Of a DNA stretch of 64,000 nucleotides, positions 1 to 64,000 are shown piece by piece (within the stretch, counting starts at the first letter, position 1; the number at the start of each line of letters is the position of its first letter). The position numbers and the translations under genes are program-made. This DNA comes from Sulfurimonas gotlandica GD1 (GTDB lineage: Bacteria; Campylobacterota; Campylobacteria; Campylobacterales; Sulfurimonadaceae), in contig NZ_AFRZ01000001.1 of assembly GCF_000242915.1 (NCBI RefSeq), forward strand, positions 2,542,001-2,606,000, written 5' to 3'. Under the pieces are notes generated by a model, which was given only the letters and a program-made list of their open reading frames with translations, ran no database searches and was not told where the DNA came from.

Positions 1-1
1 A

Positions 2-1030
2 ATTACGCTTATCACGTGGTTAGTAGTAAAAAGAGTAGTCTCTAGTCCTCTAAATAATCTTATATTTTGTACAAAAAACCTTTCAAGTGGAGATGGTGAC
101 CTTACCAGAAAACTAGATATTAAGGGACGTGATGAAGTTGCAGAAGCTAGTAAAGGGATAAATGATTTTATAGAAAAAGTAAGAATTCTTATTGCAGATG
201 CTAAGAATCTATCAACTGAAAACTCATCAATATCTCATCAACTCTCAACAACATCAAATGAGGTTGGTAAACTATTAGAAGAATCAACAACAGTAGTAAA
301 GAATACAACCGAGCAGGCAGTTACTATCAAAGATGAGATGGGGAATAGTATAGAAGAGGCAAAAATATCTAAAGATGATTTGGAAAAAGCGAATGGATTT
401 TTAACACAAGCAAATCAAGCAATTTTAGAACTTACAAAAGATATAAAAATAAGTGCCTCAGTTGAAATAGAATTAGCTCATAGTATAAAACAACTAAGCG
501 AAGATGCTAAACAGGTAAAAGATGTACTTTTAGTTATAGGTGATATAGCCGATCAAACAAACTTACTCGCATTAAATGCAGCAATTGAAGCGGCTCGTGC
601 AGGTGAACATGGCCGTGGATTTGCTGTTGTTGCTGATGAAGTTAGAAAACTAGCTGAGAGAACACAAAAAAGCTTAATAGAAATAAATGCCACTATTGGT
701 GTAATTGTTCAATCTATTATGGATTCCAGTGAGCAGATGACACAAAATTCTATGAAAGTAGAAAAATTGAGTGAAACCGCTATAGGAGTTGAAAATAAGA
801 TAAATGATCTTTCAGAGGTGATGGGTGAAGCGATTATAATGGCAGATAAAACAGTAGAAAGTTATATTCAAACAGGAAAAGACACTGAGAATATAATTAA
901 CAGCATTAGTAAAATAAATGAGCTCTCTGGCAAAAATGCAAGAAGCATTGAAGAGATTGCAAGTGCAGCCGAACATATGAATGCAATGACTGAAACACTT
1001 AACACTAAACTATCTGAATTTAAAACTTAA
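2..1030 (+). CDS. Methyl-accepting chemotaxis protein, 3' part
   Basis: The gene is cut by the left window edge; the frame is open from base 2 to the TAA at 1028-1030. The visible part starts in a membrane-proximal segment (ITLITWLVV), runs through a HAMP-like region (about residues 15-65, with [17 protein letters not shown]) and then a long coiled coil. The coiled coil carries the highly conserved receptor hairpin tip ([20 protein letters not shown], about residues 183-202). That tip binds CheA/CheW, so this is a transmembrane chemoreceptor that controls the flagellar motor. The ligand-binding domain lies outside the window. No C-terminal CheR/CheB tether pentapeptide is seen; the protein ends in LSEFKT. 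Confidence 0.95.
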
Positions 1031-1046
1031 TAATATATTTGAGAAA

Positions 1047-1054
1047 GGCTATCC
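1047..1054. repeat. 8-bp direct repeat (apparent target duplication), left copy
   Basis: GGCTATCC here is repeated exactly at 2856-2863. The two copies sit directly outside the inverted ends at 1055-1079 and 2831-2855. IS256-family elements typically duplicate 8-9 bp on insertion, so this fits a target-site duplication around the 1.8-kb unit. The right copy overlaps the last codons of the downstream oxidoreductase gene and leaves its stop codon intact. Confidence 0.75.
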
Positions 1055-1113
1055 GGAAGTGTTCAAAACTTTGTGTCAGACCGATAGAATATTAAATTCT
1101 AAAGGAATGACTT

Positions 1114-1245
1114 ATGAAACAACAGTTCAATATGGACGAGGCATTTGAACTCATAAAACAAGGTGCCAGAATTGATGGTAAAGATGGAGTACTCGCTCCA
1201 CTGATTAAACAACTTACTGAATTGGATGAAGCTTTAAATATATGA
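1114..1245 (+). pseudogene. IS256/Mutator-type transposase, N-terminal stub
   Basis: The 43-codon frame begins MKQQFNMDEAFELIKQGARI and contains KDGVLAPLIKQLTE, a hallmark of the N terminus of IS256-family transposases (normally about 400 residues). After TELDEALNI it reaches TGA. The DDE catalytic domain is missing entirely. The stub lies 34 bp inside the left inverted repeat, the expected place for the transposase start, which supports the reading of the flanking repeats as IS ends. Confidence 0.75.
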
Positions 1246-1324
1246 TTTAAAAGCTCACTTTTTTATGTTCCATAATCACTTAGGGTTTGTGAAACTTTGC
1301 AGTTTTTACTTTTTGAACACTTTG

Positions 1325-1362
1325 TGGAACACGGAAAACTAATATGAGTGCTTCGTGTTCCA
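1325..1362. repeat. Inverted repeat between transposase stub and flagellin
   Basis: TGGAACACG (1325-1333) pairs perfectly with CGTGTTCCA (1354-1362) across a 20-base loop. Related fragments (TTGAACAC, GGAACACT) occur nearby. The stretch 1246-1450 otherwise holds no gene. The repeats could be decayed IS end sequence or a weak terminator that insulates the flagellin gene. No function is established. Confidence 0.4.
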
Positions 1363-1452
1363 AAAATAAGGAAAACTGGAACACTTTTTTTACACCAACA
1401 CAACCTAATACCCACCAAAATCTAACAACTATAGAAATATATAGGTTATCTT

Positions 1453-1480
1453 TAAAGATTATATAAAAAGATGTCGATTT
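1453..1480 (+). promoter_or_regulatory. Sigma-28 (FliA)-type promoter of the flagellin gene
   Basis: TAAA at 1453-1456 is followed after 18 bases by CGATTT at 1475-1480. This resembles the Campylobacter flaA sigma-28 promoter, with its CGATWT-type -10 element, though the spacing is one base longer than the usual TAAA-N17-CGAT. The start codon lies about 55 bp downstream, preceded by an AAAAGGA ribosome site. Its presence suggests the flagellin was once expressed as a late flagellar gene. Confidence 0.6.
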
Positions 1481-1533
1481 AGTAGGCGTGAATAAATAGC
1501 AAGGACGCTGTTTAGTAATTAAAAGGATTTATT

Positions 1534-2709
1534 ATGGGATTTATAATAAACACAAACATAGGTGCAATGAACGCACACAGAAACGCTACAATGAACAACG
1601 TTGGACTTGAAAAAAGTCTTAACTCGTTGAGTTCAGGTTTACGTATCAATAAATCAGCAGATGATTCAGCAGGCATGGCAATATCAAGTAAACTTACAGC
1701 ACAATCTCAAGCGCTTGGTCAAGCAATAAGAAATGCAAATGATTGAATTGGTCTAGTTCAAACAGCTGATGGAGCCCTGGAAGAGTATACAAATATTTTA
1801 AAAAGAGTAAGAGTGCTTTCAGTTCAATCAGCAAATGACACACAAGATGCAACTTCTCGATCATATATACAAAAAGAAGTTACTGCGCTTTTAGCAGAAG
1901 CTAATGATATTGCTACTACTACAAAATTTAATGGGCAAGTACTTTTGGATGGGACAGTAGGTGGCACACCAAATACCCTTACTGCGACACAAATAGCTCA
2001 AGGTGAAGCAGTTGATTATATGACATCTCAACTACCTTCATACTTTGTTGCAAATGATGTAACTTTAACGTATATGAGCGTAGGTCAGAACTTTGACGGT
2101 ATAGTAGGAGGAACAGTCACTAATCAAGCTATAGCAAATTATCCAGCAGCAGAAGCTACTATTCGGGCTTTCGGAGACGCACTTGCAAGTAGTGTTTGGT
2201 CTTCATGGATTAACGGAGATACTTATGCTCAACAAATTGCTGATGTAAATGCTATTACGACCACTTATAATAATAACTTTCCGGCAACAAATGCAGTAGG
2301 TGGGGGTGGAAGTAGTTTCACTCTCCACACTGGTGCATATGCAGGCAACACACAATCTATTAGTATAGGCAATATGAAAGTTGCAAATGCAGTGGGAACT
2401 ATAGATGTAACCAGTCAAGCAGCAGCTGAAAATTCGATAGGAACAATAGATACAGCATTAAAAACAGTAGTAGAACAAAGAGCAACATTAGGTGCTGCAC
2501 AAAATAAACTAGAATCTACTATAAGAAATATATCTGTAACACAGGTGAACGTTGAGAGTGCAAAAAGTCAGATAGAAGATGTAGACTTTGCAGCAGAAAG
2601 TGCTAAGTTTGCTAAGTTTAATATCATCGCTCAGTCTGGTTCATATAGCATGAGCCAAGCAAATGCACAGCCACAAAGTGTAATGAGACTACTTGATTCT
2701 GCGGGGTAA
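1534..2709 (+). pseudogene. Flagellin with an in-frame TGA at codon 71
   Basis: One 392-codon frame encodes a full flagellin: N-terminal D0/D1 ([18 protein letters not shown]), a variable centre (about residues 150-290) and a conserved C-terminal D0 ([22 protein letters not shown]). Codon 71 (1744-1746) is TGA. The protein continues in the same frame as [18 protein letters not shown], and the family has [16 protein letters not shown] here, so the stop replaces a conserved Gly codon (GGA to TGA is one base). Elsewhere in the window TGA ends genes normally, so recoding as glycine is unlikely. Translation should stop after 70 residues unless the base is an error or is read through. The gene lies inside IS256-type ends. 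A second, intact flagellin elsewhere in the genome would be expected for motility. Confidence 0.85.
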
Positions 2710-2857
2710 AGATAGTAGCTAATATTTACGGCAAAATAATTTAAGTTAATCATACTGTAGTTTTTGGAACTTTTTTTAAGTTTCAAACTAAATTGTTTAA
2801 CTATAATATAATTTTAATGACTATCGGTTACTGACACAAAACTCTGAGTGGTCTCGG

Positions 2858-3928
2858 CTATCCTAGAGTAGGGTAGTCTGTGTAACCTTTTTCATCTTGA
2901 GTATAAAAAGTATCTGTGTCTGCATCTACTAACTTGGCATTTGTTTTAAAAGATTCAGGTAGATTAGGATTTGAGATATATAGTGCTCCAAAAGCTACAG
3001 CATCTGCTAGAGAGTTTTGTATAGTCTGATTTCCTCTCTCTTTATCGTAAGCCCCATTTGTAATAAGAATACCTTTATATGCTTCTCTTAAAGTAGATAG
3101 CTCTACGACATTAGCACCATGACGTATATCACCTTCTAGTGCATCTATTATATGAAGATAGGCAAGTTTGTATTTATTTAGTTCATTGCATATATAAGTA
3201 AAGTGCTCTTTAGGGTTAGAGTCTGTCATATCATTAAAAGTTCCACTTGGAGATAGTCTAAGTCCGACTTTGTCTGCTCCAATCTCTTTAATAATATCTT
3301 CTATAATATCAAATAAAAAACGACTTCTGTTCTCTATGCTTGAGCCATACTCATCTTCTCTTTTGTTAGTTGAATCTCTTAAGAACTGATCTATTAAGTA
3401 TCCGTTTGCTCCATGAATCTCAACTCCGTCAAATCCTGCTTCTATTGCATTTTTTGCTCCGATTACATACTTTGTGACAAGCTCTTTTATCTCATCAACA
3501 CTAAGTTCTCGTGGTGTCTCATACTCTTTCATACCCTCAAGAGTATAGACTTCACCGGTTGGCTTTATAGCTGATGGTGCTACAGGAAGTTCCCCATCAT
3601 GATATGCAGAGTGAGAGATTCTGCCTACATGCCATAGCTGCAAAAATATTTTACCGCCCTTATCATGTACAGCCTCTGTTGTTTTTTTCCACCCCTGTAT
3701 CTGTTTTAATGTATGGATGCCTGGAGTACATGGATATCCAATACCTTGAGTTGAAATCTGAGTAGCTTCACTAATGATGAGTCCAGCAGAAGCTCTCTGA
3801 GCATAATATGTAGCCATAAGATCGTTTGGTATATGATCCTCTACACTTCTGCATCTTGTCATAGGTGCCATGAAGATTCTGTTTTTTAAAGTATGGTTTC
3901 CGATTAGAATAGGTGAGAAGAGATTCAT
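2858..3928 (-). CDS. NADH:flavin oxidoreductase, old yellow enzyme family
   Basis: This 356-residue FMN-dependent TIM-barrel ene-reductase is close to E. coli NemA in length and motifs. It shows NRIFMAPMTRCRS near the start, the active-site segment LQLWHVGRISH, HGANGYLIDQFLRDSTNKR in the middle, and the family ending GYTDYPTL. Such enzymes reduce electrophilic alkenes, maleimides or nitro compounds with NAD(P)H. The ATG is preceded by an AAGGAG site. It is monocistronic and divergent from adk. Its last codons overlap the 8-bp repeat flanking the flagellin unit, so that unit lies immediately beyond its 3' end. The physiological substrate is unknown. Confidence 0.9.
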   Translation of the reverse strand: MNLFSPILIGNHTLKNRIFMAPMTRCRSVEDHIPNDLMATYYAQRASAGLIISEATQISTQGIGYPCTPGIHTLKQIQGWKKTTEAVHDKGGKIFLQLWHVGRISHSAYHDGELPVAPSAIKPTGEVYTLEGMKEYETPRELSVDEIKELVTKYVIGAKNAIEAGFDGVEIHGANGYLIDQFLRDSTNKREDEYGSSIENRSRFLFDIIEDIIKEIGADKVGLRLSPSGTFNDMTDSNPKEHFTYICNELNKYKLAYLHIIDALEGDIRHGANVVELSTLREAYKGILITNGAYDKERGNQTIQNSLADAVAFGALYISNPNLPESFKTNAKLVDADTDTFYTQDEKGYTDYPTLG

Positions 3929-4179
3929 AATAAACTCCTTAAAATAATTAATACTATTATCTCATAGTATAAATTTTATTTATATAAAGAAAACTTATTA
4001 ATAGGTTTTATATTATGAAATAAGAAGATGATAATTATTGATAAATATTAATAAGATGAAATAAGAAATAGAAAATAATTGGAGATTCTCTTTAAAATTT
4101 GAAATAAAATAAACTTTTTGTCTAAAACAGAGCTTATTTTAAACTCATTATTATATAGTTTCATTAACAAAATATATAG

Positions 4180-4836
<657 letters not shown>

Positions 4837-4841
4837 TCTAA

Positions 4842-4865
4842 AACGTAGGTTTTAAAACCTACGTT
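4842..4865. terminator. Hairpin between adk and the convergent M16 peptidase
   Basis: AACGTAGGTTTT followed directly by AAAACCTACGTT forms a perfect 24-bp palindrome (a GC-containing stem with an AT-rich tip). It lies between the stop codons of two convergent genes, so it probably ends transcription from both sides. No long U-run follows on either strand, so efficiency is uncertain. Confidence 0.6.
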
Positions 4866-4880
4866 CCTCTTCATAACTTT

Positions 4881-6179
4881 TTACTCAGCTTTTTTCAGAA
4901 TAAGAGTAGTTGACTTGTTGAAGTTAAAATACTTTTTAGCAGCATCTTGAACTTTCTTAGCAGTCACTTTTTTTACATCTTCTTCATAGGTTAAAAGTGG
5001 GGTTAAATCACCTCTTACCAAGTAGCTTCCAAATAGGTTTGCAACAGATGTTGAACTCTCAAGTGAGTAGATGAAATCGGCTTTTGTATTAATTTTTACT
5101 TTGTCAAGTTCAGCTTTAGTAACTTGAGTAGTCTTCATAAGTTCTATCTGCTCTATAAGCTCTTTTTCTACATCTTCAGCTTTTACACCAGGGTTACAAG
5201 ATGCCAGAAATATGAAAAGACCGGGATCAATATTTTCCATGTTGTAAGCATAAACTTGGTTCACAAGACGTTTTTTGTCTATTAGCTCTTTATATAGTCT
5301 TGAACTTTTTCCAGAGTATAAAATTTCAGACATTACACTAAGTGTAACTTGATCTTTGCTTTTAAAGTCAGGGATATGAAAAGTGATAGCCAGCATCTCT
5401 ACTTCACTTTCTTTATGGATAGTTACTCTTTTAGCTCCATCTTGCTCAGGTTCTACAAATTTAAACTCAGGAATTTTAGCAGTGTTCTTAATGTCGCCAA
5501 ACTCTTTTTTAGCCTTTTTAAACACTTCTTTAGGGTCTACGTCACCTGTTACCATCAAGATGGCATTGTTTGGCTGATAGTAAGTCTTATGAAAGTCTTT
5601 TATATCTTTGATAGTCCAAGTTTGGATATCATTCATAAAACCAATCGGAGTCCAGTGATACGGATGGTATACATAAGCGTTGTTAAACATTGCAAAGTAA
5701 AGGTAACCTAGTGGAGAGTTCTCTGTTCTCCAACGTCTCTCTTCTGCTACAACATCACGCTCAGGTTGGAACTCTTTATCTTTTAGGTTTAGGTTTTGCA
5801 TAAGTTCTGCATAAAGACTAAGTGATTTAGAAAGATTATTAGTGCTTGACTTGATGTAGTAGTGAGTATAGTCAAAACTTGTTGATGCGTTGTTTACTCC
5901 ACCTATGCTTTTGACTTCTTTGTCAAACTCTCCAGCTGGAAGGTTCTTTGTAGACTTGAAGTTCATATGCTCTAGCATGTGAGCTATACCAGTCTTACCC
6001 ATAACTTCGTTTCTACTACCAACCTTGTAAAAGATATCAGTAGAGATTACATTTGTAGAATTTTCAAGTGGGATTACAACGATTTGTAATCCATTTTTTA
6101 GTGTTTTAGTCTCATATTTCGGTAATGAAGATGCCATTAGTGTCCCTAAGATTAGTATGAGTGCTAAGAAATGTTTCAT
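4881..6179 (-). CDS. M16 family zinc metallopeptidase, exported
   Basis: This 432-residue pitrilysin-family protein has an N-terminal signal peptide (MKHFLALILILGTLMASSLP). The inverted zinc motif HMLEH is at residues 67-71, and a third-ligand region (AEERRWR) is near 145. Two M16 half-domains of about 200 residues each are visible. Members degrade or process peptides in the periplasm; Campylobacterota commonly have such YmxG/PqqE-like proteins. The start overlaps the pyrD stop by 4 bases (ATGA), so translation is probably coupled to pyrD. The natural substrate is not predictable. Confidence 0.9.
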   Translation of the reverse strand: MKHFLALILILGTLMASSLPKYETKTLKNGLQIVVIPLENSTNVISTDIFYKVGSRNEVMGKTGIAHMLEHMNFKSTKNLPAGEFDKEVKSIGGVNNASTSFDYTHYYIKSSTNNLSKSLSLYAELMQNLNLKDKEFQPERDVVAEERRWRTENSPLGYLYFAMFNNAYVYHPYHWTPIGFMNDIQTWTIKDIKDFHKTYYQPNNAILMVTGDVDPKEVFKKAKKEFGDIKNTAKIPEFKFVEPEQDGAKRVTIHKESEVEMLAITFHIPDFKSKDQVTLSVMSEILYSGKSSRLYKELIDKKRLVNQVYAYNMENIDPGLFIFLASCNPGVKAEDVEKELIEQIELMKTTQVTKAELDKVKINTKADFIYSLESSTSVANLFGSYLVRGDLTPLLTYEEDVKKVTAKKVQDAAKKYFNFNKSTTLILKKAE

Positions 6180-7234
6180 TTTCTGTCTGCACCGATAGCC
6201 TCTGTGATATTTGTATATCCATCAGCTTTGATAAGCTTTATAAGCTCTTTGTTTATATTCATAACCATGTCAGGACCATGAAATACGATTCCGCTTAGTA
6301 TCTGCACTAGTGAAGCTCCTGCTTTAATTCTTCTGTATGCTTCTTCGGCCGAGTCGATTCCACCCACAGATATTAGTGTAGTTTTACCGTAAAGCTCTTT
6401 TGCTACAGCTTCAAAAATTTTAAAACTTTTTTCTTTTAAGACTGCGCCGCTAAGTCCACCTACATCATGAGGCTTTTTTACAAGCGAATAGTCTATCGTA
6501 GTATTTGTAGCGATAATACCGTCTGCACCTTTTTCAACTGCCATCTTAGTAAGTGCTACTGCATCTTCTTCTGTCATGTCAGGTGCTATTTTTAAAAGGA
6601 TAGGCATGTCTGTCAGTGCCTTAGCTTCACTAAAAAGTTTGCTGATAAACTCTTCATTTTGTAAGTCTCTAAGCCCTGGAGTGTTTGGAGAAGAGATGTT
6701 AATAACAAAGTAATCGCCAAGACCGTTAAACGCTTTTATAAGATGCGTATAGTCATTGATAGCTTCACTATCTGGAGTTAATTTGTTCTTACCGATATTT
6801 ACACCAATAGGAGTTGTATATGGAAATATCTTTTTAAGCCTTCCCTGAACTTTTAGTGCTCCATCGTTGTTAAAGCCCATAGCGTTTTGAACAGACTTTT
6901 CTTCTACGTGACGCCACATTCTAGGTTTTGGGTTTCCGGCTTGTGGTTTAGGCGTAACAGTCCCGATTTCAGTGAAACCAAAACCTAAGATTTGCATACC
7001 GCGAATCATCGTAGCATTTTTATCAAATCCTGCACCAAGTCCTACAGGGTTTAAAAACTCTCTACCAAATAGTTCTTGTTTTAAAACATCATCAGTGATG
7101 AAGTGAGACTCTAAAAAAGAGTTAAATGGGATTTGGCATATATTTGCAGTTCTAATCGCTGTTTCAGCTAAGTGGTGTGCATTCTCTGGCTGTAGTTTAA
7201 ATAGCCAAGGTTTTATACTTTCATAATTAATCAT
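6176..7234 (-). CDS. pyrD: Dihydroorotate dehydrogenase (quinone), class 2
   Basis: This 352-residue membrane-associated flavoenzyme oxidises dihydroorotate to orotate with quinone, in pyrimidine synthesis. The start MINYESIKPWLFKLQPENAH (ATG at 7234) is chosen because it gives the class-2 N-terminal helix and has an AAAGGT site upstream. The open frame reaches further, but that extension would overlap the divergent DJ-1 gene. FMN-site motifs include GLGAGFDKNA, NIGKNK, NISSPNTPGL and GGIDS. It is first in a two-gene operon with the M16 peptidase. Confidence 0.95.
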   Translation of the reverse strand: MINYESIKPWLFKLQPENAHHLAETAIRTANICQIPFNSFLESHFITDDVLKQELFGREFLNPVGLGAGFDKNATMIRGMQILGFGFTEIGTVTPKPQAGNPKPRMWRHVEEKSVQNAMGFNNDGALKVQGRLKKIFPYTTPIGVNIGKNKLTPDSEAINDYTHLIKAFNGLGDYFVINISSPNTPGLRDLQNEEFISKLFSEAKALTDMPILLKIAPDMTEEDAVALTKMAVEKGADGIIATNTTIDYSLVKKPHDVGGLSGAVLKEKSFKIFEAVAKELYGKTTLISVGGIDSAEEAYRRIKAGASLVQILSGIVFHGPDMVMNINKELIKLIKADGYTNITEAIGADRK

Positions 7235-7307
7235 ATTCGCAAATTTACCTTTTAATATTTTAGAGATTATACTAAAATAAAGGTAACGTTTTGATAAAGG
7301 ATATATT

Positions 7308-7877
7308 ATGAGTAGAGTTTTAGTACCTATAGCAGGTGGGTTTGAAGAGATAGAAGCTGTGTCGATAATAGATGTTTTAAGAAGAGCAGATGTAGAAGTA
7401 TTGGTAGCTTCTTTAGATGATAAAAGTGCTGTAAAAGGTGCAAACGGTATCACAATAGTGTGTGATATGGATATAAAAGATGTAGATGCAGAGACTCTTG
7501 ACATGATAATCCTTCCTGGTGGTTGGGATGGCACATATGCTCTTGCAGATGATGAAAATGTTCAAAGAATTTTAAAAGACATGGACGCAAAGGGCAAAAA
7601 CATTGCCGCTATTTGTGCAGCACCTTTTGCACTACACAAAGCTGGTGTACTGAAACAAAACTATACTTGTTACCCCTCGGTAGAGGAACAGATAAGACTT
7701 GATGGATATCAGGGTGATAAAGCAATGGTCGTAGAAGATTCAAATGTTATGACATCTCGCGGGCCTGGTACTGCTATATGTTTTGCTTTAGCAATTGTTA
7801 AAAAGCTAAAAGGTGAAGAGACATATAAAATGATTCGTGCCGGAGTCTTAGCAAATTTTTGTGAGGAGGTAGTATGA
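7308..7877 (+). CDS. DJ-1/PfpI family protein (YajL-like)
   Basis: This 189-residue protein of the DJ-1/ThiJ superfamily has the reactive cysteine C103 in the nucleophile elbow (AAICAAP) and the acidic partner E16 in GGFEEIEA. Both are features of DJ-1/YajL proteins linked to oxidative-stress protection and deglycase or chaperone activity; the exact chemistry in the family is debated. It is divergent from pyrD across a 73-bp gap with an AAAGGA site. It overlaps the next lipoprotein gene by 4 bases, so the two are co-transcribed. Confidence 0.9.
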   Translation: MSRVLVPIAGGFEEIEAVSIIDVLRRADVEVLVASLDDKSAVKGANGITIVCDMDIKDVDAETLDMIILPGGWDGTYALADDENVQRILKDMDAKGKNIAAICAAPFALHKAGVLKQNYTCYPSVEEQIRLDGYQGDKAMVVEDSNVMTSRGPGTAICFALAIVKKLKGEETYKMIRAGVLANFCEEVV

Positions 7878-8395
7878 AATATTTTTCATTCTTAATCACT
7901 ACACTACTACTATTCGTAGGCTGTTCTACTCTACAAGTCACAACAGACTATGATGATACTTTTAACTTTTCTAAACAGAAAAGTTTTGCTGTTAAACATG
8001 AAAACAAAGAGGGTGAAGACACTCTTTCAAATGATAGAATCATAGACTCTTTAGAAGCAGACTTAAAACTTAAGGGTTATAAAAAAGTATCTCAAGAAGA
8101 AGCTGATCTGATTTTTGTTTTTCATGTAGATGTTGAGAAAAGAAGTGACATACAAACAGATTATCAAATGATGGGCTACGGTAGATATAGATATGGTGGG
8201 GCAATGGTTGCAACAACTAGCACATATAACTATACAGAGGGAACTTTAATAGTAGATGCATTAAATCCAAAAAATGAGAAGATAGTTTGGAGAGCGATTG
8301 GTGTAGCTGAACTTAAAGAGCAAAAGACTCCTCAAAAGAGAAAAGAATATATAGAGGGTATCATCAAAAAAATGATGAGTAGTTTTCCTAAGTAG
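7874..8395 (+). CDS. DUF4136-type lipoprotein
   Basis: This 173-residue protein has a lipoprotein signal (hydrophobic stretch ending in the lipobox FVGC, Cys at about residue 17), so it is predicted to be anchored in the envelope. The body, with VTTDYDDTFNFSKQKSF near the start and EGTLIVDALNPKNEKIVWRA near 125, matches the DUF4136 pattern of small beta-rich lipoproteins of unknown function. It begins with an ATGA overlap on the DJ-1 gene and ends 1 base before a convergent gene. Confidence 0.8.
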   Translation: MKYFSFLITTLLLFVGCSTLQVTTDYDDTFNFSKQKSFAVKHENKEGEDTLSNDRIIDSLEADLKLKGYKKVSQEEADLIFVFHVDVEKRSDIQTDYQMMGYGRYRYGGAMVATTSTYNYTEGTLIVDALNPKNEKIVWRAIGVAELKEQKTPQKRKEYIEGIIKKMMSSFPK

Positions 8396-8396
8396 A

Positions 8397-10679
8397 TTAG
8401 GAAGCTTGCTCGTTATTTAAGAATTTTTCAAACTCGTTAACAGGAAGTGCTTTTGATACTACAAATCCTTGGTAGTACTCACAATCCAAATCCTTTAAAA
8501 ACTCAACATGTTCTTTTTCCTCAACACCTTCTGCAATGACTTCAAATTTAAACTGTTTAGAAATCGTTAAAATAGTTTTTACTAAAGAAGCATCATCTTC
8601 ATTGTCGAGAACATGCTGTATAAAACTACGGTCGATTTTTAGAAAATCAAACGGCAGGTTTTTAAGGTATGAAAGCGAAGAATAACCAGTACCAAAATCA
8701 TCCATAGCAATAGTAAAACCGTGAGATTTCAAGAGGTTCATTTTATCTGTAGTTGCTAGAAGATTGTCAAGTGCTACTGACTCTGTAAGTTCAAGTTTTA
8801 AAGCACTTGGGTTTACGCTGTACTCTTGTGTAGCCTTTAAAATCTTAGTGACAAAATCATCCTGATTAAACTGTTTAGAGCTTATGTTAATAGATATATT
8901 TTTTATTTTATGATTGATTTTTTTATAGTCTATACATGCTCTTTGAATTACCCAATCACCAATAGAGATAATCAATCCACTCTCTTCAGCATAAGGAATG
9001 AAATCATCTGGATAGATAAGACCGCGTGTAGGATGATTCCATCTAATGAGTGCTTCACAAGAGGTTATGATTGAGCTTTTAGTCTCAACTATAGGCTGAT
9101 AGTATAGTTCAAACTGATTGTGTTTTAATGCTTCTCGTAGTTCACTTCCGAGTATGAGTTGATCTTCTATCTTTTTGCTCATCCCTTGTTCAAAAAAGCA
9201 TGTAGTATTTCTGCCTTGTTGTTTTGCTTTATACATGGCAATATCAGCATGTTTTAAAATTACATTGATATCTTCTTCTTCCTCAGATATAGTAGTAATA
9301 CCTATACTTAGTGTTACATACAGACTATGTTCTTCAACTTCAATAGGTTCTTTCATAAGTTTATGTAGTTTTCTTGCTACATTGTGTGAGTACTCTAGCG
9401 CGTGGTTTTTATTATCACTCAGGTCTGATAAGAGTATGACAAACTCATCACCGCCTAATCTTGCTACAGTATCTTCTTTTCTCATGATACTAGAGGCTCT
9501 CTGCGCAAAAGTTTTAAGAAGTGTATCTCCGATATGATGACCAAGTGAATCATTGATAGTCTTAAAGTTGTCAATATCTATAAAAAGTATAGCTCCAAAA
9601 CGATTATGTCTTGCAAGTCTTGCTATTTGCTGCTCAAGACGATCATTAAGAGTTAAGCGGTTTGCTAAACCTGTAAGATGGTCATAAAAAGCCTGTTGAC
9701 GAATCTTTTTATCTGCCTGAATACGACCTGTGATATCCTCAACAATCCCAAGACCGCCTTTAATTTGGTTGTCAATATCATACATCGGAACGGCTTGCAT
9801 CTTTATCCAGATCTCCTCATCCGATATCAGATTGTGATATTCTCCTTCATAGTAGCCTCTTTCTCCACTTAGTGTAGCATCAAGCTGTGGTCTGATGGAC
9901 TGATCCCTAAGCAGTTTCATGTCCATATTTACGAGCTTATGTATAGGGGCGTTTAGTAATTCAGAGATTGATCTGTTTGCTTCTGTAATTATAAGGTTTT
10001 TGTCGTATGTAAATACACCGATAGGAACCTCTTTAAAAATAGAACTGAAATTACTCTCTGATAGTTTTAGTTCTTTTTCTGAGTCTTGCACTAGCATGTT
10101 TGATGTTATAAGCTCTATGATTTTTTCATGATGTTTTTTTGAGAATGTTATCAGCAGCATTAAAAATAGGGTGATTAGAAGAGACATCAGTATATGCATC
10201 TCAGTGCCAAATTTGTACATGGCAATTGCAAATGGTGCTAAGAGTATTATGAGGTAGTTTCTAGCCAGGTCTTTATATATTGACAGACTCATTACTGTTC
10301 CTGCTGAGAGGCCAGCCACTATCATAGTTAAAAATGCTTGATAAAATGGTTTGTTCTCTGGTAGTAGAACAAAGATACCAACACTGATGATGAGAGAAGT
10401 AGCAAGAGCATGGAGTTTAAAGCTTTTCTCAAGAGAATGAAGAGAAGCTTTTTGATTATGATTTAAAAATGATTTTGCTTTTATATGGCGTATAAGAAGA
10501 ATAGTAGTAAGTGAAAGTAGCCAGATAGATAAAAATATTTTATCAGCAATATTCCAGAATACTATAGTAACTATAATAGAATTGACAATGACAGCAAGAG
10601 ACGACGTGAGTAGATTTGAAGAAGCTAAGTGAAGAAGCTCATTTCTGATATTTATATTATTTTCAGTAATCTTAATCAT
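8397..10679 (-). CDS. Membrane GGDEF-EAL protein with PAS domain
   Basis: This 760-residue c-di-GMP enzyme has an N-terminal region of about six membrane segments (residues 15-180, unclassified sensor), a PAS domain (about 205-320), GGDEF (about 330-490) and EAL (about 505-755). The cyclase signature GGDEF is intact in ARLGGDEFVILL. An RxxD inhibitory site (RKED) lies five residues before it. The EAL domain keeps EALIRW and the loop-6 DDFGTGYSS, so both activities may be retained. The net effect on c-di-GMP cannot be read from sequence. The LapD/LapG pair at 29.6-32.1 kb is a plausible downstream target of such signalling. Confidence 0.93.
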   Translation of the reverse strand: MIKITENNINIRNELLHLASSNLLTSSLAVIVNSIIVTIVFWNIADKIFLSIWLLSLTTILLIRHIKAKSFLNHNQKASLHSLEKSFKLHALATSLIISVGIFVLLPENKPFYQAFLTMIVAGLSAGTVMSLSIYKDLARNYLIILLAPFAIAMYKFGTEMHILMSLLITLFLMLLITFSKKHHEKIIELITSNMLVQDSEKELKLSESNFSSIFKEVPIGVFTYDKNLIITEANRSISELLNAPIHKLVNMDMKLLRDQSIRPQLDATLSGERGYYEGEYHNLISDEEIWIKMQAVPMYDIDNQIKGGLGIVEDITGRIQADKKIRQQAFYDHLTGLANRLTLNDRLEQQIARLARHNRFGAILFIDIDNFKTINDSLGHHIGDTLLKTFAQRASSIMRKEDTVARLGGDEFVILLSDLSDNKNHALEYSHNVARKLHKLMKEPIEVEEHSLYVTLSIGITTISEEEEDINVILKHADIAMYKAKQQGRNTTCFFEQGMSKKIEDQLILGSELREALKHNQFELYYQPIVETKSSIITSCEALIRWNHPTRGLIYPDDFIPYAEESGLIISIGDWVIQRACIDYKKINHKIKNISINISSKQFNQDDFVTKILKATQEYSVNPSALKLELTESVALDNLLATTDKMNLLKSHGFTIAMDDFGTGYSSLSYLKNLPFDFLKIDRSFIQHVLDNEDDASLVKTILTISKQFKFEVIAEGVEEKEHVEFLKDLDCEYYQGFVVSKALPVNEFEKFLNNEQAS

Positions 10680-10716
10680 TGTTCATACTTAACGGATCCT
10701 GTTTATTTGTGGAGTA

Positions 10717-11637
10717 TTATACTATAATTTTCGACCTTTGGAAGACAAGATTTTTTAAACTTCTTTCTTCATCTTCACTTTGAAATTCTTCTACGTTTTC
10801 TAAACGCTTTATAAACATGAAACTTGGAGCCAACTCTTTTATAAGCTCTTTTATAAACTCAGCTTCTAAGTCAGGTGAGTTCAAACAAGCTAAAAGTGTA
10901 CAATCCTCAGATGCTATCTGTTCTAGCTTATTGATTAATTTTCTATAGTCCTTAGTCGCTTCAAAACTTCCTTTTTGAAAGGTAGGCGGGTCGATAATAA
11001 TCAAATCATACGGACCTTTTCTCTTTATGCTTGAGAATGATTTTAAGATGTTGTAAGAGAAAAAACTAACACTTTTTGTATCAATGTCGTTTAGATGATG
11101 ATTTGTGCGTCCTGTGCTTAGAGCACTTTTGCTCATGTCGATATTAAAAACTTTATATGCACCGCCAAGCATAGCCGCCACACTAAAAGCACAAGTATAA
11201 GAGAAAAGATTTAAAACGCTTTTGTCTTTTGAGTTTGCTTTTACGAACTCTCTTCCATTTTTCATGTCAGGAAAGTATCCGCTGTTAAGGTTAGAGAGTA
11301 AGTTTAGCTTTATCTTCATGCCGTTTTCAACTACAAACAGATCATCTGCCAACTCACCGACTATAAGTTCACTCGGAGAACCTTTGATGTAACGGCGTTG
11401 TAAAACTATGGTCTTGTGCCTGCTAGATGCTACAAACGACTTTAGCATCTCTATCAGTTCAACTTCATTTTCTTCTTCAAAGTAAAGAGCAACGCTTAAG
11501 ATGTCATCTATAGAGTCAACGCTCAGATGCTTCCAACCTTTGTAAAGCTCACCACGACCATGAAAAAGTCTCTTAAACTCTGTAGATAAATCTTTTGAGT
11601 TTTCTTCTAGGTGTTTTTGTATATCTGAGATGGTCAT
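10717..11637 (-). CDS. Class I SAM-dependent methyltransferase (RlmI-like group)
   Basis: This 306-residue protein of the Methyltrans_SAM family is related to 23S rRNA methyltransferases such as RlmI/RlmK but has no N-terminal PUA domain. The SAM motif is VLNLFSYTCAFSVAAMLGGA (about residues 140-159). Acidic post-I is in FNIDMSKSAL, and the catalytic-type motif is DLIIIDPPTF. The ATG follows the cysS TAA with no gap, so the two are co-transcribed. The substrate is probably an RNA, but the position is not predictable. Confidence 0.85.
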   Translation of the reverse strand: MTISDIQKHLEENSKDLSTEFKRLFHGRGELYKGWKHLSVDSIDDILSVALYFEEENEVELIEMLKSFVASSRHKTIVLQRRYIKGSPSELIVGELADDLFVVENGMKIKLNLLSNLNSGYFPDMKNGREFVKANSKDKSVLNLFSYTCAFSVAAMLGGAYKVFNIDMSKSALSTGRTNHHLNDIDTKSVSFFSYNILKSFSSIKRKGPYDLIIIDPPTFQKGSFEATKDYRKLINKLEQIASEDCTLLACLNSPDLEAEFIKELIKELAPSFMFIKRLENVEEFQSEDEERSLKNLVFQRSKIIV

Positions 11638-13038
11638 TTAAACCTTTTCCCAAAAAGTACCTTGTGGCGTGTCCATGATGTTTACGCCAAAGGCTAATAT
11701 CTCATCACGAAGTTTGTCTGACTCTTGGAAGTTTTTCTCTTTTTTAGCTTCGTCACGTTTTACGATTAGGTCAAATATTTGCAGTTTTGTATGAGCATCT
11801 ACACCGAATTGAAAGTACTCATAGGCATTTTTACTGCCAAAGCCTAAAATCTTTTCTATGTAAGCTAAGTTTGAAATAGTCTCTCTCTTTAACTCTTTAT
11901 GTTTTCCTGCCGTGTCTAAAACTTCGTTCGTGCTTGAAATAAACGCTTCTATTAATGCAAGAGCAGAAGATACATTCATATCATCACTAAGAGCTTTTAA
12001 AAGTGATTCTTTAAACGGTGTAGCATCTGTACAATCAGCCAGTCCAAAAAGTCTCTTTTTAAGTCTGTATATCTTGTCAAGTCTCTTTTTAGAAGTCGCC
12101 AAGTCTTGGGTGTTAAAGTTGAAGTTACTTCTGTAGTGTGTGCTTAAAAGGTAGAAACGCAGAACCTCTCCATCATACTCTTTTAGTGCATCTTTTAAGA
12201 AGAAACTGTTTCCTAAACTCTTAGACATTTTCTCGCCGTCAATGTTTACAAAACCATTATGCATCCAGTAGTTTGCCAGTGCATGGTTAGTTGCACATCT
12301 AGTCTGTGCAGCTTCATTTTCATGGTGAGGAAAAAGTAGGTCAGCCCCACCACCGTGGATATCTACTGCAAACTCTGCACCCTCGTGAGCAAGATGTTTT
12401 TCTATCATCGCAGAACACTCTAGATGCCAACCGGGACGACCTTCACCAAACGGAGAATTAAAAGTGATGGTGTTATCTTTTACGCTCTTCCACAGAGCAA
12501 AGTCGGCAGGATTTCTTTTTTGCAAAGAGTTTTCAACTCTTTGCAGTTTGTCATCTTCATCTTGGACTCTTGAAGAGAGAGATAGATACTCGCCATCACT
12601 CGAAGTATCAAAGTAAATATCACCCTCAGAAGTTTTATAAGCATGTCCTGAGTCTATAAGTTTTTGGATAAGTTCGTACATTGCATCAAGAGATTCTGTA
12701 GCTTTTGGCTCGATATCTGGGCGAGATACACCGATGGCATCCATCTCTTTGTGAAATGCATCTGTATAGAAGTCTGTAATCTCTTTGATGTCTTTACCTG
12801 ATTCTGCTGCTTTTTTGATGATTTTATCATCGATGTCTGTAATGTTTCTAGCATAAGTCACATCGTAGCCGTTTGCTTTAAGCACACGTGAAAGCAGGTC
12901 AAATACTAAAGCACTCTTAGCATGACCTAGATGCGAGTCATCATAAACAGTAGGACCGCATACATACAGAGAAGCTTTTCCCTCTACAAGTGGAGTAAAC
13001 TCACGTTTTGTTTTTTGCACTGAATCGTATATATACAT
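11638..13038 (-). CDS. cysS: Cysteinyl-tRNA synthetase
   Basis: This 466-residue class I synthetase charges tRNA-Cys. The zinc ligand C27 is in YVCGPTVYDD, the HIGH motif appears as HLGH (residues 36-39), zinc-site GWHLECSAM is near 210 with HHENE near 237, and KMSKS is intact in GEKMSKSLGN. The length is typical. It is upstream of and contiguous with the methyltransferase gene. Confidence 0.97.
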   Translation of the reverse strand: MYIYDSVQKTKREFTPLVEGKASLYVCGPTVYDDSHLGHAKSALVFDLLSRVLKANGYDVTYARNITDIDDKIIKKAAESGKDIKEITDFYTDAFHKEMDAIGVSRPDIEPKATESLDAMYELIQKLIDSGHAYKTSEGDIYFDTSSDGEYLSLSSRVQDEDDKLQRVENSLQKRNPADFALWKSVKDNTITFNSPFGEGRPGWHLECSAMIEKHLAHEGAEFAVDIHGGGADLLFPHHENEAAQTRCATNHALANYWMHNGFVNIDGEKMSKSLGNSFFLKDALKEYDGEVLRFYLLSTHYRSNFNFNTQDLATSKKRLDKIYRLKKRLFGLADCTDATPFKESLLKALSDDMNVSSALALIEAFISSTNEVLDTAGKHKELKRETISNLAYIEKILGFGSKNAYEYFQFGVDAHTKLQIFDLIVKRDEAKKEKNFQESDKLRDEILAFGVNIMDTPQGTFWEKV

Positions 13039-13125
13039 ATATTGATTTCCTATGATTGTAATTATTTGTTGAAGTTTTTATATTTGTTATATTTATGAAT
13101 TATATACGTGATTATAGCATATCAA

Positions 13126-13857
13126 CTATCTCTCTCCAAATGGAATCAACATTGGAGTGGTTTTAATATAATCTTTGTACTCTTTACCGAAAGTCTTTAT
13201 TAAGCTTTTTTCTTCATAATAAAGACCTACTAAAACATAAATTGTCATACCAACACTTAAAAGTAGATGAGTATAGCTCATAGATGGTGTTGCCCATAAT
13301 CCAATAAGTGTTCCTGCCTGAATAGGATGTCTTATATATTTATAAAAATACCTTACCTGAAACTTCACTTCTGGTTCAGGGATGTTTTTTAGGGCTCTAT
13401 AGCCTTGATGTAAGCCAAAAAGCTCAAAATGATCTATAATAAAAGTGGCAACAAATGCACTAAGCCATCCAATAATATATATGAGGGTAATGCTTAAAAA
13501 CAGTATGTCATTTTGGATATTCCAGATATAACCTTCTATGGGTTGCCAAAAATAAAATATCAATATCAAACAGATTGATGAAGCAAAAGAGTAAGTAGCA
13601 GATTTTACTGAACTTGAAACATCTTTTAGCAAGCCATCTTTAAAAAAACTCCTTGCCATAAGGGAGTGTTGCAAGCCAAAAAACAACAATAAACCTGTGT
13701 TTATTAAAATAGGATTTATATCTAAACTAATAATAGAATTATCAATATTAAATTTCATAAACTCCCATGGATAAACCCATAAAATCAAAAAACTCAAAGT
13801 GATAATAGAAAGTATGTAACCAACTAAAGAGTATAAAAATATTAAATATTTTTTCAT
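13126..13857 (-). CDS. Integral membrane methyltransferase-like protein (ICMT/MddA/NnrU group)
   Basis: This 243-residue protein has about six membrane segments. The C-terminal signature of the isoprenylcysteine/phospholipid methyltransferase superfamily is present (RYFYKYIRHPIQAGTLIG, then YYEEKSLIKTFGKEYKDY). In that superfamily the conserved RHP...E and EE..L...G..Y residues bind SAM. Relatives include methanethiol methyltransferase MddA and NnrU-like proteins. An activity on a small thiol or lipid is possible but unproven. It is a single gene with 80-170 bp AT-rich gaps on both sides. Confidence 0.75.
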   Translation of the reverse strand: MKKYLIFLYSLVGYILSIITLSFLILWVYPWEFMKFNIDNSIISLDINPILINTGLLLFFGLQHSLMARSFFKDGLLKDVSSSVKSATYSFASSICLILIFYFWQPIEGYIWNIQNDILFLSITLIYIIGWLSAFVATFIIDHFELFGLHQGYRALKNIPEPEVKFQVRYFYKYIRHPIQAGTLIGLWATPSMSYTHLLLSVGMTIYVLVGLYYEEKSLIKTFGKEYKDYIKTTPMLIPFGER

Positions 13858-14032
13858 TGTTTATTTTCCTGTAGATTGTTGTAACTTTTAATTATTTATT
13901 AAAATACATTATATGTAAAATAATCTTAATAAACATAAACTACTGAGTTTGAAATGGTAAAAATAAATTTACTATTTCAGTTCATATTAATATAGTTTAA
14001 GTTAAACTTTTTTCATAATAGAGGAAATAACA

Positions 14033-14308
14033 ATGGATACAAAAAATAATGGTTTTTTAAAAAGAGCAGATGCACTTATAGCTATTGCAAATGAACAGCT
14101 AGGCGAAGAAGTAACTCAAGGAGAGGTAAGTGCTTCATTTATGTATGGAGCTGCTAGATTTAATGCATGGATGGCTGCTTCTTCATTTGAATCAGCGAAA
14201 GATTTAGATGATGAAAAAGAAAAAATTGTAGAGTATTTTATGGGCGAATATAAATTAGCACTAGAAGAGCATCTAAAAAATCATATAGAAAATTTTAATT
14301 TTAGCTAA
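14033..14308 (+). CDS. DUF3144 protein
   Basis: This 91-residue acidic, mostly helical protein matches the DUF3144 pattern: VSASFMYGAARFNAWMAASS in the centre, then a run EKEKIVEYFMGEYKLALEEHL. There is no signal peptide, so it is probably cytoplasmic. The family has no known function. It has its own GAGGAAA site, lies alone, and ends nine bases before the convergent flavoprotein gene. Confidence 0.85.
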   Translation: MDTKNNGFLKRADALIAIANEQLGEEVTQGEVSASFMYGAARFNAWMAASSFESAKDLDDEKEKIVEYFMGEYKLALEEHLKNHIENFNFS

Positions 14309-14317
14309 AGTGGAGAT

Positions 14318-15529
14318 TTATTCACGTTGTAACAATTTCAAAAGACCTTGTGCTGCCTGTTTACCTTGTCCCATCACACCCGTTAACAGATAGCCTCCTG
14401 TTGGTGCTTCCCAGTTTAGCATCTCTCCAACACAGAATACTCTAGGAAAATCTTTTAGCATCAGATGCTCGTCTAAATTTTCAAATGCTAAACCACCAGC
14501 TGTACTAATCGCCTCTTCAATCGGTCGATAAGATTCTAATGATAAAGGAAACTTTTTAAGCGTCTTTGCTACTAACTCAGGCTCACTTAACAACTCCTTT
14601 GCTAATACCTCTCTTAACAAAGAAGCCTTTACGCCATCCAATCCTAAGCGCTTCCAAAAGGCACTCAAACTCTGCTTACCTTGTTTTGCACTCAACTGTT
14701 GCTTTAACTGACTTTCACTACGATGTGGAAAGAGGTCTAAATAGACTCTAAACGGAGATTTCTGCTCTATTTGCTCTCTTAGATATTTAGAATGAGTATA
14801 GATTAAACTGCCCTCAACCCCATACTCATTGACTAAGAGCTCACCGAGTTTGGATTGAAGATTTTCGTTAATATCTCTGAAGCTTAGTTCTACATTTTTT
14901 AGCGGTGTGCCTGAAAACTTCTCTTTAAATACCTTCGACCAGTTGACATTAAAACCCATATTTGCAGGTTTAAGTGGGGCGATTTCTAGCCCTTTATCTT
15001 TGAGAATTGTTGTCCAAGCGCCTGTTGAACCTAAGTGTGGCAAAGATGCACCACCTAAAGCCAAAATAACTGCATCAAATGAATAATCTTTTAGCCCATC
15101 AGGAGTTTCAAACTGCCAAACATCATTAGACCAACCCACCCAACGATGTTTCATTTTGAACTGAGTACCGTTTGCTTTGAGTTTATGTATCCAAGTGCGT
15201 AGCAATGGTGCGGCTTTTTTATCCAAGGGATAGACTTTGCCAGAGGAGCCAACAAAAGTTTCAAACCCAAGGCTCTCTGCCCACAAGCGCATGTCATTTG
15301 GGCTAAAGGTTTCTAAAGCAGGTTGTAAAAAAGCTTGGGCTTCAAAATAGCGACTCGCAAAGAGGTCAAAGTCTTCAGCATGTGTTAGGTTTAAACCACC
15401 TCGTCCTGCTATTAAAAACTTACGTGCCGCAGATGGCATCGCGTCAAACACTGTTGGTGCATAACCCGCTTCAGATAAAACTTGTGCCGCCATCAGACCA
15501 GCAGGGCCAGCCCCAATAATAGCAATCAT
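14318..15529 (-). CDS. TIGR03862-type FAD flavoprotein
   Basis: This 403-residue protein of the HI0933/BaiN-like flavoprotein group has a Rossmann FAD motif at the start (IIGAGPAGLMAAQVL), then KFLIAGRGGLNLTH near residue 45. A C-terminal FAD-contact segment is present (FCVGEMLNWEAPTGGYLL). The HI0933 fold is shared with 3-dehydro-bile-acid reductases and NAD(P)/FAD enzymes, but the reaction of this subgroup is unknown. It lies 48 bp downstream of the ABC-F gene on the same strand and may share its transcript. Its codon use is slightly less AT-rich, as is that of the ABC-F neighbour. Confidence 0.88.
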   Translation of the reverse strand: MIAIIGAGPAGLMAAQVLSEAGYAPTVFDAMPSAARKFLIAGRGGLNLTHAEDFDLFASRYFEAQAFLQPALETFSPNDMRLWAESLGFETFVGSSGKVYPLDKKAAPLLRTWIHKLKANGTQFKMKHRWVGWSNDVWQFETPDGLKDYSFDAVILALGGASLPHLGSTGAWTTILKDKGLEIAPLKPANMGFNVNWSKVFKEKFSGTPLKNVELSFRDINENLQSKLGELLVNEYGVEGSLIYTHSKYLREQIEQKSPFRVYLDLFPHRSESQLKQQLSAKQGKQSLSAFWKRLGLDGVKASLLREVLAKELLSEPELVAKTLKKFPLSLESYRPIEEAISTAGGLAFENLDEHLMLKDFPRVFCVGEMLNWEAPTGGYLLTGVMGQGKQAAQGLLKLLQRE

Positions 15530-15577
15530 AAATCTAATCCTTTGAGAGTTGAAATAATTTCTGAATTATATCTAAAA

Positions 15578-17071
15578 TCACAAAATCTCTTGAACCGTAT
15601 AAGCTCTATCTTGACTCTTGTCAAACACCCATCGCTTCGTACTTAAGTTCTCTAAAAAAGTCTCGTCATGAGTAATGAACAACAGCACCCCTTCATACTC
15701 TTTTAAAGAAGCTTCCAAAGATTCTATAGAATCAAGATCCATATGGTTTGTCGGCTCATCTAGGATAATCAAAGAAGGTCGCTTTAACAAGCCTTGAGCG
15801 ATTAGCAGTTTTCTTACTTCACCCGGACTTGGTATGCTACTATTTAGCAGTGCTTTGGCATCAGAGCCTAGTCTTTGAACTAGGGTGAAAAGTTCACCTT
15901 TTTCATCACTGTTTAAGTTGCTGATATCAGTAAAGAGTTGCTCTGCTTCTTTGTCTGTAATCTCTTGAGGTATGTAAAGATAGTCATGTTGAAAATCAAT
16001 CTTTTCTATAAAATAGCTTATAAATGTGCTCTTACCAGCACCATTCTCACCACTGACACCTACTTTGTCTCCAATATCTACGGACAATCTTGGAAAACAG
16101 AGTTGTGTTGACTCAAAAAGAGTAATACAGTTTTTCTCAAGTGCTATGGGAAAATTGTGTCTGGCAATTTCTCCTTCAAAGCTGATGCCTGTTGCATATT
16201 CTTTTGAGAGTTTATTCATATTTTCACTTAAGTGACGTTGTTTAGTAACGGTACGCTGTAGCATCTGCCCATCATGTTTATCTTTACCAGTCAAAATAGC
16301 GCCGTTTATTTTCTCTTTCATAGAGCTGTCAGATTTACCAACACCTTTTTTAGAGAACCGCTTTTTAGAAAGGGAGACTTTTTCTCTTTGAACCTGAACA
16401 ACTCTGTTGATTTTTTTTAGCTCATTTTCCTGCTCAGTGATTACTTTTTTCTTGTGAGAGAGTGTCTGTCCATAGGCAAGGTGAGCCAAAGAAAATTTTG
16501 ATCTGTATTTTAAGACTTCTCCTGCTTTTATCATGATAGTCTGTTGCGTTAATGCATCTAGTAGTGTTCTATCATGACTCACCAAGATGCCGATTCCTTT
16601 GTAGCTTCTAAGTGCCTCAATAACTATTGCCTGAGAACGAGAGTCAAGATGGTTGGTCGGCTCATCGACCATTAGTACATCACTCTCACTAGAAAGCGCA
16701 ACTGCGAGTTGTAGTCGTTTACGTTCACCATGACTCAGAGTTTTCCAAGTGCCTAACCATTCGTCCTTGACCTGCAAAAGGTCTCTGAGCTTATACGCCT
16801 CTTTTGTATAAGTCATCATAAACTTTTCAAGCTGTTGCGGGGGAAACTCTGTACTTTGTGCGCAATAAACTACAAGATCATTACCAAGAATCATCCCTTT
16901 TTCGGTTTTGAGCTCTTTTGATATTAGTTTTAAAAGTGTACTTTTACCAGAACCGTTAATCCCAGCCACAGCACTCCATCCCTCTTCAAAGTCTAAATTT
17001 AGGGCACTAAAAATGGGTTCTGCTGCGCTGGGATATTTGTACGATAAGTCTCTGATTTTTAAACTATTCAT
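15578..17071 (-). CDS. ABC-F family ATPase
   Basis: This 497-residue soluble protein has two ABC ATPase domains and no membrane segments. Walker A motifs are GINGSGKST (residues 38-46) and GENGAGKST. Signature-like motifs are LSHGE and PSPGE, and Walker B segments are LMVDEPTNHLD and LIILDEPTNHMD. A charged linker (about 195-270) separates the domains. ABC-F proteins act on the ribosome in translation or antibiotic protection. It is shorter than EttA, and the second signature is unusual (PSPGE), so the subfamily is unclear. Confidence 0.88.
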   Translation of the reverse strand: MNSLKIRDLSYKYPSAAEPIFSALNLDFEEGWSAVAGINGSGKSTLLKLISKELKTEKGMILGNDLVVYCAQSTEFPPQQLEKFMMTYTKEAYKLRDLLQVKDEWLGTWKTLSHGERKRLQLAVALSSESDVLMVDEPTNHLDSRSQAIVIEALRSYKGIGILVSHDRTLLDALTQQTIMIKAGEVLKYRSKFSLAHLAYGQTLSHKKKVITEQENELKKINRVVQVQREKVSLSKKRFSKKGVGKSDSSMKEKINGAILTGKDKHDGQMLQRTVTKQRHLSENMNKLSKEYATGISFEGEIARHNFPIALEKNCITLFESTQLCFPRLSVDIGDKVGVSGENGAGKSTFISYFIEKIDFQHDYLYIPQEITDKEAEQLFTDISNLNSDEKGELFTLVQRLGSDAKALLNSSIPSPGEVRKLLIAQGLLKRPSLIILDEPTNHMDLDSIESLEASLKEYEGVLLFITHDETFLENLSTKRWVFDKSQDRAYTVQEIL

Positions 17072-17122
17072 AACTTCCTGTCTGTTTTCTTTGAGTGGAT
17101 TTATCTTAAGATGTTTAGGAAA

Positions 17123-17752
17123 TTACTTTTTACCCTCATCAACTAATCTTCTATAGCGACTACAGGCGGTGCTACTTCCCATATTGCAAGCTCTTTTATA
17201 AAGCCTTTTTGCCTTATCTTGACTTCCTGGTAGATCATCAGCATCTCTATAGAGTTCAGCTAGGTAAAAACACCCGGCAACAAGTCCCTTTTCGCATGTG
17301 TCAGCATAAAGTTCACTAGCTATTTTGTAACTTCTATTAACGCCTCGTCCTTTCTCATAAGCAACTCCAAGATTGTAACATCCTTCGATGTTTCCAGCAT
17401 TACAAGATTTTGCATAGAGTCGACTAGATTTGAAAAAATCTTGTCTTACTTTACCAACACCATTTTCATATAAATTTCCTAAGTTGGAACATCCTGCACT
17501 ATCTCCTGCATCACAAGTTATAGTATAAAGCTCAACAGCTTTTAGTTCATTATATCTTGTGCCTCTTCCATTCGCATACATATATGCCAGATTGTAACAA
17601 CCATCAATATTTCCACTGTTACATGATTGAGTCCAAAGTTTAATGGACTCTTTGTAGTTACCATTTTTATATTCTGCTGAACCTTGAGCTACTAAATCAG
17701 CGTACAGGTTCAGACTAAAGATTAAACAAAGCCCTAATATTAATCTATTCAT
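17123..17752 (-). CDS. Hcp-like cysteine-rich Sel1 repeat protein
   Basis: This 209-residue secreted protein has a signal peptide (MNRLILGLCLIFSLNLYAD) and then five or so Sel1-like repeats of about 36 residues. Each repeat carries a Cys pair (for example CNSGNIDGCYNLAYMYANG), the disulfide pattern of Helicobacter cysteine-rich proteins. The ATG at 17752 is chosen over an upstream in-frame ATG because it gives a clean signal peptide and follows the yqaE stop by 2 bases. The protein is predicted to be periplasmic or extracellular with a scaffold or beta-lactamase-like binding role; no substrate is known. Confidence 0.88.
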   Translation of the reverse strand: MNRLILGLCLIFSLNLYADLVAQGSAEYKNGNYKESIKLWTQSCNSGNIDGCYNLAYMYANGRGTRYNELKAVELYTITCDAGDSAGCSNLGNLYENGVGKVRQDFFKSSRLYAKSCNAGNIEGCYNLGVAYEKGRGVNRSYKIASELYADTCEKGLVAGCFYLAELYRDADDLPGSQDKAKRLYKRACNMGSSTACSRYRRLVDEGKK

Positions 17753-17754
17753 TA

Positions 17755-17913
17755 TTACTTTGTAACACGCCAAACTGCATGAACTACGCCGGGAATGAAA
17801 AATATTAAACATAATACGATGTTGATAAGAAGATCCTTTCCAATGCCATTTTTAAAAAATACTGCAACTGGTGGTAAGAATATTGCCAAGACTATTAATA
17901 TTATTTTATTCAT
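17755..17913 (-). CDS. YqaE/Pmp3 family small membrane protein
   Basis: This 52-residue protein was read directly from the sequence: it starts MNKIILIVLAIFLPPVAVFF and continues KNGIGKDLLINIVLC and IPGVVHAVWRV. The two membrane segments with the PP-V-F turn and the GVVHA motif are the hallmark of the UPF0057/Pmp3 stress-associated family. A GGAG site precedes the ATG, and a consensus sigma-70 promoter lies 38 bp upstream. The hcp-like gene starts 2 bases after its stop, so the two form an operon. Confidence 0.9.
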   Translation of the reverse strand: MNKIILIVLAIFLPPVAVFFKNGIGKDLLINIVLCLIFFIPGVVHAVWRVTK

Positions 17914-17950
17914 TATAAATTTTCTCCATTATTATGGTTATTTAGCATAG

Positions 17951-17979
17951 ATTATATATAAATCTTTTTGATATGTCAA
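17951..17979 (-). promoter_or_regulatory. Consensus sigma-70 promoter for yqaE-hcp
   Basis: On the minus strand TTGACA (17974-17979) and TATAAT (17951-17956) match the consensus perfectly with a 17-bp spacer. This predicts strong constitutive transcription of the yqaE-hcp operon. It lies 39 bp beyond the attC-like site. Confidence 0.85.
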
Positions 17980-18017
17980 AGTGGGTATTCAAGCCCTGAG
18001 ATGTAAGTTTATTTAAT

Positions 18018-18087
18018 GTCTAACGGTTGTCGTGAGCAATAATTTTCCCGTTAGTGTAAATTATTGGTCTCCTCGTATTTGTTAGAC
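18018..18087 (-). other. attC-like integron recombination site
   Basis: The outer boxes GTCTAAC (18018-18024) and GTTAGAC (18081-18087) fit the R''/R' consensus (RYYYAAC and GTTRRRY) and are exact inverted copies. Inside them lies an unpaired spacer of 5-6 bases. Then comes an imperfect second stem (CGTGAG against CTCCTCG with extra bases on one side). The innermost part is a perfect 9-bp stem, CAATAATTT (18037-18045) with AAATTATTG (18058-18066), around a 12-base loop. This order of R box, spacer, L box with extrahelical bases and terminal stem is the architecture of attC sites. It begins 6 bases past the stop codon of the 94-residue gene. Confidence 0.72.
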
Positions 18088-18397
18088 TTGTTACTACTTA
18101 AAAAATTGAATTGCTTCAATTATATTATTTATTTTTTCTTCATCTTGATTAATTGTAGCTTGATGTAATAACCCAGATAACATAGAATTTCTTGTATCTT
18201 TTGGAATTACACAAGGACTTAAAATACCTCGTGATTGTGGGTAGTCTCCCCAATGTACACCTAACGCTTTTTCTCCACCATTATATTCATTTTTATGGTC
18301 GTAATTTCCAATAATTAAAACTAAGCCATTATCATTATAAAACTCTTTTGGATTTTTCCAATATGAAATCATTTGCATTTTTACTCCTGTAGTCTAA
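18024..18397 (-). mobile_element. Single integron-type gene cassette without integrase
   Basis: On the minus strand a core GTTAGAC (18392-18398) lies just before the 94-residue gene, and the attC-like site follows the gene and ends in an identical GTTAGAC (18018-18024). The segment between the two presumed G/TT crossover points is about 374 bp: 5' leader with AGGAG, one gene, attC. That is the composition of a mobile gene cassette. No IntI-type integrase is in the window; the tyrosine recombinase at 26.6 kb is phage-like. It would therefore be a lone attC-carrying cassette. Confidence 0.62.
18094..18378 (-). CDS. Hypothetical cassette-borne protein, 94 residues
   Basis: This small soluble protein has no recognised domain. 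Visible segments are GLVLIIGNYDH near residue 20, GGEKALGVHWGDYPQSRG in the centre, LHQATINQDEEK and a helical C terminus. It has no signal peptide or membrane segment. The ATG at 18378 has an AGGAG site 6 bases upstream. Its placement between a core site and an attC-like structure is the main clue to its origin. The function is unknown, as for most cassette genes. Confidence 0.7.
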   Translation of the reverse strand: MQMISYWKNPKEFYNDNGLVLIIGNYDHKNEYNGGEKALGVHWGDYPQSRGILSPCVIPKDTRNSMLSGLLHQATINQDEEKINNIIEAIQFFK

Positions 18398-18398
18398 C

Positions 18399-18427
18399 TA
18401 TTTATTACAGTAATATAGCAATAAATA
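18399..18427. repeat. Short hairpin abutting the cassette core site
   Basis: TATTTATT (18399-18406) pairs with AATAAATA (18420-18427) across a 13-base loop, directly next to the GTCTAAC at 18392-18398. It could be a shortened or decayed attC or attI partner of the cassette, but the far R box is not conserved. The remaining stretch to 18769 is AT-rich and shows no gene. Confidence 0.35.
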
Positions 18428-18769
18428 ACTAAAGATACCCATAGAATCATACTTTTGCAACTCTTATCAAATTTAATATTTAATATTTCTAGTTATATAT
18501 AGGCACATTATGGACACAAATCTTATAAAACGTATACTGATTTAATGGCTCCGAATACTGAAAAATCTAAAATACACTGAAATGCCATGAAATAGCCACT
18601 TTAAACTCTCTCTCTTCTATCAAAGAAAGTCACTTAAAGATATTACTTTAGCTATCAAGCAGCTATAAATATCAATCATATTCTAACTGTAATAATTATA
18701 AAACATTATTATGGTATAGTACTTGTAAAATAAATAATTATACAAAAAAAGCAAAGGGTTTTCTAAATA

Positions 18770-19147
18770 ATGAGTTTCAAAATAATCACAGAATCTCCTG
18801 CATGGAAAACATTCTTCTCATCTGTTTTACCAATAATCACGGGTATATTGTCTGGAATATTTGTTATAGAGATTACAATTGACGGTGTCATAGCGTGGAG
18901 TTCATTTTTTAAAGCAACTAGCTTTTATGTACTAGTTTTTGTTGCTATATGCATGTACTTTTACAATAAGGCTATTTACTTATTTGAAAATGAAATTTCA
19001 AAATTTTCCGATGATGAATATTGTACTGCTTATATAAGAAGTAAATGTCTTCCTGAAGCAGCAGAAAAATATAAAACTTTGATACGTAATGGAAATGGTG
19101 GAGAGTTAAAACAAGCTATGGATGAAATGAAGAAGGTACTAAAATGA
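18770..19147 (+). CDS. Small two-TM membrane protein, accessory operon gene 1
   Basis: This 125-residue protein has two membrane helices (about residues 14-34 and 48-68) and a charged helical tail of about 55 residues (ENEISKFSDDEYC...). The layout resembles small 2TM effector or anchor proteins found in bacterial conflict systems, such as SLATT-type proteins, but no family is certain. An AAAGGG site lies upstream. Its TGA overlaps the next ATG by 4 bases, so it is translated together with the beta-flower gene. Confidence 0.75.
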   Translation: MSFKIITESPAWKTFFSSVLPIITGILSGIFVIEITIDGVIAWSSFFKATSFYVLVFVAICMYFYNKAIYLFENEISKFSDDEYCTAYIRSKCLPEAAEKYKTLIRNGNGGELKQAMDEMKKVLK

Positions 19148-19950
19148 AAACGTTAATGAGTCCAGAATTTAAAAACAAGTTAGCTATATTGGATCAGGCT
19201 ACTGTTATTAATATAGTTTCTTTTATAACTAAGGTAGTAGACCTTGATAAAAATGACTTGTTATCGACTGAAAATTTGAATGTTTCTGCTTTAGAGGGTG
19301 GCATATATAGCACAACTTTACCATCAGGTAGACTATTCTTTACATTAGGTGATGAAAATGATGAAGATTACATCATACTTATGGATGTTACATCTATTCA
19401 AAATAATGTAGCTGATATGAAAAATAACTATTATACTTCTAATAATCCACGTACAAATAATACGCTAAATCCAACTTTCAATAGAACAATAAATCCAACT
19501 TTCAATAGAACAATAAATCCAATTTTCAATAGAACAATAAATCCAACTTTCAATAGAACAATAAATCCAACTTTCAATAGAACAATAAATCCAATTTTCA
19601 ATAGAACAATAAATCCAACTTTCAATAGAACAATAAATCCAACTTTCAATAGAACAATAAATCCAATTTTCAATAGAACGCTCAACCCTAAATTAAATAG
19701 AAGTTATGATGGACCATTTCTATATGATATAAGTTTGGAACAGCAATCATTTATAGTAAGAGCAAATGAGCAAGTTGAACTTATTTTTACATTAAATCTA
19801 GAATTAATTGGACTTATAGTTGATGTAAATAATCAAACCAAAGTTGAGTTTGATATAAATAATCAGTTGATAGGTTATTTTGTAAAAGCAAATGAACAGG
19901 TATGGTTAAGATATTCTAAAGATAACAATTGGATAGGTTTATTAATATAA
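19144..19950 (+). CDS. Octapeptide-repeat protein with four-fold beta-flower domain
   Basis: This 268-residue protein has three parts. The N-terminal domain (1-108) includes LPSGRLFFTLGDENDEDYII, slightly reminiscent of RelE/ParE-like strands. The second part (109-188) is ten tandem octapeptides of the form NPTFNRTI. The C-terminal part (about 192-268) is four beta-hairpin repeats with the pattern GLIVDVNNQTKVEFDINNQL, which matches the four-fold beta-flower domain. There is no signal peptide. It overlaps gene 1 by 4 bases and lies 23 bases before the nuclease gene. The family match is from recognition of the repeat pattern; the molecular role is unknown. Confidence 0.8.
   Translation: MKTLMSPEFKNKLAILDQATVINIVSFITKVVDLDKNDLLSTENLNVSALEGGIYSTTLPSGRLFFTLGDENDEDYIILMDVTSIQNNVADMKNNYYTSNNPRTNNTLNPTFNRTINPTFNRTINPIFNRTINPTFNRTINPTFNRTINPIFNRTINPTFNRTINPTFNRTINPIFNRTLNPKLNRSYDGPFLYDISLEQQSFIVRANEQVELIFTLNLELIGLIVDVNNQTKVEFDINNQLIGYFVKANEQVWLRYSKDNNWIGLLI
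19468..19707 (+). repeat. 24-bp tandem repeat, 10 units, with 72-bp higher order
   Basis: Nine near-identical 24-bp units encode NPTFNRTI or NPIFNRTI, and a tenth diverged unit encodes NPKLNRSY. The third-residue pattern is T,T,I repeated three times, so the array is really three copies of a 72-bp block. This implies recent block-wise expansion and probable length variation between strains. Confidence 0.95.
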
Positions 19951-19973
19951 AATAGTTTTTATAAGGTGAATGC

Positions 19974-20462
19974 ATGATAGATGGTATTTGGGATGATGGT
20001 GAGTGGATAAGTTGGGATATTATTAATCATCAACTGTATGAAATTGAATTAAGACAACTGTATCCTAATGCGGATATCATGTTAATTAAAGTATTTGAAG
20101 AATTAGTTGAAGTCGCTAGACAGTATCATGATATCACAGGAAGATATCTTCCTGTATTTGGGGAACTTGGAGAGATATTCGCTGAAATTACATTTGGAAT
20201 AGATAGGCATAAACCAAGGGCACAAGGCTCTGATGGTCGTTTAGGGAATGATTTTATAGAAATAAAAACAATATCTCCAGAAAAAAATTCTACAAAAGTT
20301 GAAGTAAAAAGACAAGGTAATTTTAATAAGTTACTTGTAGTAAAAATTAGTGAACACTTTGAATTTGAAGCAAAAATAATAGATAGAAAAGACATGTCAA
20401 AAGGTATTGGAAAATATGCTACTGTCTCATGGTCATCTATGAAACATGTAACAAAAAATTAG
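19974..20462 (+). CDS. Predicted PD-(D/E)XK nuclease
   Basis: This 162-residue protein has the core of a restriction-endonuclease-like fold. An acidic helix comes first (VFGELGEIFAEI, E67), then GSDGRLGNDFIEIKT with D87 and the E96-x-K98 pair, followed by strands. The D...ExK arrangement after a GxD turn is typical of Mrr-like or type II nucleases. No helicase or methylase is adjacent, so a conventional restriction system is unlikely. It is third in an operon after the 2-TM and beta-flower genes. The nuclease call is inferred from motif, not from a recognised subfamily. Confidence 0.65.
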   Translation: MIDGIWDDGEWISWDIINHQLYEIELRQLYPNADIMLIKVFEELVEVARQYHDITGRYLPVFGELGEIFAEITFGIDRHKPRAQGSDGRLGNDFIEIKTISPEKNSTKVEVKRQGNFNKLLVVKISEHFEFEAKIIDRKDMSKGIGKYATVSWSSMKHVTKN

Positions 20463-20514
20463 AGCACACTAAAGTATGAAACTATTTTTAAGTTTCAAGA
20501 TATAGGAATAATAT

Positions 20515-21630
20515 TTGAATAAAATCTTAAAAATAATTATTAAACTTTTTAATGTATCACTTAGATTTATAGTTTTTCTTCCAATAATTATAATAATTTC
20601 TATTATATCTACTTCCCTGTTTAATATTTTCTTCCAAAACAAACACTATAAACTAAAAGAAGATATAAATGAAGAAGATACCAAAGAAATAAAAGATAAA
20701 TGGCTATCTTCTGCGAATAAATATAATGTTATTGAAGAATATAAAAACACATACTTAGAAACACTAGAATACTTTAGTAGATTTGAAAAAGAAGTTATTT
20801 TTGATAAAGAAAAGAATAATCCGCAATACAAAAACATTCAATACATATTTCACATAATATCTCTTGCAAAAGAAGCAATCAAACACTTAGAAGAAGTCAC
20901 AGCAGATGATAAAAAAGTTGCTTATTTTGAATCAAATAAAAATTCCTCAATAGATGATTTAATACAACATTATATAAATAAACTAGAAGCTAAAAATGAA
21001 GATAAAATTTCAACTAAAGCAGCTAGAAATGAGATACGATTACGAAAATTTATTATTAAACTAAAAAAACACAACACCTTGTTTATGAATTTTTATCTAA
21101 TGCTTTTTACAATTTATCCTATCTCTAATTTAAATATTAAAAAAGAAGATAAAGATTATATAGAAGCACTAGAAGATATATATGAATTTGTTCGTATTGG
21201 ACATGCTACAAGAAGTCAAATCCATAAAAGTGTTGCAATACAAATATATAAATTATATGAAGATAATATATCAAAAATAAACCTACCTGAATATACAACA
21301 GATACAGAATTAAAAAATCAAATTGGTAAGCTTATTGATTTCATATTTCAAACAGAAAAACCTTACAAAAATTTCAATAATATAGAGCAAGAAGGATATG
21401 TAAAAAACATTGTTTATACCTTCCCTGTATTTGAATGTGATAATTATTTATCTAAGAGGCAAGTAAGACGATTTAAGTTTTACTTTAGTACTAAAAATAG
21501 CCTTGTTCCAAAGTATATACCAAAATTTATTCGTAAAGTTGCTTTAGATAAAACATTAAAAGAACCCCTCTCCTTTTACCAGAAAAGCGTGTTTGTAACT
21601 TTATTCGGTTTATTTCGGAAAAAAATATAA
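20515..21630 (+). CDS. Membrane-anchored helical protein of unknown function
   Basis: This 371-residue protein has one or two N-terminal membrane helices (about residues 5-38) and then a long, Lys/Glu/Asn-rich, mainly alpha-helical body. No family is recognised. It starts at TTG with an AGGA seven bases upstream; no ATG gives the membrane segment. The tail FGLFRKKI is basic. It is 52 bp downstream of the nuclease gene in the same direction, with a small TGAAACT/AGTTTCA hairpin between them (20479-20499), so it may be a separate cargo gene. Confidence 0.6.
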   Translation: MNKILKIIIKLFNVSLRFIVFLPIIIIISIISTSLFNIFFQNKHYKLKEDINEEDTKEIKDKWLSSANKYNVIEEYKNTYLETLEYFSRFEKEVIFDKEKNNPQYKNIQYIFHIISLAKEAIKHLEEVTADDKKVAYFESNKNSSIDDLIQHYINKLEAKNEDKISTKAARNEIRLRKFIIKLKKHNTLFMNFYLMLFTIYPISNLNIKKEDKDYIEALEDIYEFVRIGHATRSQIHKSVAIQIYKLYEDNISKINLPEYTTDTELKNQIGKLIDFIFQTEKPYKNFNNIEQEGYVKNIVYTFPVFECDNYLSKRQVRRFKFYFSTKNSLVPKYIPKFIRKVALDKTLKEPLSFYQKSVFVTLFGLFRKKI

Positions 21631-21735
21631 ACTTCTTTTTTAACCCGTAAAATAACTCTTCACTTCTCTTTCCAACTTATGTCAATCTTCCAATATCAAA
21701 TTTGAAATTCGTTAATTCGAAACGTACTTAACTAG

Positions 21736-21750
21736 TTGAGTTTAACTCAA
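21736..21750 (+). promoter_or_regulatory. Perfect 15-bp palindrome upstream of the SSB-like gene
   Basis: TTGAGTT-T-AACTCAA is a perfect inverted repeat 15 bp before the ATG at 21766, just upstream of its AAAGG site. An AACTAGTT palindrome overlaps its left flank. Position and symmetry suggest an operator for a dimeric element regulator. The cognate regulator is unknown; the HTH protein at 26.3 kb is a candidate. Confidence 0.45.
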
Positions 21751-21765
21751 TATAAAGGCTTTATT

Positions 21766-22026
21766 ATGGCAACATATAAAAAAGCAAAACTACTGCATAT
21801 ATTTACAAGTGCAGACTATACAAATAAAGAGACACAAGAAGTGACTCTAGGTAAGGTAAAACTACAACTATTGGAAGTAATAACTTTACGCAATGGTGAG
21901 ATTAAAAACGAGTTGATAGATATCTCTATCCCAAAAGAAAAACTCAGTCTATACAAAGACAAGATTGGTTCAACGGTAGAAGTTGAAGTAGGTGTAATCG
22001 GAAAGTGTAGTTACTACGGTATCTAA
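21766..22026 (+). CDS. Small element-encoded protein, possible ssDNA-binding
   Basis: This 86-residue protein begins MATYKKAKLLHIFTSADYTN and has alternating beta-strand pattern (GKVKLQLLEVITLRNGEIKN, then VEVEVGVIGKCSYYG). Small beta-rich proteins encoded just before a Rep_trans-type initiator are often single-stranded-DNA-binding proteins in filamentous phages and rolling-circle elements (RstB-like). That role is inferred from position and size only. ATG at 21766 is chosen because it follows an AAAGG site; an upstream in-frame ATG is less well placed. Confidence 0.55.
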   Translation: MATYKKAKLLHIFTSADYTNKETQEVTLGKVKLQLLEVITLRNGEIKNELIDISIPKEKLSLYKDKIGSTVEVEVGVIGKCSYYGI

Positions 22027-22093
22027 ATAAATAACTCGTAGTGAGAGGAACTTATCATCTATTTGTGAGGCACGAACAAAAGATGAAAAGTGA

Positions 22094-22136
22094 CTCGAAC
22101 CACGAGCTAAATTTCCGAGTTCTTGGTAACACTCGG
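22094..22136. other. Hairpin cluster in the non-coding region before rep
   Basis: Two adjacent hairpins are visible. CTCG-AACCA-CGAG (22094-22106) is followed by CCGAGT (22115-22120) pairing with ACTCGG (22131-22136) around a ten-base loop. They lie in a 290-bp gene-free stretch that is richer in GC than its surroundings. Such structures upstream of a rolling-circle initiator suggest a replication origin or a structured RNA. No known RNA family was recognised. Confidence 0.4.
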
Positions 22137-22261
22137 TTCTTAACATATTTAATACTAAAAATTACTATGTTAACAATTGAAAAAACACTAAAAGATTCTC
22201 TCGGAGATGAGGACGGAAAGGAAGAACGCCTGAGTGATGACTCCCCGCCCGCAATCGTAGT

Positions 22262-22288
22262 GGGAGGTTACTTAGTAGCCTCCCTTTT
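22262..22288 (+). terminator. Strong Rho-independent terminator before rep
   Basis: GGGAGGTTACT (22262-22272) pairs along its whole length with AGTAGCCTCCC (22274-22284), with one G-U pair, and is followed by TTTT. It ends transcription from the upstream genes or acts as an attenuator for rep, which starts 28 bp later. A short frame (ATG 22168) runs through the hairpin but has no ribosome site and is not called as a gene. Confidence 0.8.
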
Positions 22289-22725
22289 AACAACTAACAT
22301 TTAAAGGTATAAAAAATGGAAAATGAAAACAACATATCCTCTAACTTACCAAATGTAATTAGTGGGATAGATACACTCTACTACTTTTATGAGTCTAACG
22401 ATTTATATGATGATTTTTTCTTAGAGATATTAGACCAGTTAGAAGATAGCAAAGGAAGATTTGATAAGCGTGAAATATCTTATTCAAATAAAGATTTAAA
22501 AGTATCTATAAACAATCAAGTTTTTGAGTTCAACTGCAAAAAACGGAGCAAATCGGACACCAATGCCGATTCAGTTCGGACACTAATGCCGTTTTAAATC
22601 GGACAGTGATGCCGGAAATGATTCGGACACTTTAGGTTAAAAAACGGCATCTAAATAATATTTAAGAAAGAGATATTTTCTAAATTTAAATACACTAATT
22701 GTAAATTACTTTACAAGGGTGTTGA

Positions 22726-24282
22726 ATGAGGATTATATCGATGAAACAAGTTCGTGATGTACTGCAACTTCATAGTGTTATGAATTTGTCGCTGCGGAGA
22801 ATACAAGGTGCTACTAATGTAGCTAAAAGTACAATATCTGATTACATCAAACGATTTAAACATTCTGGTCTAAAGATTGAGCAAATCAATATTTTAGATG
22901 ATGACTCACTAAGACTAAAATTATTTCCTGAACACTCCTCTGTTGTAGTCTCTCGTAGAGCAATGCCCGACATGAACTATCTCCATAAAGAGATGAAACT
23001 CCGCAAAAAAACTAAGGTGACACTCCAACTTCTCTGGGAAGAGTATAAAAGAGACAATCCAGATGGATATGAATATACACAGTTTCGTTTATACTACAGC
23101 AGATTTAAACAAGCGCTCAATCCCTCCATGCGTCAAACACATCTCGCAGGAGAAAAGGTCTTTGTAGATTACAGTGGTCTTACTATGCCAATTTATAATC
23201 AAAGAACTGGTGAAGTTGAAAAAGCTCAGATATTTGTAGCAGTGTTAGGTGCTAGTGGATATACATTTGTACATGCAACTCCAAGTCAAACACAAGAGGA
23301 TTTTATTTATTCTCATGTAATGTGTTATAGCTTTTTTGCTGGAGTACCAAGGGTTGTTGTACCAGACAACCTCAAATCAGCCATCATCTCCAACAATAAA
23401 AATGGAATTGTTGTAAATGAAAGTTATGCAGACTTAAATAGACACTATTCAATTGCAGTAGAACCAGCAAGACCAAGGAAACCTAAAGACAAGCCTAAAG
23501 CAGAACAAGGTGTTCAAGCGATACAGCGGTATATATTAGCAAGATTTCGTCATCACAAATTCTTTAGTGTAGATGAATTAAATGATGCTATTGCTTCCCT
23601 CTTGGATAGATACAACACTAAAATTATAAAACATCTGCAAAAAAGCCGTACTGAGCTGTTTGAAGAGATTGATAAGCCATACCTTAACCCACTACCAATG
23701 AATAGCTATGTTTATAAGCAATTTAAAATTGCTCGTGTCAATCAGGACTATCATATTACACTTCAAATGTGTAACTACTCAGTTCCATTTAAATACATCA
23801 AAGAAGAGGTTGAAATAAGATACTCAACTCAGAGTGTATATGTTTACCATAAGCACAAACTCATAGCTACACATCCAAGACTACGAAGAGTTGGCGAAAC
23901 ATCTACACTCCATGAACATATGCCAAATGATCATCAATATATAAATGAAAAGATGAATCCAGATAGACTTCGTTCATGGGCTAAAAACATTGGAGAATAT
24001 TCAAGTGTGTTTGTAGAAGACGCGTTTGACGAAGTTCAACACAATCCTCAAGCATACAGAAAAATATCTGCTGTGCTCTCATTGGCAAAACTCTACGGCA
24101 ACACAGAGTTGGAACTAGCACTTATGTACGCAACAAAAATGAGAACTATTACAACAAAGTCTATCAAGTCTATACTTGATAAAAAACTCTATCTTGCAAG
24201 AAGTGCCAATAACACAAATACTCCTAAACAATCACTCTTTGATACACACACTAATATCCGCGGTGCGGATGAATACAAATAA
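22726..24282 (+). CDS. istA: IS21-family transposase IstA
   Basis: This 518-residue protein has an N-terminal helix-turn-helix (RRIQGATNVAKSTISDYIKR, about residues 24-43) and a DDE integrase core with D148 (VFVDYSG), D214 (VVPDNLKSA) and E260 (DKPKAEQGVQ). A C-terminal beta-rich DNA-binding part follows. IstA makes the strand-transfer cuts and works with the IstB ATPase. All catalytic residues are present and the length is normal. The ATG follows an AAGGGTG site. Confidence 0.95.
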   Translation: MRIISMKQVRDVLQLHSVMNLSLRRIQGATNVAKSTISDYIKRFKHSGLKIEQINILDDDSLRLKLFPEHSSVVVSRRAMPDMNYLHKEMKLRKKTKVTLQLLWEEYKRDNPDGYEYTQFRLYYSRFKQALNPSMRQTHLAGEKVFVDYSGLTMPIYNQRTGEVEKAQIFVAVLGASGYTFVHATPSQTQEDFIYSHVMCYSFFAGVPRVVVPDNLKSAIISNNKNGIVVNESYADLNRHYSIAVEPARPRKPKDKPKAEQGVQAIQRYILARFRHHKFFSVDELNDAIASLLDRYNTKIIKHLQKSRTELFEEIDKPYLNPLPMNSYVYKQFKIARVNQDYHITLQMCNYSVPFKYIKEEVEIRYSTQSVYVYHKHKLIATHPRLRRVGETSTLHEHMPNDHQYINEKMNPDRLRSWAKNIGEYSSVFVEDAFDEVQHNPQAYRKISAVLSLAKLYGNTELELALMYATKMRTITTKSIKSILDKKLYLARSANNTNTPKQSLFDTHTNIRGADEYK

Positions 24283-24298
24283 ACAAAGGAATAACACA

Positions 24299-25057
24299 AT
24301 GGATCACACAATAATAATAAATAAACTTGCTGAGTTAAGCTACAAAGGTTTTAAAGATGCATATATGCATCAGATAGAAGATGTTAACTACAACACGCTA
24401 AGTTTCGAAGATAGACTTTATCAACTTCTTGATGCTCAGGATATATTCCTCAGAAATAAGCGCATTACGATGGCATTTAGACTTTCAAAAATAAAAGACA
24501 AGCAAGCGGCTATTGATGCTATAGATTTCTCTCCAAGAAGAAAAATAAATAAGACGCAGATACATTCGCTTGCTGCATTAAATTTTATACATGCTAAGCA
24601 AAATGTCATCATTACTGGCAAGACAGGAACAGGTAAAAGTTACATTGCTCAAGCAATGGCTAATCGCGCAATTATTGATGGATACAGAGCATATTATATA
24701 AGAACACCCACCTTGCTTGAGGAGATACGAATATCAAGAATAGATGGGACATATACAAATTTACTAAAAAAATATTCAAGATTTCAGCTTCTGATTCTTG
24801 ATGACTTTGGAGTCGCGCCAATAGTTGAAGATGACGCTACGAATCTGTTTGAAATCATAGAAGATAGAACTGAGATTAACTCTACGATTATCACTTCGCA
24901 ACTTCCAGTTAGCGAGTGGTACAACTATCTTAACAACAACACTATTGCTGACGCAATTTTAGATAGGATTGTTCACTCTTCTCACAGGGTAGAATTAAGC
25001 GGACCATCTATGCGAAAAATGAAATCTACGATAGAAAATAAGGAAATCCTAGAGTAG
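24299..25057 (+). CDS. istB: IS21-family helper ATPase IstB
   Basis: This 252-residue AAA+ protein, related to DnaC, has Walker A GKTGTGKS near residue 107 and Walker B LLILDDFGVAP near 165. IstB directs target capture and stimulates IstA. The start at ATG 24299 is chosen because of its AAAGGA site and its place 16 bases after istA; the longer frame overlaps istA. The gene is complete. Confidence 0.95.
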   Translation: MDHTIIINKLAELSYKGFKDAYMHQIEDVNYNTLSFEDRLYQLLDAQDIFLRNKRITMAFRLSKIKDKQAAIDAIDFSPRRKINKTQIHSLAALNFIHAKQNVIITGKTGTGKSYIAQAMANRAIIDGYRAYYIRTPTLLEEIRISRIDGTYTNLLKKYSRFQLLILDDFGVAPIVEDDATNLFEIIEDRTEINSTIITSQLPVSEWYNYLNNNTIADAILDRIVHSSHRVELSGPSMRKMKSTIENKEILE

Positions 25058-26271
25058 CATCCGGACACTTATGCTAAAATGTTGTTACAGAAAATATCTC
25101 TTCTTAAACTGTCCGAACTGAAACGACAACAGTGTCCGGATACTCCGTCATATGCAGTTCAACGGTAAGTCACAAGGCTTTTACTGGTTCACTCATTTAG
25201 ATAACTTTGTAACTATTGGATTTAAAGATAACTATACAAACAGAGGCTTAAATGATATACAAGTACAGTTCACAGCAGTTGGTATATATACACTAGGACT
25301 AAAAGCACTACTAAGATATGTTGATGATATATTTAAAGAAGTAACTACAGACTATAAACCTATCACTAGAGTTGATTTAAACATGTTTATACAGTCTGAT
25401 ATGTCTTGGTTAACTAAAGATATGTTTGTAAGTAGAAAACGCAAATACACTACTCATTTAAAAGAAGTTAGTTCTAAGTATAGACTTCAAACTCTCTACA
25501 TTGGTAAAGAGCCTTTTTTACTTCGTCTATATGATAAAAAAGAGGAACTAAAGAACTCTAAGAAAAGTGAACTTATGTATGAATACTTTTTAAATAATGG
25601 TTTCACTAGAGAGGATGATATGTTTAATCTAGAGTTTGAAATGCACCGTAAGTATCTAAAGACTTATAACATTGATACAGTAGAAGACTTACTAGGTCAT
25701 GCAGAGAAGCTTTTTAAAGAGTCTATGAACGCTATCAGATTAGTTGATTTATCTACCATATCAGAGAATGCTGTAAATACTATGAATAGATACAAAGCAG
25801 AGACTCATCCACTATGGCAGCACATAAGTGACTCTTACAAGCTAAAAGATTTTTTAGAAGTTGATATGCCTTTAGAGAGATTAAAGCGTAAAAACTACTC
25901 TTACACTATTGAAGAATCTATGAAAGAACATATAGCTCTAGCTAGAAAATATTATGTACATGGTGGCATAGTAGATGAACAGTTTTATGATGAGATACAA
26001 GAAGCTTTTGAAAAAAGTATAGAGCCTAAATATGATGATATTAAAAAGCCTATTAAACTACAAACAGTTTATGAAAACATAGATGAACCAATAAATCTAA
26101 AAGAGCTTGATGATATAGAACTAGAGAAGTATGTAAAAACTTTAGAGTCTTATATGACAAAGCCTGACTTAGATTTGCATGTGCTAATTAAAAAACATCA
26201 ACTGGCATTTATAGAGTTGGAACATAGGGGAAAACCTATTCAACAAGTGTTTCCTTTTTAGGTGGTGTGAT

Positions 26272-26346
26272 ATGTGTACTAAATATAGAGGACTTTATTT
26301 TTCAAATAAAGGTCTAGCAAACGATAGTGCGGTAGGTGTATTATGA
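26272..26346 (+). CDS. Possible 24-residue leader peptide before the HTH gene
   Basis: The frame MCTKYRGLYFSNKGLANDSA(VGVL) begins 10 bases after the rep stop, after a GGTGGTG sequence, and its TGA overlaps the ATG of the HTH gene. This overlap would allow translational coupling. An internal AT hairpin (TTTATTT/AAATAAA) is also encoded. It may be only a spacer between rep and the HTH gene. Confidence 0.3.
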   Translation: MCTKYRGLYFSNKGLANDSAVGVL

Positions 26347-26663
26347 ATGTTGAATTTGAAAACCTAAACCTAATAAAGCAGATGGCTTACGATATGCAAC
26401 TTCTAAAAAAGTTACTACAAGATAGCAGTTCTAAAAGATGGTTAAGTGTCAAAGAACTAGCTATTTATCTTAGTTATTCAAAGGATAGAATTTATAAAAT
26501 AAAAGATACAATTTTTATTGAGGGCATACATTTTTATAAAAAGAGTGGTAAAATACTCTTTGATAGAGTTGCAATTGATGAATGGGTTATCTCCAAGGAG
26601 AAAACAAATGAAATTAATCAATCGCAAAGGCAAGTTGTGGATAACATTTTATCATCAATCTAA
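26343..26663 (+). CDS. HTH (AlpA/MerR-like) excisionase-type protein
   Basis: This 106-residue protein has a winged HTH_17-type segment (RWLSVKELAIYLSYSKDRIY, about residues 39-58, then FYKKSGKILFDRVAIDEWV). This fold is used by AlpA regulators and excisionases to bind DNA beside tyrosine recombinases. It overlaps the integrase gene by 56 bases, and both belong to the element's integration module. It is a candidate directionality factor or regulator. Confidence 0.8.
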   Translation: MNVEFENLNLIKQMAYDMQLLKKLLQDSSSKRWLSVKELAIYLSYSKDRIYKIKDTIFIEGIHFYKKSGKILFDRVAIDEWVISKEKTNEINQSQRQVVDNILSSI

Positions 26664-27678
26664 GAGATACAGACGCTCTTTAAAACTTGATGATACAAAA
26701 GCTAACCGTAAACTAGCCGAATCAAAACTAATTCCTGAAATAGTACATAAGCTAAATCAAGATAAGTTCCTTGAAAATACTAATGTTAAAAAAGTACCAA
26801 CAGTTGATGAGTTTATGCAAATTAGCTTTGAGATACATGAGGCTTACAGAAGACCATTAAGCCAAAAAGATTATAAGTTTATCTATGAGAGACATATAAA
26901 GCCAATCTTTGGCAAAAGAATCATAGATGAGATAAAACCATCTGAAATAGCTACTTGGCAGAGTAAACTACTTAAAAAACTCTCTACTAAATCACTCACA
27001 ATGATACTAGCTGTTTTTAATGTTATGTTTAATGACGCTTTGGCTGATGAGCTTATTGCAAGAAACCCAATGAGCCTCATAAAAAAGCCTAAAAATATTT
27101 CAGTTAATGAGATACTTCCATTTAAACAAGATGAAATATTTAAGCTCTTAGGACATATCCAAGAAAGAATGAGGGCAGTATTTGCAATAGGTTTTTTTAC
27201 TGGGATGAGAACAGGCGAACTAGTAGCTTTAAAATGGAGTGATATAGACTTTGAAAATAATATCATTAAAGTAAGAAGAGCCAAAAGACAGAATGTCGAA
27301 TCTCTTCCTAAAACAAAATCAAGTATTAGGGATATTGATATTATTGATATTTTACTCCCATACTTACAAAATCATTTGAAGTTTAAACTTGATGATAGTG
27401 AGTATATGTTTAATAGTTTACATAAAAGACCTTTCACATGCTTCCATAGTATATCTAGAACTTATTGGAGACCAATATTTGAGAAAATAGATATAGCTTA
27501 TAGAAACCCTTATCAGATGAGACATACATTCGCAAGTATGATGATAAGTAATGGAGAAGATATATTATGGGTTAGTAAAATGCTAGGTCATACAAACTCT
27601 GCAATAACTCTCACTATGTATGCTAGATACATAGAAAATAAAGACAAAAAACGAGGTGCTTTTTTAATAGCTTCATAG
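26608..27678 (+). CDS. Phage-type tyrosine recombinase/integrase
   Basis: This 356-residue integrase has an arm-binding N terminus (KLINRKGKLWITFYHQSKRY), a SAM-like core-binding domain (about residues 65-165) and a catalytic domain with R201 (TGMRTGEL), a beta-hairpin Lys region (PKTKSS), R305-H306 (YQMRHTF), H328 (LGHTNS) and nucleophile Y338 (TMYARY). The first histidine of the HxxR box is replaced by Tyr (Y302), a tolerated variation. The ATG 26608 has an AAGGAG site and is preferred to the longer frame. It should mediate insertion of the surrounding element. Confidence 0.93.
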   Translation: MKLINRKGKLWITFYHQSKRYRRSLKLDDTKANRKLAESKLIPEIVHKLNQDKFLENTNVKKVPTVDEFMQISFEIHEAYRRPLSQKDYKFIYERHIKPIFGKRIIDEIKPSEIATWQSKLLKKLSTKSLTMILAVFNVMFNDALADELIARNPMSLIKKPKNISVNEILPFKQDEIFKLLGHIQERMRAVFAIGFFTGMRTGELVALKWSDIDFENNIIKVRRAKRQNVESLPKTKSSIRDIDIIDILLPYLQNHLKFKLDDSEYMFNSLHKRPFTCFHSISRTYWRPIFEKIDIAYRNPYQMRHTFASMMISNGEDILWVSKMLGHTNSAITLTMYARYIENKDKKRGAFLIAS

Positions 27679-27697
27679 TTTGTATCCTGACACAAAA

Positions 27698-27716
27698 GGG
27701 CACAAACTTGGGCACA
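27698..27716. repeat. GGGCACA direct repeats after the integrase
   Basis: GGGCACA at 27698-27704 and again at 27710-27716, 12 bases apart, lie 20 bp past the integrase stop. Short direct repeats in this place are often integrase arm-binding sites of an attachment region. No matching copy or tRNA-type core was found at the left side of the element, so the crossover point is not defined. Confidence 0.45.
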
Positions 27717-27819
27717 CTTCAAAAAGTAAGCATGGTTAAGCCCCTAAAACAAGGCTTTATACACCATTGTTCTTATTACTATTTATTCAACATCATTATA
27801 TAGATTAACCTTAAATCAA

Positions 27820-27909
27820 TTAATTAACTATCATGGTGAATGATTGTTAATTAAGAGTATTTCTATAAAAAAATTTAACCTATTATTAAAAAAATCATGA
27901 TTGTTAATT
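27820..27909. repeat. 14-bp inverted repeat and 13-bp direct repeat
   Basis: TTAATTAACTATCA (27820-27833) pairs with TGATTGTTAATTAA (27841-27854) at 13 of 14 positions across a 7-base loop. ATGATTGTTAATT occurs at 27840-27852 and again at 27897-27909. The 320-bp stretch 27679-27999 has no gene. The repeats could mark the attachment region of the element, an operator or the murJ-side boundary. Confidence 0.5.
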
Positions 27910-27999
27910 GTCCTACGGACAAATAACAGCCTCAAATGAGTGTTACATAATGATACTTAAGCCAAAGGTTGAAATATTGAAGTTAAAAAAGCTATTAAT

Positions 28000-29409
28000 T
28001 TATAAAACATAAGAACTAATAAAGTCTTTAAAAACCAAAAGCAACCCAGTAAAAACAACAGCCCCAAGCAGAAGATAAATAGTGTTTTTAGAACGAAGCA
28101 TCTCAAAGAAGTTTTTCACTCCAAAAACCTTTATAGTTAGAATAAAACTTACAAAACCACCTACTGTAGATGCAAGGGCTAGACCGCTTACTCCCATAGG
28201 AGATATTAGAGATAGTGCAAAGATTATGTATGTAGCTAGAGAGTAGGTTGCTATTTTGGCTGCTTTCATTTGCATTTCTTTAGCGTATAGCCATAGGACA
28301 AATAGTTTTTGCAGACCAAACGGAAGTAAGCCTATCATGTACATCTGTAGAACAAGAGTAGTGTTTTGAGTATCCTCAGCGTTAAAAGCACCTCTCTCAA
28401 AAAGAAGCCAAGTTATCTCACGAGATAGTACAAGTCCTCCGATGGCACTTGCAGTTAGTAAAAATGCTAAAAACCAAAATGCTTTTTGCAAAAAGAGCAG
28501 GGCTTTTTCTTCATCTTTGTTCTTTATGTATCTGGCAACTCTTGGAAAAAGAGCTATAGAAGTAGCGATGGCAAAAAGAGCAAGAGGGAGTTGGAAGATG
28601 CGGTTAGCGTAGTAAAGGTATGAGATAGAACCTGTGATGAGAAAAGAGGCTAAAAATGTATCTAAAAATGCACTTACTTGTGCAGTTGAGTTTCCCCACA
28701 TTGCAGGAAAGAATTGTCTTCTAAACTCTCTTGTATCTTTTTTGATGATTTTAGACTTTACTCTTAGGTGTCTGAATCCGCCTATTAGAAGTTTAGAGAG
28801 TCCCATTTTATATATGGCGATAACATGAACCCCAAGTTGCATAAGCCCACCGATAACTACACCCCAACTTAGGTAGTAGACTATATCTGCTTGGCTTTTG
28901 TCTTGTGATAGAAGTAGAGCAAAAATAAGCGATAAGTTTAAAAGAGCAGTTGAGAAAGCTGATGTTGCAAAGTGGTGTTTATACTGTAGCATAGTACTTA
29001 AAAATGTAACTGCAAAGATAAGTGGTAGATACCAGAAGTTTATAGCTACAAAGGGAGATGCTATCTCTATAGTCTTTTCATCAAAACCGACGGCTATAGC
29101 TTGAGTTGCTAATGCTGGTAGTAGGTTTACAAGTAGAGTGATTACGAGTATGATAGAGACGAAGACTATAAAGATATTTGCTGAGAATACACCCTTGTGT
29201 TTAGACTTGGCAAATGCCGGAATGAAAACCTGTGTAAATGCGCCTTCTGCAAAGATACGACGGAAAAGGTTTGGTAGTTTAAAAGCTATGAAAAAGATGT
29301 CACTATATATGTTTGCACCAAGCACTGATGCTGTCAGTAAATCTCTAATAAATCCTAAGATTCTTGAAAATAAAATTCCAAAACTGTTCGTGAAAATTGC
29401 TTTAAACAT
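28000..29409 (-). CDS. murJ: Lipid II flippase MurJ (MviN)
   Basis: This 469-residue membrane protein has about 14 helices and translocates lipid II to the periplasm for peptidoglycan synthesis. Family features include GFIRDLLTASVLGANIYSD near the start, FRRIFAEGAFTQVFIPAF near residue 50 and a charged central cavity. The ATG at 29409 (MFKAIFTNSF) is preferred to a TTG 45 bases upstream because it gives the usual N terminus of this family. It is a single gene, convergent with the element. Confidence 0.93.
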   Translation of the reverse strand: MFKAIFTNSFGILFSRILGFIRDLLTASVLGANIYSDIFFIAFKLPNLFRRIFAEGAFTQVFIPAFAKSKHKGVFSANIFIVFVSIILVITLLVNLLPALATQAIAVGFDEKTIEIASPFVAINFWYLPLIFAVTFLSTMLQYKHHFATSAFSTALLNLSLIFALLLSQDKSQADIVYYLSWGVVIGGLMQLGVHVIAIYKMGLSKLLIGGFRHLRVKSKIIKKDTREFRRQFFPAMWGNSTAQVSAFLDTFLASFLITGSISYLYYANRIFQLPLALFAIATSIALFPRVARYIKNKDEEKALLFLQKAFWFLAFLLTASAIGGLVLSREITWLLFERGAFNAEDTQNTTLVLQMYMIGLLPFGLQKLFVLWLYAKEMQMKAAKIATYSLATYIIFALSLISPMGVSGLALASTVGGFVSFILTIKVFGVKNFFEMLRSKNTIYLLLGAVVFTGLLLVFKDFISSYVL

Positions 29410-29577
29410 GGGCTTCTTTGTGTCTGTTTTATAGGTTTTACGAAAGTTTAACAAAACAATGTGTAAAACTATATTATTTATTATCTCTTTAAAAAGAAGT
29501 TTTGATTATAATCTTTTTATTTTAATAAAATTTAAATACAATACTCAAGCAATATTATCATCTATAAGGCAGAAAGA

Positions 29578-30195
29578 TTGAAGTTTATAAGACTTTGTAT
29601 ATTAATATCGATTCTTTATGTAACTCTATTCTCTTCAGAAAAAACCTATATTGAAAACGAACTTCTTGAAAAAATTACAAAAAAATATGGCAAATTTGCA
29701 AAAAACAGATTTTATACTCTTCAAAAAACTATAGATGCAAATAAAAAACTAAATGAGTTAGAGCAGTTAAAAGAAATAAATGACTTTTATAACGGAGTGA
29801 GATATGCAACCGATAAAAATCTTTATAGTGAAGATGATTATTGGGCTACTCCCGGGGAATTTTTAGGTAAAGACAGAGGTGATTGTGAAGATTATGTAAT
29901 CTCAAAATACTTTGCCCTAAAGCACCTTGGAATAGATACCAGAAAATTATATTTCACTTATGTAAAATCTACAAAATTTAAAGAAACACACATGGTCTTA
30001 ACTTATTTCAAAACTCCAAAAACTGAACCGCTAGTGCTAGATAATATTAATCATAGAATATTTAAAGCATCACAAAGGAAAGACTTGATTCCAATTTACA
30101 ACTTTAATCCGACTTTATTAAAAACAGATAAAAAGAAAAAATCTCACAAAAAATGGGATAAACTAAAATACAATATGGAAATGGGGAAAATATGA
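29578..30195 (+). CDS. lapG: LapG-type periplasmic cysteine protease
   Basis: This 205-residue bacterial transglutaminase-like cysteine proteinase has a signal peptide at residues 1-20. The catalytic triad is visible as C103 (RGDCEDYV), H138 (ETHMVL) and D155 (LVLDNI). LapG cuts large surface adhesins near the N terminus and so releases biofilm cells; it is held inactive by LapD when c-di-GMP is high. The start is TTG at 29578 after an AAGG site; it is the only start that includes the signal peptide. The stop overlaps lapD. Confidence 0.92.
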   Translation: MKFIRLCILISILYVTLFSSEKTYIENELLEKITKKYGKFAKNRFYTLQKTIDANKKLNELEQLKEINDFYNGVRYATDKNLYSEDDYWATPGEFLGKDRGDCEDYVISKYFALKHLGIDTRKLYFTYVKSTKFKETHMVLTYFKTPKTEPLVLDNINHRIFKASQRKDLIPIYNFNPTLLKTDKKKKSHKKWDKLKYNMEMGKI

Positions 30196-32114
30196 CACTT
30201 TTTAGACAAATAGCAATACTGCTATCAATATTTTTGATAATTTTACTTTCAACTGTTTTATTTTTAAACTTTAAAAATGCAAGTAAATCAGTTAGCCAAA
30301 GACTATATGAGGATGCGAAAAATACGGCAACTTCTCTTAGCTTATCATTGGCTAGTGCTAATGGTGATATCTCTATGATGTCTATCATGATAGATGCGAA
30401 TTTTGATAGTGGGCATTATGGGTATATATCTTTAGTAGATGTAGATGATGAACTACTTCATGAGAGAAAAACTCAGAATGATATGCCAAATGTTCCCGCA
30501 TGGTTTTTAAATGCTATTGATTTACAAGCGCCTATAGCCTTGGCAAATGTTTCAGCAGGTTGGAATCCCATTGGAATTTTAAATGTTCAGAGCAATGTAT
30601 CATATGCTTATACTCAATTATATACTATTTTAATAAGTCTGTTTGTATCCTTTTCAATTCTATCAACTATAGGTCTTGTTGTATTAAACTCTGTTTTAAT
30701 TATAATATTGAAACCACTTAAAAAGGTTCAACTACAGGCTGAAGCTGTTGTGAGAAATGAATTTGTTGTTGAAGATACAGATATCTTCACAAAAGAGTTT
30801 AGAGATGTAGTTGTTGGAATGAATACTATGGTTCTAAAATCTAAAGCTATGTTTGATAAAGGAAATATAGCTCTAAAAAAACAAAAAGAGTTAGAATACA
30901 CTGATAAAGTTACAAAACTTAAAAATCGTAAATACTTTATGCATAAATTACCAGAGTATTTAAAAGCAGATTCCTCATCAAACGGAGGAATAAATTTAAT
31001 CATAGAAATAAGTGGTTTAATAGAAGCAAATGATGAAATAGGTCATGATAGTGTTAATAAACTACTGTGTGATATAGCTGATGTACTCAGAGATTATTCA
31101 AGTCAACATCGACATGCAATACTAGCAAGAATGAATCCGACAGAGTTCTTTATATTGATACCAGACTTGTCGTATGAAGACGGAGTAATAGTAGTTGATG
31201 GTATTGATTGTTTTATTCAAGATATTGTGGACGAATATGACCTTGACTCTTCTGAAGTATATGCATCGATTGGACTAAGTGAGTATAGTTATAAAGATAA
31301 AGTTGGTGTACTCTTAGCCCGTGCAGATAGTGCACTAACACATTCAAAATATTTAAGAAATAATAAATATCTACAAAAAGTTGAAAATATTTCTGAGATT
31401 ATGAGTAATGATGAATGGAAAAGTGTTATAGGTAAAGCTATAAAGAAAAACAGTTTCTTCTTGAAAACACATAGTATACTAGACACCAAAAATAAAAAAG
31501 AGATTTATAAGTCTATATATTTTATATTAAAAACAGATGATGATACTACGTACGATTATGATCAGTTTATGTTACATGCTAATCAACTAAAACTAAGTAA
31601 TGGTATTTACAAAAATATATTAAATATGATATTTAAAAACCATGATACAAAACTATACGCAACTGCATGTTCATTTAAGCTATCTTATGACTTTATTATG
31701 CATGATGAGACATATAAATTTATGGAAAATCTTTTCACTTATTATGCTGCAAATTTACAGTTTAAATTGATTATTGAGTTGCCAGATAAGTTGGTTCGTA
31801 CAAATTCTCAAGAGGTTAAACAATATAAAACTTTATTTGATAAATACTCAATTGACATTGGAATAGGAGAGTTTATTGGTGAAAGTACAGATTATCAATA
31901 TTTACAAGATTTGAGACCTGTATATATTAAAGCAGATAAAAATTATTTTATAGATCAAAATGAACATATGTTGAGTGCTCTTAGACTTATTACAGATTCG
32001 GCTGGTATCTCTCTTATAGCTACAAGTGTAAATAATGATGGAGCTTTTCACAGTTTAAGTGAAAAAGATATCTATGTAATAGAAGGAGAGCTTACAAAGA
32101 CGATTAAACTTTAG
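30192..32114 (+). CDS. lapD: LapD-type c-di-GMP receptor
   Basis: This 640-residue inner-membrane protein has TM1 (residues 7-26), a LapD/MoxY-type periplasmic domain (27-145), TM2 (about 147-172), HAMP (173-225), and degenerate GGDEF and EAL domains. The GGDEF motif is NPTEF (315-319), and the EAL motif is replaced in a KKEIYKSIYF context, so neither domain should be catalytic. This is the LapD signature: c-di-GMP binding at the EAL domain makes the periplasmic domain sequester LapG. The ATG overlaps the lapG stop. No LapA-like adhesin gene is in the window. Confidence 0.9.
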   Translation: MTLFRQIAILLSIFLIILLSTVLFLNFKNASKSVSQRLYEDAKNTATSLSLSLASANGDISMMSIMIDANFDSGHYGYISLVDVDDELLHERKTQNDMPNVPAWFLNAIDLQAPIALANVSAGWNPIGILNVQSNVSYAYTQLYTILISLFVSFSILSTIGLVVLNSVLIIILKPLKKVQLQAEAVVRNEFVVEDTDIFTKEFRDVVVGMNTMVLKSKAMFDKGNIALKKQKELEYTDKVTKLKNRKYFMHKLPEYLKADSSSNGGINLIIEISGLIEANDEIGHDSVNKLLCDIADVLRDYSSQHRHAILARMNPTEFFILIPDLSYEDGVIVVDGIDCFIQDIVDEYDLDSSEVYASIGLSEYSYKDKVGVLLARADSALTHSKYLRNNKYLQKVENISEIMSNDEWKSVIGKAIKKNSFFLKTHSILDTKNKKEIYKSIYFILKTDDDTTYDYDQFMLHANQLKLSNGIYKNILNMIFKNHDTKLYATACSFKLSYDFIMHDETYKFMENLFTYYAANLQFKLIIELPDKLVRTNSQEVKQYKTLFDKYSIDIGIGEFIGESTDYQYLQDLRPVYIKADKNYFIDQNEHMLSALRLITDSAGISLIATSVNNDGAFHSLSEKDIYVIEGELTKTIKL

Positions 32115-32226
32115 TGCCAGAACTGCCAATGGTGCTGTTTTTTTTAAAGGTCTTTAACATACTATTAACAAATATTTGATTAAAATAAATGGTTTTATTT
32201 TTTAAATTTTATTTTATCGGGAAAAA

Positions 32227-34131
32227 ATGTCACTATTTGGCTCAAGCAAAACTAGCACATCATCATTAAAAAAGATTCGACCGACCGTTGTACGTACGCA
32301 GAACGTTGCAAAAGAGTTGATGTCAATCGCAAAATCTAACGATGTAAATGTAAATACTATAGATTTCAATATTCTAGAAGTTCAAACATATACAAGATTA
32401 AATAAGGGTGATAAAGAGGCAGACTGGGAAGAGGCGGCTGCTGAAGACCTTACAGAGCTAGAAGACAAGGGTGCCATACTAGATAAAAATTTTCAAATTA
32501 AACAGATGTATGAGATAGAGATTTTTTCAAAAATAGAAAACGATCCATACGGTGACTTTCACTTGGCAGTTGGTGCAAATGCTACTAAGTGTAAAGTATA
32601 CCTAAGCATAAGAGAGGGTTCGAAAGTATCTTATAACCCAAGGTTTGAGCAAGAACTTTTAATACTCATAAATAAGAGTAAAGTCCGTGCAAATATTCTT
32701 ATTAATATTTTTGATGAGATGCTTCCAGATATTGTCTCAAAGATTGCTGCTCATGTTAGAGTAGAAGAGAAAGCTGTTTATGACAAGAATGAAGCACACT
32801 TAATAGCTGAAGCTTATGAACCAACTCCTACTACAAACGATGCTCTGATTTTTCACTATGATAAAAAAGATACAGTAAATGACAAAGAGAAAGTAGACTA
32901 TGCAAATAGAGGTTTTATTAAGAGTGTACATAAGGATGAACTTCTTATAGAATATGTAAAGATAAAAGAGGGTAAACCTGGTAGAAACTGTCGTGGTGAG
33001 TTTATGGAACCAAAAGAGCCAATAGAAGCAAATGTCCCAACTTTTACTACTGATGACACAATAAAAGTTGTAGAGAGTGAGAAAAATATTGAGTATCGTG
33101 CAGTTGAAAATGGATATATTGCTCTTGAAGGAAGTGTTTATACTATACAGTCTGATGTAGATATAGGTGAAATTAGTTTTAAAACAACAGGCTCCATTAC
33201 AGCTGGTGTTGACTCAGATGTGAATATAAGTGTAAAAGAGACAGACGCCGTAAAAGATGCCATAGGTGCCGGTATGTCAGTTGAAGTCAGTGAAATTGAC
33301 ATTGAAGGTAATGTCGGTTCAAATGCTAAAGTTATAGCTTTAAAAGCTAACATAGGCGGACAGACTCATAAAACTGCAACAATAAGAGCAGACAACTTAA
33401 GTATAAATGTTCATAAAGGAAAAGCGTATGGAAAAAATATTCATATAACTAGACTTGAACATGGAGAGGTAGATGGAGATATTGTTGAAGTTTCTCAGGC
33501 AATGGGTGGACATATACGAGCAAAAGAAATATCTATAGAATTGTGCGGGTCTTATGTAAATGCAACAGCTTCAAGACTTATAGAGATAAAAAAACTTCAA
33601 GGAAGTGAAAATATCTTTACTATAGATCCGGTTCTAAAAAAATCTGCTCAAGAGGGACTTAACGAGAACCAAGAAAGTATAATGGAGCTAGAGAATTCAG
33701 TTAAAAATATTAAAAAAGAGATAGACACATATACAAATCTTGTTAAAGATAATCAAGCAACTTTTAATGATGTGAAAAAACGTCTAATCCACTACAAAAA
33801 GAATGGAGTGAAGATGCCTACGTCTTTTGTAAAGCAGTATAAGCAGTTTCAAAAAGTTCAAGAGCACTTAGTGAATATTAAAAAAGAGTTTAATATTAAG
33901 AATGATCAGCTAAATTTATTGACCACTAAGACAGCTTCATTTCAAGATAATATCTTCGATGCAAGAATTATTAACAGAGATAAATGGACAGGATATAATG
34001 AGATAATCTTTAAACTTGTAGATCCACCAATAGAAGTGTCAATGAAGCCGCCGGAAGGCTCACCAGATAAAATTTTCGCGATTGTAGAACTTGAAGATGG
34101 TACGTATGAGATAGAGGCGGTTAAAGAGTAG
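32227..34131 (+). CDS. FapA/DUF342 family protein
   Basis: This 634-residue protein has an N-terminal region (1-200), a central DUF342 beta-helix (about 220-440, with repeated short strands such as GSITAGVDSDVNISV and EGNVGSNAKVIALKANIGGQ) and a C-terminal coiled coil (about 475-570). DUF342/FapA proteins are widespread in bacteria; roles in polarity or cell-envelope processes have been proposed. The function here is not predictable. The next gene, ruvA, starts with no gap after its TAG. Confidence 0.82.
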   Translation: MSLFGSSKTSTSSLKKIRPTVVRTQNVAKELMSIAKSNDVNVNTIDFNILEVQTYTRLNKGDKEADWEEAAAEDLTELEDKGAILDKNFQIKQMYEIEIFSKIENDPYGDFHLAVGANATKCKVYLSIREGSKVSYNPRFEQELLILINKSKVRANILINIFDEMLPDIVSKIAAHVRVEEKAVYDKNEAHLIAEAYEPTPTTNDALIFHYDKKDTVNDKEKVDYANRGFIKSVHKDELLIEYVKIKEGKPGRNCRGEFMEPKEPIEANVPTFTTDDTIKVVESEKNIEYRAVENGYIALEGSVYTIQSDVDIGEISFKTTGSITAGVDSDVNISVKETDAVKDAIGAGMSVEVSEIDIEGNVGSNAKVIALKANIGGQTHKTATIRADNLSINVHKGKAYGKNIHITRLEHGEVDGDIVEVSQAMGGHIRAKEISIELCGSYVNATASRLIEIKKLQGSENIFTIDPVLKKSAQEGLNENQESIMELENSVKNIKKEIDTYTNLVKDNQATFNDVKKRLIHYKKNGVKMPTSFVKQYKQFQKVQEHLVNIKKEFNIKNDQLNLLTTKTASFQDNIFDARIINRDKWTGYNEIIFKLVDPPIEVSMKPPEGSPDKIFAIVELEDGTYEIEAVKE

Positions 34132-34698
34132 ATGATAGTTGGAATAAACGGTAATGTAATATATAAAGAGCCAGCATTTGTGCATGTTGATGTAAGTGGA
34201 GTAGTTTATGAAGTTTTTATCTCTTTACATACTTTCTCGACTTTAGGAAATGCTGAGGTAAAACTCTTAACAACGCAGATAATTCGTGAAGATGCTCAGT
34301 TGCTTTTTGGATTTTTAGATATGGCAGAGAAAAAAATGTTTGAGCGACTCATAAAGATAAGCGGAGTTGGTCCAAAAGTGGCAATGGCAATTTGCTCAAC
34401 TTACACACCAAATCAGTTTGCAACAGTCATAAATAACAAAGATATGAACGGTGTAAAAAAAGTACCTGGAATCGGACCTAAAAGTGCAGGACGAATTTTA
34501 GTTGAGCTAAGTGGTTTTGATGTTGAACTTGTATCATCTGGCGATGCCCCTAAGAGTTTAGCATTTAACCAAGCAAGTGAAGCACTTGAATCACTTGGAT
34601 TTAAGAAAGATAAAATTTCTAAAGTTCTAAGTTTATGTAAAGGTGAAGATACTGCTTCACTGGTAAAAGAGGCTCTAAAACTACTTCAAACTATCTAA
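34132..34698 (+). CDS. ruvA: Holliday junction DNA helicase subunit RuvA
   Basis: This 188-residue protein has an OB-fold domain I (1-65), tandem helix-hairpin-helix motifs (ISGVGPKVAMAI and VPGIGPKSAGRILVEL, residues 78-125) and a C-terminal UBA-like domain III (about 140-188). RuvA binds four-way junctions and loads RuvB for branch migration. It directly follows the FapA-like gene, so both are translated from one message. Confidence 0.96.
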   Translation: MIVGINGNVIYKEPAFVHVDVSGVVYEVFISLHTFSTLGNAEVKLLTTQIIREDAQLLFGFLDMAEKKMFERLIKISGVGPKVAMAICSTYTPNQFATVINNKDMNGVKKVPGIGPKSAGRILVELSGFDVELVSSGDAPKSLAFNQASEALESLGFKKDKISKVLSLCKGEDTASLVKEALKLLQTI

Positions 34699-34707
34699 GG
34701 CAATATT

Positions 34708-37578
34708 ATGAAGAATCAGATTTTTATACTGCTTATACTCAATATGTTGGCTTCAAGCCTGATTAGTGCAGGTGAGACCACTTTAAAGCTTGATACAAAA
34801 GGTCACACAGGCCTCATAAGAGATATTGTCATAACCAAAGATAAAGACATACTAACTGCCGGAGACGACAAGACTATAAGGATTTGGGACAGAAGTGGTG
34901 TTGAGAAACGAAAGATATTAGGACAGATTGATATCGGAGCAGCTGGTTCTATATATACTATTGCCTTAAGTGAAGATGAGAAATATCTAGCTGTTGGCGG
35001 ATACTTGGGAAAATATACAGGTACTAAGGCTAGGGTAGACGAAGAATCTCACTGGATCAGAATACATGACTACTCAACAGGTAAACTACATAAAGTCTTA
35101 AAATCCCATACAAATATTATTAATGATCTCTCATTTAGCGATGATGGAAAATATATGATCTCAGCATCAGCAGATGACAGTGTAAAAATTTGGAATGTAA
35201 ATGATGATTTTAGTTTAGAAGATACTATAACATTTCATTCAAAAGATGCGTATGGTGGAAGAGTCATAAAAAAGAATGGCAAGTACTATGTTGTAACTGT
35301 AAGTTATGACAATAAAATAGCTCTGTACGATATGCAAAATAGAAAAGTAATAAAAAGTCAAAGTAGTGACTATCAACTAAAAAGTCTAGCCGTCTCAAAT
35401 CCTTTTGGAGATCAAATAGCAACTTGTGGTAAGGGTAAAGAGATACTAATATATGACTCTGATCTGAACTTTGTAAAAAAGATAAAATCAGAGACAATAC
35501 CAGAAGGTTTGGCTTTTAGTAAAGATGAGAAGATGCTAATATCAGGAACCAGTAATTCTCCTAACATTGTAAATATATATAATGTTAATGATAATTACAG
35601 TTTAAAGAGTACTTTTAAAGAGCATAAAAATGTATCTATTGCTGTTGGTTTTTTAGATAATAATACAGCAGTAAGTACAGGCGGCATAAAGAGTGAAGTT
35701 GTAATATGGGATGTAAACACTCTAAAGGTTAATAAAAAAGTTTATGGAGTAGGTGGTAAAATATGGGGAGTTGGCATCAGTGGAGACAACATTGCATGGA
35801 CTCATAAATGGACAAGATCCAATGGACTAAGTGAACTGCAAAAATCAATCAATTTAAAAACATTTAATATCTCAAACGTTAAACAAACATCTTACTTTAG
35901 TAGAATCTCCACTATCAACGGTAACTACACGCTTATGACTTCAGCAGGTGGAGACTATGGAAAAAATGATGCAATACTAAACATACAAAAAGATGGGCAG
36001 ACAAAAGCAAAAATAACAAGAATGTCATACGATGGCTATCATCATAGTTGCTATGGCTGGTATAAAGACTATGTCATCAGTGCTGGCAGTGGCGGGCATA
36101 TAAAAGTATATAGTAAAAGTGGGACTGAAATAGCCTCATTAGTAGGTCATAGCGGAGAAGTCTGGTCTATTGCAGTTGATGGTGACAGACTGGTAAGTGG
36201 CAACGATGATCAGACTATAAAAGTATGGGATCTAAGTCGTCTTAGTAATCTTGATTCATCAAAAGTTATATCTCCAATGCTTAGTATATTTGCAGGGACT
36301 GATGATGAGTGGGTGGTCTGGTCTAAGAGCGGTTACTTTAACTCATCTGTCGGCGGTGATAAATATGTTGGTTATCATATAAATCAAGGACCAAATAATC
36401 AAGCTAGATACGTTGGAAGTGACAAGTACTTCGATACACTTTTTAGACCAGATATTATCGCATCTATCTGGCAGACAGGTAGTGAAGAAAAAGCCATAGC
36501 CTTTGCAAGTAGAACAAAAAAGGTAAAGAGTGTTAATGTAGCCAAATCTCTTCCTCCTGTTGTAAACTTGCTTAGCAGTTCAAATATTAAGACTTCGAAA
36601 AATTCAATAGAAGTGAAGTTTAGTGTTAGTTCTAAAGAAGATATAAAAGAGATAATTATTATTCATAACGGTGAGCGAATAAACGCTAGGGGACTTAAAA
36701 AGAAAGATAATAAAGATTTTAAAAGTGTAATAATAGAGCTAGATTCAGGTGAAAATATAGTGAGTATAAAAGCCACAAATAAGTTTGCCATGAGTGATGA
36801 AGTGCTTGTTTATGCTACAAAAACAACACAAGCTAAAAGCATATATAAACCAACCCTTTATATGCTCAGCATTGGAGTAAGTAAGTATAAAAATTCTGAG
36901 TATAACTTGGGTGTTGCAGATAAAGATGCTGAGTCTATGGTTAAAATATTTAAAGCTCAAAAGGGCAAAATATATAAAGATGTAGTAGCAAAGATCCTTG
37001 TTAACTCAGATGCAAGCAGTGATAACATACTTGATGGATTAGACTGGATAGATAAAGAGGCTACTAGCAAAGATGTTGTAATAGTTTTTATCGCAGGACA
37101 TGGAGTAAATGACGATAAAGGAACTTACTACTTCTTAAGCCATGATGCAAATCTAGAGAGCCTTAGGCGCTCAGCAGTAAAATGGACAGAGATACAAGAT
37201 ACTATGAGTAATCTACCATCAAAAGTAATACTCATTGCAGATACCTGCCACAGTGGAAATATCACAGGCACAAGACGTGACATAACAAGCGCTATCAAAA
37301 GCATAGTGAACTCTGGTAGCGGTAGTGTTATTATGACAGCGACTACTGGTAGTGGTTATTCTTATGAGAAAACAGAATGGGGACATGGAGCTTTTACTAA
37401 GAGTTTTATAGATGGACTTGGTGACATGAAAGCGGACTATGACAGTGATGGAACTGTAACGATAAAAGAGATTGATTTGTATGTAACTTCTAGAGTTAAA
37501 GAACTAACTAAAGGCAAGCAAAAACCTACAACAATTATACCTTCTTCGGTACCTGATTTTGCTATTGGAGTCAGGTAG
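34708..37578 (+). CDS. Exported WD40-caspase (peptidase C14) protein
   Basis: This 956-residue protein has a signal peptide (MKNQIFILLILNMLASSLIS) and WD40-type repeats over about residues 27-520 (for example IWDRSG, WNVNDD, VWDLSR). A linker and a beta-rich region (about 610-700) follow, then a C-terminal caspase-like domain. The catalytic dyad is H798 (IAGHGVND) and C847 (IADTCHSG). Such orthocaspases with beta-propellers occur in many bacteria and cleave after basic residues; most lack a known role. The signal peptide predicts a periplasmic or secreted protease, which is unusual for a death-type caspase. Nine bases separate it from ruvA. Confidence 0.9.
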   Translation: MKNQIFILLILNMLASSLISAGETTLKLDTKGHTGLIRDIVITKDKDILTAGDDKTIRIWDRSGVEKRKILGQIDIGAAGSIYTIALSEDEKYLAVGGYLGKYTGTKARVDEESHWIRIHDYSTGKLHKVLKSHTNIINDLSFSDDGKYMISASADDSVKIWNVNDDFSLEDTITFHSKDAYGGRVIKKNGKYYVVTVSYDNKIALYDMQNRKVIKSQSSDYQLKSLAVSNPFGDQIATCGKGKEILIYDSDLNFVKKIKSETIPEGLAFSKDEKMLISGTSNSPNIVNIYNVNDNYSLKSTFKEHKNVSIAVGFLDNNTAVSTGGIKSEVVIWDVNTLKVNKKVYGVGGKIWGVGISGDNIAWTHKWTRSNGLSELQKSINLKTFNISNVKQTSYFSRISTINGNYTLMTSAGGDYGKNDAILNIQKDGQTKAKITRMSYDGYHHSCYGWYKDYVISAGSGGHIKVYSKSGTEIASLVGHSGEVWSIAVDGDRLVSGNDDQTIKVWDLSRLSNLDSSKVISPMLSIFAGTDDEWVVWSKSGYFNSSVGGDKYVGYHINQGPNNQARYVGSDKYFDTLFRPDIIASIWQTGSEEKAIAFASRTKKVKSVNVAKSLPPVVNLLSSSNIKTSKNSIEVKFSVSSKEDIKEIIIIHNGERINARGLKKKDNKDFKSVIIELDSGENIVSIKATNKFAMSDEVLVYATKTTQAKSIYKPTLYMLSIGVSKYKNSEYNLGVADKDAESMVKIFKAQKGKIYKDVVAKILVNSDASSDNILDGLDWIDKEATSKDVVIVFIAGHGVNDDKGTYYFLSHDANLESLRRSAVKWTEIQDTMSNLPSKVILIADTCHSGNITGTRRDITSAIKSIVNSGSGSVIMTATTGSGYSYEKTEWGHGAFTKSFIDGLGDMKADYDSDGTVTIKEIDLYVTSRVKELTKGKQKPTTIIPSSVPDFAIGVR

Positions 37579-37646
37579 TTTAGATTCTAAGTAGCTAAAG
37601 GTAAAAATGCTATAATGGCGAGTTTTAATTTAAGGAGAAATATTTT

Positions 37647-37988
37647 ATGAAACTGTACGGCATACCAACTTGTGGTAGTGTAAGAAATGCAAGAAAATTT
37701 TTTAAAGATAATGATATTGATTTAGAATTTGTTGATTTTAAAAAAACTTCTGTTGATTGTGAGAAAGTTGATGAGTGGTTAGAGCAGATGGATATGGATG
37801 TTCTTTTTAACAACCGCGGAACTAAGTACAAAACTTTGATGTTAAAAGAGTTGAACCTTGATGATAGTGGTAAAAGAGAGTGGCTTTGTAAAGAAAATAT
37901 GCTTTTTAAAAGACCGATCATAGAGTTTAATGGCAAAGTAGTAGTTGGCTGGGATGAAGAAAAATACAAAGAAATATTTATAAAGTAA
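37647..37988 (+). CDS. ArsC/Spx/YffB family thioredoxin-fold protein
   Basis: This 113-residue protein of the arsenate reductase-like superfamily begins MKLYGIPTCGSVRNARKFF, with a single N-terminal cysteine in PTCGSVRNA. The C-terminal part (KRPIIEFNGKVVVGWDEEKY) is typical of the YffB/Spx-like group. True ArsC function needs glutaredoxin and additional residues; this protein is more likely a YffB-type reductase of unknown substrate. It has an AAGGAG site and a TATAAT-like element 30 bp upstream. It is first in the ddl-murF gene run. Confidence 0.85.
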   Translation: MKLYGIPTCGSVRNARKFFKDNDIDLEFVDFKKTSVDCEKVDEWLEQMDMDVLFNNRGTKYKTLMLKELNLDDSGKREWLCKENMLFKRPIIEFNGKVVVGWDEEKYKEIFIK

Positions 37989-37998
37989 GGGACAATAT

Positions 37999-39036
37999 TT
38001 GAAATTAACAATTTTATTTGGTGGTGCAAGTTTTGAACATGAGATAAGTATCGTAAGTGCTATAACTCTCAAGGGAAAATTATCTGGGTTTGATCTGAGT
38101 TTTGTCTTCTGTGATCAAGATCATAAGTTTTATCTGATAGAAGCTTCAAAGATGAAAGCTACTACTTTTAGTAGAGGTGAACATAAAAAGATGCCACAAC
38201 TTAGCATCACAAACGGTTCATTTTCTCAAAAGACTATGTTTAGTTCAGTTGAACATACTGGGACAGTTTTAAATCTTATTCATGGAGCTGATGGAGAAGA
38301 TGGAACTATAGCATCTCTGCTAGACTTTTTTTCTATAAAATACATAGGTCCAAGAACAGATGCTAGTGTATTCTCGTATGACAAAAGATACACAAAGTGG
38401 CTTTGCGTGGCAAAAAATATAAAAAGTGTAGAGTATGAAGTTCTCTCTTCAAAAGAGCATACAAACATAAATATTCCATATCCAATCATCATAAAACCTG
38501 CACGTCTTGGAAGCTCTATCGGGGTTAGTATCGTAAGAAATGAAAGCGAACTTGATTATGCTCTTGATGTTGCTTTTGAGTTTGACAAAACTGTTATAGT
38601 AGAGCCATTTATAGAAGGTGTAAAAGAGTATAACTTAGCTGGTTTCATGGCGAAGGGTGAGGTATATTTTTCTATAGTTGAAGAGCCTCAAAAAGAAGAG
38701 TTTTTAGATTTTGAGAAAAAATATATGGACTTTTCACGTTCTGAGAAAGTTTTAAAAGCAGGTATTAGTCCTGAATTAGAAGTTAAGTTAAAACGTGCTT
38801 TTGAGAAGGTCTATAAAAATCTTTTTGAAGGTGCGCTTATCAGATGTGATTTCTTTGTAGTTGACGGAAAAGTTCTTCTGAACGAAATAAATCCAATCCC
38901 AGGTTCTATGGCGAACTACCTTTTTGATGATTTTAAAAGTTCAATAGAACTACTTAGTAATTCACTTCCAAGTAATAAAAGAGTAAAAGTAAACTATGAA
39001 TATATTCACTCTATTAGTCAGGCGAAAGGTAAATAA
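37999..39036 (+). CDS. ddl: D-alanine--D-alanine ligase
   Basis: This 345-residue ATP-grasp enzyme joins two D-Ala residues for peptidoglycan. Motifs include LFGGASFEHEISIVSA at the start, HGADGEDGTIASLLD near residue 95, KPARLGSSIGV near 165 and LLNEINPIPGSMANY near 295. It starts at TTG with an AAGGGA site 8 bases upstream. Its stop overlaps the hydrolase start (TAATG), and the downstream murF consumes its product, so the operon is functional in one pathway. Confidence 0.96.
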   Translation: MKLTILFGGASFEHEISIVSAITLKGKLSGFDLSFVFCDQDHKFYLIEASKMKATTFSRGEHKKMPQLSITNGSFSQKTMFSSVEHTGTVLNLIHGADGEDGTIASLLDFFSIKYIGPRTDASVFSYDKRYTKWLCVAKNIKSVEYEVLSSKEHTNINIPYPIIIKPARLGSSIGVSIVRNESELDYALDVAFEFDKTVIVEPFIEGVKEYNLAGFMAKGEVYFSIVEEPQKEEFLDFEKKYMDFSRSEKVLKAGISPELEVKLKRAFEKVYKNLFEGALIRCDFFVVDGKVLLNEINPIPGSMANYLFDDFKSSIELLSNSLPSNKRVKVNYEYIHSISQAKGK

Positions 39037-39773
39037 TGGCTATAAAATCTATACAGTACAATCAGCACACTTTAGATGTAAGTTATGAAATACTTAATCC
39101 TGAGGCTCCAGTAGATTTAATCATTTTACATGGCTGGGGAAGTAACAAAAATTTGATGAAAAAGTCATTTTCTTCTTATATGGATACTTTTCGCCATATA
39201 TATATAGACTTGCCAGGTTTTGGAGGAAGCACATGCAATGTAGCTCTTGAGACTAAGGACTATGCAAGAATAGTTGAACTACTAATGATTCATATAAATG
39301 CATCTAAAGATATTATACTTGGTCATTCATTTGGTGGTAAAGTGGCTGTTTTACTAGAGCCTAAGGTCCTTGTTTTAGTTGCTAGTGCAGGTATTTATGT
39401 ACCAAAATCTTTTAAAGTAAAAGCTAAGATATATATATTTAAAATGTTTAAAATATTTGGACTTGCAAAACTCCGCTCTATGTTTGTAGCAGACGACGCA
39501 AAATATCTAAGTGAACCAATGTATCAGACATTTAAAAATGTCGTAGATGAAGATTTCTCTGATGATTTTGCAGCTTACAATGGTAAAGCACTTTTATGTT
39601 GGGGAGTGGGAGATACTGCAACACCGCTAAGTTCTGCCCAGAAAATTGATGCTCTTATAAATGATTCCACTCTTAAAGTTTATGATGGAGACCACTATTT
39701 CTTCATGACACATGCTGAGCAGGTATCTAAAGAGATTCAAGCTACATTTCTAAAAACTCTGGAACATGTATAA
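39036..39773 (+). CDS. Alpha/beta hydrolase
   Basis: This 245-residue serine hydrolase of the alpha/beta fold has the oxyanion HGWGSNKN near residue 28, the nucleophile elbow GHSFGG near 95, and the C-terminal His in DGDHYFFM near 223. It is embedded between ddl and murF with one-base overlaps at both ends. That conserved-looking position suggests a role in cell-wall precursor metabolism, but the substrate is unknown. Confidence 0.88.
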   Translation: MAIKSIQYNQHTLDVSYEILNPEAPVDLIILHGWGSNKNLMKKSFSSYMDTFRHIYIDLPGFGGSTCNVALETKDYARIVELLMIHINASKDIILGHSFGGKVAVLLEPKVLVLVASAGIYVPKSFKVKAKIYIFKMFKIFGLAKLRSMFVADDAKYLSEPMYQTFKNVVDEDFSDDFAAYNGKALLCWGVGDTATPLSSAQKIDALINDSTLKVYDGDHYFFMTHAEQVSKEIQATFLKTLEHV

Positions 39774-41218
39774 TGTTAGATATTGAGATTTTAACTGCTT
39801 TTGTAACAAATGTTTTGTTTGTAACGGTACTTGGATGGTATCTTATTACAAATCTTCAATGGTATGATTATAAACTCTCTCGTGTTATTTTAAAACATCA
39901 TAAGCCACATTGGCATCTGCTGTACTTTTTTATCCCGTTTATGGCTTATTACACAACTGGACAATACTTTAGTATTTTCTTTTATTTCGCTGTTGCTCCT
40001 GCTATTTTTGTTTGGCACAAAAAGCTGGATAAGAAACTTGTTCTTACTTGGAGAGTTAAAAGATTTCTAATCCTTCTAGTCTCTTTGGTTCTTTTTCAAG
40101 ATGTACTTTGTACACTAAAAGAAGCTTGTGGAACTTATGGTGTGTTTATGCCTCTGGCTATGGCTTACATCGGTAGCTTTATGATAGAAAAGTTTCTATT
40201 TATGGCATTTAAAAAAGAAGCAAAAAAGAAGCTAAGCTCAATCAAAGATATGCAAATAGTTGCTATTACCGGAAGTTATGGGAAAACAAGTATAAAAAAC
40301 TTTGTAACTGAAATATTAAGCACTAAGTATAGAGTTTATTCAACTCCGAGAAGCGTAAATACTATCGGTGGAATCATGCGCGATATAAATGAGTCATTGC
40401 CAAGTGATACTGAGATATATATCTGTGAGGCAGGTGCTAGGGAGAGTGGTGACATTTATGAGATCACTACCTTTTTAGAGCCTCAAATTGTAGTTGTCGG
40501 AAAAGTTGGAGAGGCTCACTTAGAGTACTTTAAATCTTTAAAAAACATCATAGCAACTAAGCTTGAGATTATGCAGTCACCAAGACTTATGAAAGCTTTT
40601 ATACACTCTTCTGTGACTGATGAACCACATGATAAAGTTACTTTCTTTGGCGATAATATTCAAAATATGGATGCAACTATTGATGGAACAAACTTTGAGT
40701 TAAAACTGGGTAGTGATATTTTGACACTTCATACAAATATACTGGGCTCTTTTCAAACTATGAATATTGAAGCTGCGGTAAATGTAGCTAAAAGTTTTGG
40801 TATGAGTAACTCAGAGATAACTAAAGCAGTAGCTAAACTGACTCCAGTAGAGCATAGACTTCAAAAAATAGTAGCCGGTGGAAAAATCATCTTAGATGAC
40901 GGATATAACGGAAATATAGATGGAATGCTAGAGGGCATAAGACTATGTTCATTACATGAAGGCAGAAAAGTCATAGTAACTCCTGGACTTGTTGAGAGTA
41001 GTGATGAGCTTAACCTAAAACTTATAGATGCAATAAACGAAGTCTTTGACATAGTAATAGTGACGGGTGCTTTAAACGCAACACTCTTTGAAAAGAACAT
41101 AAAAGTTACAAACAAAACTATACTGCATGATAAGTCAAAAATTCAAGATGTTTTAGCTTCTCAGACAAAAGCAGGAGATATTATTCTCTTTGCAAACGAC
41201 GCACCGAACTTTATATAG
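39773..41218 (+). CDS. murF: MurF-type Mur ligase with N-terminal membrane segments
   Basis: This 481-residue protein has four or so N-terminal hydrophobic segments (residues 10-150) and then a Mur ligase central domain with the ATP loop ITGSYGKTSIKNFV and the C-terminal domain (DDGYNGNIDGML). Its neighbour ddl makes D-Ala-D-Ala, which MurF adds to UDP-MurNAc-tripeptide. The N-terminal extension differs from E. coli MurF but occurs in Campylobacterota homologues. The assignment follows from motif and context. Confidence 0.88.
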   Translation: MLDIEILTAFVTNVLFVTVLGWYLITNLQWYDYKLSRVILKHHKPHWHLLYFFIPFMAYYTTGQYFSIFFYFAVAPAIFVWHKKLDKKLVLTWRVKRFLILLVSLVLFQDVLCTLKEACGTYGVFMPLAMAYIGSFMIEKFLFMAFKKEAKKKLSSIKDMQIVAITGSYGKTSIKNFVTEILSTKYRVYSTPRSVNTIGGIMRDINESLPSDTEIYICEAGARESGDIYEITTFLEPQIVVVGKVGEAHLEYFKSLKNIIATKLEIMQSPRLMKAFIHSSVTDEPHDKVTFFGDNIQNMDATIDGTNFELKLGSDILTLHTNILGSFQTMNIEAAVNVAKSFGMSNSEITKAVAKLTPVEHRLQKIVAGGKIILDDGYNGNIDGMLEGIRLCSLHEGRKVIVTPGLVESSDELNLKLIDAINEVFDIVIVTGALNATLFEKNIKVTNKTILHDKSKIQDVLASQTKAGDIILFANDAPNFI

Positions 41219-41220
41219 AT

Positions 41221-41700
41221 ATGATAGATAATGGCATAAAGTATTTAGGGTATTTTACAGCTCTTATCTTAGCTCTGCTGGTCTTGTTAGTTGTTTATGA
41301 CGCAACTGCAAGATATCTCTTCTCAACAGGCTCTATTGCTCTTCAAGAGCTAGAGTGGCATCTCTTTGATGTGATTATCCTCTTTGGTATCGCTTACACT
41401 CTAAAAGAGAATGCTCATGTAAGAGTAGATATATTTTATGCAACTTATAGTGAGAAAACAAAGGTAATAGTCAACATAATCTCTTCACTATTTTTTATAC
41501 TTCCTTTTTCATTTCTTATTATCTACATAGGCATCGATTTTGTGGCTCTTAGTTTTTCTCAAAACGAAGCTTCTTCAAATCCTGGTGGCTTAGAATACAG
41601 GTTCTTGGTTAAAGCTCTTTTGCCACTATCCTTTGCTTTTTTAGCGCTTGTAGCTTTTAAAGATCTCAAATCAAACTACATTAAATGGAAGTCGCTGTGA
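41221..41700 (+). CDS. dctQ: TRAP transporter small membrane subunit DctQ
   Basis: This 159-residue protein has four membrane helices and the DctQ pattern (YDATARYLFSTGSIALQELEWHLFDVI, with E and W conserved). TRAP carriers import organic acids or other solutes with a sodium gradient and an SBP. It overlaps dctM by 16 bases and starts 2 bases after the murF stop. No DctP binding protein is nearby. Confidence 0.9.
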   Translation: MIDNGIKYLGYFTALILALLVLLVVYDATARYLFSTGSIALQELEWHLFDVIILFGIAYTLKENAHVRVDIFYATYSEKTKVIVNIISSLFFILPFSFLIIYIGIDFVALSFSQNEASSNPGGLEYRFLVKALLPLSFAFLALVAFKDLKSNYIKWKSL

Positions 41701-42980
41701 TAGCTCTGTTTATGTTTATAGTAGTTTTAGCACTGCTTCTTGTAGGAATACCGGTAGCTTTCGTTTTTGGAAGTGTAGCTATCGCTTTTGCATTTCTAAT
41801 TCCGGGACTTGGATTTGAAGTTTTTGATATCCTGCCCTTTAGAATCTACGGAATCATGTCCAATACAACTCTTATGGCAGTTCCTCTTTTTATAACAATG
41901 GGTCTAGTTTTAGAGAAATCAAAAATGGCTGAGAGACTTCTAGTATCTATGAGTGCAATGTTTCGTGATGTTCGTGGAGGACTTGCTGTAAGCGTAGTCC
42001 TAGTTGGAGCAATGCTTGCAGCATCTACAGGTATAGTATCAGCATCTGTTGTTATGATGAGTGTTATAGCGCTTCCTCTGATGTTAAAAGCAGGGTACGA
42101 CAAAGGTCTTGCATCTGGTACTGTAGCAGCATCTGGAACTCTAGGACAGATTATACCCCCATCTATCATACTTATCATTCTTGGTGATGTTATGAGTGTA
42201 AGTGTCGGTGAGCTTTTTATGGGTGCTGTTTTGCCTGGGCTTGTTCTTGTAGGTCTCTATATAGCTTACATACTTATCCGTTCTTACTTCTCTCCTGAGA
42301 TTGCACCAATCCCAAAGAATATAAAAGAAGTCTCAACAAAAGAGATAATTATCTCAATAGTTCCTCCTCTACTTTTGATGGTTTCTGTTTTAGGAAGTAT
42401 ATTTGCGGGTATAGCATCTCCTACCGAATCAGCTGCTTTTGGTGTAGTGGGCGCTCTTGTTCTTAGTTACATAAATAAATCACTTAATATGGAGATGCTA
42501 AAGTACGCATCTTTAGAGAGTGTAAAACTAAGCGGTATGATATTTATGATTCTAATCGGAGCTACAGCCTTTTCTCTAGTATTTAATGAGCTTGGCGGTA
42601 CAGACCTTATAGTAGATTTTTTTCATGAAGACATAGGTGATGTATGGGTTTTTATAGCTATTGCAATGATAAGCATCTTTATACTGGGCTTTTTTATAGA
42701 CTTCATAGAAATATCGTTTATCATAGTACCGATACTTGTTCCTGTTATGGAAGGTTTTGGCATCGACCCTGTCTGGTTTGCAGTTCTTATAGCACTAAAT
42801 CTTCAAGCCTCATTTTTAACACCGCCTTTTGGACTCTCTCTCTTTTTTCTAAAAGGTGCAGCAGGTGATACAATAAAGACCATGGAAATATACAAGGGAA
42901 TCATCCCTTTTATACTTTTACAACTTTTAGGGTTAGGTTTAGTTATACTTTTCCCAGATTTAGTTTTTGCATTTCTTTAA
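41685..42980 (+). CDS. dctM: TRAP transporter large membrane subunit DctM
   Basis: This 431-residue protein has about 12 helices and DctM signatures (GTLGQIIPPSIILIILGD near residue 150, NLQASFLTPPFGLSLFF near 380). It is the transport channel of the TRAP system with DctQ. The ATG at 41685 overlaps dctQ; a GTG at 41696 that overlaps the dctQ TGA is an alternative start. The substrate cannot be told without DctP. Confidence 0.92.
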   Translation: MEVAVIALFMFIVVLALLLVGIPVAFVFGSVAIAFAFLIPGLGFEVFDILPFRIYGIMSNTTLMAVPLFITMGLVLEKSKMAERLLVSMSAMFRDVRGGLAVSVVLVGAMLAASTGIVSASVVMMSVIALPLMLKAGYDKGLASGTVAASGTLGQIIPPSIILIILGDVMSVSVGELFMGAVLPGLVLVGLYIAYILIRSYFSPEIAPIPKNIKEVSTKEIIISIVPPLLLMVSVLGSIFAGIASPTESAAFGVVGALVLSYINKSLNMEMLKYASLESVKLSGMIFMILIGATAFSLVFNELGGTDLIVDFFHEDIGDVWVFIAIAMISIFILGFFIDFIEISFIIVPILVPVMEGFGIDPVWFAVLIALNLQASFLTPPFGLSLFFLKGAAGDTIKTMEIYKGIIPFILLQLLGLGLVILFPDLVFAFL

Positions 42981-43024
42981 TTAGTCCCGTAAAGGAAATT
43001 ACTTTTCAAAAAAGGAGAAATAGT

Positions 43025-43525
43025 ATGCAGGATATTTTATACGCACCATGGCGAGATGAATACATAACTGGAAAAAGAATTGATGGTTGCGTCTTTTGTC
43101 ATATCAGATCTCATGCAGATGACGACAATGATTTACACGTTCTTTACAGAGATGAACACTGCTTTATAGTTATGAATGTTTATCCATATACCCCAGGTCA
43201 TTTTATGATTATTCCTCACATGCATACTGATAAACTTGAAGATCTTCCTGCTGAGACTTGGCTACATATGAGTGCTTTAGCTCAAAAAGGTGTGAGGCTT
43301 TTAAAAGAGGGTCTAAAGTCTCAGGGCGTAAATATAGGTATGAATCTTGGAAAAGCTGGTGGAGCAGGAATAGCTGAACATGTTCATATGCATCTAGTTC
43401 CTAGGTGGGAGAGAGATACTAACTTTATCACTTCTGTTGCTCAGACAAGGGTCTACTCAACTGACTTTGACAAGATATATCAAAAGATTAAAAGTCTCAT
43501 TCCAAAATATATAGATGCTAACTAA
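43025..43525 (+). CDS. HIT family hydrolase (possible Ap4A phosphorylase-like)
   Basis: This 166-residue histidine-triad nucleotide-binding protein has EHVHMHLVPRW near residue 118 and an N-terminal zinc-type pair (CVFCHIRSH). Proteins of this size in the HIT/APA2 group hydrolyse or phosphorolyse dinucleoside polyphosphates. An AAGGAG site lies upstream. Its 3' end overlaps the M23 peptidase gene by 11 bases. Confidence 0.9.
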   Translation: MQDILYAPWRDEYITGKRIDGCVFCHIRSHADDDNDLHVLYRDEHCFIVMNVYPYTPGHFMIIPHMHTDKLEDLPAETWLHMSALAQKGVRLLKEGLKSQGVNIGMNLGKAGGAGIAEHVHMHLVPRWERDTNFITSVAQTRVYSTDFDKIYQKIKSLIPKYIDAN

Positions 43526-44807
43526 GTTTGTATACCTTTTATTAATCTTACAACTCTCCCTAAGTGCTACGGAGTATCCAAAAAGCTTTGCAAAGATGGG
43601 AACTCCACTTTTTAAATCAACTCAGACAATAAATAAGTTATCAAATATAGAATTTTCAAAAGAGTATCTGAAATCTGTAAACAAGGCTATAGAAAGTGGA
43701 TTCGCAGTAGATAAATCAAACAATGATAAAGATAAAAAGAAATATCTCTTTGAGTTAAGAGAACTACAAAAACAATACAACAAATTTTTACATCAACTAC
43801 ACAAAAACATAGAAGCTTCTATAAAAGACAAAGATTACGATACATTTTATGAACTTATATCTTATGAGTTAGATGGACTTTTAAATAGTAGGGCTTTACT
43901 AAAGAGATCTATAGAATTTTATAAAGCTAACAAAAATAAAAAAAGAAGTGAGTACTTAGACAAAAAGATAAACTATAAAAAGATGATAAAAGCATCAAGC
44001 AGTGTCGTTTATACAAAAGTAACTAAAGCTACTTATAACCCATCTAATAAGGGTGTGAAAAATAGAAGTGTTGATCTCTTTGTTAAAAAATCATCAAAAT
44101 ATATAGCTGTTTTTGCACGTAACAAAAATCCATACAGTATTACAATAAATGTAAAAGGAGAGTATAAAAATTTAGGTTATGCTGATGTAGCTCATACTTT
44201 TTCACTAAAACCTGACTCTACAAAAGAGTATATAAAACTATATAAAAGAAATGGTTCCTACACATATAGTTTTAGTTATAGCTGGATTAAAGGCTCAATG
44301 GATGCCAAACATGATGACAGTTACCAGTATAGACTTCCATTCGCTAGAGGTACATCAAAAGTAGTCTCACAAGGTTACAATGGAAGTAGTACACATAAAG
44401 GTGCAAGTAGTTATGCAGTAGATTTTATTATGGACATCGGTACAAAAATATATGCTGCAAGAGGTGGTGTTGTAGTCGATGTAAAAGAGGATTCAAATAA
44501 AGTAGGTTACAGTGAATCTTTTGCAAAACATGGAAACTTTGTAACTATAGAGCATGACGATGCAACATTTGCTACATACTATCATCTGAAAAAATTTGGT
44601 GCATATGTAAAGGTCGGAGAGAGTGTAAATAGAGGAGATCTTATAGGTTATTCAGGAAACACAGGCTACTCAAGTGGACCTCACTTACACTTTCAAGTAT
44701 ACAAAACAACAGATGCTAGAAGCACAGAGTCTATTCCTGTTAAGTTTTTAACAGATGATGGTGTTATTATAAAACCTAAGAATGGAAGTCTGTATACAGC
44801 TAAGTAG
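43515..44807 (+). CDS. M23 family metallopeptidase, exported
   Basis: This 430-residue protein has a signal peptide (residues 1-17), a charged helical region (about 25-160), a beta-rich middle, and a C-terminal peptidase M23/LytM domain (about 275-405). Zinc ligands are visible in THKGASSYAVDF (H and D) and GPHLHFQVY (HxH). Such enzymes cut peptidoglycan crosslinks or act as factors for other hydrolases. All zinc ligands seem present, so activity is likely. Confidence 0.92.
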   Translation: MLTKFVYLLLILQLSLSATEYPKSFAKMGTPLFKSTQTINKLSNIEFSKEYLKSVNKAIESGFAVDKSNNDKDKKKYLFELRELQKQYNKFLHQLHKNIEASIKDKDYDTFYELISYELDGLLNSRALLKRSIEFYKANKNKKRSEYLDKKINYKKMIKASSSVVYTKVTKATYNPSNKGVKNRSVDLFVKKSSKYIAVFARNKNPYSITINVKGEYKNLGYADVAHTFSLKPDSTKEYIKLYKRNGSYTYSFSYSWIKGSMDAKHDDSYQYRLPFARGTSKVVSQGYNGSSTHKGASSYAVDFIMDIGTKIYAARGGVVVDVKEDSNKVGYSESFAKHGNFVTIEHDDATFATYYHLKKFGAYVKVGESVNRGDLIGYSGNTGYSSGPHLHFQVYKTTDARSTESIPVKFLTDDGVIIKPKNGSLYTAK

Positions 44808-44808
44808 A

Positions 44809-44838
44809 TGTGATATATTGAAACTACTATATATCACA
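44809..44838 (+). terminator. Hairpin after the M23 gene
   Basis: TGTGATATAT (44809-44818) pairs perfectly with ATATATCACA (44829-44838) over a 10-base loop, directly after the stop. A second hairpin, AACTAAA/TTTAGTT (44842-44864), follows. AT-rich stems without a T-run make termination plausible but not certain. Confidence 0.5.
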
Positions 44839-44863
44839 AATAACTAAAAAAAATATCTTTAGT

Positions 44864-44891
44864 TTGCATTGTACGTTTAATGTGATATAAT
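44864..44891 (+). promoter_or_regulatory. Promoter of the globin gene
   Basis: TTGCAT (44864-44869) and TATAAT (44886-44891) are spaced by 16 bases, with TG two bases before the -10 (an extended -10 type). The coding start is 36 bp downstream. No NssR/FNR-type palindrome was recognised. Confidence 0.55.
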
Positions 44892-44926
44892 CATTTGTTA
44901 TTTACATATATTTAGGAAAGTCTTTG

Positions 44927-45361
44927 ATGCAAGAACTCTCGCAAAAACATATAGACATAATAAAAGAATCCGCTGAGTTAATCACAGCTAACGATTTAAA
45001 GATTACAAATAAAATGTATGAAATTCTATTTTATAAATACCCACACTTAGAGATGCTTTTTGAAAATGCTCCTGATAATCAGTTTATGAAGCTTGCTGAA
45101 GCGCTCTCTTTATATGCTGTAAATATAGACAAGATAGAAAAGCTGATTCCAGCCTTAGAGTTGATAGCTATAAAGCATGTAGAAGTAAATATTCGTCCAG
45201 GACACTACTCTATGGTAGGTATGGCTCTGATTGAAGCAATAGAAGAAGTTCTAGGTAAAATGGCTCCTATAGGTTTTATAGATGCATGGAGAGAAGTTTA
45301 TAAATATGTTTCAGATATATTAATTGAGATGGAAAATAAGCTATATAAAGAGTTAAAATAG
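44927..45361 (+). CDS. Single-domain bacterial globin
   Basis: This 144-residue protein of the flavohemoglobin-type globin family has no reductase domain, like Campylobacter Cgb. The proximal histidine is in IAIKHVEVNIRPGHY near residue 85, and YEILFYKYPHLEMLF near 28 resembles the CD region of such globins. Single-domain globins detoxify nitric oxide or bind oxygen. The ATG at 44927 with an AGGA site is preferred to a TTG directly before it. Confidence 0.9.
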   Translation: MQELSQKHIDIIKESAELITANDLKITNKMYEILFYKYPHLEMLFENAPDNQFMKLAEALSLYAVNIDKIEKLIPALELIAIKHVEVNIRPGHYSMVGMALIEAIEEVLGKMAPIGFIDAWREVYKYVSDILIEMENKLYKELK

Positions 45362-45469
45362 TTACTTTTTGTCTTCTTTTTTTCTAGTTAGAATAAAACC
45401 AAATATTCCTATAATCACTAAAAATACAAGAGTTCTTATTACGATAGTTAAACCATCTGTCTCAGCCAT
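45362..45469 (-). CDS. Small single-TM membrane protein, 35 residues
   Basis: A reading frame on the minus strand, MAETDGLTIVIRTLVFLVII, continues into GIFGFILTRKKEDKK: one membrane helix flanked by an acidic N terminus and a strongly basic C terminus. An AAAGGC site precedes the ATG, and its stop is adjacent to the globin stop. Function unknown. The good ribosome site and positive-inside layout make a real gene likely. Confidence 0.6.
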   Translation of the reverse strand: MAETDGLTIVIRTLVFLVIIGIFGFILTRKKEDKK

Positions 45470-45529
45470 AGTATGCCTTTAAATGTATAGTATATGTATA
45501 GTATATGTATTATTGATTTTTTATGTCGG

Positions 45530-45604
45530 TGGATGGGGTAGAGGGATTCGAACCCCCGAATGCCAGTACCAAAAACTAGTGCCTTACCGCTTGGCGATAC
45601 CCCA
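45530..45604 (-). tRNA. tRNA-Gln (TTG), copy 1
   Basis: A full cloverleaf can be drawn: acceptor TGGGGTA/TACCCCA, D arm GCCAAGCGGTAAGGC, anticodon loop TTTTGGT (anticodon TTG), T arm GGGGGTTCGAATCCCTC, and an encoded CCA end. It differs from the copy at 49224-49298 by one base in the variable loop. Confidence 0.95.
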
Positions 45605-45778
45605 ACATTGAAAAATGTGACGAAATTTTATCATATAAAACTTAGAATTCTATAAAATTATAGATATTTTTTTATCTGATTCGTGGAGAAGCTTCGGTTT
45701 ACTTTTGTTTACTTTGGATTGAATATCGATTTAAATCTCTGTTATAAACTTATATAAATAAAATAATGGAGTTTAATT

Positions 45779-46387
45779 ATGAGTATCAATTCAATAGGTT
45801 CAACACAAGCGTATCAACCACAAATGAATAGTTCTGCTAGATCTAGTAGTTTATCCTCTGATCAAAAAGCATTTATCGAAGAACTTCTTTCTCAGTATGA
45901 TTCAGAATCATTATCTGCAGATGATGCAAAAGAAATAGTGAAAGCGATGCAAGAAGCAGGAATAGAACCTTCTCAAGCAATGGCAAGTGCTATGGCAACT
46001 TCTGGATTTGAGGCAAAAGAGATTGGCGACTTAGCAGGTGTAGGCAAGGGCGGTGGAGAAAGACCTATGGGACCACCACCTCCAAAAGAAGAGGAGATGT
46101 CTAGCATTTCTGATTTACTGGAGAGTTTATTGAGTTCTGAAGAAGAAGATGAGTATGATGTTACAACAACTAGCGTATCTTCATCATTTGATACTGTTTT
46201 GGATTATACAAGTAAAATTGTTAGCCTTAAAGATGACGCTAAAGCACAAGTAATGGATTTGCTAAATAAGTACAATTCACAAGATAATAAACTTTCTCAG
46301 GAAGATACACAAAAATTTATAGTAAATTCTTTAAGTCAAATATTGAAGGAGTCTGATAATTATAATACAATGTCATTTTACGCATAA
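45779..46387 (+). CDS. Acidic protein with degenerate EF-hand-like segments
   Basis: This 202-residue soluble protein has no signal peptide. Two regions, ELLSQYDSESLSADDAKEIV near residue 40 and LLNKYNSQDNKLSQEDTQKF near 170, read as helix-loop-helix units resembling EF hands with incomplete calcium ligands. Between them lie a Gly/Pro segment (GKGGGERPMGPPPPKEEE) and a low-complexity acidic stretch. It has a GGAG site and lies 23 bases before a two-component regulator, so it may be part of that signalling operon. The EF-hand reading is weak; function unknown. Confidence 0.65.
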   Translation: MSINSIGSTQAYQPQMNSSARSSSLSSDQKAFIEELLSQYDSESLSADDAKEIVKAMQEAGIEPSQAMASAMATSGFEAKEIGDLAGVGKGGGERPMGPPPPKEEEMSSISDLLESLLSSEEEDEYDVTTTSVSSSFDTVLDYTSKIVSLKDDAKAQVMDLLNKYNSQDNKLSQEDTQKFIVNSLSQILKESDNYNTMSFYA

Positions 46388-46410
46388 TTATTATGAAAAG
46401 GTAGCATGTT

Positions 46411-47073
46411 ATGATTAATATTTTAATGATTGAAGATGACCCAGAGTTTTCTCTGTTTCTGGGAGAATATCTTGAAAAATACAATATTAATATTACAAAC
46501 TATCAAGACCCATTTTTGGGTCTGAGTTCTGGTATTGACAAGTATGATTTACTTATATTAGATTTAACTCTTCCAGGAATAGATGGCTTGGAAGTTTGTA
46601 GTGAAGTAACAAAAAAATATAATATTCCAATCATTATCTCAAGTGCAAGAAGTGACTCTACAGATAAAATAATGGGCTTACAAATGGGAGCTGATTATTA
46701 TCTGCCAAAGCCCTATGATCCAAAAGAAATGTATGCTGTCATTCAAAGTCTCTTAAGACGGATAAAAAAGAATAATAATCCCATCACTCAAAGTGATTTC
46801 ACATACGATAGGTCCAACTTTAAAATTACGTTCAAAGAAGAAGATTTGGCACTTACCCGTGCAGAGTGTGAGGTAATGCTTTGCTTATTGAAAAACAAAA
46901 ACTCAGTTGTCTCTAGAGAGCAGATAGTTGAGAGTTGCGATAGTTTGAGTGATAGTTATTCAAAAAGTTTGGATGTGATTATCGGCAGACTTCGTACAAA
47001 GCTAGGTGATGACTCAAAAAATCCAAGTTACCTGCACTCAGTTAGAGGCTTAGGATATAAGATTTCACAATGA
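46411..47073 (+). CDS. OmpR-family response regulator
   Basis: This 220-residue protein has a receiver domain (1-115) with the phospho-acceptor D51 (LLILDLTLPG), acidic D9/D10 and K102-type KPYDPKE, and a winged-helix DNA-binding domain (about 125-218, with RAECEVMLCLL and SVRGLGYKI). It overlaps the kinase gene by 4 bases. It probably regulates neighbouring or envelope genes; the signal is unknown. Confidence 0.93.
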   Translation: MINILMIEDDPEFSLFLGEYLEKYNINITNYQDPFLGLSSGIDKYDLLILDLTLPGIDGLEVCSEVTKKYNIPIIISSARSDSTDKIMGLQMGADYYLPKPYDPKEMYAVIQSLLRRIKKNNNPITQSDFTYDRSNFKITFKEEDLALTRAECEVMLCLLKNKNSVVSREQIVESCDSLSDSYSKSLDVIIGRLRTKLGDDSKNPSYLHSVRGLGYKISQ

Positions 47074-48149
47074 CACTATCATTAAAAGCTAAGATAACAA
47101 TTGTATTTATTTTTTTATTTATACTACTAGTATTAGTAGCTTTACCATTTCACCGCATGCAAGAAAGCAAAGCAAATGAAAATGTGATTAATGACTATGA
47201 AAGATTGATGCATCATATTAAGCGAGAGAGATTAGATAGAGAGAGTGTTGCAAAATATCTGAAAAATCTAAATTTTACACAAGTTGAAAATCCAAAACAT
47301 ATTTTTGATAACCTAGATAAACTAATAATTAGAAGAGGCGGATTTGAGACCTTTATGGTAGAAGACAGATACTATTTACATATATTAGCTCCCCATTTTA
47401 GAATCCTTTTCAAAGATGAATCAAATAAGTTTGAGAGAAGTTTCATAGATGTTTACATTTTTCTTTTTGTTGGACTGCTCTTTATTTTTATCTACTATCT
47501 TATTATAAAAAATATAAATGATACACAGCATCAACTAAAATCTAGACAACTATTTTTGAGAACGGTTATGCATGAGTTAAAAACTCCTATTGCAAAAGGT
47601 AGAATTGTAAGTGAACTTATAGACGATGAGAAACAAAAAAATAGAATAATTACTATTTTTGAAAAGCTTAATTTTCTTATTGATGATTTTGCAAAAGTTG
47701 AGCAGATAGTTTCAAATAATTATGAGTTAAATATGTATCCTTGTGGAATTGATACTATTGTTCAAAAATCTATTGAGATGCTGATGCTTGATAAAGAAGA
47801 CGATATCTCACTTGAGAATATTTCCACTAATAAGATAAAAGTAGATTTGGATTTATTCTCTTTAGCTCTTAAAAACCTTATAGATAATGGACTAAAATAC
47901 TCAACTGATACAAAGATTGTAATTAGACAAGAGTCAAATAGATTATTGTTTATATCAAATGCTAAAGTGCTGAATAAACCATTAGAAGAGTATTTTAAAC
48001 CATTTCATAATGATACAAAACTAAAAAATCATGGTATGGGACTAGGTCTTTACATTACACACTCAATTGTTCAAATGCACGGTATGAAATTAGATTATGA
48101 ACATAAAGGTAATCAGAATATTTTCAAGGTAGTATTTAATAGTTTATAG
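47070..48149 (+). CDS. ArsS-like sensor histidine kinase
   Basis: This 359-residue kinase has TM1 (about 8-26), a short periplasmic domain (about 27-125), TM2 (about 128-148), HisKA with H168 (TVMHELKTPIAKGR) and an HATPase domain with NLIDNGLKY and GMGLGLYITHS. The size and H-box (HELKTPI) are typical of the Campylobacterota ArsS group. It pairs with the upstream regulator. Its 3' end overlaps the convergent outer-membrane gene by 14 bases. Confidence 0.92.
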   Translation: MTLSLKAKITIVFIFLFILLVLVALPFHRMQESKANENVINDYERLMHHIKRERLDRESVAKYLKNLNFTQVENPKHIFDNLDKLIIRRGGFETFMVEDRYYLHILAPHFRILFKDESNKFERSFIDVYIFLFVGLLFIFIYYLIIKNINDTQHQLKSRQLFLRTVMHELKTPIAKGRIVSELIDDEKQKNRIITIFEKLNFLIDDFAKVEQIVSNNYELNMYPCGIDTIVQKSIEMLMLDKEDDISLENISTNKIKVDLDLFSLALKNLIDNGLKYSTDTKIVIRQESNRLLFISNAKVLNKPLEEYFKPFHNDTKLKNHGMGLGLYITHSIVQMHGMKLDYEHKGNQNIFKVVFNSL

Positions 48150-49065
48150 TAAATCCTACCCCTATATTGTATCCATCCAATCCATCCGCTTTAATTAGAT
48201 TTACTTCAAGAAAATAACGTTTTATCCAAGAAGGAACATTTGAGTAAAGATAACTTATCGCTCCAAGACTTGCATAATTGTTAAACTTCACAGTGTTGGC
48301 TATATCTCCGTTTAAGTAGTTGGCATTAAAATATGACTCTAGCGTTATATAGTTTTTATCAAAACTAATCAATTCATTGCTTTGTGCTCCTATGGTAAAT
48401 GTAGCTACACTGGAGTCTGTGTTATATGATATTAGCTCATCAAAGCTAAAAGAAGATTTTGTTTGATATGTTTTGTATGAAAATATGACATAAGGGTTAA
48501 GCTCTTTAAATTTTGTTTTATACTCAACATCGGTAAAAAACTTATAACTTATGTTGTCATTGAAGTTTTTATTGAAAAAGCCCTCAATTGCATCTCCAAT
48601 AGCATCGTCTGGTTGAGTTAATTTAGCACCAGAACGTGAATAAATCAACTCAATTCCGCCAGAAGCAGAGAATTCTTTTGTGAATTTATATCTAATGCCT
48701 CCACCAATTCCAGCAGTGTAAGTTGAAATATGATTTTCGTAGTTAAGACGAGAATTTGGAGGTATTATCACATCTTTGCTTATATTTACTGTGCTGTAAC
48801 CAAGATTACCAACTATAAAATACTCTATACCTTTGTCAGTTTGTTTTAAAGTGTAGGAAAATGGCAAGTGATAAACGTGCATATCAACCCCCACTTTTGT
48901 AAAGTGATAAAGACCAGAGTTTAAAGAGTCTTGAGATGTAAAAATTAAAAGTGTATTTATGCTTGCTAAGTGAGCTTTTTTTGCTATATCTTCAATAGTG
49001 TCTGCATTGGCTAATTGTACATAAAATAATGAAAGCAATAATGCTTTATATATAATTCTAATCAT
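48136..49065 (-). CDS. Outer-membrane beta-barrel protein
   Basis: This 309-residue protein has a signal peptide (residues 1-21) and then alternating amphipathic strands throughout (for example YTAGIGGGIRYKFTKEFSAS), ending in GVGFTINY with the C-terminal aromatic typical of OMPs. It may belong to the solitary autotransporter barrel family, but this is uncertain. It is convergent with the kinase gene and 69 bp from the tRNA cluster. Confidence 0.75.
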   Translation of the reverse strand: MIRIIYKALLLSLFYVQLANADTIEDIAKKAHLASINTLLIFTSQDSLNSGLYHFTKVGVDMHVYHLPFSYTLKQTDKGIEYFIVGNLGYSTVNISKDVIIPPNSRLNYENHISTYTAGIGGGIRYKFTKEFSASGGIELIYSRSGAKLTQPDDAIGDAIEGFFNKNFNDNISYKFFTDVEYKTKFKELNPYVIFSYKTYQTKSSFSFDELISYNTDSSVATFTIGAQSNELISFDKNYITLESYFNANYLNGDIANTVKFNNYASLGAISYLYSNVPSWIKRYFLEVNLIKADGLDGYNIGVGFTINY

Positions 49066-49134
49066 TATTTGTTATAAGCAATTAAAGTTCCTGCTTTTAT
49101 TTAACACTTAATGATAAATATATTTGAAAGTAAT

Positions 49135-49211
<77 letters not shown>

Positions 49212-49223
49212 TCATTAAAAAGG

Positions 49224-49298
49224 TGGATGGGGTAGAGGGATTCGAACCCCCGAATACCAGTACCAAAAACTAGTGCCTTACCGCTTGGCGATACCCCA
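49224..49298 (-). tRNA. tRNA-Gln (TTG), copy 2
   Basis: It has the same cloverleaf as the copy at 45530-45604, with T in place of C in the variable loop, and encodes CCA. It lies between two initiator tRNA genes. The downstream CAACATTGAAAA flank is also shared with the other copy, which points to segmental duplication. Confidence 0.95.
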
Positions 49299-49314
49299 AC
49301 ATTGAAAATTGAAT

Positions 49315-49391
<77 letters not shown>

Positions 49392-49629
49392 GTGTTTAAC
49401 AAACCTGATTACCATGTTTGTTGGAGCGAAATTATAGGCAAAACAATTTTCTTTGTCAAGTATTTCAGAGGCAAATTTAGAAAAAATATTTAGTTGTGAA
49501 AATATAGTCTTGATTAGAAGGTTAAATACTGAAATATAATTAAATTATTTGGATAATAAAGCCAAAATAGTGGTTCAGATTAAACTACATATTGTATAAT
49601 TCTCTCAATAAAATACATAAAGAGAATAT

Positions 49630-50658
49630 ATGACACCTATACAAAGAGTACTTGAAGCTATCCAAGAGATTAAAAAAGGTAATATGGTCATTATGGTAGA
49701 TGATGAAGATAGAGAAAATGAAGGTGATTTAGTATATGCCTCTGCTTTCTCAACCCCTAAACATGTTAACTTTATGGCTATGCATGCAAGAGGTTTAATC
49801 TGTGTTGCCCTTAGTAAGTCTATAGCTACTAGACTTGAGCTTAACCCAATGGTTAGCTCAAACACATCTTCTTATGAAACAGCGTTTACTGTATCTGTAG
49901 ATGCTAAAAATGCTCTTACAGGTATTTCTGCAGGTGAGAGAGATGACACTATTAAAATTCTTGCAAATCCTATCTCTCATGCAGATGAGTTAGTAAAACC
50001 AGGACATATTTTTCCTCTTATTGCTAAAGATGGTGGCACGCTAGTTAGAACTGGGCACACTGAGGGTTCAGTAGATCTGTGTCGTTTAGCCGGTCTTAGT
50101 GAGTCTGCAGTTATTTGTGAGATTATAAAAGAAGATGGAACAATGGCAAGACGTGATGACCTTGATATCTTTGGAGAGAAAAACAATCTTAAAACTGTTT
50201 TTATTTCTGATATTGTTGAGTATCGTTTAGCAAATGAAAGACTTGTAAATGAAACGAAGGTTGAAGAGATAGACTTTTTTGGTGTAAAAGTTAAGCAACA
50301 TACTTTTGTAGATCATGACAATGTTGAGCATACTGCGATTGTATTTTACAATGCCGGTGAAGTGTCAAATGTAAGAGTTCACAATGTTATACCTGACATC
50401 GAACTTCTTTTAAATCAGAAAAAATATAATAACCTTGTAAGCTCAATAGACTATTTAAAGAAAAACAGCGGTGTTTTAGTTTTTATCAACAAAACAAACC
50501 ATCAAGATAATGCAGCTATGAAAGAGATTGGAACTGGTGCTCAGATCCTAAAATCTCTTGGTATTTCTAAAATGAATCTTCTAACATCTCTTAAGCAAAC
50601 AGAATTTGTTGGTCTAGGTGGCTTTGGGTTAGAAGTCAACGAAATAATAAATATTTAG
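49630..50658 (+). CDS. ribBA: RibBA: DHBP synthase with degenerate GTP cyclohydrolase II half
   Basis: This 342-residue protein has an N-terminal 3,4-dihydroxy-2-butanone-4-phosphate synthase domain (residues 1-200) with intact DDEDRENEGDLVYA and ARGLICVALS. It feeds riboflavin synthesis. The C-terminal half (about 208-342) aligns in length to GTP cyclohydrolase II but lacks the zinc cysteines (C-x10-C-x-C) and the usual RVHSE box (here RVHNV). The second half is therefore probably not a cyclohydrolase, and a separate RibA is expected elsewhere. Confidence 0.9.
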   Translation: MTPIQRVLEAIQEIKKGNMVIMVDDEDRENEGDLVYASAFSTPKHVNFMAMHARGLICVALSKSIATRLELNPMVSSNTSSYETAFTVSVDAKNALTGISAGERDDTIKILANPISHADELVKPGHIFPLIAKDGGTLVRTGHTEGSVDLCRLAGLSESAVICEIIKEDGTMARRDDLDIFGEKNNLKTVFISDIVEYRLANERLVNETKVEEIDFFGVKVKQHTFVDHDNVEHTAIVFYNAGEVSNVRVHNVIPDIELLLNQKKYNNLVSSIDYLKKNSGVLVFINKTNHQDNAAMKEIGTGAQILKSLGISKMNLLTSLKQTEFVGLGGFGLEVNEIINI

Positions 50659-50754
50659 ATTAATAAGATTTTTTAATTGATATGTGTCAACTTGCTTTAT
50701 CTAGAACTTTTGTATAATCGTTGTTAATACTAAAGAAGATAATATGATGACTAA

Positions 50755-52425
50755 ATGGTAGCAACCCCGGCACTAATTGTCGATGACAGTCCTATGATTG
50801 TCAAAATAATTAAAAAAGCTTTATTAACTAATACTATTGATGGATATCTGTTTGATGAGCATAACATATATACCGCTTCAGATGGTATGGAAGCTTTTGG
50901 AGTAATGGGTGAAGGCCATAACATAAAGCTAATCGTTAGCGATATTAACATGCCTTACTTAAACGGTGATGAGTTTATAGAAATCTTACAAGATACAGGC
51001 AAACTAGAAGAACTAGAAGTTGTCTTTGTAACTGCTTCTTCAACAAAACTAACTCTCTCCCGCTCTATAAAAGAAAATACTCTTGGTGTTATTTACAAGC
51101 CTTTTAGATTTGATGGATTTATAGAAAAACTAAAACATCTACAAGCTAATCAATCTATAAAAGACAGAGAAATTGAGCGTATTAAAGAGCGACAAATTGA
51201 GAAAAAGAAGTTTATAGAGAAAATTTGTCTTATATATTTAGATGATTTGGATCTGGAGTGGATTACTGATACCCTAGATTCTCTCATAAACGAGACTTTT
51301 AGCAATGCTGAGATATCTGAAGATGATTATCCTGAGATGATATACTCAATTATCTCAACATATCTGTTTGAAGAGGAAATAACACATAAGACAGATGCTA
51401 AAAAAATTTCTTGTATCATTAAAAATAATGGCAAACAAGTTGAGTTGAGTGAAAATCGTTTTGCTCTTATAGATGATTTTAAATCACAGATAAAAATGAT
51501 AAATTCTAAAGAGTTAGAACCAAAAGCAATACTTGAAGCCATAATGACACCTTCTCTTGATAAGATATCTATGGCTACGAGTCAAGTGAGAAAATTTCAT
51601 AAGATTAAGACTAAACTCTACGCTCCTCATTTTAAATACATCATAGAAGAGTTGACAAAACTAGATTGTGATTTTCCAGATATACAATTGAGAAAATTGG
51701 TTTTAGAACAAAAAGAGATAGCTGACTTTTCTCAATTTATATATGATTTTTTAGATAAGAACGAAATAAGCAAAAGCATTAAGGCAGTTTCCTCATCTGA
51801 AGCTCTTGGGATTGAACTTGCAAGACGTCTAAATAAAATGCTTAAACTTATTTCTGCACTCTCTCGTCACTACTGTGGTAATATAGAATTCTATATATGG
51901 AAAAGAGCCAGAGAATCTTCAGAAATATATGAATATCTTAAAAGAAACATGCCTAAATCTATGCCAAGTAGTTCGAGGTTTTTACTTCATAAAAACAAGA
52001 TAACTAGTAAAGAACTTCAATTTTATTTGCCGTACGAAAAACAAAAAGTCCTTGTTCTATCAAATTCTTTACAAACACTTGGCGTATTTAAGGGTGAAGT
52101 AAATGAATCACTTGATAAATGGAACTTCTTTTGTTTTACAAAAATATCTCTTTTGGATGCTTGGGTGCATAGTAATATACCTGATAAAATAATCATTGAT
52201 TACAAGTTTAGAAGCTCTGTATTTGATGATGGTATTGAGTTTTTAAAATTAGCTCTTAAACAGTATCCTATTATGAAAGATGCTGTTACTATGGATCAGC
52301 TCTATTTTATTGCAAATAAAAATGATTATGAAAAACTAAGGAAATATAAAAGTACTCATAACTTCTCAATAATTGAAGAACCTTTAACTTTAAATGGGAT
52401 TTATGAGACTCTTGTATACGACTAA
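50755..52425 (+). CDS. REC-domain protein with long uncharacterised output region
   Basis: This 556-residue protein has a receiver domain (about 5-135) with D10/D11 (LIVDDSPM), phospho-acceptor D63 (VSDINMP) and K in GVIYKPFRF, so phosphorylation by a histidine kinase is likely. The remaining 420 residues are mostly helical with no recognised domain. The C-terminal third (about 430-556) has a beta/alpha pattern that could be a second, inactive receiver-like fold. No kinase is adjacent. A short overlapping frame (ATG 50743) precedes the start. Confidence 0.8.
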   Translation: MVATPALIVDDSPMIVKIIKKALLTNTIDGYLFDEHNIYTASDGMEAFGVMGEGHNIKLIVSDINMPYLNGDEFIEILQDTGKLEELEVVFVTASSTKLTLSRSIKENTLGVIYKPFRFDGFIEKLKHLQANQSIKDREIERIKERQIEKKKFIEKICLIYLDDLDLEWITDTLDSLINETFSNAEISEDDYPEMIYSIISTYLFEEEITHKTDAKKISCIIKNNGKQVELSENRFALIDDFKSQIKMINSKELEPKAILEAIMTPSLDKISMATSQVRKFHKIKTKLYAPHFKYIIEELTKLDCDFPDIQLRKLVLEQKEIADFSQFIYDFLDKNEISKSIKAVSSSEALGIELARRLNKMLKLISALSRHYCGNIEFYIWKRARESSEIYEYLKRNMPKSMPSSSRFLLHKNKITSKELQFYLPYEKQKVLVLSNSLQTLGVFKGEVNESLDKWNFFCFTKISLLDAWVHSNIPDKIIIDYKFRSSVFDDGIEFLKLALKQYPIMKDAVTMDQLYFIANKNDYEKLRKYKSTHNFSIIEEPLTLNGIYETLVYD

Positions 52426-52515
52426 GGCTAGAAAATCAAATTTTTAATTATAAGTTTATTAATCTTTTTTGGGCTAATTTTAGATGCTAAAACACTATCT
52501 AGAACTCAGGTCATT

Positions 52516-53382
52516 ATGTCAACATTTATAACTATATCTGTTGATGAAAAAGATACACATCTAGTTGAACATGGTTTTAAAATCATGAAAGACATAGAAG
52601 CATCTCTTTCTTCTTATAAAAAAAGTGCTGTGATTTACATGTTAAACAGAGATAAGAAAGTAAAGCTGGACAACTACTCATATCAAGCTTTGAAGCAAAG
52701 CAGAGAACTATATAAAAATAGTGATGGCTACTTTGATATAACTGTTGGATCTATTACTAAAGATTTGTATCATTTTGGAGAGGAAGAACGTCTTGCATCT
52801 ATCAAAGAGTTAAACGATGCAAAGGTAAACTTTAGAGGAATTCATTTCTCTAAAAATGAAGCCTCTTTAGATGATGGTATAAAAATTGATCTTGGTGGAA
52901 TAGGTAAAGGTTTTGGGGTTGATAAGGTAGCAGGCTATTTTAGAGCAAATAGTGTAGAAGCTCGCATCTCTGCAAGTGGAGATATACGCTGTTTGGATGT
53001 CTGCTCTATAGATGTGCAAGATCCATTTTCTGATGCTAAACTGCTCTCTTTTAAAACATCTAAAAAAGATTTAGGCATTACTACGAGCGGAAACTACAAC
53101 AGATATGTAAAGAGTATAAAGAACAACCATCTAATCAATCCAAAACTAAAAAGATCACAGACCAAATTTGTATCGATAACTTTAATAGGAAGTATTAGTA
53201 GTAGTTTTCTTGACGCTTATGCAACTGCAGCTAGTGTAATGCCACCTAAAAAAGCTTATGAGTTTTTAGACTCACAAGAGCTTGCATACATAGTTTTACA
53301 AAGTGACGGAGATATGAAAATAAGCTCAAATATTGGCGAATATACAAACTCTTTAGTCATAAACAATGCTGTGAAGAAGTAG
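52516..53382 (+). CDS. apbE: ApbE-type FAD:protein FMN transferase
   Basis: This 288-residue ApbE domain links FMN covalently to Thr/Ser in target proteins. Visible motifs are MSTFITISV at the start, YKNSDGYFDITVGS near residue 73, DLGGIGKGFGVD near 126, ISASGDIR near 152, and TSGNYNRYV near 190. In frame, upstream codons (52432-52515) encode a clear signal peptide (KIKFLIISLLIFFGLILDA), but they begin right after a TAG with no ATG/GTG/TTG. Translation from the ATG gives a cytoplasmic enzyme; see findings. It lies opposite the FMN-bind gene and its partners, the expected ApbE substrates. Confidence 0.88.
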   Translation: MSTFITISVDEKDTHLVEHGFKIMKDIEASLSSYKKSAVIYMLNRDKKVKLDNYSYQALKQSRELYKNSDGYFDITVGSITKDLYHFGEEERLASIKELNDAKVNFRGIHFSKNEASLDDGIKIDLGGIGKGFGVDKVAGYFRANSVEARISASGDIRCLDVCSIDVQDPFSDAKLLSFKTSKKDLGITTSGNYNRYVKSIKNNHLINPKLKRSQTKFVSITLIGSISSSFLDAYATAASVMPPKKAYEFLDSQELAYIVLQSDGDMKISSNIGEYTNSLVINNAVKK

Positions 53383-53799
53383 CCAAGATACATAAAGAAT
53401 AAGAGCTAAAAAAACAAAAAACGATAAGAGTTTTAAAAATGCTGCAAACTCAAAACCGTTTACTATGAGCATCGGTGTAAAAATCTCCAGTATTGCAGTT
53501 AAAAAAGTAAGGTAGATAACTGTTAAAGTGCTTTTTTTATATCTGAGTTTTGTAAAGACTAAAAAGTGCAAAAGCACCATAGAGATAAGTCCAAATGAAA
53601 ATATATGCGGCAAGGCAGTTTTGAGTATACCGCTTGTACTCTTTGTAGGTATAAATTTGTCCTCATTACCTAGATAATAATCAACTACTTCCCCGTAGCT
53701 AAAGCCTATCTTATACTCAAAAAGCATAACTGCACTAGATATTAGGAGTAGTGAAAAAACAAGATAGTAGATGATAGAGAGTTTATACGCCTTTTGCAT
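53353..53799 (-). CDS. Four-TM membrane protein of the flavinylation cluster (A)
   Basis: This 148-residue membrane protein has four helices (about residues 8-27, 62-82, 93-113, 122-144) and a periplasmic loop between the first two. It overlaps the next gene by 17 bases and the convergent apbE by 30. No family is recognised; its arrangement resembles short heme or quinone membrane partners seen in ApbE/FMN-bind clusters. Only a few histidines are seen (PHIFSFG, LLHF, LLLHS). Confidence 0.65.
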   Translation of the reverse strand: MQKAYKLSIIYYLVFSLLLISSAVMLFEYKIGFSYGEVVDYYLGNEDKFIPTKSTSGILKTALPHIFSFGLISMVLLHFLVFTKLRYKKSTLTVIYLTFLTAILEIFTPMLIVNGFEFAAFLKLLSFFVFLALILYVSWLLLHSIVYD

Positions 53800-54256
53800 A
53801 AAGCTTCCAAAATGAATATAAAATCATATAAACAGCACTTAGATGCCAGATGAAAAAAGTAATAATGTATAGGTAAATAAATATTGCAGATACAAAGTAG
53901 GCAAGGGCGATAGCTGTCAGAGAAGTTATAGCACTAATCATAAGAGTATTAGTCATAAAAGTTCTGCTTCTATTAGCTAGACGGATAAAAACTGCACTAA
54001 GAGTAAGAAGTACCATCATCATAAAAAATATCTCTACATGCCAGAACTCTAAAAATGAAGCTTTTGTAATAGGGTCTATAAAATTTTCTTCACTTCCAAA
54101 TAGTGTGATATTTATTGTCTCTACAGATATGCCAAAACCAAAAGATTTAACTAGAACATCTGAGATAATATATAGAAGTATAAAGCTTAGAAAACCAGTG
54201 AGAATAAGTCTCATGGCATTATCTTTTTTTATGTTGTTTATGAGAGTAAACTTCAC
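53783..54256 (-). CDS. Four-TM membrane protein of the flavinylation cluster (B)
   Basis: This 157-residue membrane protein has four helices and a similar architecture to the next gene (a long loop with NFIDPITKASFLEFWHVEIFFMM). Both may have arisen by duplication. His residues in helices (FWHVEIF and FFIWHLSAVY) could bind heme. It starts exactly where the FMN-bind gene ends (one shared base), so the three genes form one transcript. Confidence 0.65.
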   Translation of the reverse strand: MKFTLINNIKKDNAMRLILTGFLSFILLYIISDVLVKSFGFGISVETINITLFGSEENFIDPITKASFLEFWHVEIFFMMMVLLTLSAVFIRLANRSRTFMTNTLMISAITSLTAIALAYFVSAIFIYLYIITFFIWHLSAVYMILYSFWKLYAKGV

Positions 54257-54783
54257 TACTTAGCCTTTAGCATCTCATTATAAAAAGCAAATGCAAGTCG
54301 TGAAGAGTCTGTTATGCTTCTAGCACTAAGTGTTGCGCCTGTTATTGTAGGTATTTCTCTACCCACGTTTAGTTGTTTGTCTGTAGGTACATTTTCAAAC
54401 TGAGAAGTCCATTTCTTTGATGGTATATATTCCATTGGTTCATTAAAGGCAATAATCTCTATGCTTAAAAGAGTTGAGTTTGTTGAGATAAGATACATAA
54501 CAACAGCATTTTTAGAGCGGACTTTTTTGTTGATAATAACTCCAAAACCTAGTGTTTTATCACCTTGTATAGCTTTAAAAGTTTTGAATATCTTGCTGTC
54601 TAGTTTTACTTTCGCGTTATTTTGAATAATTTTTGCTTGTTCATTGTTTAGTAAAATATTGTTTTTAACTATAGTCGCATTAGTTCCGAAACTCTGTTTC
54701 ATCGCATCTATAGGAGAAATCAACATATTTGCACTTAGTTCAATCGATATAAGTATAAAAAGCGTAAGGTATATTTTTTTCAT
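54256..54783 (-). CDS. FMN-binding domain protein, likely flavinylated
   Basis: This 175-residue protein has an N-terminal signal or anchor (MKKIYLTLFILISIELSAN). The FMN_bind domain carries the flavinylation motif TITGATLSARS near residue 150, where ApbE attaches FMN by a phosphoester bond. It also contains GREIPTITGATLSARSITDS, typical of RnfG/NqrC-type proteins. It is the first of three co-oriented genes and probably passes electrons through a covalently bound flavin outside the cytoplasmic membrane. A sigma-70 promoter lies just upstream. Confidence 0.88.
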   Translation of the reverse strand: MKKIYLTLFILISIELSANMLISPIDAMKQSFGTNATIVKNNILLNNEQAKIIQNNAKVKLDSKIFKTFKAIQGDKTLGFGVIINKKVRSKNAVVMYLISTNSTLLSIEIIAFNEPMEYIPSKKWTSQFENVPTDKQLNVGREIPTITGATLSARSITDSSRLAFAFYNEMLKAK

Positions 54784-54812
54784 ATTAGTTTTCTTTATTT
54801 AAAGTTTTTAGG

Positions 54813-54841
54813 ATTGTATATGATTCTTTTTCAATTGTCAA
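54813..54841 (-). promoter_or_regulatory. Sigma-70 promoter of the FMN-bind operon
   Basis: On the minus strand TTGACA (54836-54841) and TACAAT (54813-54818) are separated by exactly 17 bp, with a coding start 30 bp downstream. It lies between the porin terminator and the FMN-bind gene, so the module has its own promoter. Confidence 0.75.
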
Positions 54842-54859
54842 TTATGAATATCAATAAAA

Positions 54860-54891
54860 AGAGGTTTGCATGGTCTCGGATGCAAACCTCT
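54860..54891 (-). terminator. Rho-independent terminator of the porin gene
   Basis: AGAGGTTTGCAT (54860-54871) pairs perfectly with ATGCAAACCTCT (54880-54891) in a 12-bp stem with an 8-base loop. On the minus strand it is followed by TTTTTATT. It lies 28 bp past the porin stop codon, so porin transcripts should end here, separating it from the FMN-bind operon. Confidence 0.92.
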
Positions 54892-54918
54892 GTGTTAAAC
54901 AGGAGAATGTTTTACGTT

Positions 54919-56163
54919 TTAGAAAATAAATCCCATAGAGATACTTGTAGTATCTGAATCAACTGCACCTTGGCTTGCCATTGCATAGTCAAGTTTTAGT
55001 ACAACTTGCTCATGAGGAAAGTAGTTTATACCGACTGTAGTTGTATCAAGTCTGTCTCCAGAAGTTCCATCAGCTCTCTCTTCTTCAGGATTGATACTCT
55101 CATATTGAACAAAGATAGGAAGTTGTTTTTTTATAGAAGTTAGAGATAAAACATCAAAACTTGCATTTACAAAACCACCTTGAGCTTTTTCTACAGCATT
55201 TGCTGCTATATCTGCAGCATCTGATCTATCTGTTTGAGTATAAACACCATATACTCTAGCACCGCTGTTTTTATAGTCTAAATGCACATCATACATATTA
55301 GTAGTAGAGCTTTTTCCGTTTACTGATGGTGCAGTGTATGCAGAAGCACCAACTAAAAGACCGTTGATGCCGGTGTAGTCAACTCTTGCAACGAAAGCCA
55401 TGTTCGCATCTGTCTGTTTAAATGAGCCGCCACGACCGCTTCTTAACCATGAAGACCCAGTAACACCTGTTTGTAAAGCACTTACTGCTGCAAATTTATA
55501 TGATAAGTTATCGATAATATCACCATAAACCATAGCACCACTCTCATGCCAAGTAGAAGGTATTAGGTTTTTTGACGTATTTGGTCTTTGAACAGTAGTA
55601 AATAGTGTCGGCTCATGTCTCTCATTTATAAGACCCATAGGCATTAGCATATTACCAACTCTGATGTTCGCATGTTTGTTTATAAGAAAGTCAAGATACA
55701 TAAACTCAACTATAACTTCACCACCCTCAGCAGTACCTCCGTTGTTTGCTACACCACCGTGTTCAAACTCGATTTCTGTATTTAAGATGATGTTATCACT
55801 AAACTTATAACCTATATATGGAACAAATCTATATACATCTAAAGTCGTTTTATCTGCATTATTATTTGTTTTTGCATCTGAGTAATACATCTCTCCGTAA
55901 CCACCAATACTTAAAGGAGATTTTGAGTAGTAAACTTTAGAAGCTGCAGCTCCAAGACCACTATGAGATTTTTCACTGTTAACTGTAGTATAGTTAAATC
56001 CTGTTTTTAAGTCACTTGTCTCATCAACTAAAGTTTGCGTCATTTCACGAAGTTCTTTAACTTCTTGCTTAAGAGCTTTAATATCCGCTGATTCACTTGC
56101 GTATGCAGTGCTGCCTAGTAGTAAAAATGCACTTAGTGCTAATGTTGTGTTTATCGTTTTCAT
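54919..56163 (-). CDS. Outer-membrane porin-like protein with coiled-coil N terminus
   Basis: This 414-residue protein has a signal peptide (residues 1-22), a short coiled coil (DIKALKQEVKELREMTQTLV, about 27-46) and then a barrel of about 16 beta-strands, ending in TTSISMGFIF with a C-terminal Phe. The coiled coil recalls OprP/ferric-citrate-type or phosphate porins, but the solute is unknown. Two Fur-box-like operators lie upstream, so its expression is predicted to respond to iron. It adjoins the flavinylation module, which suggests an iron-related role. Confidence 0.85.
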   Translation of the reverse strand: MKTINTTLALSAFLLLGSTAYASESADIKALKQEVKELREMTQTLVDETSDLKTGFNYTTVNSEKSHSGLGAAASKVYYSKSPLSIGGYGEMYYSDAKTNNNADKTTLDVYRFVPYIGYKFSDNIILNTEIEFEHGGVANNGGTAEGGEVIVEFMYLDFLINKHANIRVGNMLMPMGLINERHEPTLFTTVQRPNTSKNLIPSTWHESGAMVYGDIIDNLSYKFAAVSALQTGVTGSSWLRSGRGGSFKQTDANMAFVARVDYTGINGLLVGASAYTAPSVNGKSSTTNMYDVHLDYKNSGARVYGVYTQTDRSDAADIAANAVEKAQGGFVNASFDVLSLTSIKKQLPIFVQYESINPEEERADGTSGDRLDTTTVGINYFPHEQVVLKLDYAMASQGAVDSDTTSISMGFIF

Positions 56164-56178
56164 TTGTTTTCCTTTTGG

Positions 56179-56199
56179 TAATGATATTTGTTATCATTA
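56179..56199. promoter_or_regulatory. Fur-box-like inverted repeat next to the porin start
   Basis: TAATGATA and TATCATTA form 8-bp arms around a 5-base centre, close to the core of the Fur consensus (GATAATGATAATCATTATC). It lies 16 bases before the porin ATG and beside its GGAAAA site, where bound Fur would block expression. The match is judged by eye. Confidence 0.6.
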
Positions 56200-56241
56200 A
56201 GTTATAACTGAATTGTAACTCAATTATTCTTAAATGAATAT

Positions 56242-56260
56242 AAAAATGATAATTATTATT
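56242..56260. promoter_or_regulatory. Second Fur-box-like site
   Basis: AATGATAATTATTATT at 56245-56260 agrees with the Fur consensus at most positions. It sits midway in the 169-bp gap between the divergent porin and DUF695-RraB genes and could control either. Fur-type tandem boxes are common at iron-uptake genes. Confidence 0.6.
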
Positions 56261-56332
56261 AATAAGAATTAGTGAGAATAAAAAGGCTTAATAATAAATT
56301 AGCTATAATAAGTAAAAAAATATAGAGAGAAT

Positions 56333-57067
56333 ATGAGAGAAATATTTAATAGATTAGAAGACGACGTTAAAGTGATAACTGAAGTGAATATCGAGGCTAC
56401 AGACTCTAAAGAGATGAATCCATGGTTATTTAGTGTATTTATAAAGTATGATGATTTAGAAGCCAATGAAGAAAGCTATGAAGAATTCTTAGAGACTAAA
56501 GAGTCTCTTATCATAGCATTAGAACATCAGGATAGAGCAGTTTATGTTGGAAGCAGAGTGCTTGATGGCTGGAATGAGCTTTACTTCTATGCTTATGATT
56601 CTAAAAAACTAGATGCAATTGCTAGTAAAATACTGACTCCTTCAAACTATGTTTATGAAAGTAATGTAGTTAGAGACACTAAATGGGGCTTTTATGAGAC
56701 TCAGCTTTTTCCAACAGAGTTAGAGTTTTGTCATATTCAAAGTGCAAAGATTATCTTTTTACTAGAAGAAGAGGATGAAGACTTAACTATAGAGAGAGAT
56801 GTTGAGCATTATGTGTCATTTGAGACACCTACTCAGAAAAATAGATTTATTAATACACTAGATCTTGATGGTTTTAGTTTCAAGGATGAGATAAGCTCTG
56901 AAGAGTTTGAACATGGTGTAGCTCTCGTGAAAACTCATGCCGTAACTGAAGATGTTGTAACAAAAGTTGTTGAAGAGCTTTTTGCAAAGGTTAAAGAGGA
57001 CCATGGTTACTACGAAAGTTGGAGTACAACTTTAGTTTCGCAAGAACTAGAAGAGAGATCTAAATGA
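56333..57067 (+). CDS. DUF695-RraB fusion protein
   Basis: This 244-residue acidic cytoplasmic protein has an N-terminal DUF695-like domain (about 1-135, with NPWLFSVFIKYDD and AVYVGSRVLDGWNELYFYAYD) and a C-terminal RraB-like domain (about 155-240, with RDVEHYVSFETPTQKNRF, then VEELFAKVKEDHGYYESWST). RraB proteins inhibit RNase E in enterobacteria. As Campylobacterota generally lack classical RNase E, the role here is open. It overlaps the next gene by 4 bases (ATGA). Confidence 0.82.
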   Translation: MREIFNRLEDDVKVITEVNIEATDSKEMNPWLFSVFIKYDDLEANEESYEEFLETKESLIIALEHQDRAVYVGSRVLDGWNELYFYAYDSKKLDAIASKILTPSNYVYESNVVRDTKWGFYETQLFPTELEFCHIQSAKIIFLLEEEDEDLTIERDVEHYVSFETPTQKNRFINTLDLDGFSFKDEISSEEFEHGVALVKTHAVTEDVVTKVVEELFAKVKEDHGYYESWSTTLVSQELEERSK

Positions 57068-58890
57068 AAGAATGTTCAAATCGTAGAGTAGTAAACTACT
57101 TAATAGTTGTTTTTTTAAATGCTTTTACAGATTTGGGACATAAAATAATCATACAAAATACTATTTTCAAAGTCTATGATGGTGAGATGCAGATAGTACT
57201 TACGGCAATCGTAAATGCTCTTATTCTACTTCCATTTATCCTAGTCTTTTCACCTTCTGGGTTTTTAGCTGATAAGTTTGCTAAGAACCTTATCATGAAA
57301 CATGCATCTGCACTTGCAGTTGTTTTGACACTTCTAATTACTTTTTCATACTATCAAGGCTGGTTTTTTACTGCATTTGCTATGACATTCATGCTCGCTC
57401 TTCAAAGTGCTATCTACGGTCCTGCTAAGTATGGGTATATTAAAGAGCTTGTAGGTGTAAAGTTTATCAGCTTCGGTAATGGTGCAGTTCAAGCAGTTAC
57501 AACAGTAGCTATTCTTAGTGGTATTATCTTTTATACAGTTTTATTTGAAATAGCTTTAGCGGATAATTTTACAACCAAAGAGGATGTTCTTCAGGTCATA
57601 GCTCCTATAGGATGGTTGTTGGTCTTAGGTTCTACTATTGAGTGGTTTTTAGCTTCAAAACTACCAAACAAGATGATAGAAGCGAGTCAGAAAAAGTTTA
57701 TCTTTAAGAGATATATTCAGGGTAAATACCTGCAAAAAAATCTTAAAACAGTTACAAGAAAAAAAGAGATATTTGAGGCTATCTTGGGACTTAGCCTTTT
57801 TTGGTCTATCTCTCAGGTAGTGCTGGCTATTTTTGGAGAGTATGCAAAGAGTGAGCTTGGCATCACAAATGCTATCTATGTTCAAGGTGCTATGGCTATG
57901 GCAGGTTTTGGTATTGTTACTGGATCTATTATGGCAGCTTCATATTCCAAGTACTATGTAAATAGTGGTGTGGCTACTGTAGGTGCTATTGGTATGACAA
58001 TAATTGTTTTTATTATTCCTACAAGTGAGTCAATGATAACACTTACAGTTCTCTTTGCTTTTTTTGGAATCTTCTCAGGTTTTATTATGGTTCCTCTAAA
58101 CTCTCTTATACAACTTCGTGCTCCAAGAGTACACCTTGGAGTTATACTCGCAGGAAACAACTTTATACAAAATATTTTTATGGTCTCATTTTTAGTTCTT
58201 ACAACTATATTTGCTTACTTTGGAACAAATGCAGTCGCTCTGTTTTATCTTATGGGACTTGTTGGGATATATCTGAGTTTCATCCTCTTTAAGAGATATT
58301 TTGTTCTATCTTTTTGGGCATTTGTAGAGATGATACTCAAAATGAGATATAACTTTCACTATGTGGGACTTGAATATATCCCTGCATCTGAAGGTGTTCT
58401 GCTTCTAGGGAATCATGTAAGCTGGGTAGACTGGGCAATAATTCAGATACCTATAAAAAGACGTCTTAACTTTATGGTTGATAAAGATATTTATAACTGG
58501 AAATTATTTAACAAAGCGCTTAAAAAAGGCGAGGCAATTCCAATCTCTAAAAAAGCTTCAAAAGATGCTTTCGCAGAAGCTTCACAACGACTAAAAAATG
58601 GTAAAATTGTGGCTTTATTTCCAGAGGGGCAAATTAGCCCTGATGGAGAGACTGGAAAGTTTTACAAGGGATATGAACTTATCTCAAGTGACTATGACGG
58701 AAAGATAGCTACTTTTTTCATAGATGGGATGAATGGAAGTATGTTTTCTAAGACTAGAGATTTTAATCTTTTTAGCAGAAGAGATGTAACAGTATACTTC
58801 TCAAAGCCAGTACATAGGGAAACAAAAACTCAAGAAATAAGAGAAATTATTACAAATTTAAAGGGTAAACATGAAACTAAACAAGCCTAA
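57064..58890 (+). CDS. LplT-type transporter fused to PlsC acyltransferase
   Basis: This 608-residue protein joins an MFS transporter (about residues 1-415, 12 helices, with TALMFSPSGFLADKF-like loop) to a 1-acylglycerol-3-phosphate acyltransferase domain (about 425-605). The acyltransferase shows the NHVSWVDW (H-x4-D) and FPEGQISPDG motifs. In E. coli LplT imports lysophospholipids and Aas reacylates them; here the acyl-ACP synthetase part of Aas is absent. It probably recycles lysophospholipids using other acyl donors. It overlaps dgkA by 20 bases. Confidence 0.88.
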   Translation: MKECSNRRVVNYLIVVFLNAFTDLGHKIIIQNTIFKVYDGEMQIVLTAIVNALILLPFILVFSPSGFLADKFAKNLIMKHASALAVVLTLLITFSYYQGWFFTAFAMTFMLALQSAIYGPAKYGYIKELVGVKFISFGNGAVQAVTTVAILSGIIFYTVLFEIALADNFTTKEDVLQVIAPIGWLLVLGSTIEWFLASKLPNKMIEASQKKFIFKRYIQGKYLQKNLKTVTRKKEIFEAILGLSLFWSISQVVLAIFGEYAKSELGITNAIYVQGAMAMAGFGIVTGSIMAASYSKYYVNSGVATVGAIGMTIIVFIIPTSESMITLTVLFAFFGIFSGFIMVPLNSLIQLRAPRVHLGVILAGNNFIQNIFMVSFLVLTTIFAYFGTNAVALFYLMGLVGIYLSFILFKRYFVLSFWAFVEMILKMRYNFHYVGLEYIPASEGVLLLGNHVSWVDWAIIQIPIKRRLNFMVDKDIYNWKLFNKALKKGEAIPISKKASKDAFAEASQRLKNGKIVALFPEGQISPDGETGKFYKGYELISSDYDGKIATFFIDGMNGSMFSKTRDFNLFSRRDVTVYFSKPVHRETKTQEIREIITNLKGKHETKQA

Positions 58891-59242
58891 GCATTCACTT
58901 TTTAGAAATGGGATGTATGCTGTAGAAGGTTTTATAGATATAACAAAAAATGAGACATCATTTAAGTGGCAGCTACTTATGCTAAGTGTTATGGGAATAG
59001 TAGCATGGAACTTGCCTATTGACTTTGGGCATGCTAGCATCTTGTTTATATCTCTATTTATACCTGTTTTAGCAGAAGTAACAAACAGTTCAATAGAAAG
59101 AGTCGTTGATTTAGTGACTAGTGACTATCATATTCTGGCAAAACAGGCAAAAGATGCAGGTGCGACTTTAGTTCTTTTAAGTCTTATAGTAACATCTCTA
59201 ATTTGGATCTCTGTTTTAGCAGTGGCATTTAACTTAGTATAG
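58871..59242 (+). CDS. dgkA: Diacylglycerol kinase
   Basis: This 123-residue integral membrane kinase has three helices and the DgkA signature: FRNGMYAVEGFIDITKNETSF at the start, EVTNSSIERVVDLV near residue 71 (catalytic Glu) and LAKQAKDAGATLVLL. It returns diacylglycerol to phosphatidate in phospholipid turnover, which fits the acyltransferase fusion upstream. Its start lies within the 3' end of that gene. Confidence 0.93.
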   Translation: MKLNKPKHSLFRNGMYAVEGFIDITKNETSFKWQLLMLSVMGIVAWNLPIDFGHASILFISLFIPVLAEVTNSSIERVVDLVTSDYHILAKQAKDAGATLVLLSLIVTSLIWISVLAVAFNLV

Positions 59243-59249
59243 GCAAACC

Positions 59250-61445
59250 ATGAAAATATTACTCATCCTAGCTCTTATTTTTGGTGTTGTTCTTGGACAA
59301 GATAGACCAAAAATAGCACTTGTACTTAGTGGTGGTGGAGCTAGAGGTGGAGCACATGTTGGTGTTTTAAAAGTTTTAGAAGAGAATAAGATACCGGTAG
59401 ATATCATTGTTGGAACAAGTATGGGCTCATTTGTTGGTGGACTCTATGCATCTGGCAGATCAGCTGATGATATAGAGCAGATGCTGGTATCTAGTGATTG
59501 GAAAAACTACATTAGAACAGACTTTGACCGTGCTGACACTCCAATGAGAGTTAAAGAAGTTGAATATATATATCAAGGTAGACTTGGACTCGGTATAGAC
59601 TCGAAAAACAGTATAGTTCTGCCTACTGGTGTATTAAAAAGACAACCTCTGCTTTTAAAGTTTATGGCTGAAACACAACATGCTCAAAATATCATAGATT
59701 TTGATGACTTGGCAATTCCTTTTCGTGCAGTGGCGACTAATATAGCCAATGGTGACCCTGTTGTCTTAAAGTCAGGATCTCTTGCAAAAGCAATCTACGC
59801 TTCTAGCTCTATTCCAGGTGGACTTCAGCCAATAAATATAGATGGCATAGACCTTGTAGATGGTGGAGTTAGTGATAACTTACCTGTGCAGTTAGCTAAA
59901 GATATGGGTGCAGATATCATCATAGCTGTAGATGTTAGTGAAAACTTTGATGAAAAAATAGATGTTAATTCTTACTTCGTTGTTTTAGGACAGATGGTAA
60001 ATATACTCATGAGAAAAAATGCCAATGAATCAATTCTAAAACTTAGTGATAAAGATATCTTACTTACTCCTGATTTAACAGACTTTTCAGGGCTTGATGC
60101 CGATAAATATGCTTCTATCATACAAAAGGGCGCTGATGTTACTCGAAATGCGTATGATTCTAAGCTAAAGCATCTATCTATAAGTAATGCAGATTATGAG
60201 GAGTATAAAAAGAAGTATAGAGTTTTAAAAGAGTTTAGCGCACCTATCATTGACGCAATTGAAATAGATAATCCAACATACATTAGCAATGAGTCAATTC
60301 TCAGAAGAATTAAAATCAAGGTTGGGGATAGATTAGATGAAAATGTATTAAGAGCAAATCTTATGCATATTTATAATATGACAATCTTTGATAGCGTTGA
60401 GTATACTCTTAAAAAAGTTGAGGGAAAAAATATACTTGTTATCACTACTACACCTAGTTGGAATAATCATGGTGAAATGAGGTTTGCTATAGGCGTAGAA
60501 GATGATTTTAAAGGGCATTCGTCTTACTCATTAAAAGCTGGATACACTATGTTTGGCTTAAACAGCTATGGTGGAGAGTGGAAGAATGATATTGAAATAG
60601 GAAGACGTCAACGTGCATATACTGAGATCTTTCAGCCATTGGATACAATGCAGAGATACTATCTAAGACCATCTCTTGTTTATGATAATGTTATTGAATT
60701 TGTTCCTTATGGCAGTGGTACTGTAGAGCTTGAGACTAAAAGATATGGAACTTCACTTGGCATTGGCGCACATGTAACAACAGACTATGAGTTTGAAGTA
60801 GGCGCTGGTGCTTTTAAAGATTCACTAGAAGTTTCTATCGTTAGTGGTTCTTATGCAAAATACCAAGCTAGACCTATTTATGCTTCTTTTTTAGTGGATA
60901 ATCTAGATAATCTGAATTTCCCAAACACTGGTCTAAAGTCTATGCTAAAATGGACAAAGGAAATGAAAGAGTTAGGTAGTGATTATGAGCATGAGAAAAT
61001 CTATTTTGACATAGAAAAACCTATCACTTTTAACAGTCACAATATTACTACTTATCTGCAATTTGGTACAACTTACAATAACAACAATGATAAGAGCACT
61101 CTTAACTTAAATGACAAGTTTATTCTTGGCGGACTCTTTAATATGTCTGCCTATAAACCATACTCAATAGTTGGAAATCATATGGCACTAGGAGTTGTAA
61201 AGTATAGATATCAGTTAAAAGATGGAGGATTTTTTGGGACACTGGATGCCCCATTATATACAGGATTTAGTTTAGAAATAGGAGACGCGTGGGATGATGG
61301 TATTCATAGGAATATCAATGATCTTAAAAAGTCGGTTAGTGTTTATGTAGCAGCAGACACTTTTTTAGGGCCATTTTATTTGGCCTACGCATCTTCAGAA
61401 GATGGCGAAAACTCATTTTATTTATATTTAGGAGAAAAATTTTAA
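59250..61445 (+). CDS. PlpD-like patatin phospholipase with outer-membrane barrel
   Basis: This 731-residue type Vd autotransporter-like protein has a signal peptide (residues 1-16), then a patatin domain (about 18-320) with the oxyanion GGGARGGAH, nucleophile S57 in GTSMG and the catalytic D in VDGGVSDN. A POTRA-type domain (about 330-395) follows, then a C-terminal 16-strand barrel ending in FYLYLGEKF. Such proteins expose or release a lipase. The intact dyad implies an active phospholipase. Its stop overlaps the next start (TAATG). Confidence 0.92.
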   Translation: MKILLILALIFGVVLGQDRPKIALVLSGGGARGGAHVGVLKVLEENKIPVDIIVGTSMGSFVGGLYASGRSADDIEQMLVSSDWKNYIRTDFDRADTPMRVKEVEYIYQGRLGLGIDSKNSIVLPTGVLKRQPLLLKFMAETQHAQNIIDFDDLAIPFRAVATNIANGDPVVLKSGSLAKAIYASSSIPGGLQPINIDGIDLVDGGVSDNLPVQLAKDMGADIIIAVDVSENFDEKIDVNSYFVVLGQMVNILMRKNANESILKLSDKDILLTPDLTDFSGLDADKYASIIQKGADVTRNAYDSKLKHLSISNADYEEYKKKYRVLKEFSAPIIDAIEIDNPTYISNESILRRIKIKVGDRLDENVLRANLMHIYNMTIFDSVEYTLKKVEGKNILVITTTPSWNNHGEMRFAIGVEDDFKGHSSYSLKAGYTMFGLNSYGGEWKNDIEIGRRQRAYTEIFQPLDTMQRYYLRPSLVYDNVIEFVPYGSGTVELETKRYGTSLGIGAHVTTDYEFEVGAGAFKDSLEVSIVSGSYAKYQARPIYASFLVDNLDNLNFPNTGLKSMLKWTKEMKELGSDYEHEKIYFDIEKPITFNSHNITTYLQFGTTYNNNNDKSTLNLNDKFILGGLFNMSAYKPYSIVGNHMALGVVKYRYQLKDGGFFGTLDAPLYTGFSLEIGDAWDDGIHRNINDLKKSVSVYVAADTFLGPFYLAYASSEDGENSFYLYLGEKF

Positions 61446-62629
61446 TGAAAACAACTTTAATTATTGGTGCAGGCGGTGTTAGCCGCGTAGTAGTGCATAA
61501 ATGTGTACAAAACGTAGATGTATTTGGAAAAATAGTACTGGCAAGCAGAAGTATTGGTAGATGTGAAGTTATCAAAAGTGATTTACCAGATGCTGATATT
61601 GAGATAACAACAGTAGATGCTGATGTAACTGATGAAGTGATAAAGCTGATTAAATCATGTAATGCAGATATCGTTATAAATGTTGCTCTTCCATACCAAG
61701 ACTTAACGATTATGGATGCTTGTATTGCTACAAAGACACCGTATTTAGATACTGCGAACTATGAGCATCCTGATGAAGCAAAGTTTGAATACAAGCTTCA
61801 GTGGGAGAGAGATGCTAAGTTCAAAGAAGCTGGAATTATGGGACTTCTTGGAAGTGGTTTTGACCCGGGTGCTACAAATGTATTTTGTGCGTATGCACAA
61901 AAACACTACTTTGATGAAATTCATACAATTGACATTTTGGATTGTAATGCCGGTGATCACGGTTACGCATTTGCAACAAACTTTAACCCTGAGATCAATC
62001 TCCGTGAAGTATCTGCAAAAGGTCGTTACTGGGAAAATGGTGTATGGATAGAAACTGAGCCAATGGAGATTATGCAAGTTTGGGATTACCCAGAAGTAGG
62101 GCCTAAAGACTCATACCTTCTTTACCATGAAGAGATGGAATCACTTGTAAAACACATCAAAGGTCTAAAGCGTATTAGATTTTTTATGACATTTGGTCAG
62201 AGTTACCTGACTCACATGAAGTGTTTAGAAAATGTTGGAATGCTAGGGATTGAACCGGTTGAACACAAGGGAATGAAAATTATTCCAATGGAGTTTTTAA
62301 AGACTCTTCTTCCAGACCCAGCATCTCTAGGACCTAGAACTACTGGTAAAACAAATATCGGAATTGTTGCTGAGGGTATCAAAGACGGTGTTAAAAAGAA
62401 AATCTACATCTACCAAGTAAAAGACCATGAAGATTGTTACGCAGAGACTAACTCACAAGGTGTTTCTTACTCTACAGGTGTCCCTGCAATGATAGGTGCT
62501 AAACTTATGTTACAAGGTAAGTGGAGTGGTACTGGCGTGTTTAACATGGAACAAATGGATCCAGATGCATTTATGGATGAGATGAATACTCAAGGTCTTC
62601 CTTGGGAGATAAAAGAGCTAGAAGTATAA
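61445..62629 (+). CDS. Carboxynorspermidine dehydrogenase
   Basis: This 394-residue saccharopine-dehydrogenase-fold enzyme has the NADP Rossmann motif LIIGAGGVSRVVVHKC at the start, the segment DTANYEHPDEA near residue 101, and GLLGSGFDPGATNVFCAY near 134. This matches the Campylobacterota CANSDH that condenses aspartate semialdehyde with a diamine to give carboxynorspermidine (or carboxyspermidine). The nspC gene two genes downstream carries out the next step. No gene symbol is used because names vary. Confidence 0.9.
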   Translation: MKTTLIIGAGGVSRVVVHKCVQNVDVFGKIVLASRSIGRCEVIKSDLPDADIEITTVDADVTDEVIKLIKSCNADIVINVALPYQDLTIMDACIATKTPYLDTANYEHPDEAKFEYKLQWERDAKFKEAGIMGLLGSGFDPGATNVFCAYAQKHYFDEIHTIDILDCNAGDHGYAFATNFNPEINLREVSAKGRYWENGVWIETEPMEIMQVWDYPEVGPKDSYLLYHEEMESLVKHIKGLKRIRFFMTFGQSYLTHMKCLENVGMLGIEPVEHKGMKIIPMEFLKTLLPDPASLGPRTTGKTNIGIVAEGIKDGVKKKIYIYQVKDHEDCYAETNSQGVSYSTGVPAMIGAKLMLQGKWSGTGVFNMEQMDPDAFMDEMNTQGLPWEIKELEV

Positions 62630-62630
62630 G

Positions 62631-63458
62631 ATGAACTTCAAGGCCATAGTGCAGAGAGTAGAATCACTTCCTCCACTCTCAAATGCTACTGTTTTTGTTC
62701 AACAGCTATATAAAGAAGGTGCAGAGAATGTTGATATCATAAAATTGGTTCGCATTATTGAATCAGACGCATTGCTGACATTAAATATTTTAAAAATGAT
62801 AAATGCACCGATTTACGGATTTTCTCGAAAGATAGCATCTGTAGCTCAGGCTGTTACGCTCTTTGGCACAGAGATAATCTATGGTCTTGTGATGAACTAC
62901 TCAATTATGGAAGCTTTAAAAGCAAATACATCTTCTTATGGCGTAACAAGTGCTGAGTTTAATGATGTTTGTCATCTTCAAAGTGCTTTGATGCTTCAGT
63001 GGTACTCAAAAGTAGACCTTAGACATTCTCAGTTCTTAGCTCCGTTAGCACTTGTTATGGAAGCTGGAAAACTGATACTTGTTCGTGAGATTGAAGCTAG
63101 TGACTATGTAAAAGATTTTAAAAATGGTCTTAAAGAGTGCAGTAGTATAGAAGTGTATGAACACTCTATGTTTGATACTACCTCATACTACATTACAGCT
63201 CTGCTGTTTGAGCACTGGAACCTTGAACCATTATATGTAGATATGTTAAAAGGGCTTGACTTTGACAATAATGAAGGCTTTAAAATGGAATACTACATAA
63301 ATACTCTTCATGTAGTTAGAACGGCGGTTAATGTTAAAGAAGTACTAACAGATGCATCTATAGAGAAAGCATGTTTGTTGGTTGAAGATATGGACTTAGA
63401 TAGTGATTATTTTAGACATGTCGCAAAAAGAATAAGAGCAGCTTATGAAAAATTTTGA
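62631..63458 (+). CDS. HDOD domain protein
   Basis: This 275-residue single HDOD domain has the features SLPPLSNATVFVQQLYKE at the start, RIIESDALLTLNILKMIN near residue 43, and VAQAVTLFGTEIIYGL near 75, but no HD phosphohydrolase metal motif. HDOD proteins are non-catalytic signalling modules, in Campylobacter linked to flagellar or stress control. It lies between the two polyamine genes (1 base after CANSDH, 14-base overlap with nspC), so the three are co-expressed. Confidence 0.88.
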   Translation: MNFKAIVQRVESLPPLSNATVFVQQLYKEGAENVDIIKLVRIIESDALLTLNILKMINAPIYGFSRKIASVAQAVTLFGTEIIYGLVMNYSIMEALKANTSSYGVTSAEFNDVCHLQSALMLQWYSKVDLRHSQFLAPLALVMEAGKLILVREIEASDYVKDFKNGLKECSSIEVYEHSMFDTTSYYITALLFEHWNLEPLYVDMLKGLDFDNNEGFKMEYYINTLHVVRTAVNVKEVLTDASIEKACLLVEDMDLDSDYFRHVAKRIRAAYEKF

Positions 63459-64000
63459 AAATATTAAAACACCTTGTTATATATGTGAAGAAGAACTTTT
63501 AGAAAAAAATCTCAAACTGTTGGATCATGTACAAAAAGAGAGTGGGGCTAAGATAATACTTGCTCTTAAGGGTTTTGCTATGTGGAGTACATTTCCACAA
63601 GTTAAAGAGTATCTGCATGGTTGTACAGCGAGTGGGCTTCATGAAGCAAAACTCGCTTTCGAGAAGTTCGGCAAAGAAGTTCATACTTACTCTCCTGCAT
63701 ACAAAGATGAAGATATTGATGAGATTGCACAAATCTCTGATCATGTAGTTTTTAATTCACCAAGCCAGCTATTTAAATATAGCGATAGAGTGAAAAAAAT
63801 CAATCCAGATGTTAGCATCTCGCTTAGAATAAACCCTGAACAATCAGCATCTCCAAAAGATATATACAATCCTTGTGGCATCTATAGCCGTTTAGGAACT
63901 ACTCTCGCGAACTTCGATGAAGAAGTCTTAAAGCATATAAACGGACTTAACTTTCATGCTCTTTGTGAACAGGGTGCAGATGAGTTAGAAGATGTTTTAG
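63445..64000 (+). CDS. nspC: Carboxynorspermidine decarboxylase, 5' part
   Basis: The first 185 codons are in the window; the gene runs past the right edge. It is a PLP-dependent fold-III decarboxylase. TPCYICEEELLEKNLKLL is at the N terminus, the PLP lysine is in LALKGFAMWSTFP (about residue 41), and ISLRINPEQSASPKDIYN near 127 is typical of NspC. It converts carboxynorspermidine or carboxyspermidine to the triamine, following CANSDH. The start overlaps the HDOD gene. Confidence 0.93.
   Translation, partial: MKNFENIKTPCYICEEELLEKNLKLLDHVQKESGAKIILALKGFAMWSTFPQVKEYLHGCTASGLHEAKLAFEKFGKEVHTYSPAYKDEDIDEIAQISDHVVFNSPSQLFKYSDRVKKINPDVSISLRINPEQSASPKDIYNPCGIYSRLGTTLANFDEEVLKHINGLNFHALCEQGADELEDVL

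Follow-up and report, generated by a model that had tools for sequence, protein, structure and literature searches.

The window analysed here, a stretch of 64,000 nucleotides from Sulfurimonas gotlandica GD1, carries at 18.0-18.4 kb what appears to be a single integron gene cassette, which raises the question of how such a unit came to stand by itself. A sequence-only reading of the same DNA had described a lone cassette in a phylum where integrons were thought to be uncommon, and had suggested capture from another lineage or integrase-independent insertion as the cause. On the minus strand the order is GTTAGAC, leader, 94-aa ORF, GTCTAAC, an imperfect hairpin and GTTAGAC (Table 1); the 374 bp with their one ORF agree with the cassette composition given in that reading, a 94-residue gene whose leader starts at a GTTAGAC core. 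R'' and R' are complementary to each other and both fit the attC core consensus, which in the accessible part of PMC12901181 is RYYYAAC for R'' and GTTRRRY for R'. The leading GTTAGAC is the exact complement of the R'' of the cassette, as would be expected had the cassette once been a circle. The inner stem of 9 bp is imperfect and contains unpaired bases, and the DNA fold of the site is more stable than that of 200 out of 200 shuffled sequences on either strand (z -5.15; other strand z -4.14).

Table 1. Features of the cassette locus and further attC sites of the genome (positions in the window; those of the further attC refer to the whole genome)
Feature	Position	Strand	Remark
cysS, close to murJ in congeners lacking an integron at that place	11638..13038	minus	
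attC, 70 bp (R'' GTCTAAC, stem CAATAATTT/AAATTATTG, R' GTTAGAC)	18018..18087	minus	fold, covariance model, stem
Gene cassette (374 bp; starts with TTAGAC, next to the crossover G at 18398, and ends in the R' G at 18024)	18024..18397	minus	
Cassette ORF, 94 aa	18094..18378	minus	homologues elsewhere; no Pfam, NCBIfam or PADLOC family
Leading core GTTAGAC	18398-18392	minus	
10-bp core AATAAATAGT, copy on the cassette side; IntI crossover G = 18398	18397..18406	minus	
Integrative element, read as lying in attI, 9,381 bp (one core copy counted)	18407..27787	plus	two AATAAATAGT copies; comparable G122 element
Stretch close to the cassette-side end, with counterparts of similar sequence in other congeners; contains GGCTCCGAATACTG	18543..18679	plus	
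IS21-type insertion sequence genes, istA-like and istB	22726..25057	plus	IstB_IS21 2.1e-60
369-aa ORF with homologous genes in the elements of G122 and G441	25152..26261	plus	no Pfam family
Small helix-turn-helix protein	26343..26663	plus	HTH_17, below cut-off
Tyrosine integrase, end ~100 bp before the attI junction	26518..27678	plus	Phage_integrase 5.5e-22
murJ-side copy of the core AATAAATAGT; crossover GTT reads GTA	27778..27787	minus	
attI, upstream part	27778..27959	minus	aligns with the G411 attI region
Remnant of the first intI codons, abutting the murJ 3' end	27976..27998	plus	aligns with G426
murJ, gene beside the integron	28000..29454	minus	
Further attC	326924, 327669	plus	R1
Further attC	2529483, 2528917	minus	R1

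For a non-circular test the covariance model R1 was built from 44 attC of congeneric arrays beside an integron integrase, none of them from this genome (inner stem median 12 pairs vs a shuffle mean of 5.5; 28 different stem strands). R1 gave the window site a score of 68.4 bits (E 4.1e-13, 150 kb searched), so that the 70-bp attC-like site with R boxes and a 9-bp stem described in the sequence-only reading was borne out. In the scan of the region and the whole 2.95-Mb genome that this reading had proposed it was the top match; at E<=1 there were six matches, five of them at E<=2.2e-4 and the sixth at chance level (window 27453, E 0.53). Rfam gave nothing relevant for the site, the 6 matches to eukaryotic-type families all being at chance level. 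The window attC belongs to the attC family that is found beside an IntI, and judged by its sequence the unit is a genuine integron gene cassette with attC.

This attC family is at home in the genus. Both a model match and similar sites in relatives, the absence of which the sequence-only reading had named as counting against it, were found: the family occurs as arrays and as single sites in 11 of 12 congeners, which were hand-picked for assemblies of one or two contigs. A DNA search with the cassette region matched 82 of the 135 congeneric genomes, and among the matches listed most were through the attC part (~73-97% identity, often several per genome), the rest through the flank or other pieces. 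A foreign attC type was considered for the window site and rejected, the type being the genus's own. Nor are integrons uncommon in the phylum, as had been assumed: an IntI-like match at E<=1e-40 was present in 43 of 397 Campylobacterota genomes, 34 of them above the NCBIfam cut-off, and in none of 14 controls; a review names Campylobacterota among the integron-bearing phyla (PMC8618304, accessible part). At each of the 12 IntI loci displayed, the attI core between intI and the array reads AATAAATAG^TT or, at two loci, ATTAAATAG^TT. As far as these sequences tell, there are integrons in Campylobacterota with an attC and attI type of their own.

Loss of intI seems to be common in the genus, since among 32 array starts read (3 from this genome) an attI-like score >13 was found within 3 kb at 21 and intI in the fetched stretch at 5. 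At the intI-less attI loci looked at, remnants of intI comprise the first few to ~18 codons (L022:8318-8380, L091:3260-3340, window 27976-27998, L148:860-905, L092:940-1040), and deletions ending so near the start at several loci look non-random. Two further patterns were seen in these arrays. A stretch beginning TTATCCGCTCACTGCGTGA recurs directly 3' of attI or attC cores (L022:7900-8066; L066, L071, L082, L083); with their GC-rich inverted arms, the copies in L022 and L066 resemble a non-coding cassette. Several copies of a short repeat of the TTACACCCC..GTGAATCTCCAC type, perhaps insertion sequence ends, lie 3' of the array at L022:5400-6200.

The genome under study contains no intact intI above the NCBIfam cut-off or at E<=1e-40; the IntI search, likewise suggested in the sequence-only reading, returned weak matches only, the best with 60 bits vs a cut-off of 265. 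The description as a lone cassette is right for the immediate place and fails genome-wide, as four further attC were identified at two other loci. At 2529-2530 kb an intI-promoter/attI region aligns with the IntI-bearing G254 locus (score 288); the alignment reaches the first four intI codons, the remainder of intI is gone, and cassettes with two modelled attC come after the attI region. At 326 kb, 3' of gltD, there is a second intI-promoter/attI remnant (score 217; highest of 200 shuffles 42) with a mutated attI core, AATAAAGAG, GTC instead of GTT, and after the remnant follow two ORFs with one attC each. Given the attI remnants and the gene loss read at each of the three loci, this is a genome of three cassette loci with an intact intI at none.

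The neighborhood of the window cassette was compared with that of relatives, starting from murJ, which was found in 115 of the 135 genomes; 29 relatives with the best murJ matches were read. An unsplit attI follows murJ in five of them, G411, G426, G496, G404 (with intI) and G399, among them the two relatives with the most similar murJ (91% and 90%). G404 has murJ, then intI and attI, while in G399 murJ is followed by an intI remnant (~18 codons of the start), attI, attC and cysS. In 14 of the 29 cysS is within reach and signals of attI, attC and intI are absent, G437 shows weak similarity to IntI (38.5% across 70 residues), G487 an ABCF-type gene, and in 8 relatives none of the sought signals was found at murJ. 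In the window, the interval between murJ (28.0-29.5 kb) and cysS (11.6-13.0 kb) holds an integrative element, the cassette and several genes.

It is beside murJ that part of the missing attI reappears. The stretch after murJ and the G411 attI region align with a score of 150 (200 shuffles: highest 40), and the intI-start remnant aligns with G426 with a score of 64 (200 shuffles: highest 35); save for these few codons, no integron integrase is nearby, as the sequence-only reading had noted. Scored with a 24-bp attI matrix built from 13 congeneric attI, the murJ-side stretch reaches 21.6 and ranks second of 247,808 windows (124 kb of genome); the third has 13.6, and the top window with 25.7 would, by its score, be the attI of the 2530-kb locus. 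At the opposite end the position of the cassette-side AATAAATAGT coincides exactly with the crossover that R'' predicts. Its flank keeps AATAAATAG^TT and is otherwise unlike attI, which is expected of an element end and equally of an attG. As AATAAATAGT occurs twice or more in 64 kb in 22 of 100 shuffles, such repeats are not rare by chance, and the argument rests on the positions of the copies, not on their number. A DNA search of the 135 congeneric genomes found no exact element-free site in relatives.

The 9,381 bp between the two core copies have the make-up of an integrative element, with an integrase near one end and a direct-repeat att core. The G+C content is 0.31, with 0.36 and 0.33 measured in the flanks. 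Among the nine element ORFs run against Pfam, no relaxase or transfer genes were recognised; the helix-turn-helix protein is perhaps an excisionase, and a replication-like role of the 369-aa ORF is a guess. The letters GGCTCCGAATACTG near the cassette-side end are also present, by eye, in tRNA-Asn genes beside related integrases, which would fit an ancestor that targeted tRNA-Asn. A 268-aa ORF of the element (19144-19950) contains a tandem in-frame repeat of the TINPTFNR type (window 19470-19690).

Related integrases were found at E<=1e-40 in 54 of 135 congeners and at E<=1e-80 in 22 of 397 phylum genomes, this genome counted in both. The downstream side of the integrase was read at 26 of the 42 relatives' loci returned, the other 16 having an identity of 47% or less. 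In the two closest, G485 (92%) and G470 (83%), each with a single element end on the contig, the core lies 102 bp past the matched integrase and is followed by attI (scores 26.9 and 23.0). In G470 an open intI frame comes next; it is short of ~40 inner residues and altered at its end, and being defective it gives no proof that an element may arrive before intI decays. The missing residues (L178) fall where the extra domain of IntI lies. In G122 (69%, another family) the integrase ends ~97 bp before an attI-like stretch, and AATAAATAGT stands at both ends (984025, 995095) of an ~11-kb element, which carries homologues of the integrase, HTH and 369-aa genes. The attI-like score of 13.5 equals that of the best chance windows of the present genome, intI is not near, the attC profile finds no site beyond the element, and the sole lead-fitting GGATAAC does not stand out in folding, 23 of 200 shuffles being as good; taken by its sequence, the G122 integrase probably ends before an attI. 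G441 (72%; L207, L227, L228) falls within the same five-member integrase clade (support 0.995), and its target is not an attI, and not a tRNA gene either. Among 22 relatives of 54% identity or less that were read, ARAGORN placed a tRNA gene <=300 bp downstream in 19, 12 of them tRNA-Asn; the three without one in that distance are G336, G310 and G315, the last having one at 294-368. None of the 22 has an attI at the corresponding place. Taken together, we find it rather probable that this is a Campylobacterota clade of tyrosine-integrase elements specialised on integron attI, with more distant relatives using tRNA genes.

In minus-strand order the locus thus reads murJ, intI-start remnant, upstream part of attI, the 9.4-kb element, the cassette with attC, chromosome. 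The window cassette is, with high probability, the first cassette of an old, decayed chromosomal integron at murJ-cysS whose attI was split by the integrative element. A congeneric IntI would have inserted the cassette at the murJ attI, and intI would have been deleted, either before or after the arrival of the element. The element's own integrase would have recombined its attP with attI as attB, leaving the attI part and the promoter region 9.4 kb from the cassette, with the intact attI lost. A promoter region that far away should not drive the cassette any more, and loss of cassette expression and capture should follow. Relatives keep an attI or a whole integron at murJ-cysS and an attI part lies past the element, so that decay at this locus explains the isolation better than the integrase-independent insertion suggested in the sequence-only reading.

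Other histories of the locus have to be weighed against this one. The cassette could have been inserted singly, outside any integron and by an IntI acting in trans, at an attG resembling the attI core, which would make it a SALIN by off-target insertion. Such attG insertions of cassettes have reportedly been described by Loot et al. in 2024. The left flank, which retains AATAAATAG^TT and nothing more of attI, would suit this origin, and within 124 kb of this genome 11 of 4,586 GTT sites score as high, a count that includes this site and one true attI; against it, a fitting attI part ending in the same 10 bp lies at the other element end beside murJ, relatives have an attI at that locus, and the nearest integrases also stand at attI. 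An attG target would be unrelated to an integron platform, which does not agree with the attI part and the intI remnant at the same murJ locus, and we regard this origin as improbable. It is still less probable that a rearrangement or an assembly error joined the attI segment and the cassette by chance, the element being a bystander: such segments are common, with several intI-less attI loci per genome, but the assembly consists of one contig, relatives show the same order and orientation, and the same junction is found in G485 and G470. Finally, a chance attC-like hairpin beside an ordinary gene would fit the absent Rfam family match and is practically refuted by the 68.4 bits from a model blind to this genome; gene homologues that precede attC on three Aliarcobacter plasmids also speak against it, as does attC-like sequence (by eye; missed by R1) after the homologues in Shewanella and Pseudoalteromonas.

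A decayed integron at murJ-cysS would leave room for a foreign origin of its cargo. Among the 135 congeneric genomes the 94-aa protein is present in this one only; DNA matches in G427 and G484 extend ~40 bp into the end of its ORF. Homologues with 81% identity are found in a Sulfurovum MAG and with 67% in Pseudoalteromonas and Shewanella, and on plasmids with 89% in three Aliarcobacter and 39-45% in small ones of Pectobacterium and Providencia. The Aliarcobacter plasmids (L122-L124) carry a defence gene, a Shedu nuclease (PADLOC SduA 1.8e-90), followed by the 94-aa homologue, with an attC after each of both genes (R1 40-41 and 71 bits), so that the proposed search for the cassette protein in integrons was successful. 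This array is preceded by an attI-like core, TTTAATAAATAG^TTAGAC, which by eye is genus-like; the annotation of the 8.3-kb stretches contains no intI, and the attC share R'' with the window attC and differ from it in the stem. On the A. butzleri plasmid a predicted catA and the array are ~3 kb apart. At the Sulfurovum locus R1 finds no attC. As the gene is confined to one of 135 congeners and has 89% homologues on Aliarcobacter plasmids, capture from another lineage is likely for the gene itself, as the sequence-only reading had proposed; as the cause of the isolation, stray capture explains less than decay does, and the attC is of the genus type. The 94-aa protein had no match in Pfam, NCBIfam, PADLOC, phages or viral contigs. 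AlphaFold2 run on 4 sequences gave a best model with pLDDT 81 and pTM 0.73 (the other four 54-65), and a Foldseek search of the PDB gave no match at E<=0.001; the best, PipX (E 0.05, TM 0.64), is a weak lead.

Arrangements of this kind have parallels in known systems. CALIN and SALIN are attC sites without an integron integrase (PMC8618304, PMC12690207, in the accessible parts). As described there, the window locus is formally a SALIN, having one attC and no intI near; unlike a SALIN it has a fitting attI part that is recognisable 9.4 kb off. It is not a complete integron, as an intact intI is absent in cis and attI, of which a part lies at that distance, does not adjoin the first cassette. 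In the sedentary chromosomal integron at ilvD of Xanthomonas, as presented in the available text of PMC12444791, intI was inactivated repeatedly and intI-less arrays occur elsewhere in the genome. So far as that text goes, the two systems share a fixed neighbor gene, intI inactivation and extra intI-less arrays; they differ in that murJ is the neighbor here, with an attI core that reads AATAAATAG^TT and an integrative element that splits attI.

The element itself resembles tRNA-targeting elements with phage-type tyrosine integrases in its integrase near the end, short direct repeat and HTH gene, and is unlike them in that its clade stands at integron attI in most members read. Mobile DNA that homes on an integron site has precedents: IS1111-attC elements target attC. 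Group IIC-attC introns have the same target according to the accessible part of PMC8876359. From what these sources contain, the enzymes are different and the target there is attC, whereas here it would be attI. In the literature searched, most subscription journals being outside its reach, we met no element inserted in attI; the portion of PMC9345347 at hand names attI only as the destination of cassettes.

An odd single cassette thus becomes a readable history, with an integron at murJ, intI lost and attI occupied, and elements come into view that would have the integron recombination site as their home. If the specialisation on attI is true, the element would be a taker-over of integron platforms, and its insertion would part the cassettes from their promoter region and from an intact attI. 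Cassettes might still enter next to the element, as its cassette-side end keeps AATAAATAG^TT. Were attI regularly targeted, elements of this kind could silence cassette arrays or open them again, and the genus, with its many arrays lacking intI, would offer a test bed for integron decay.
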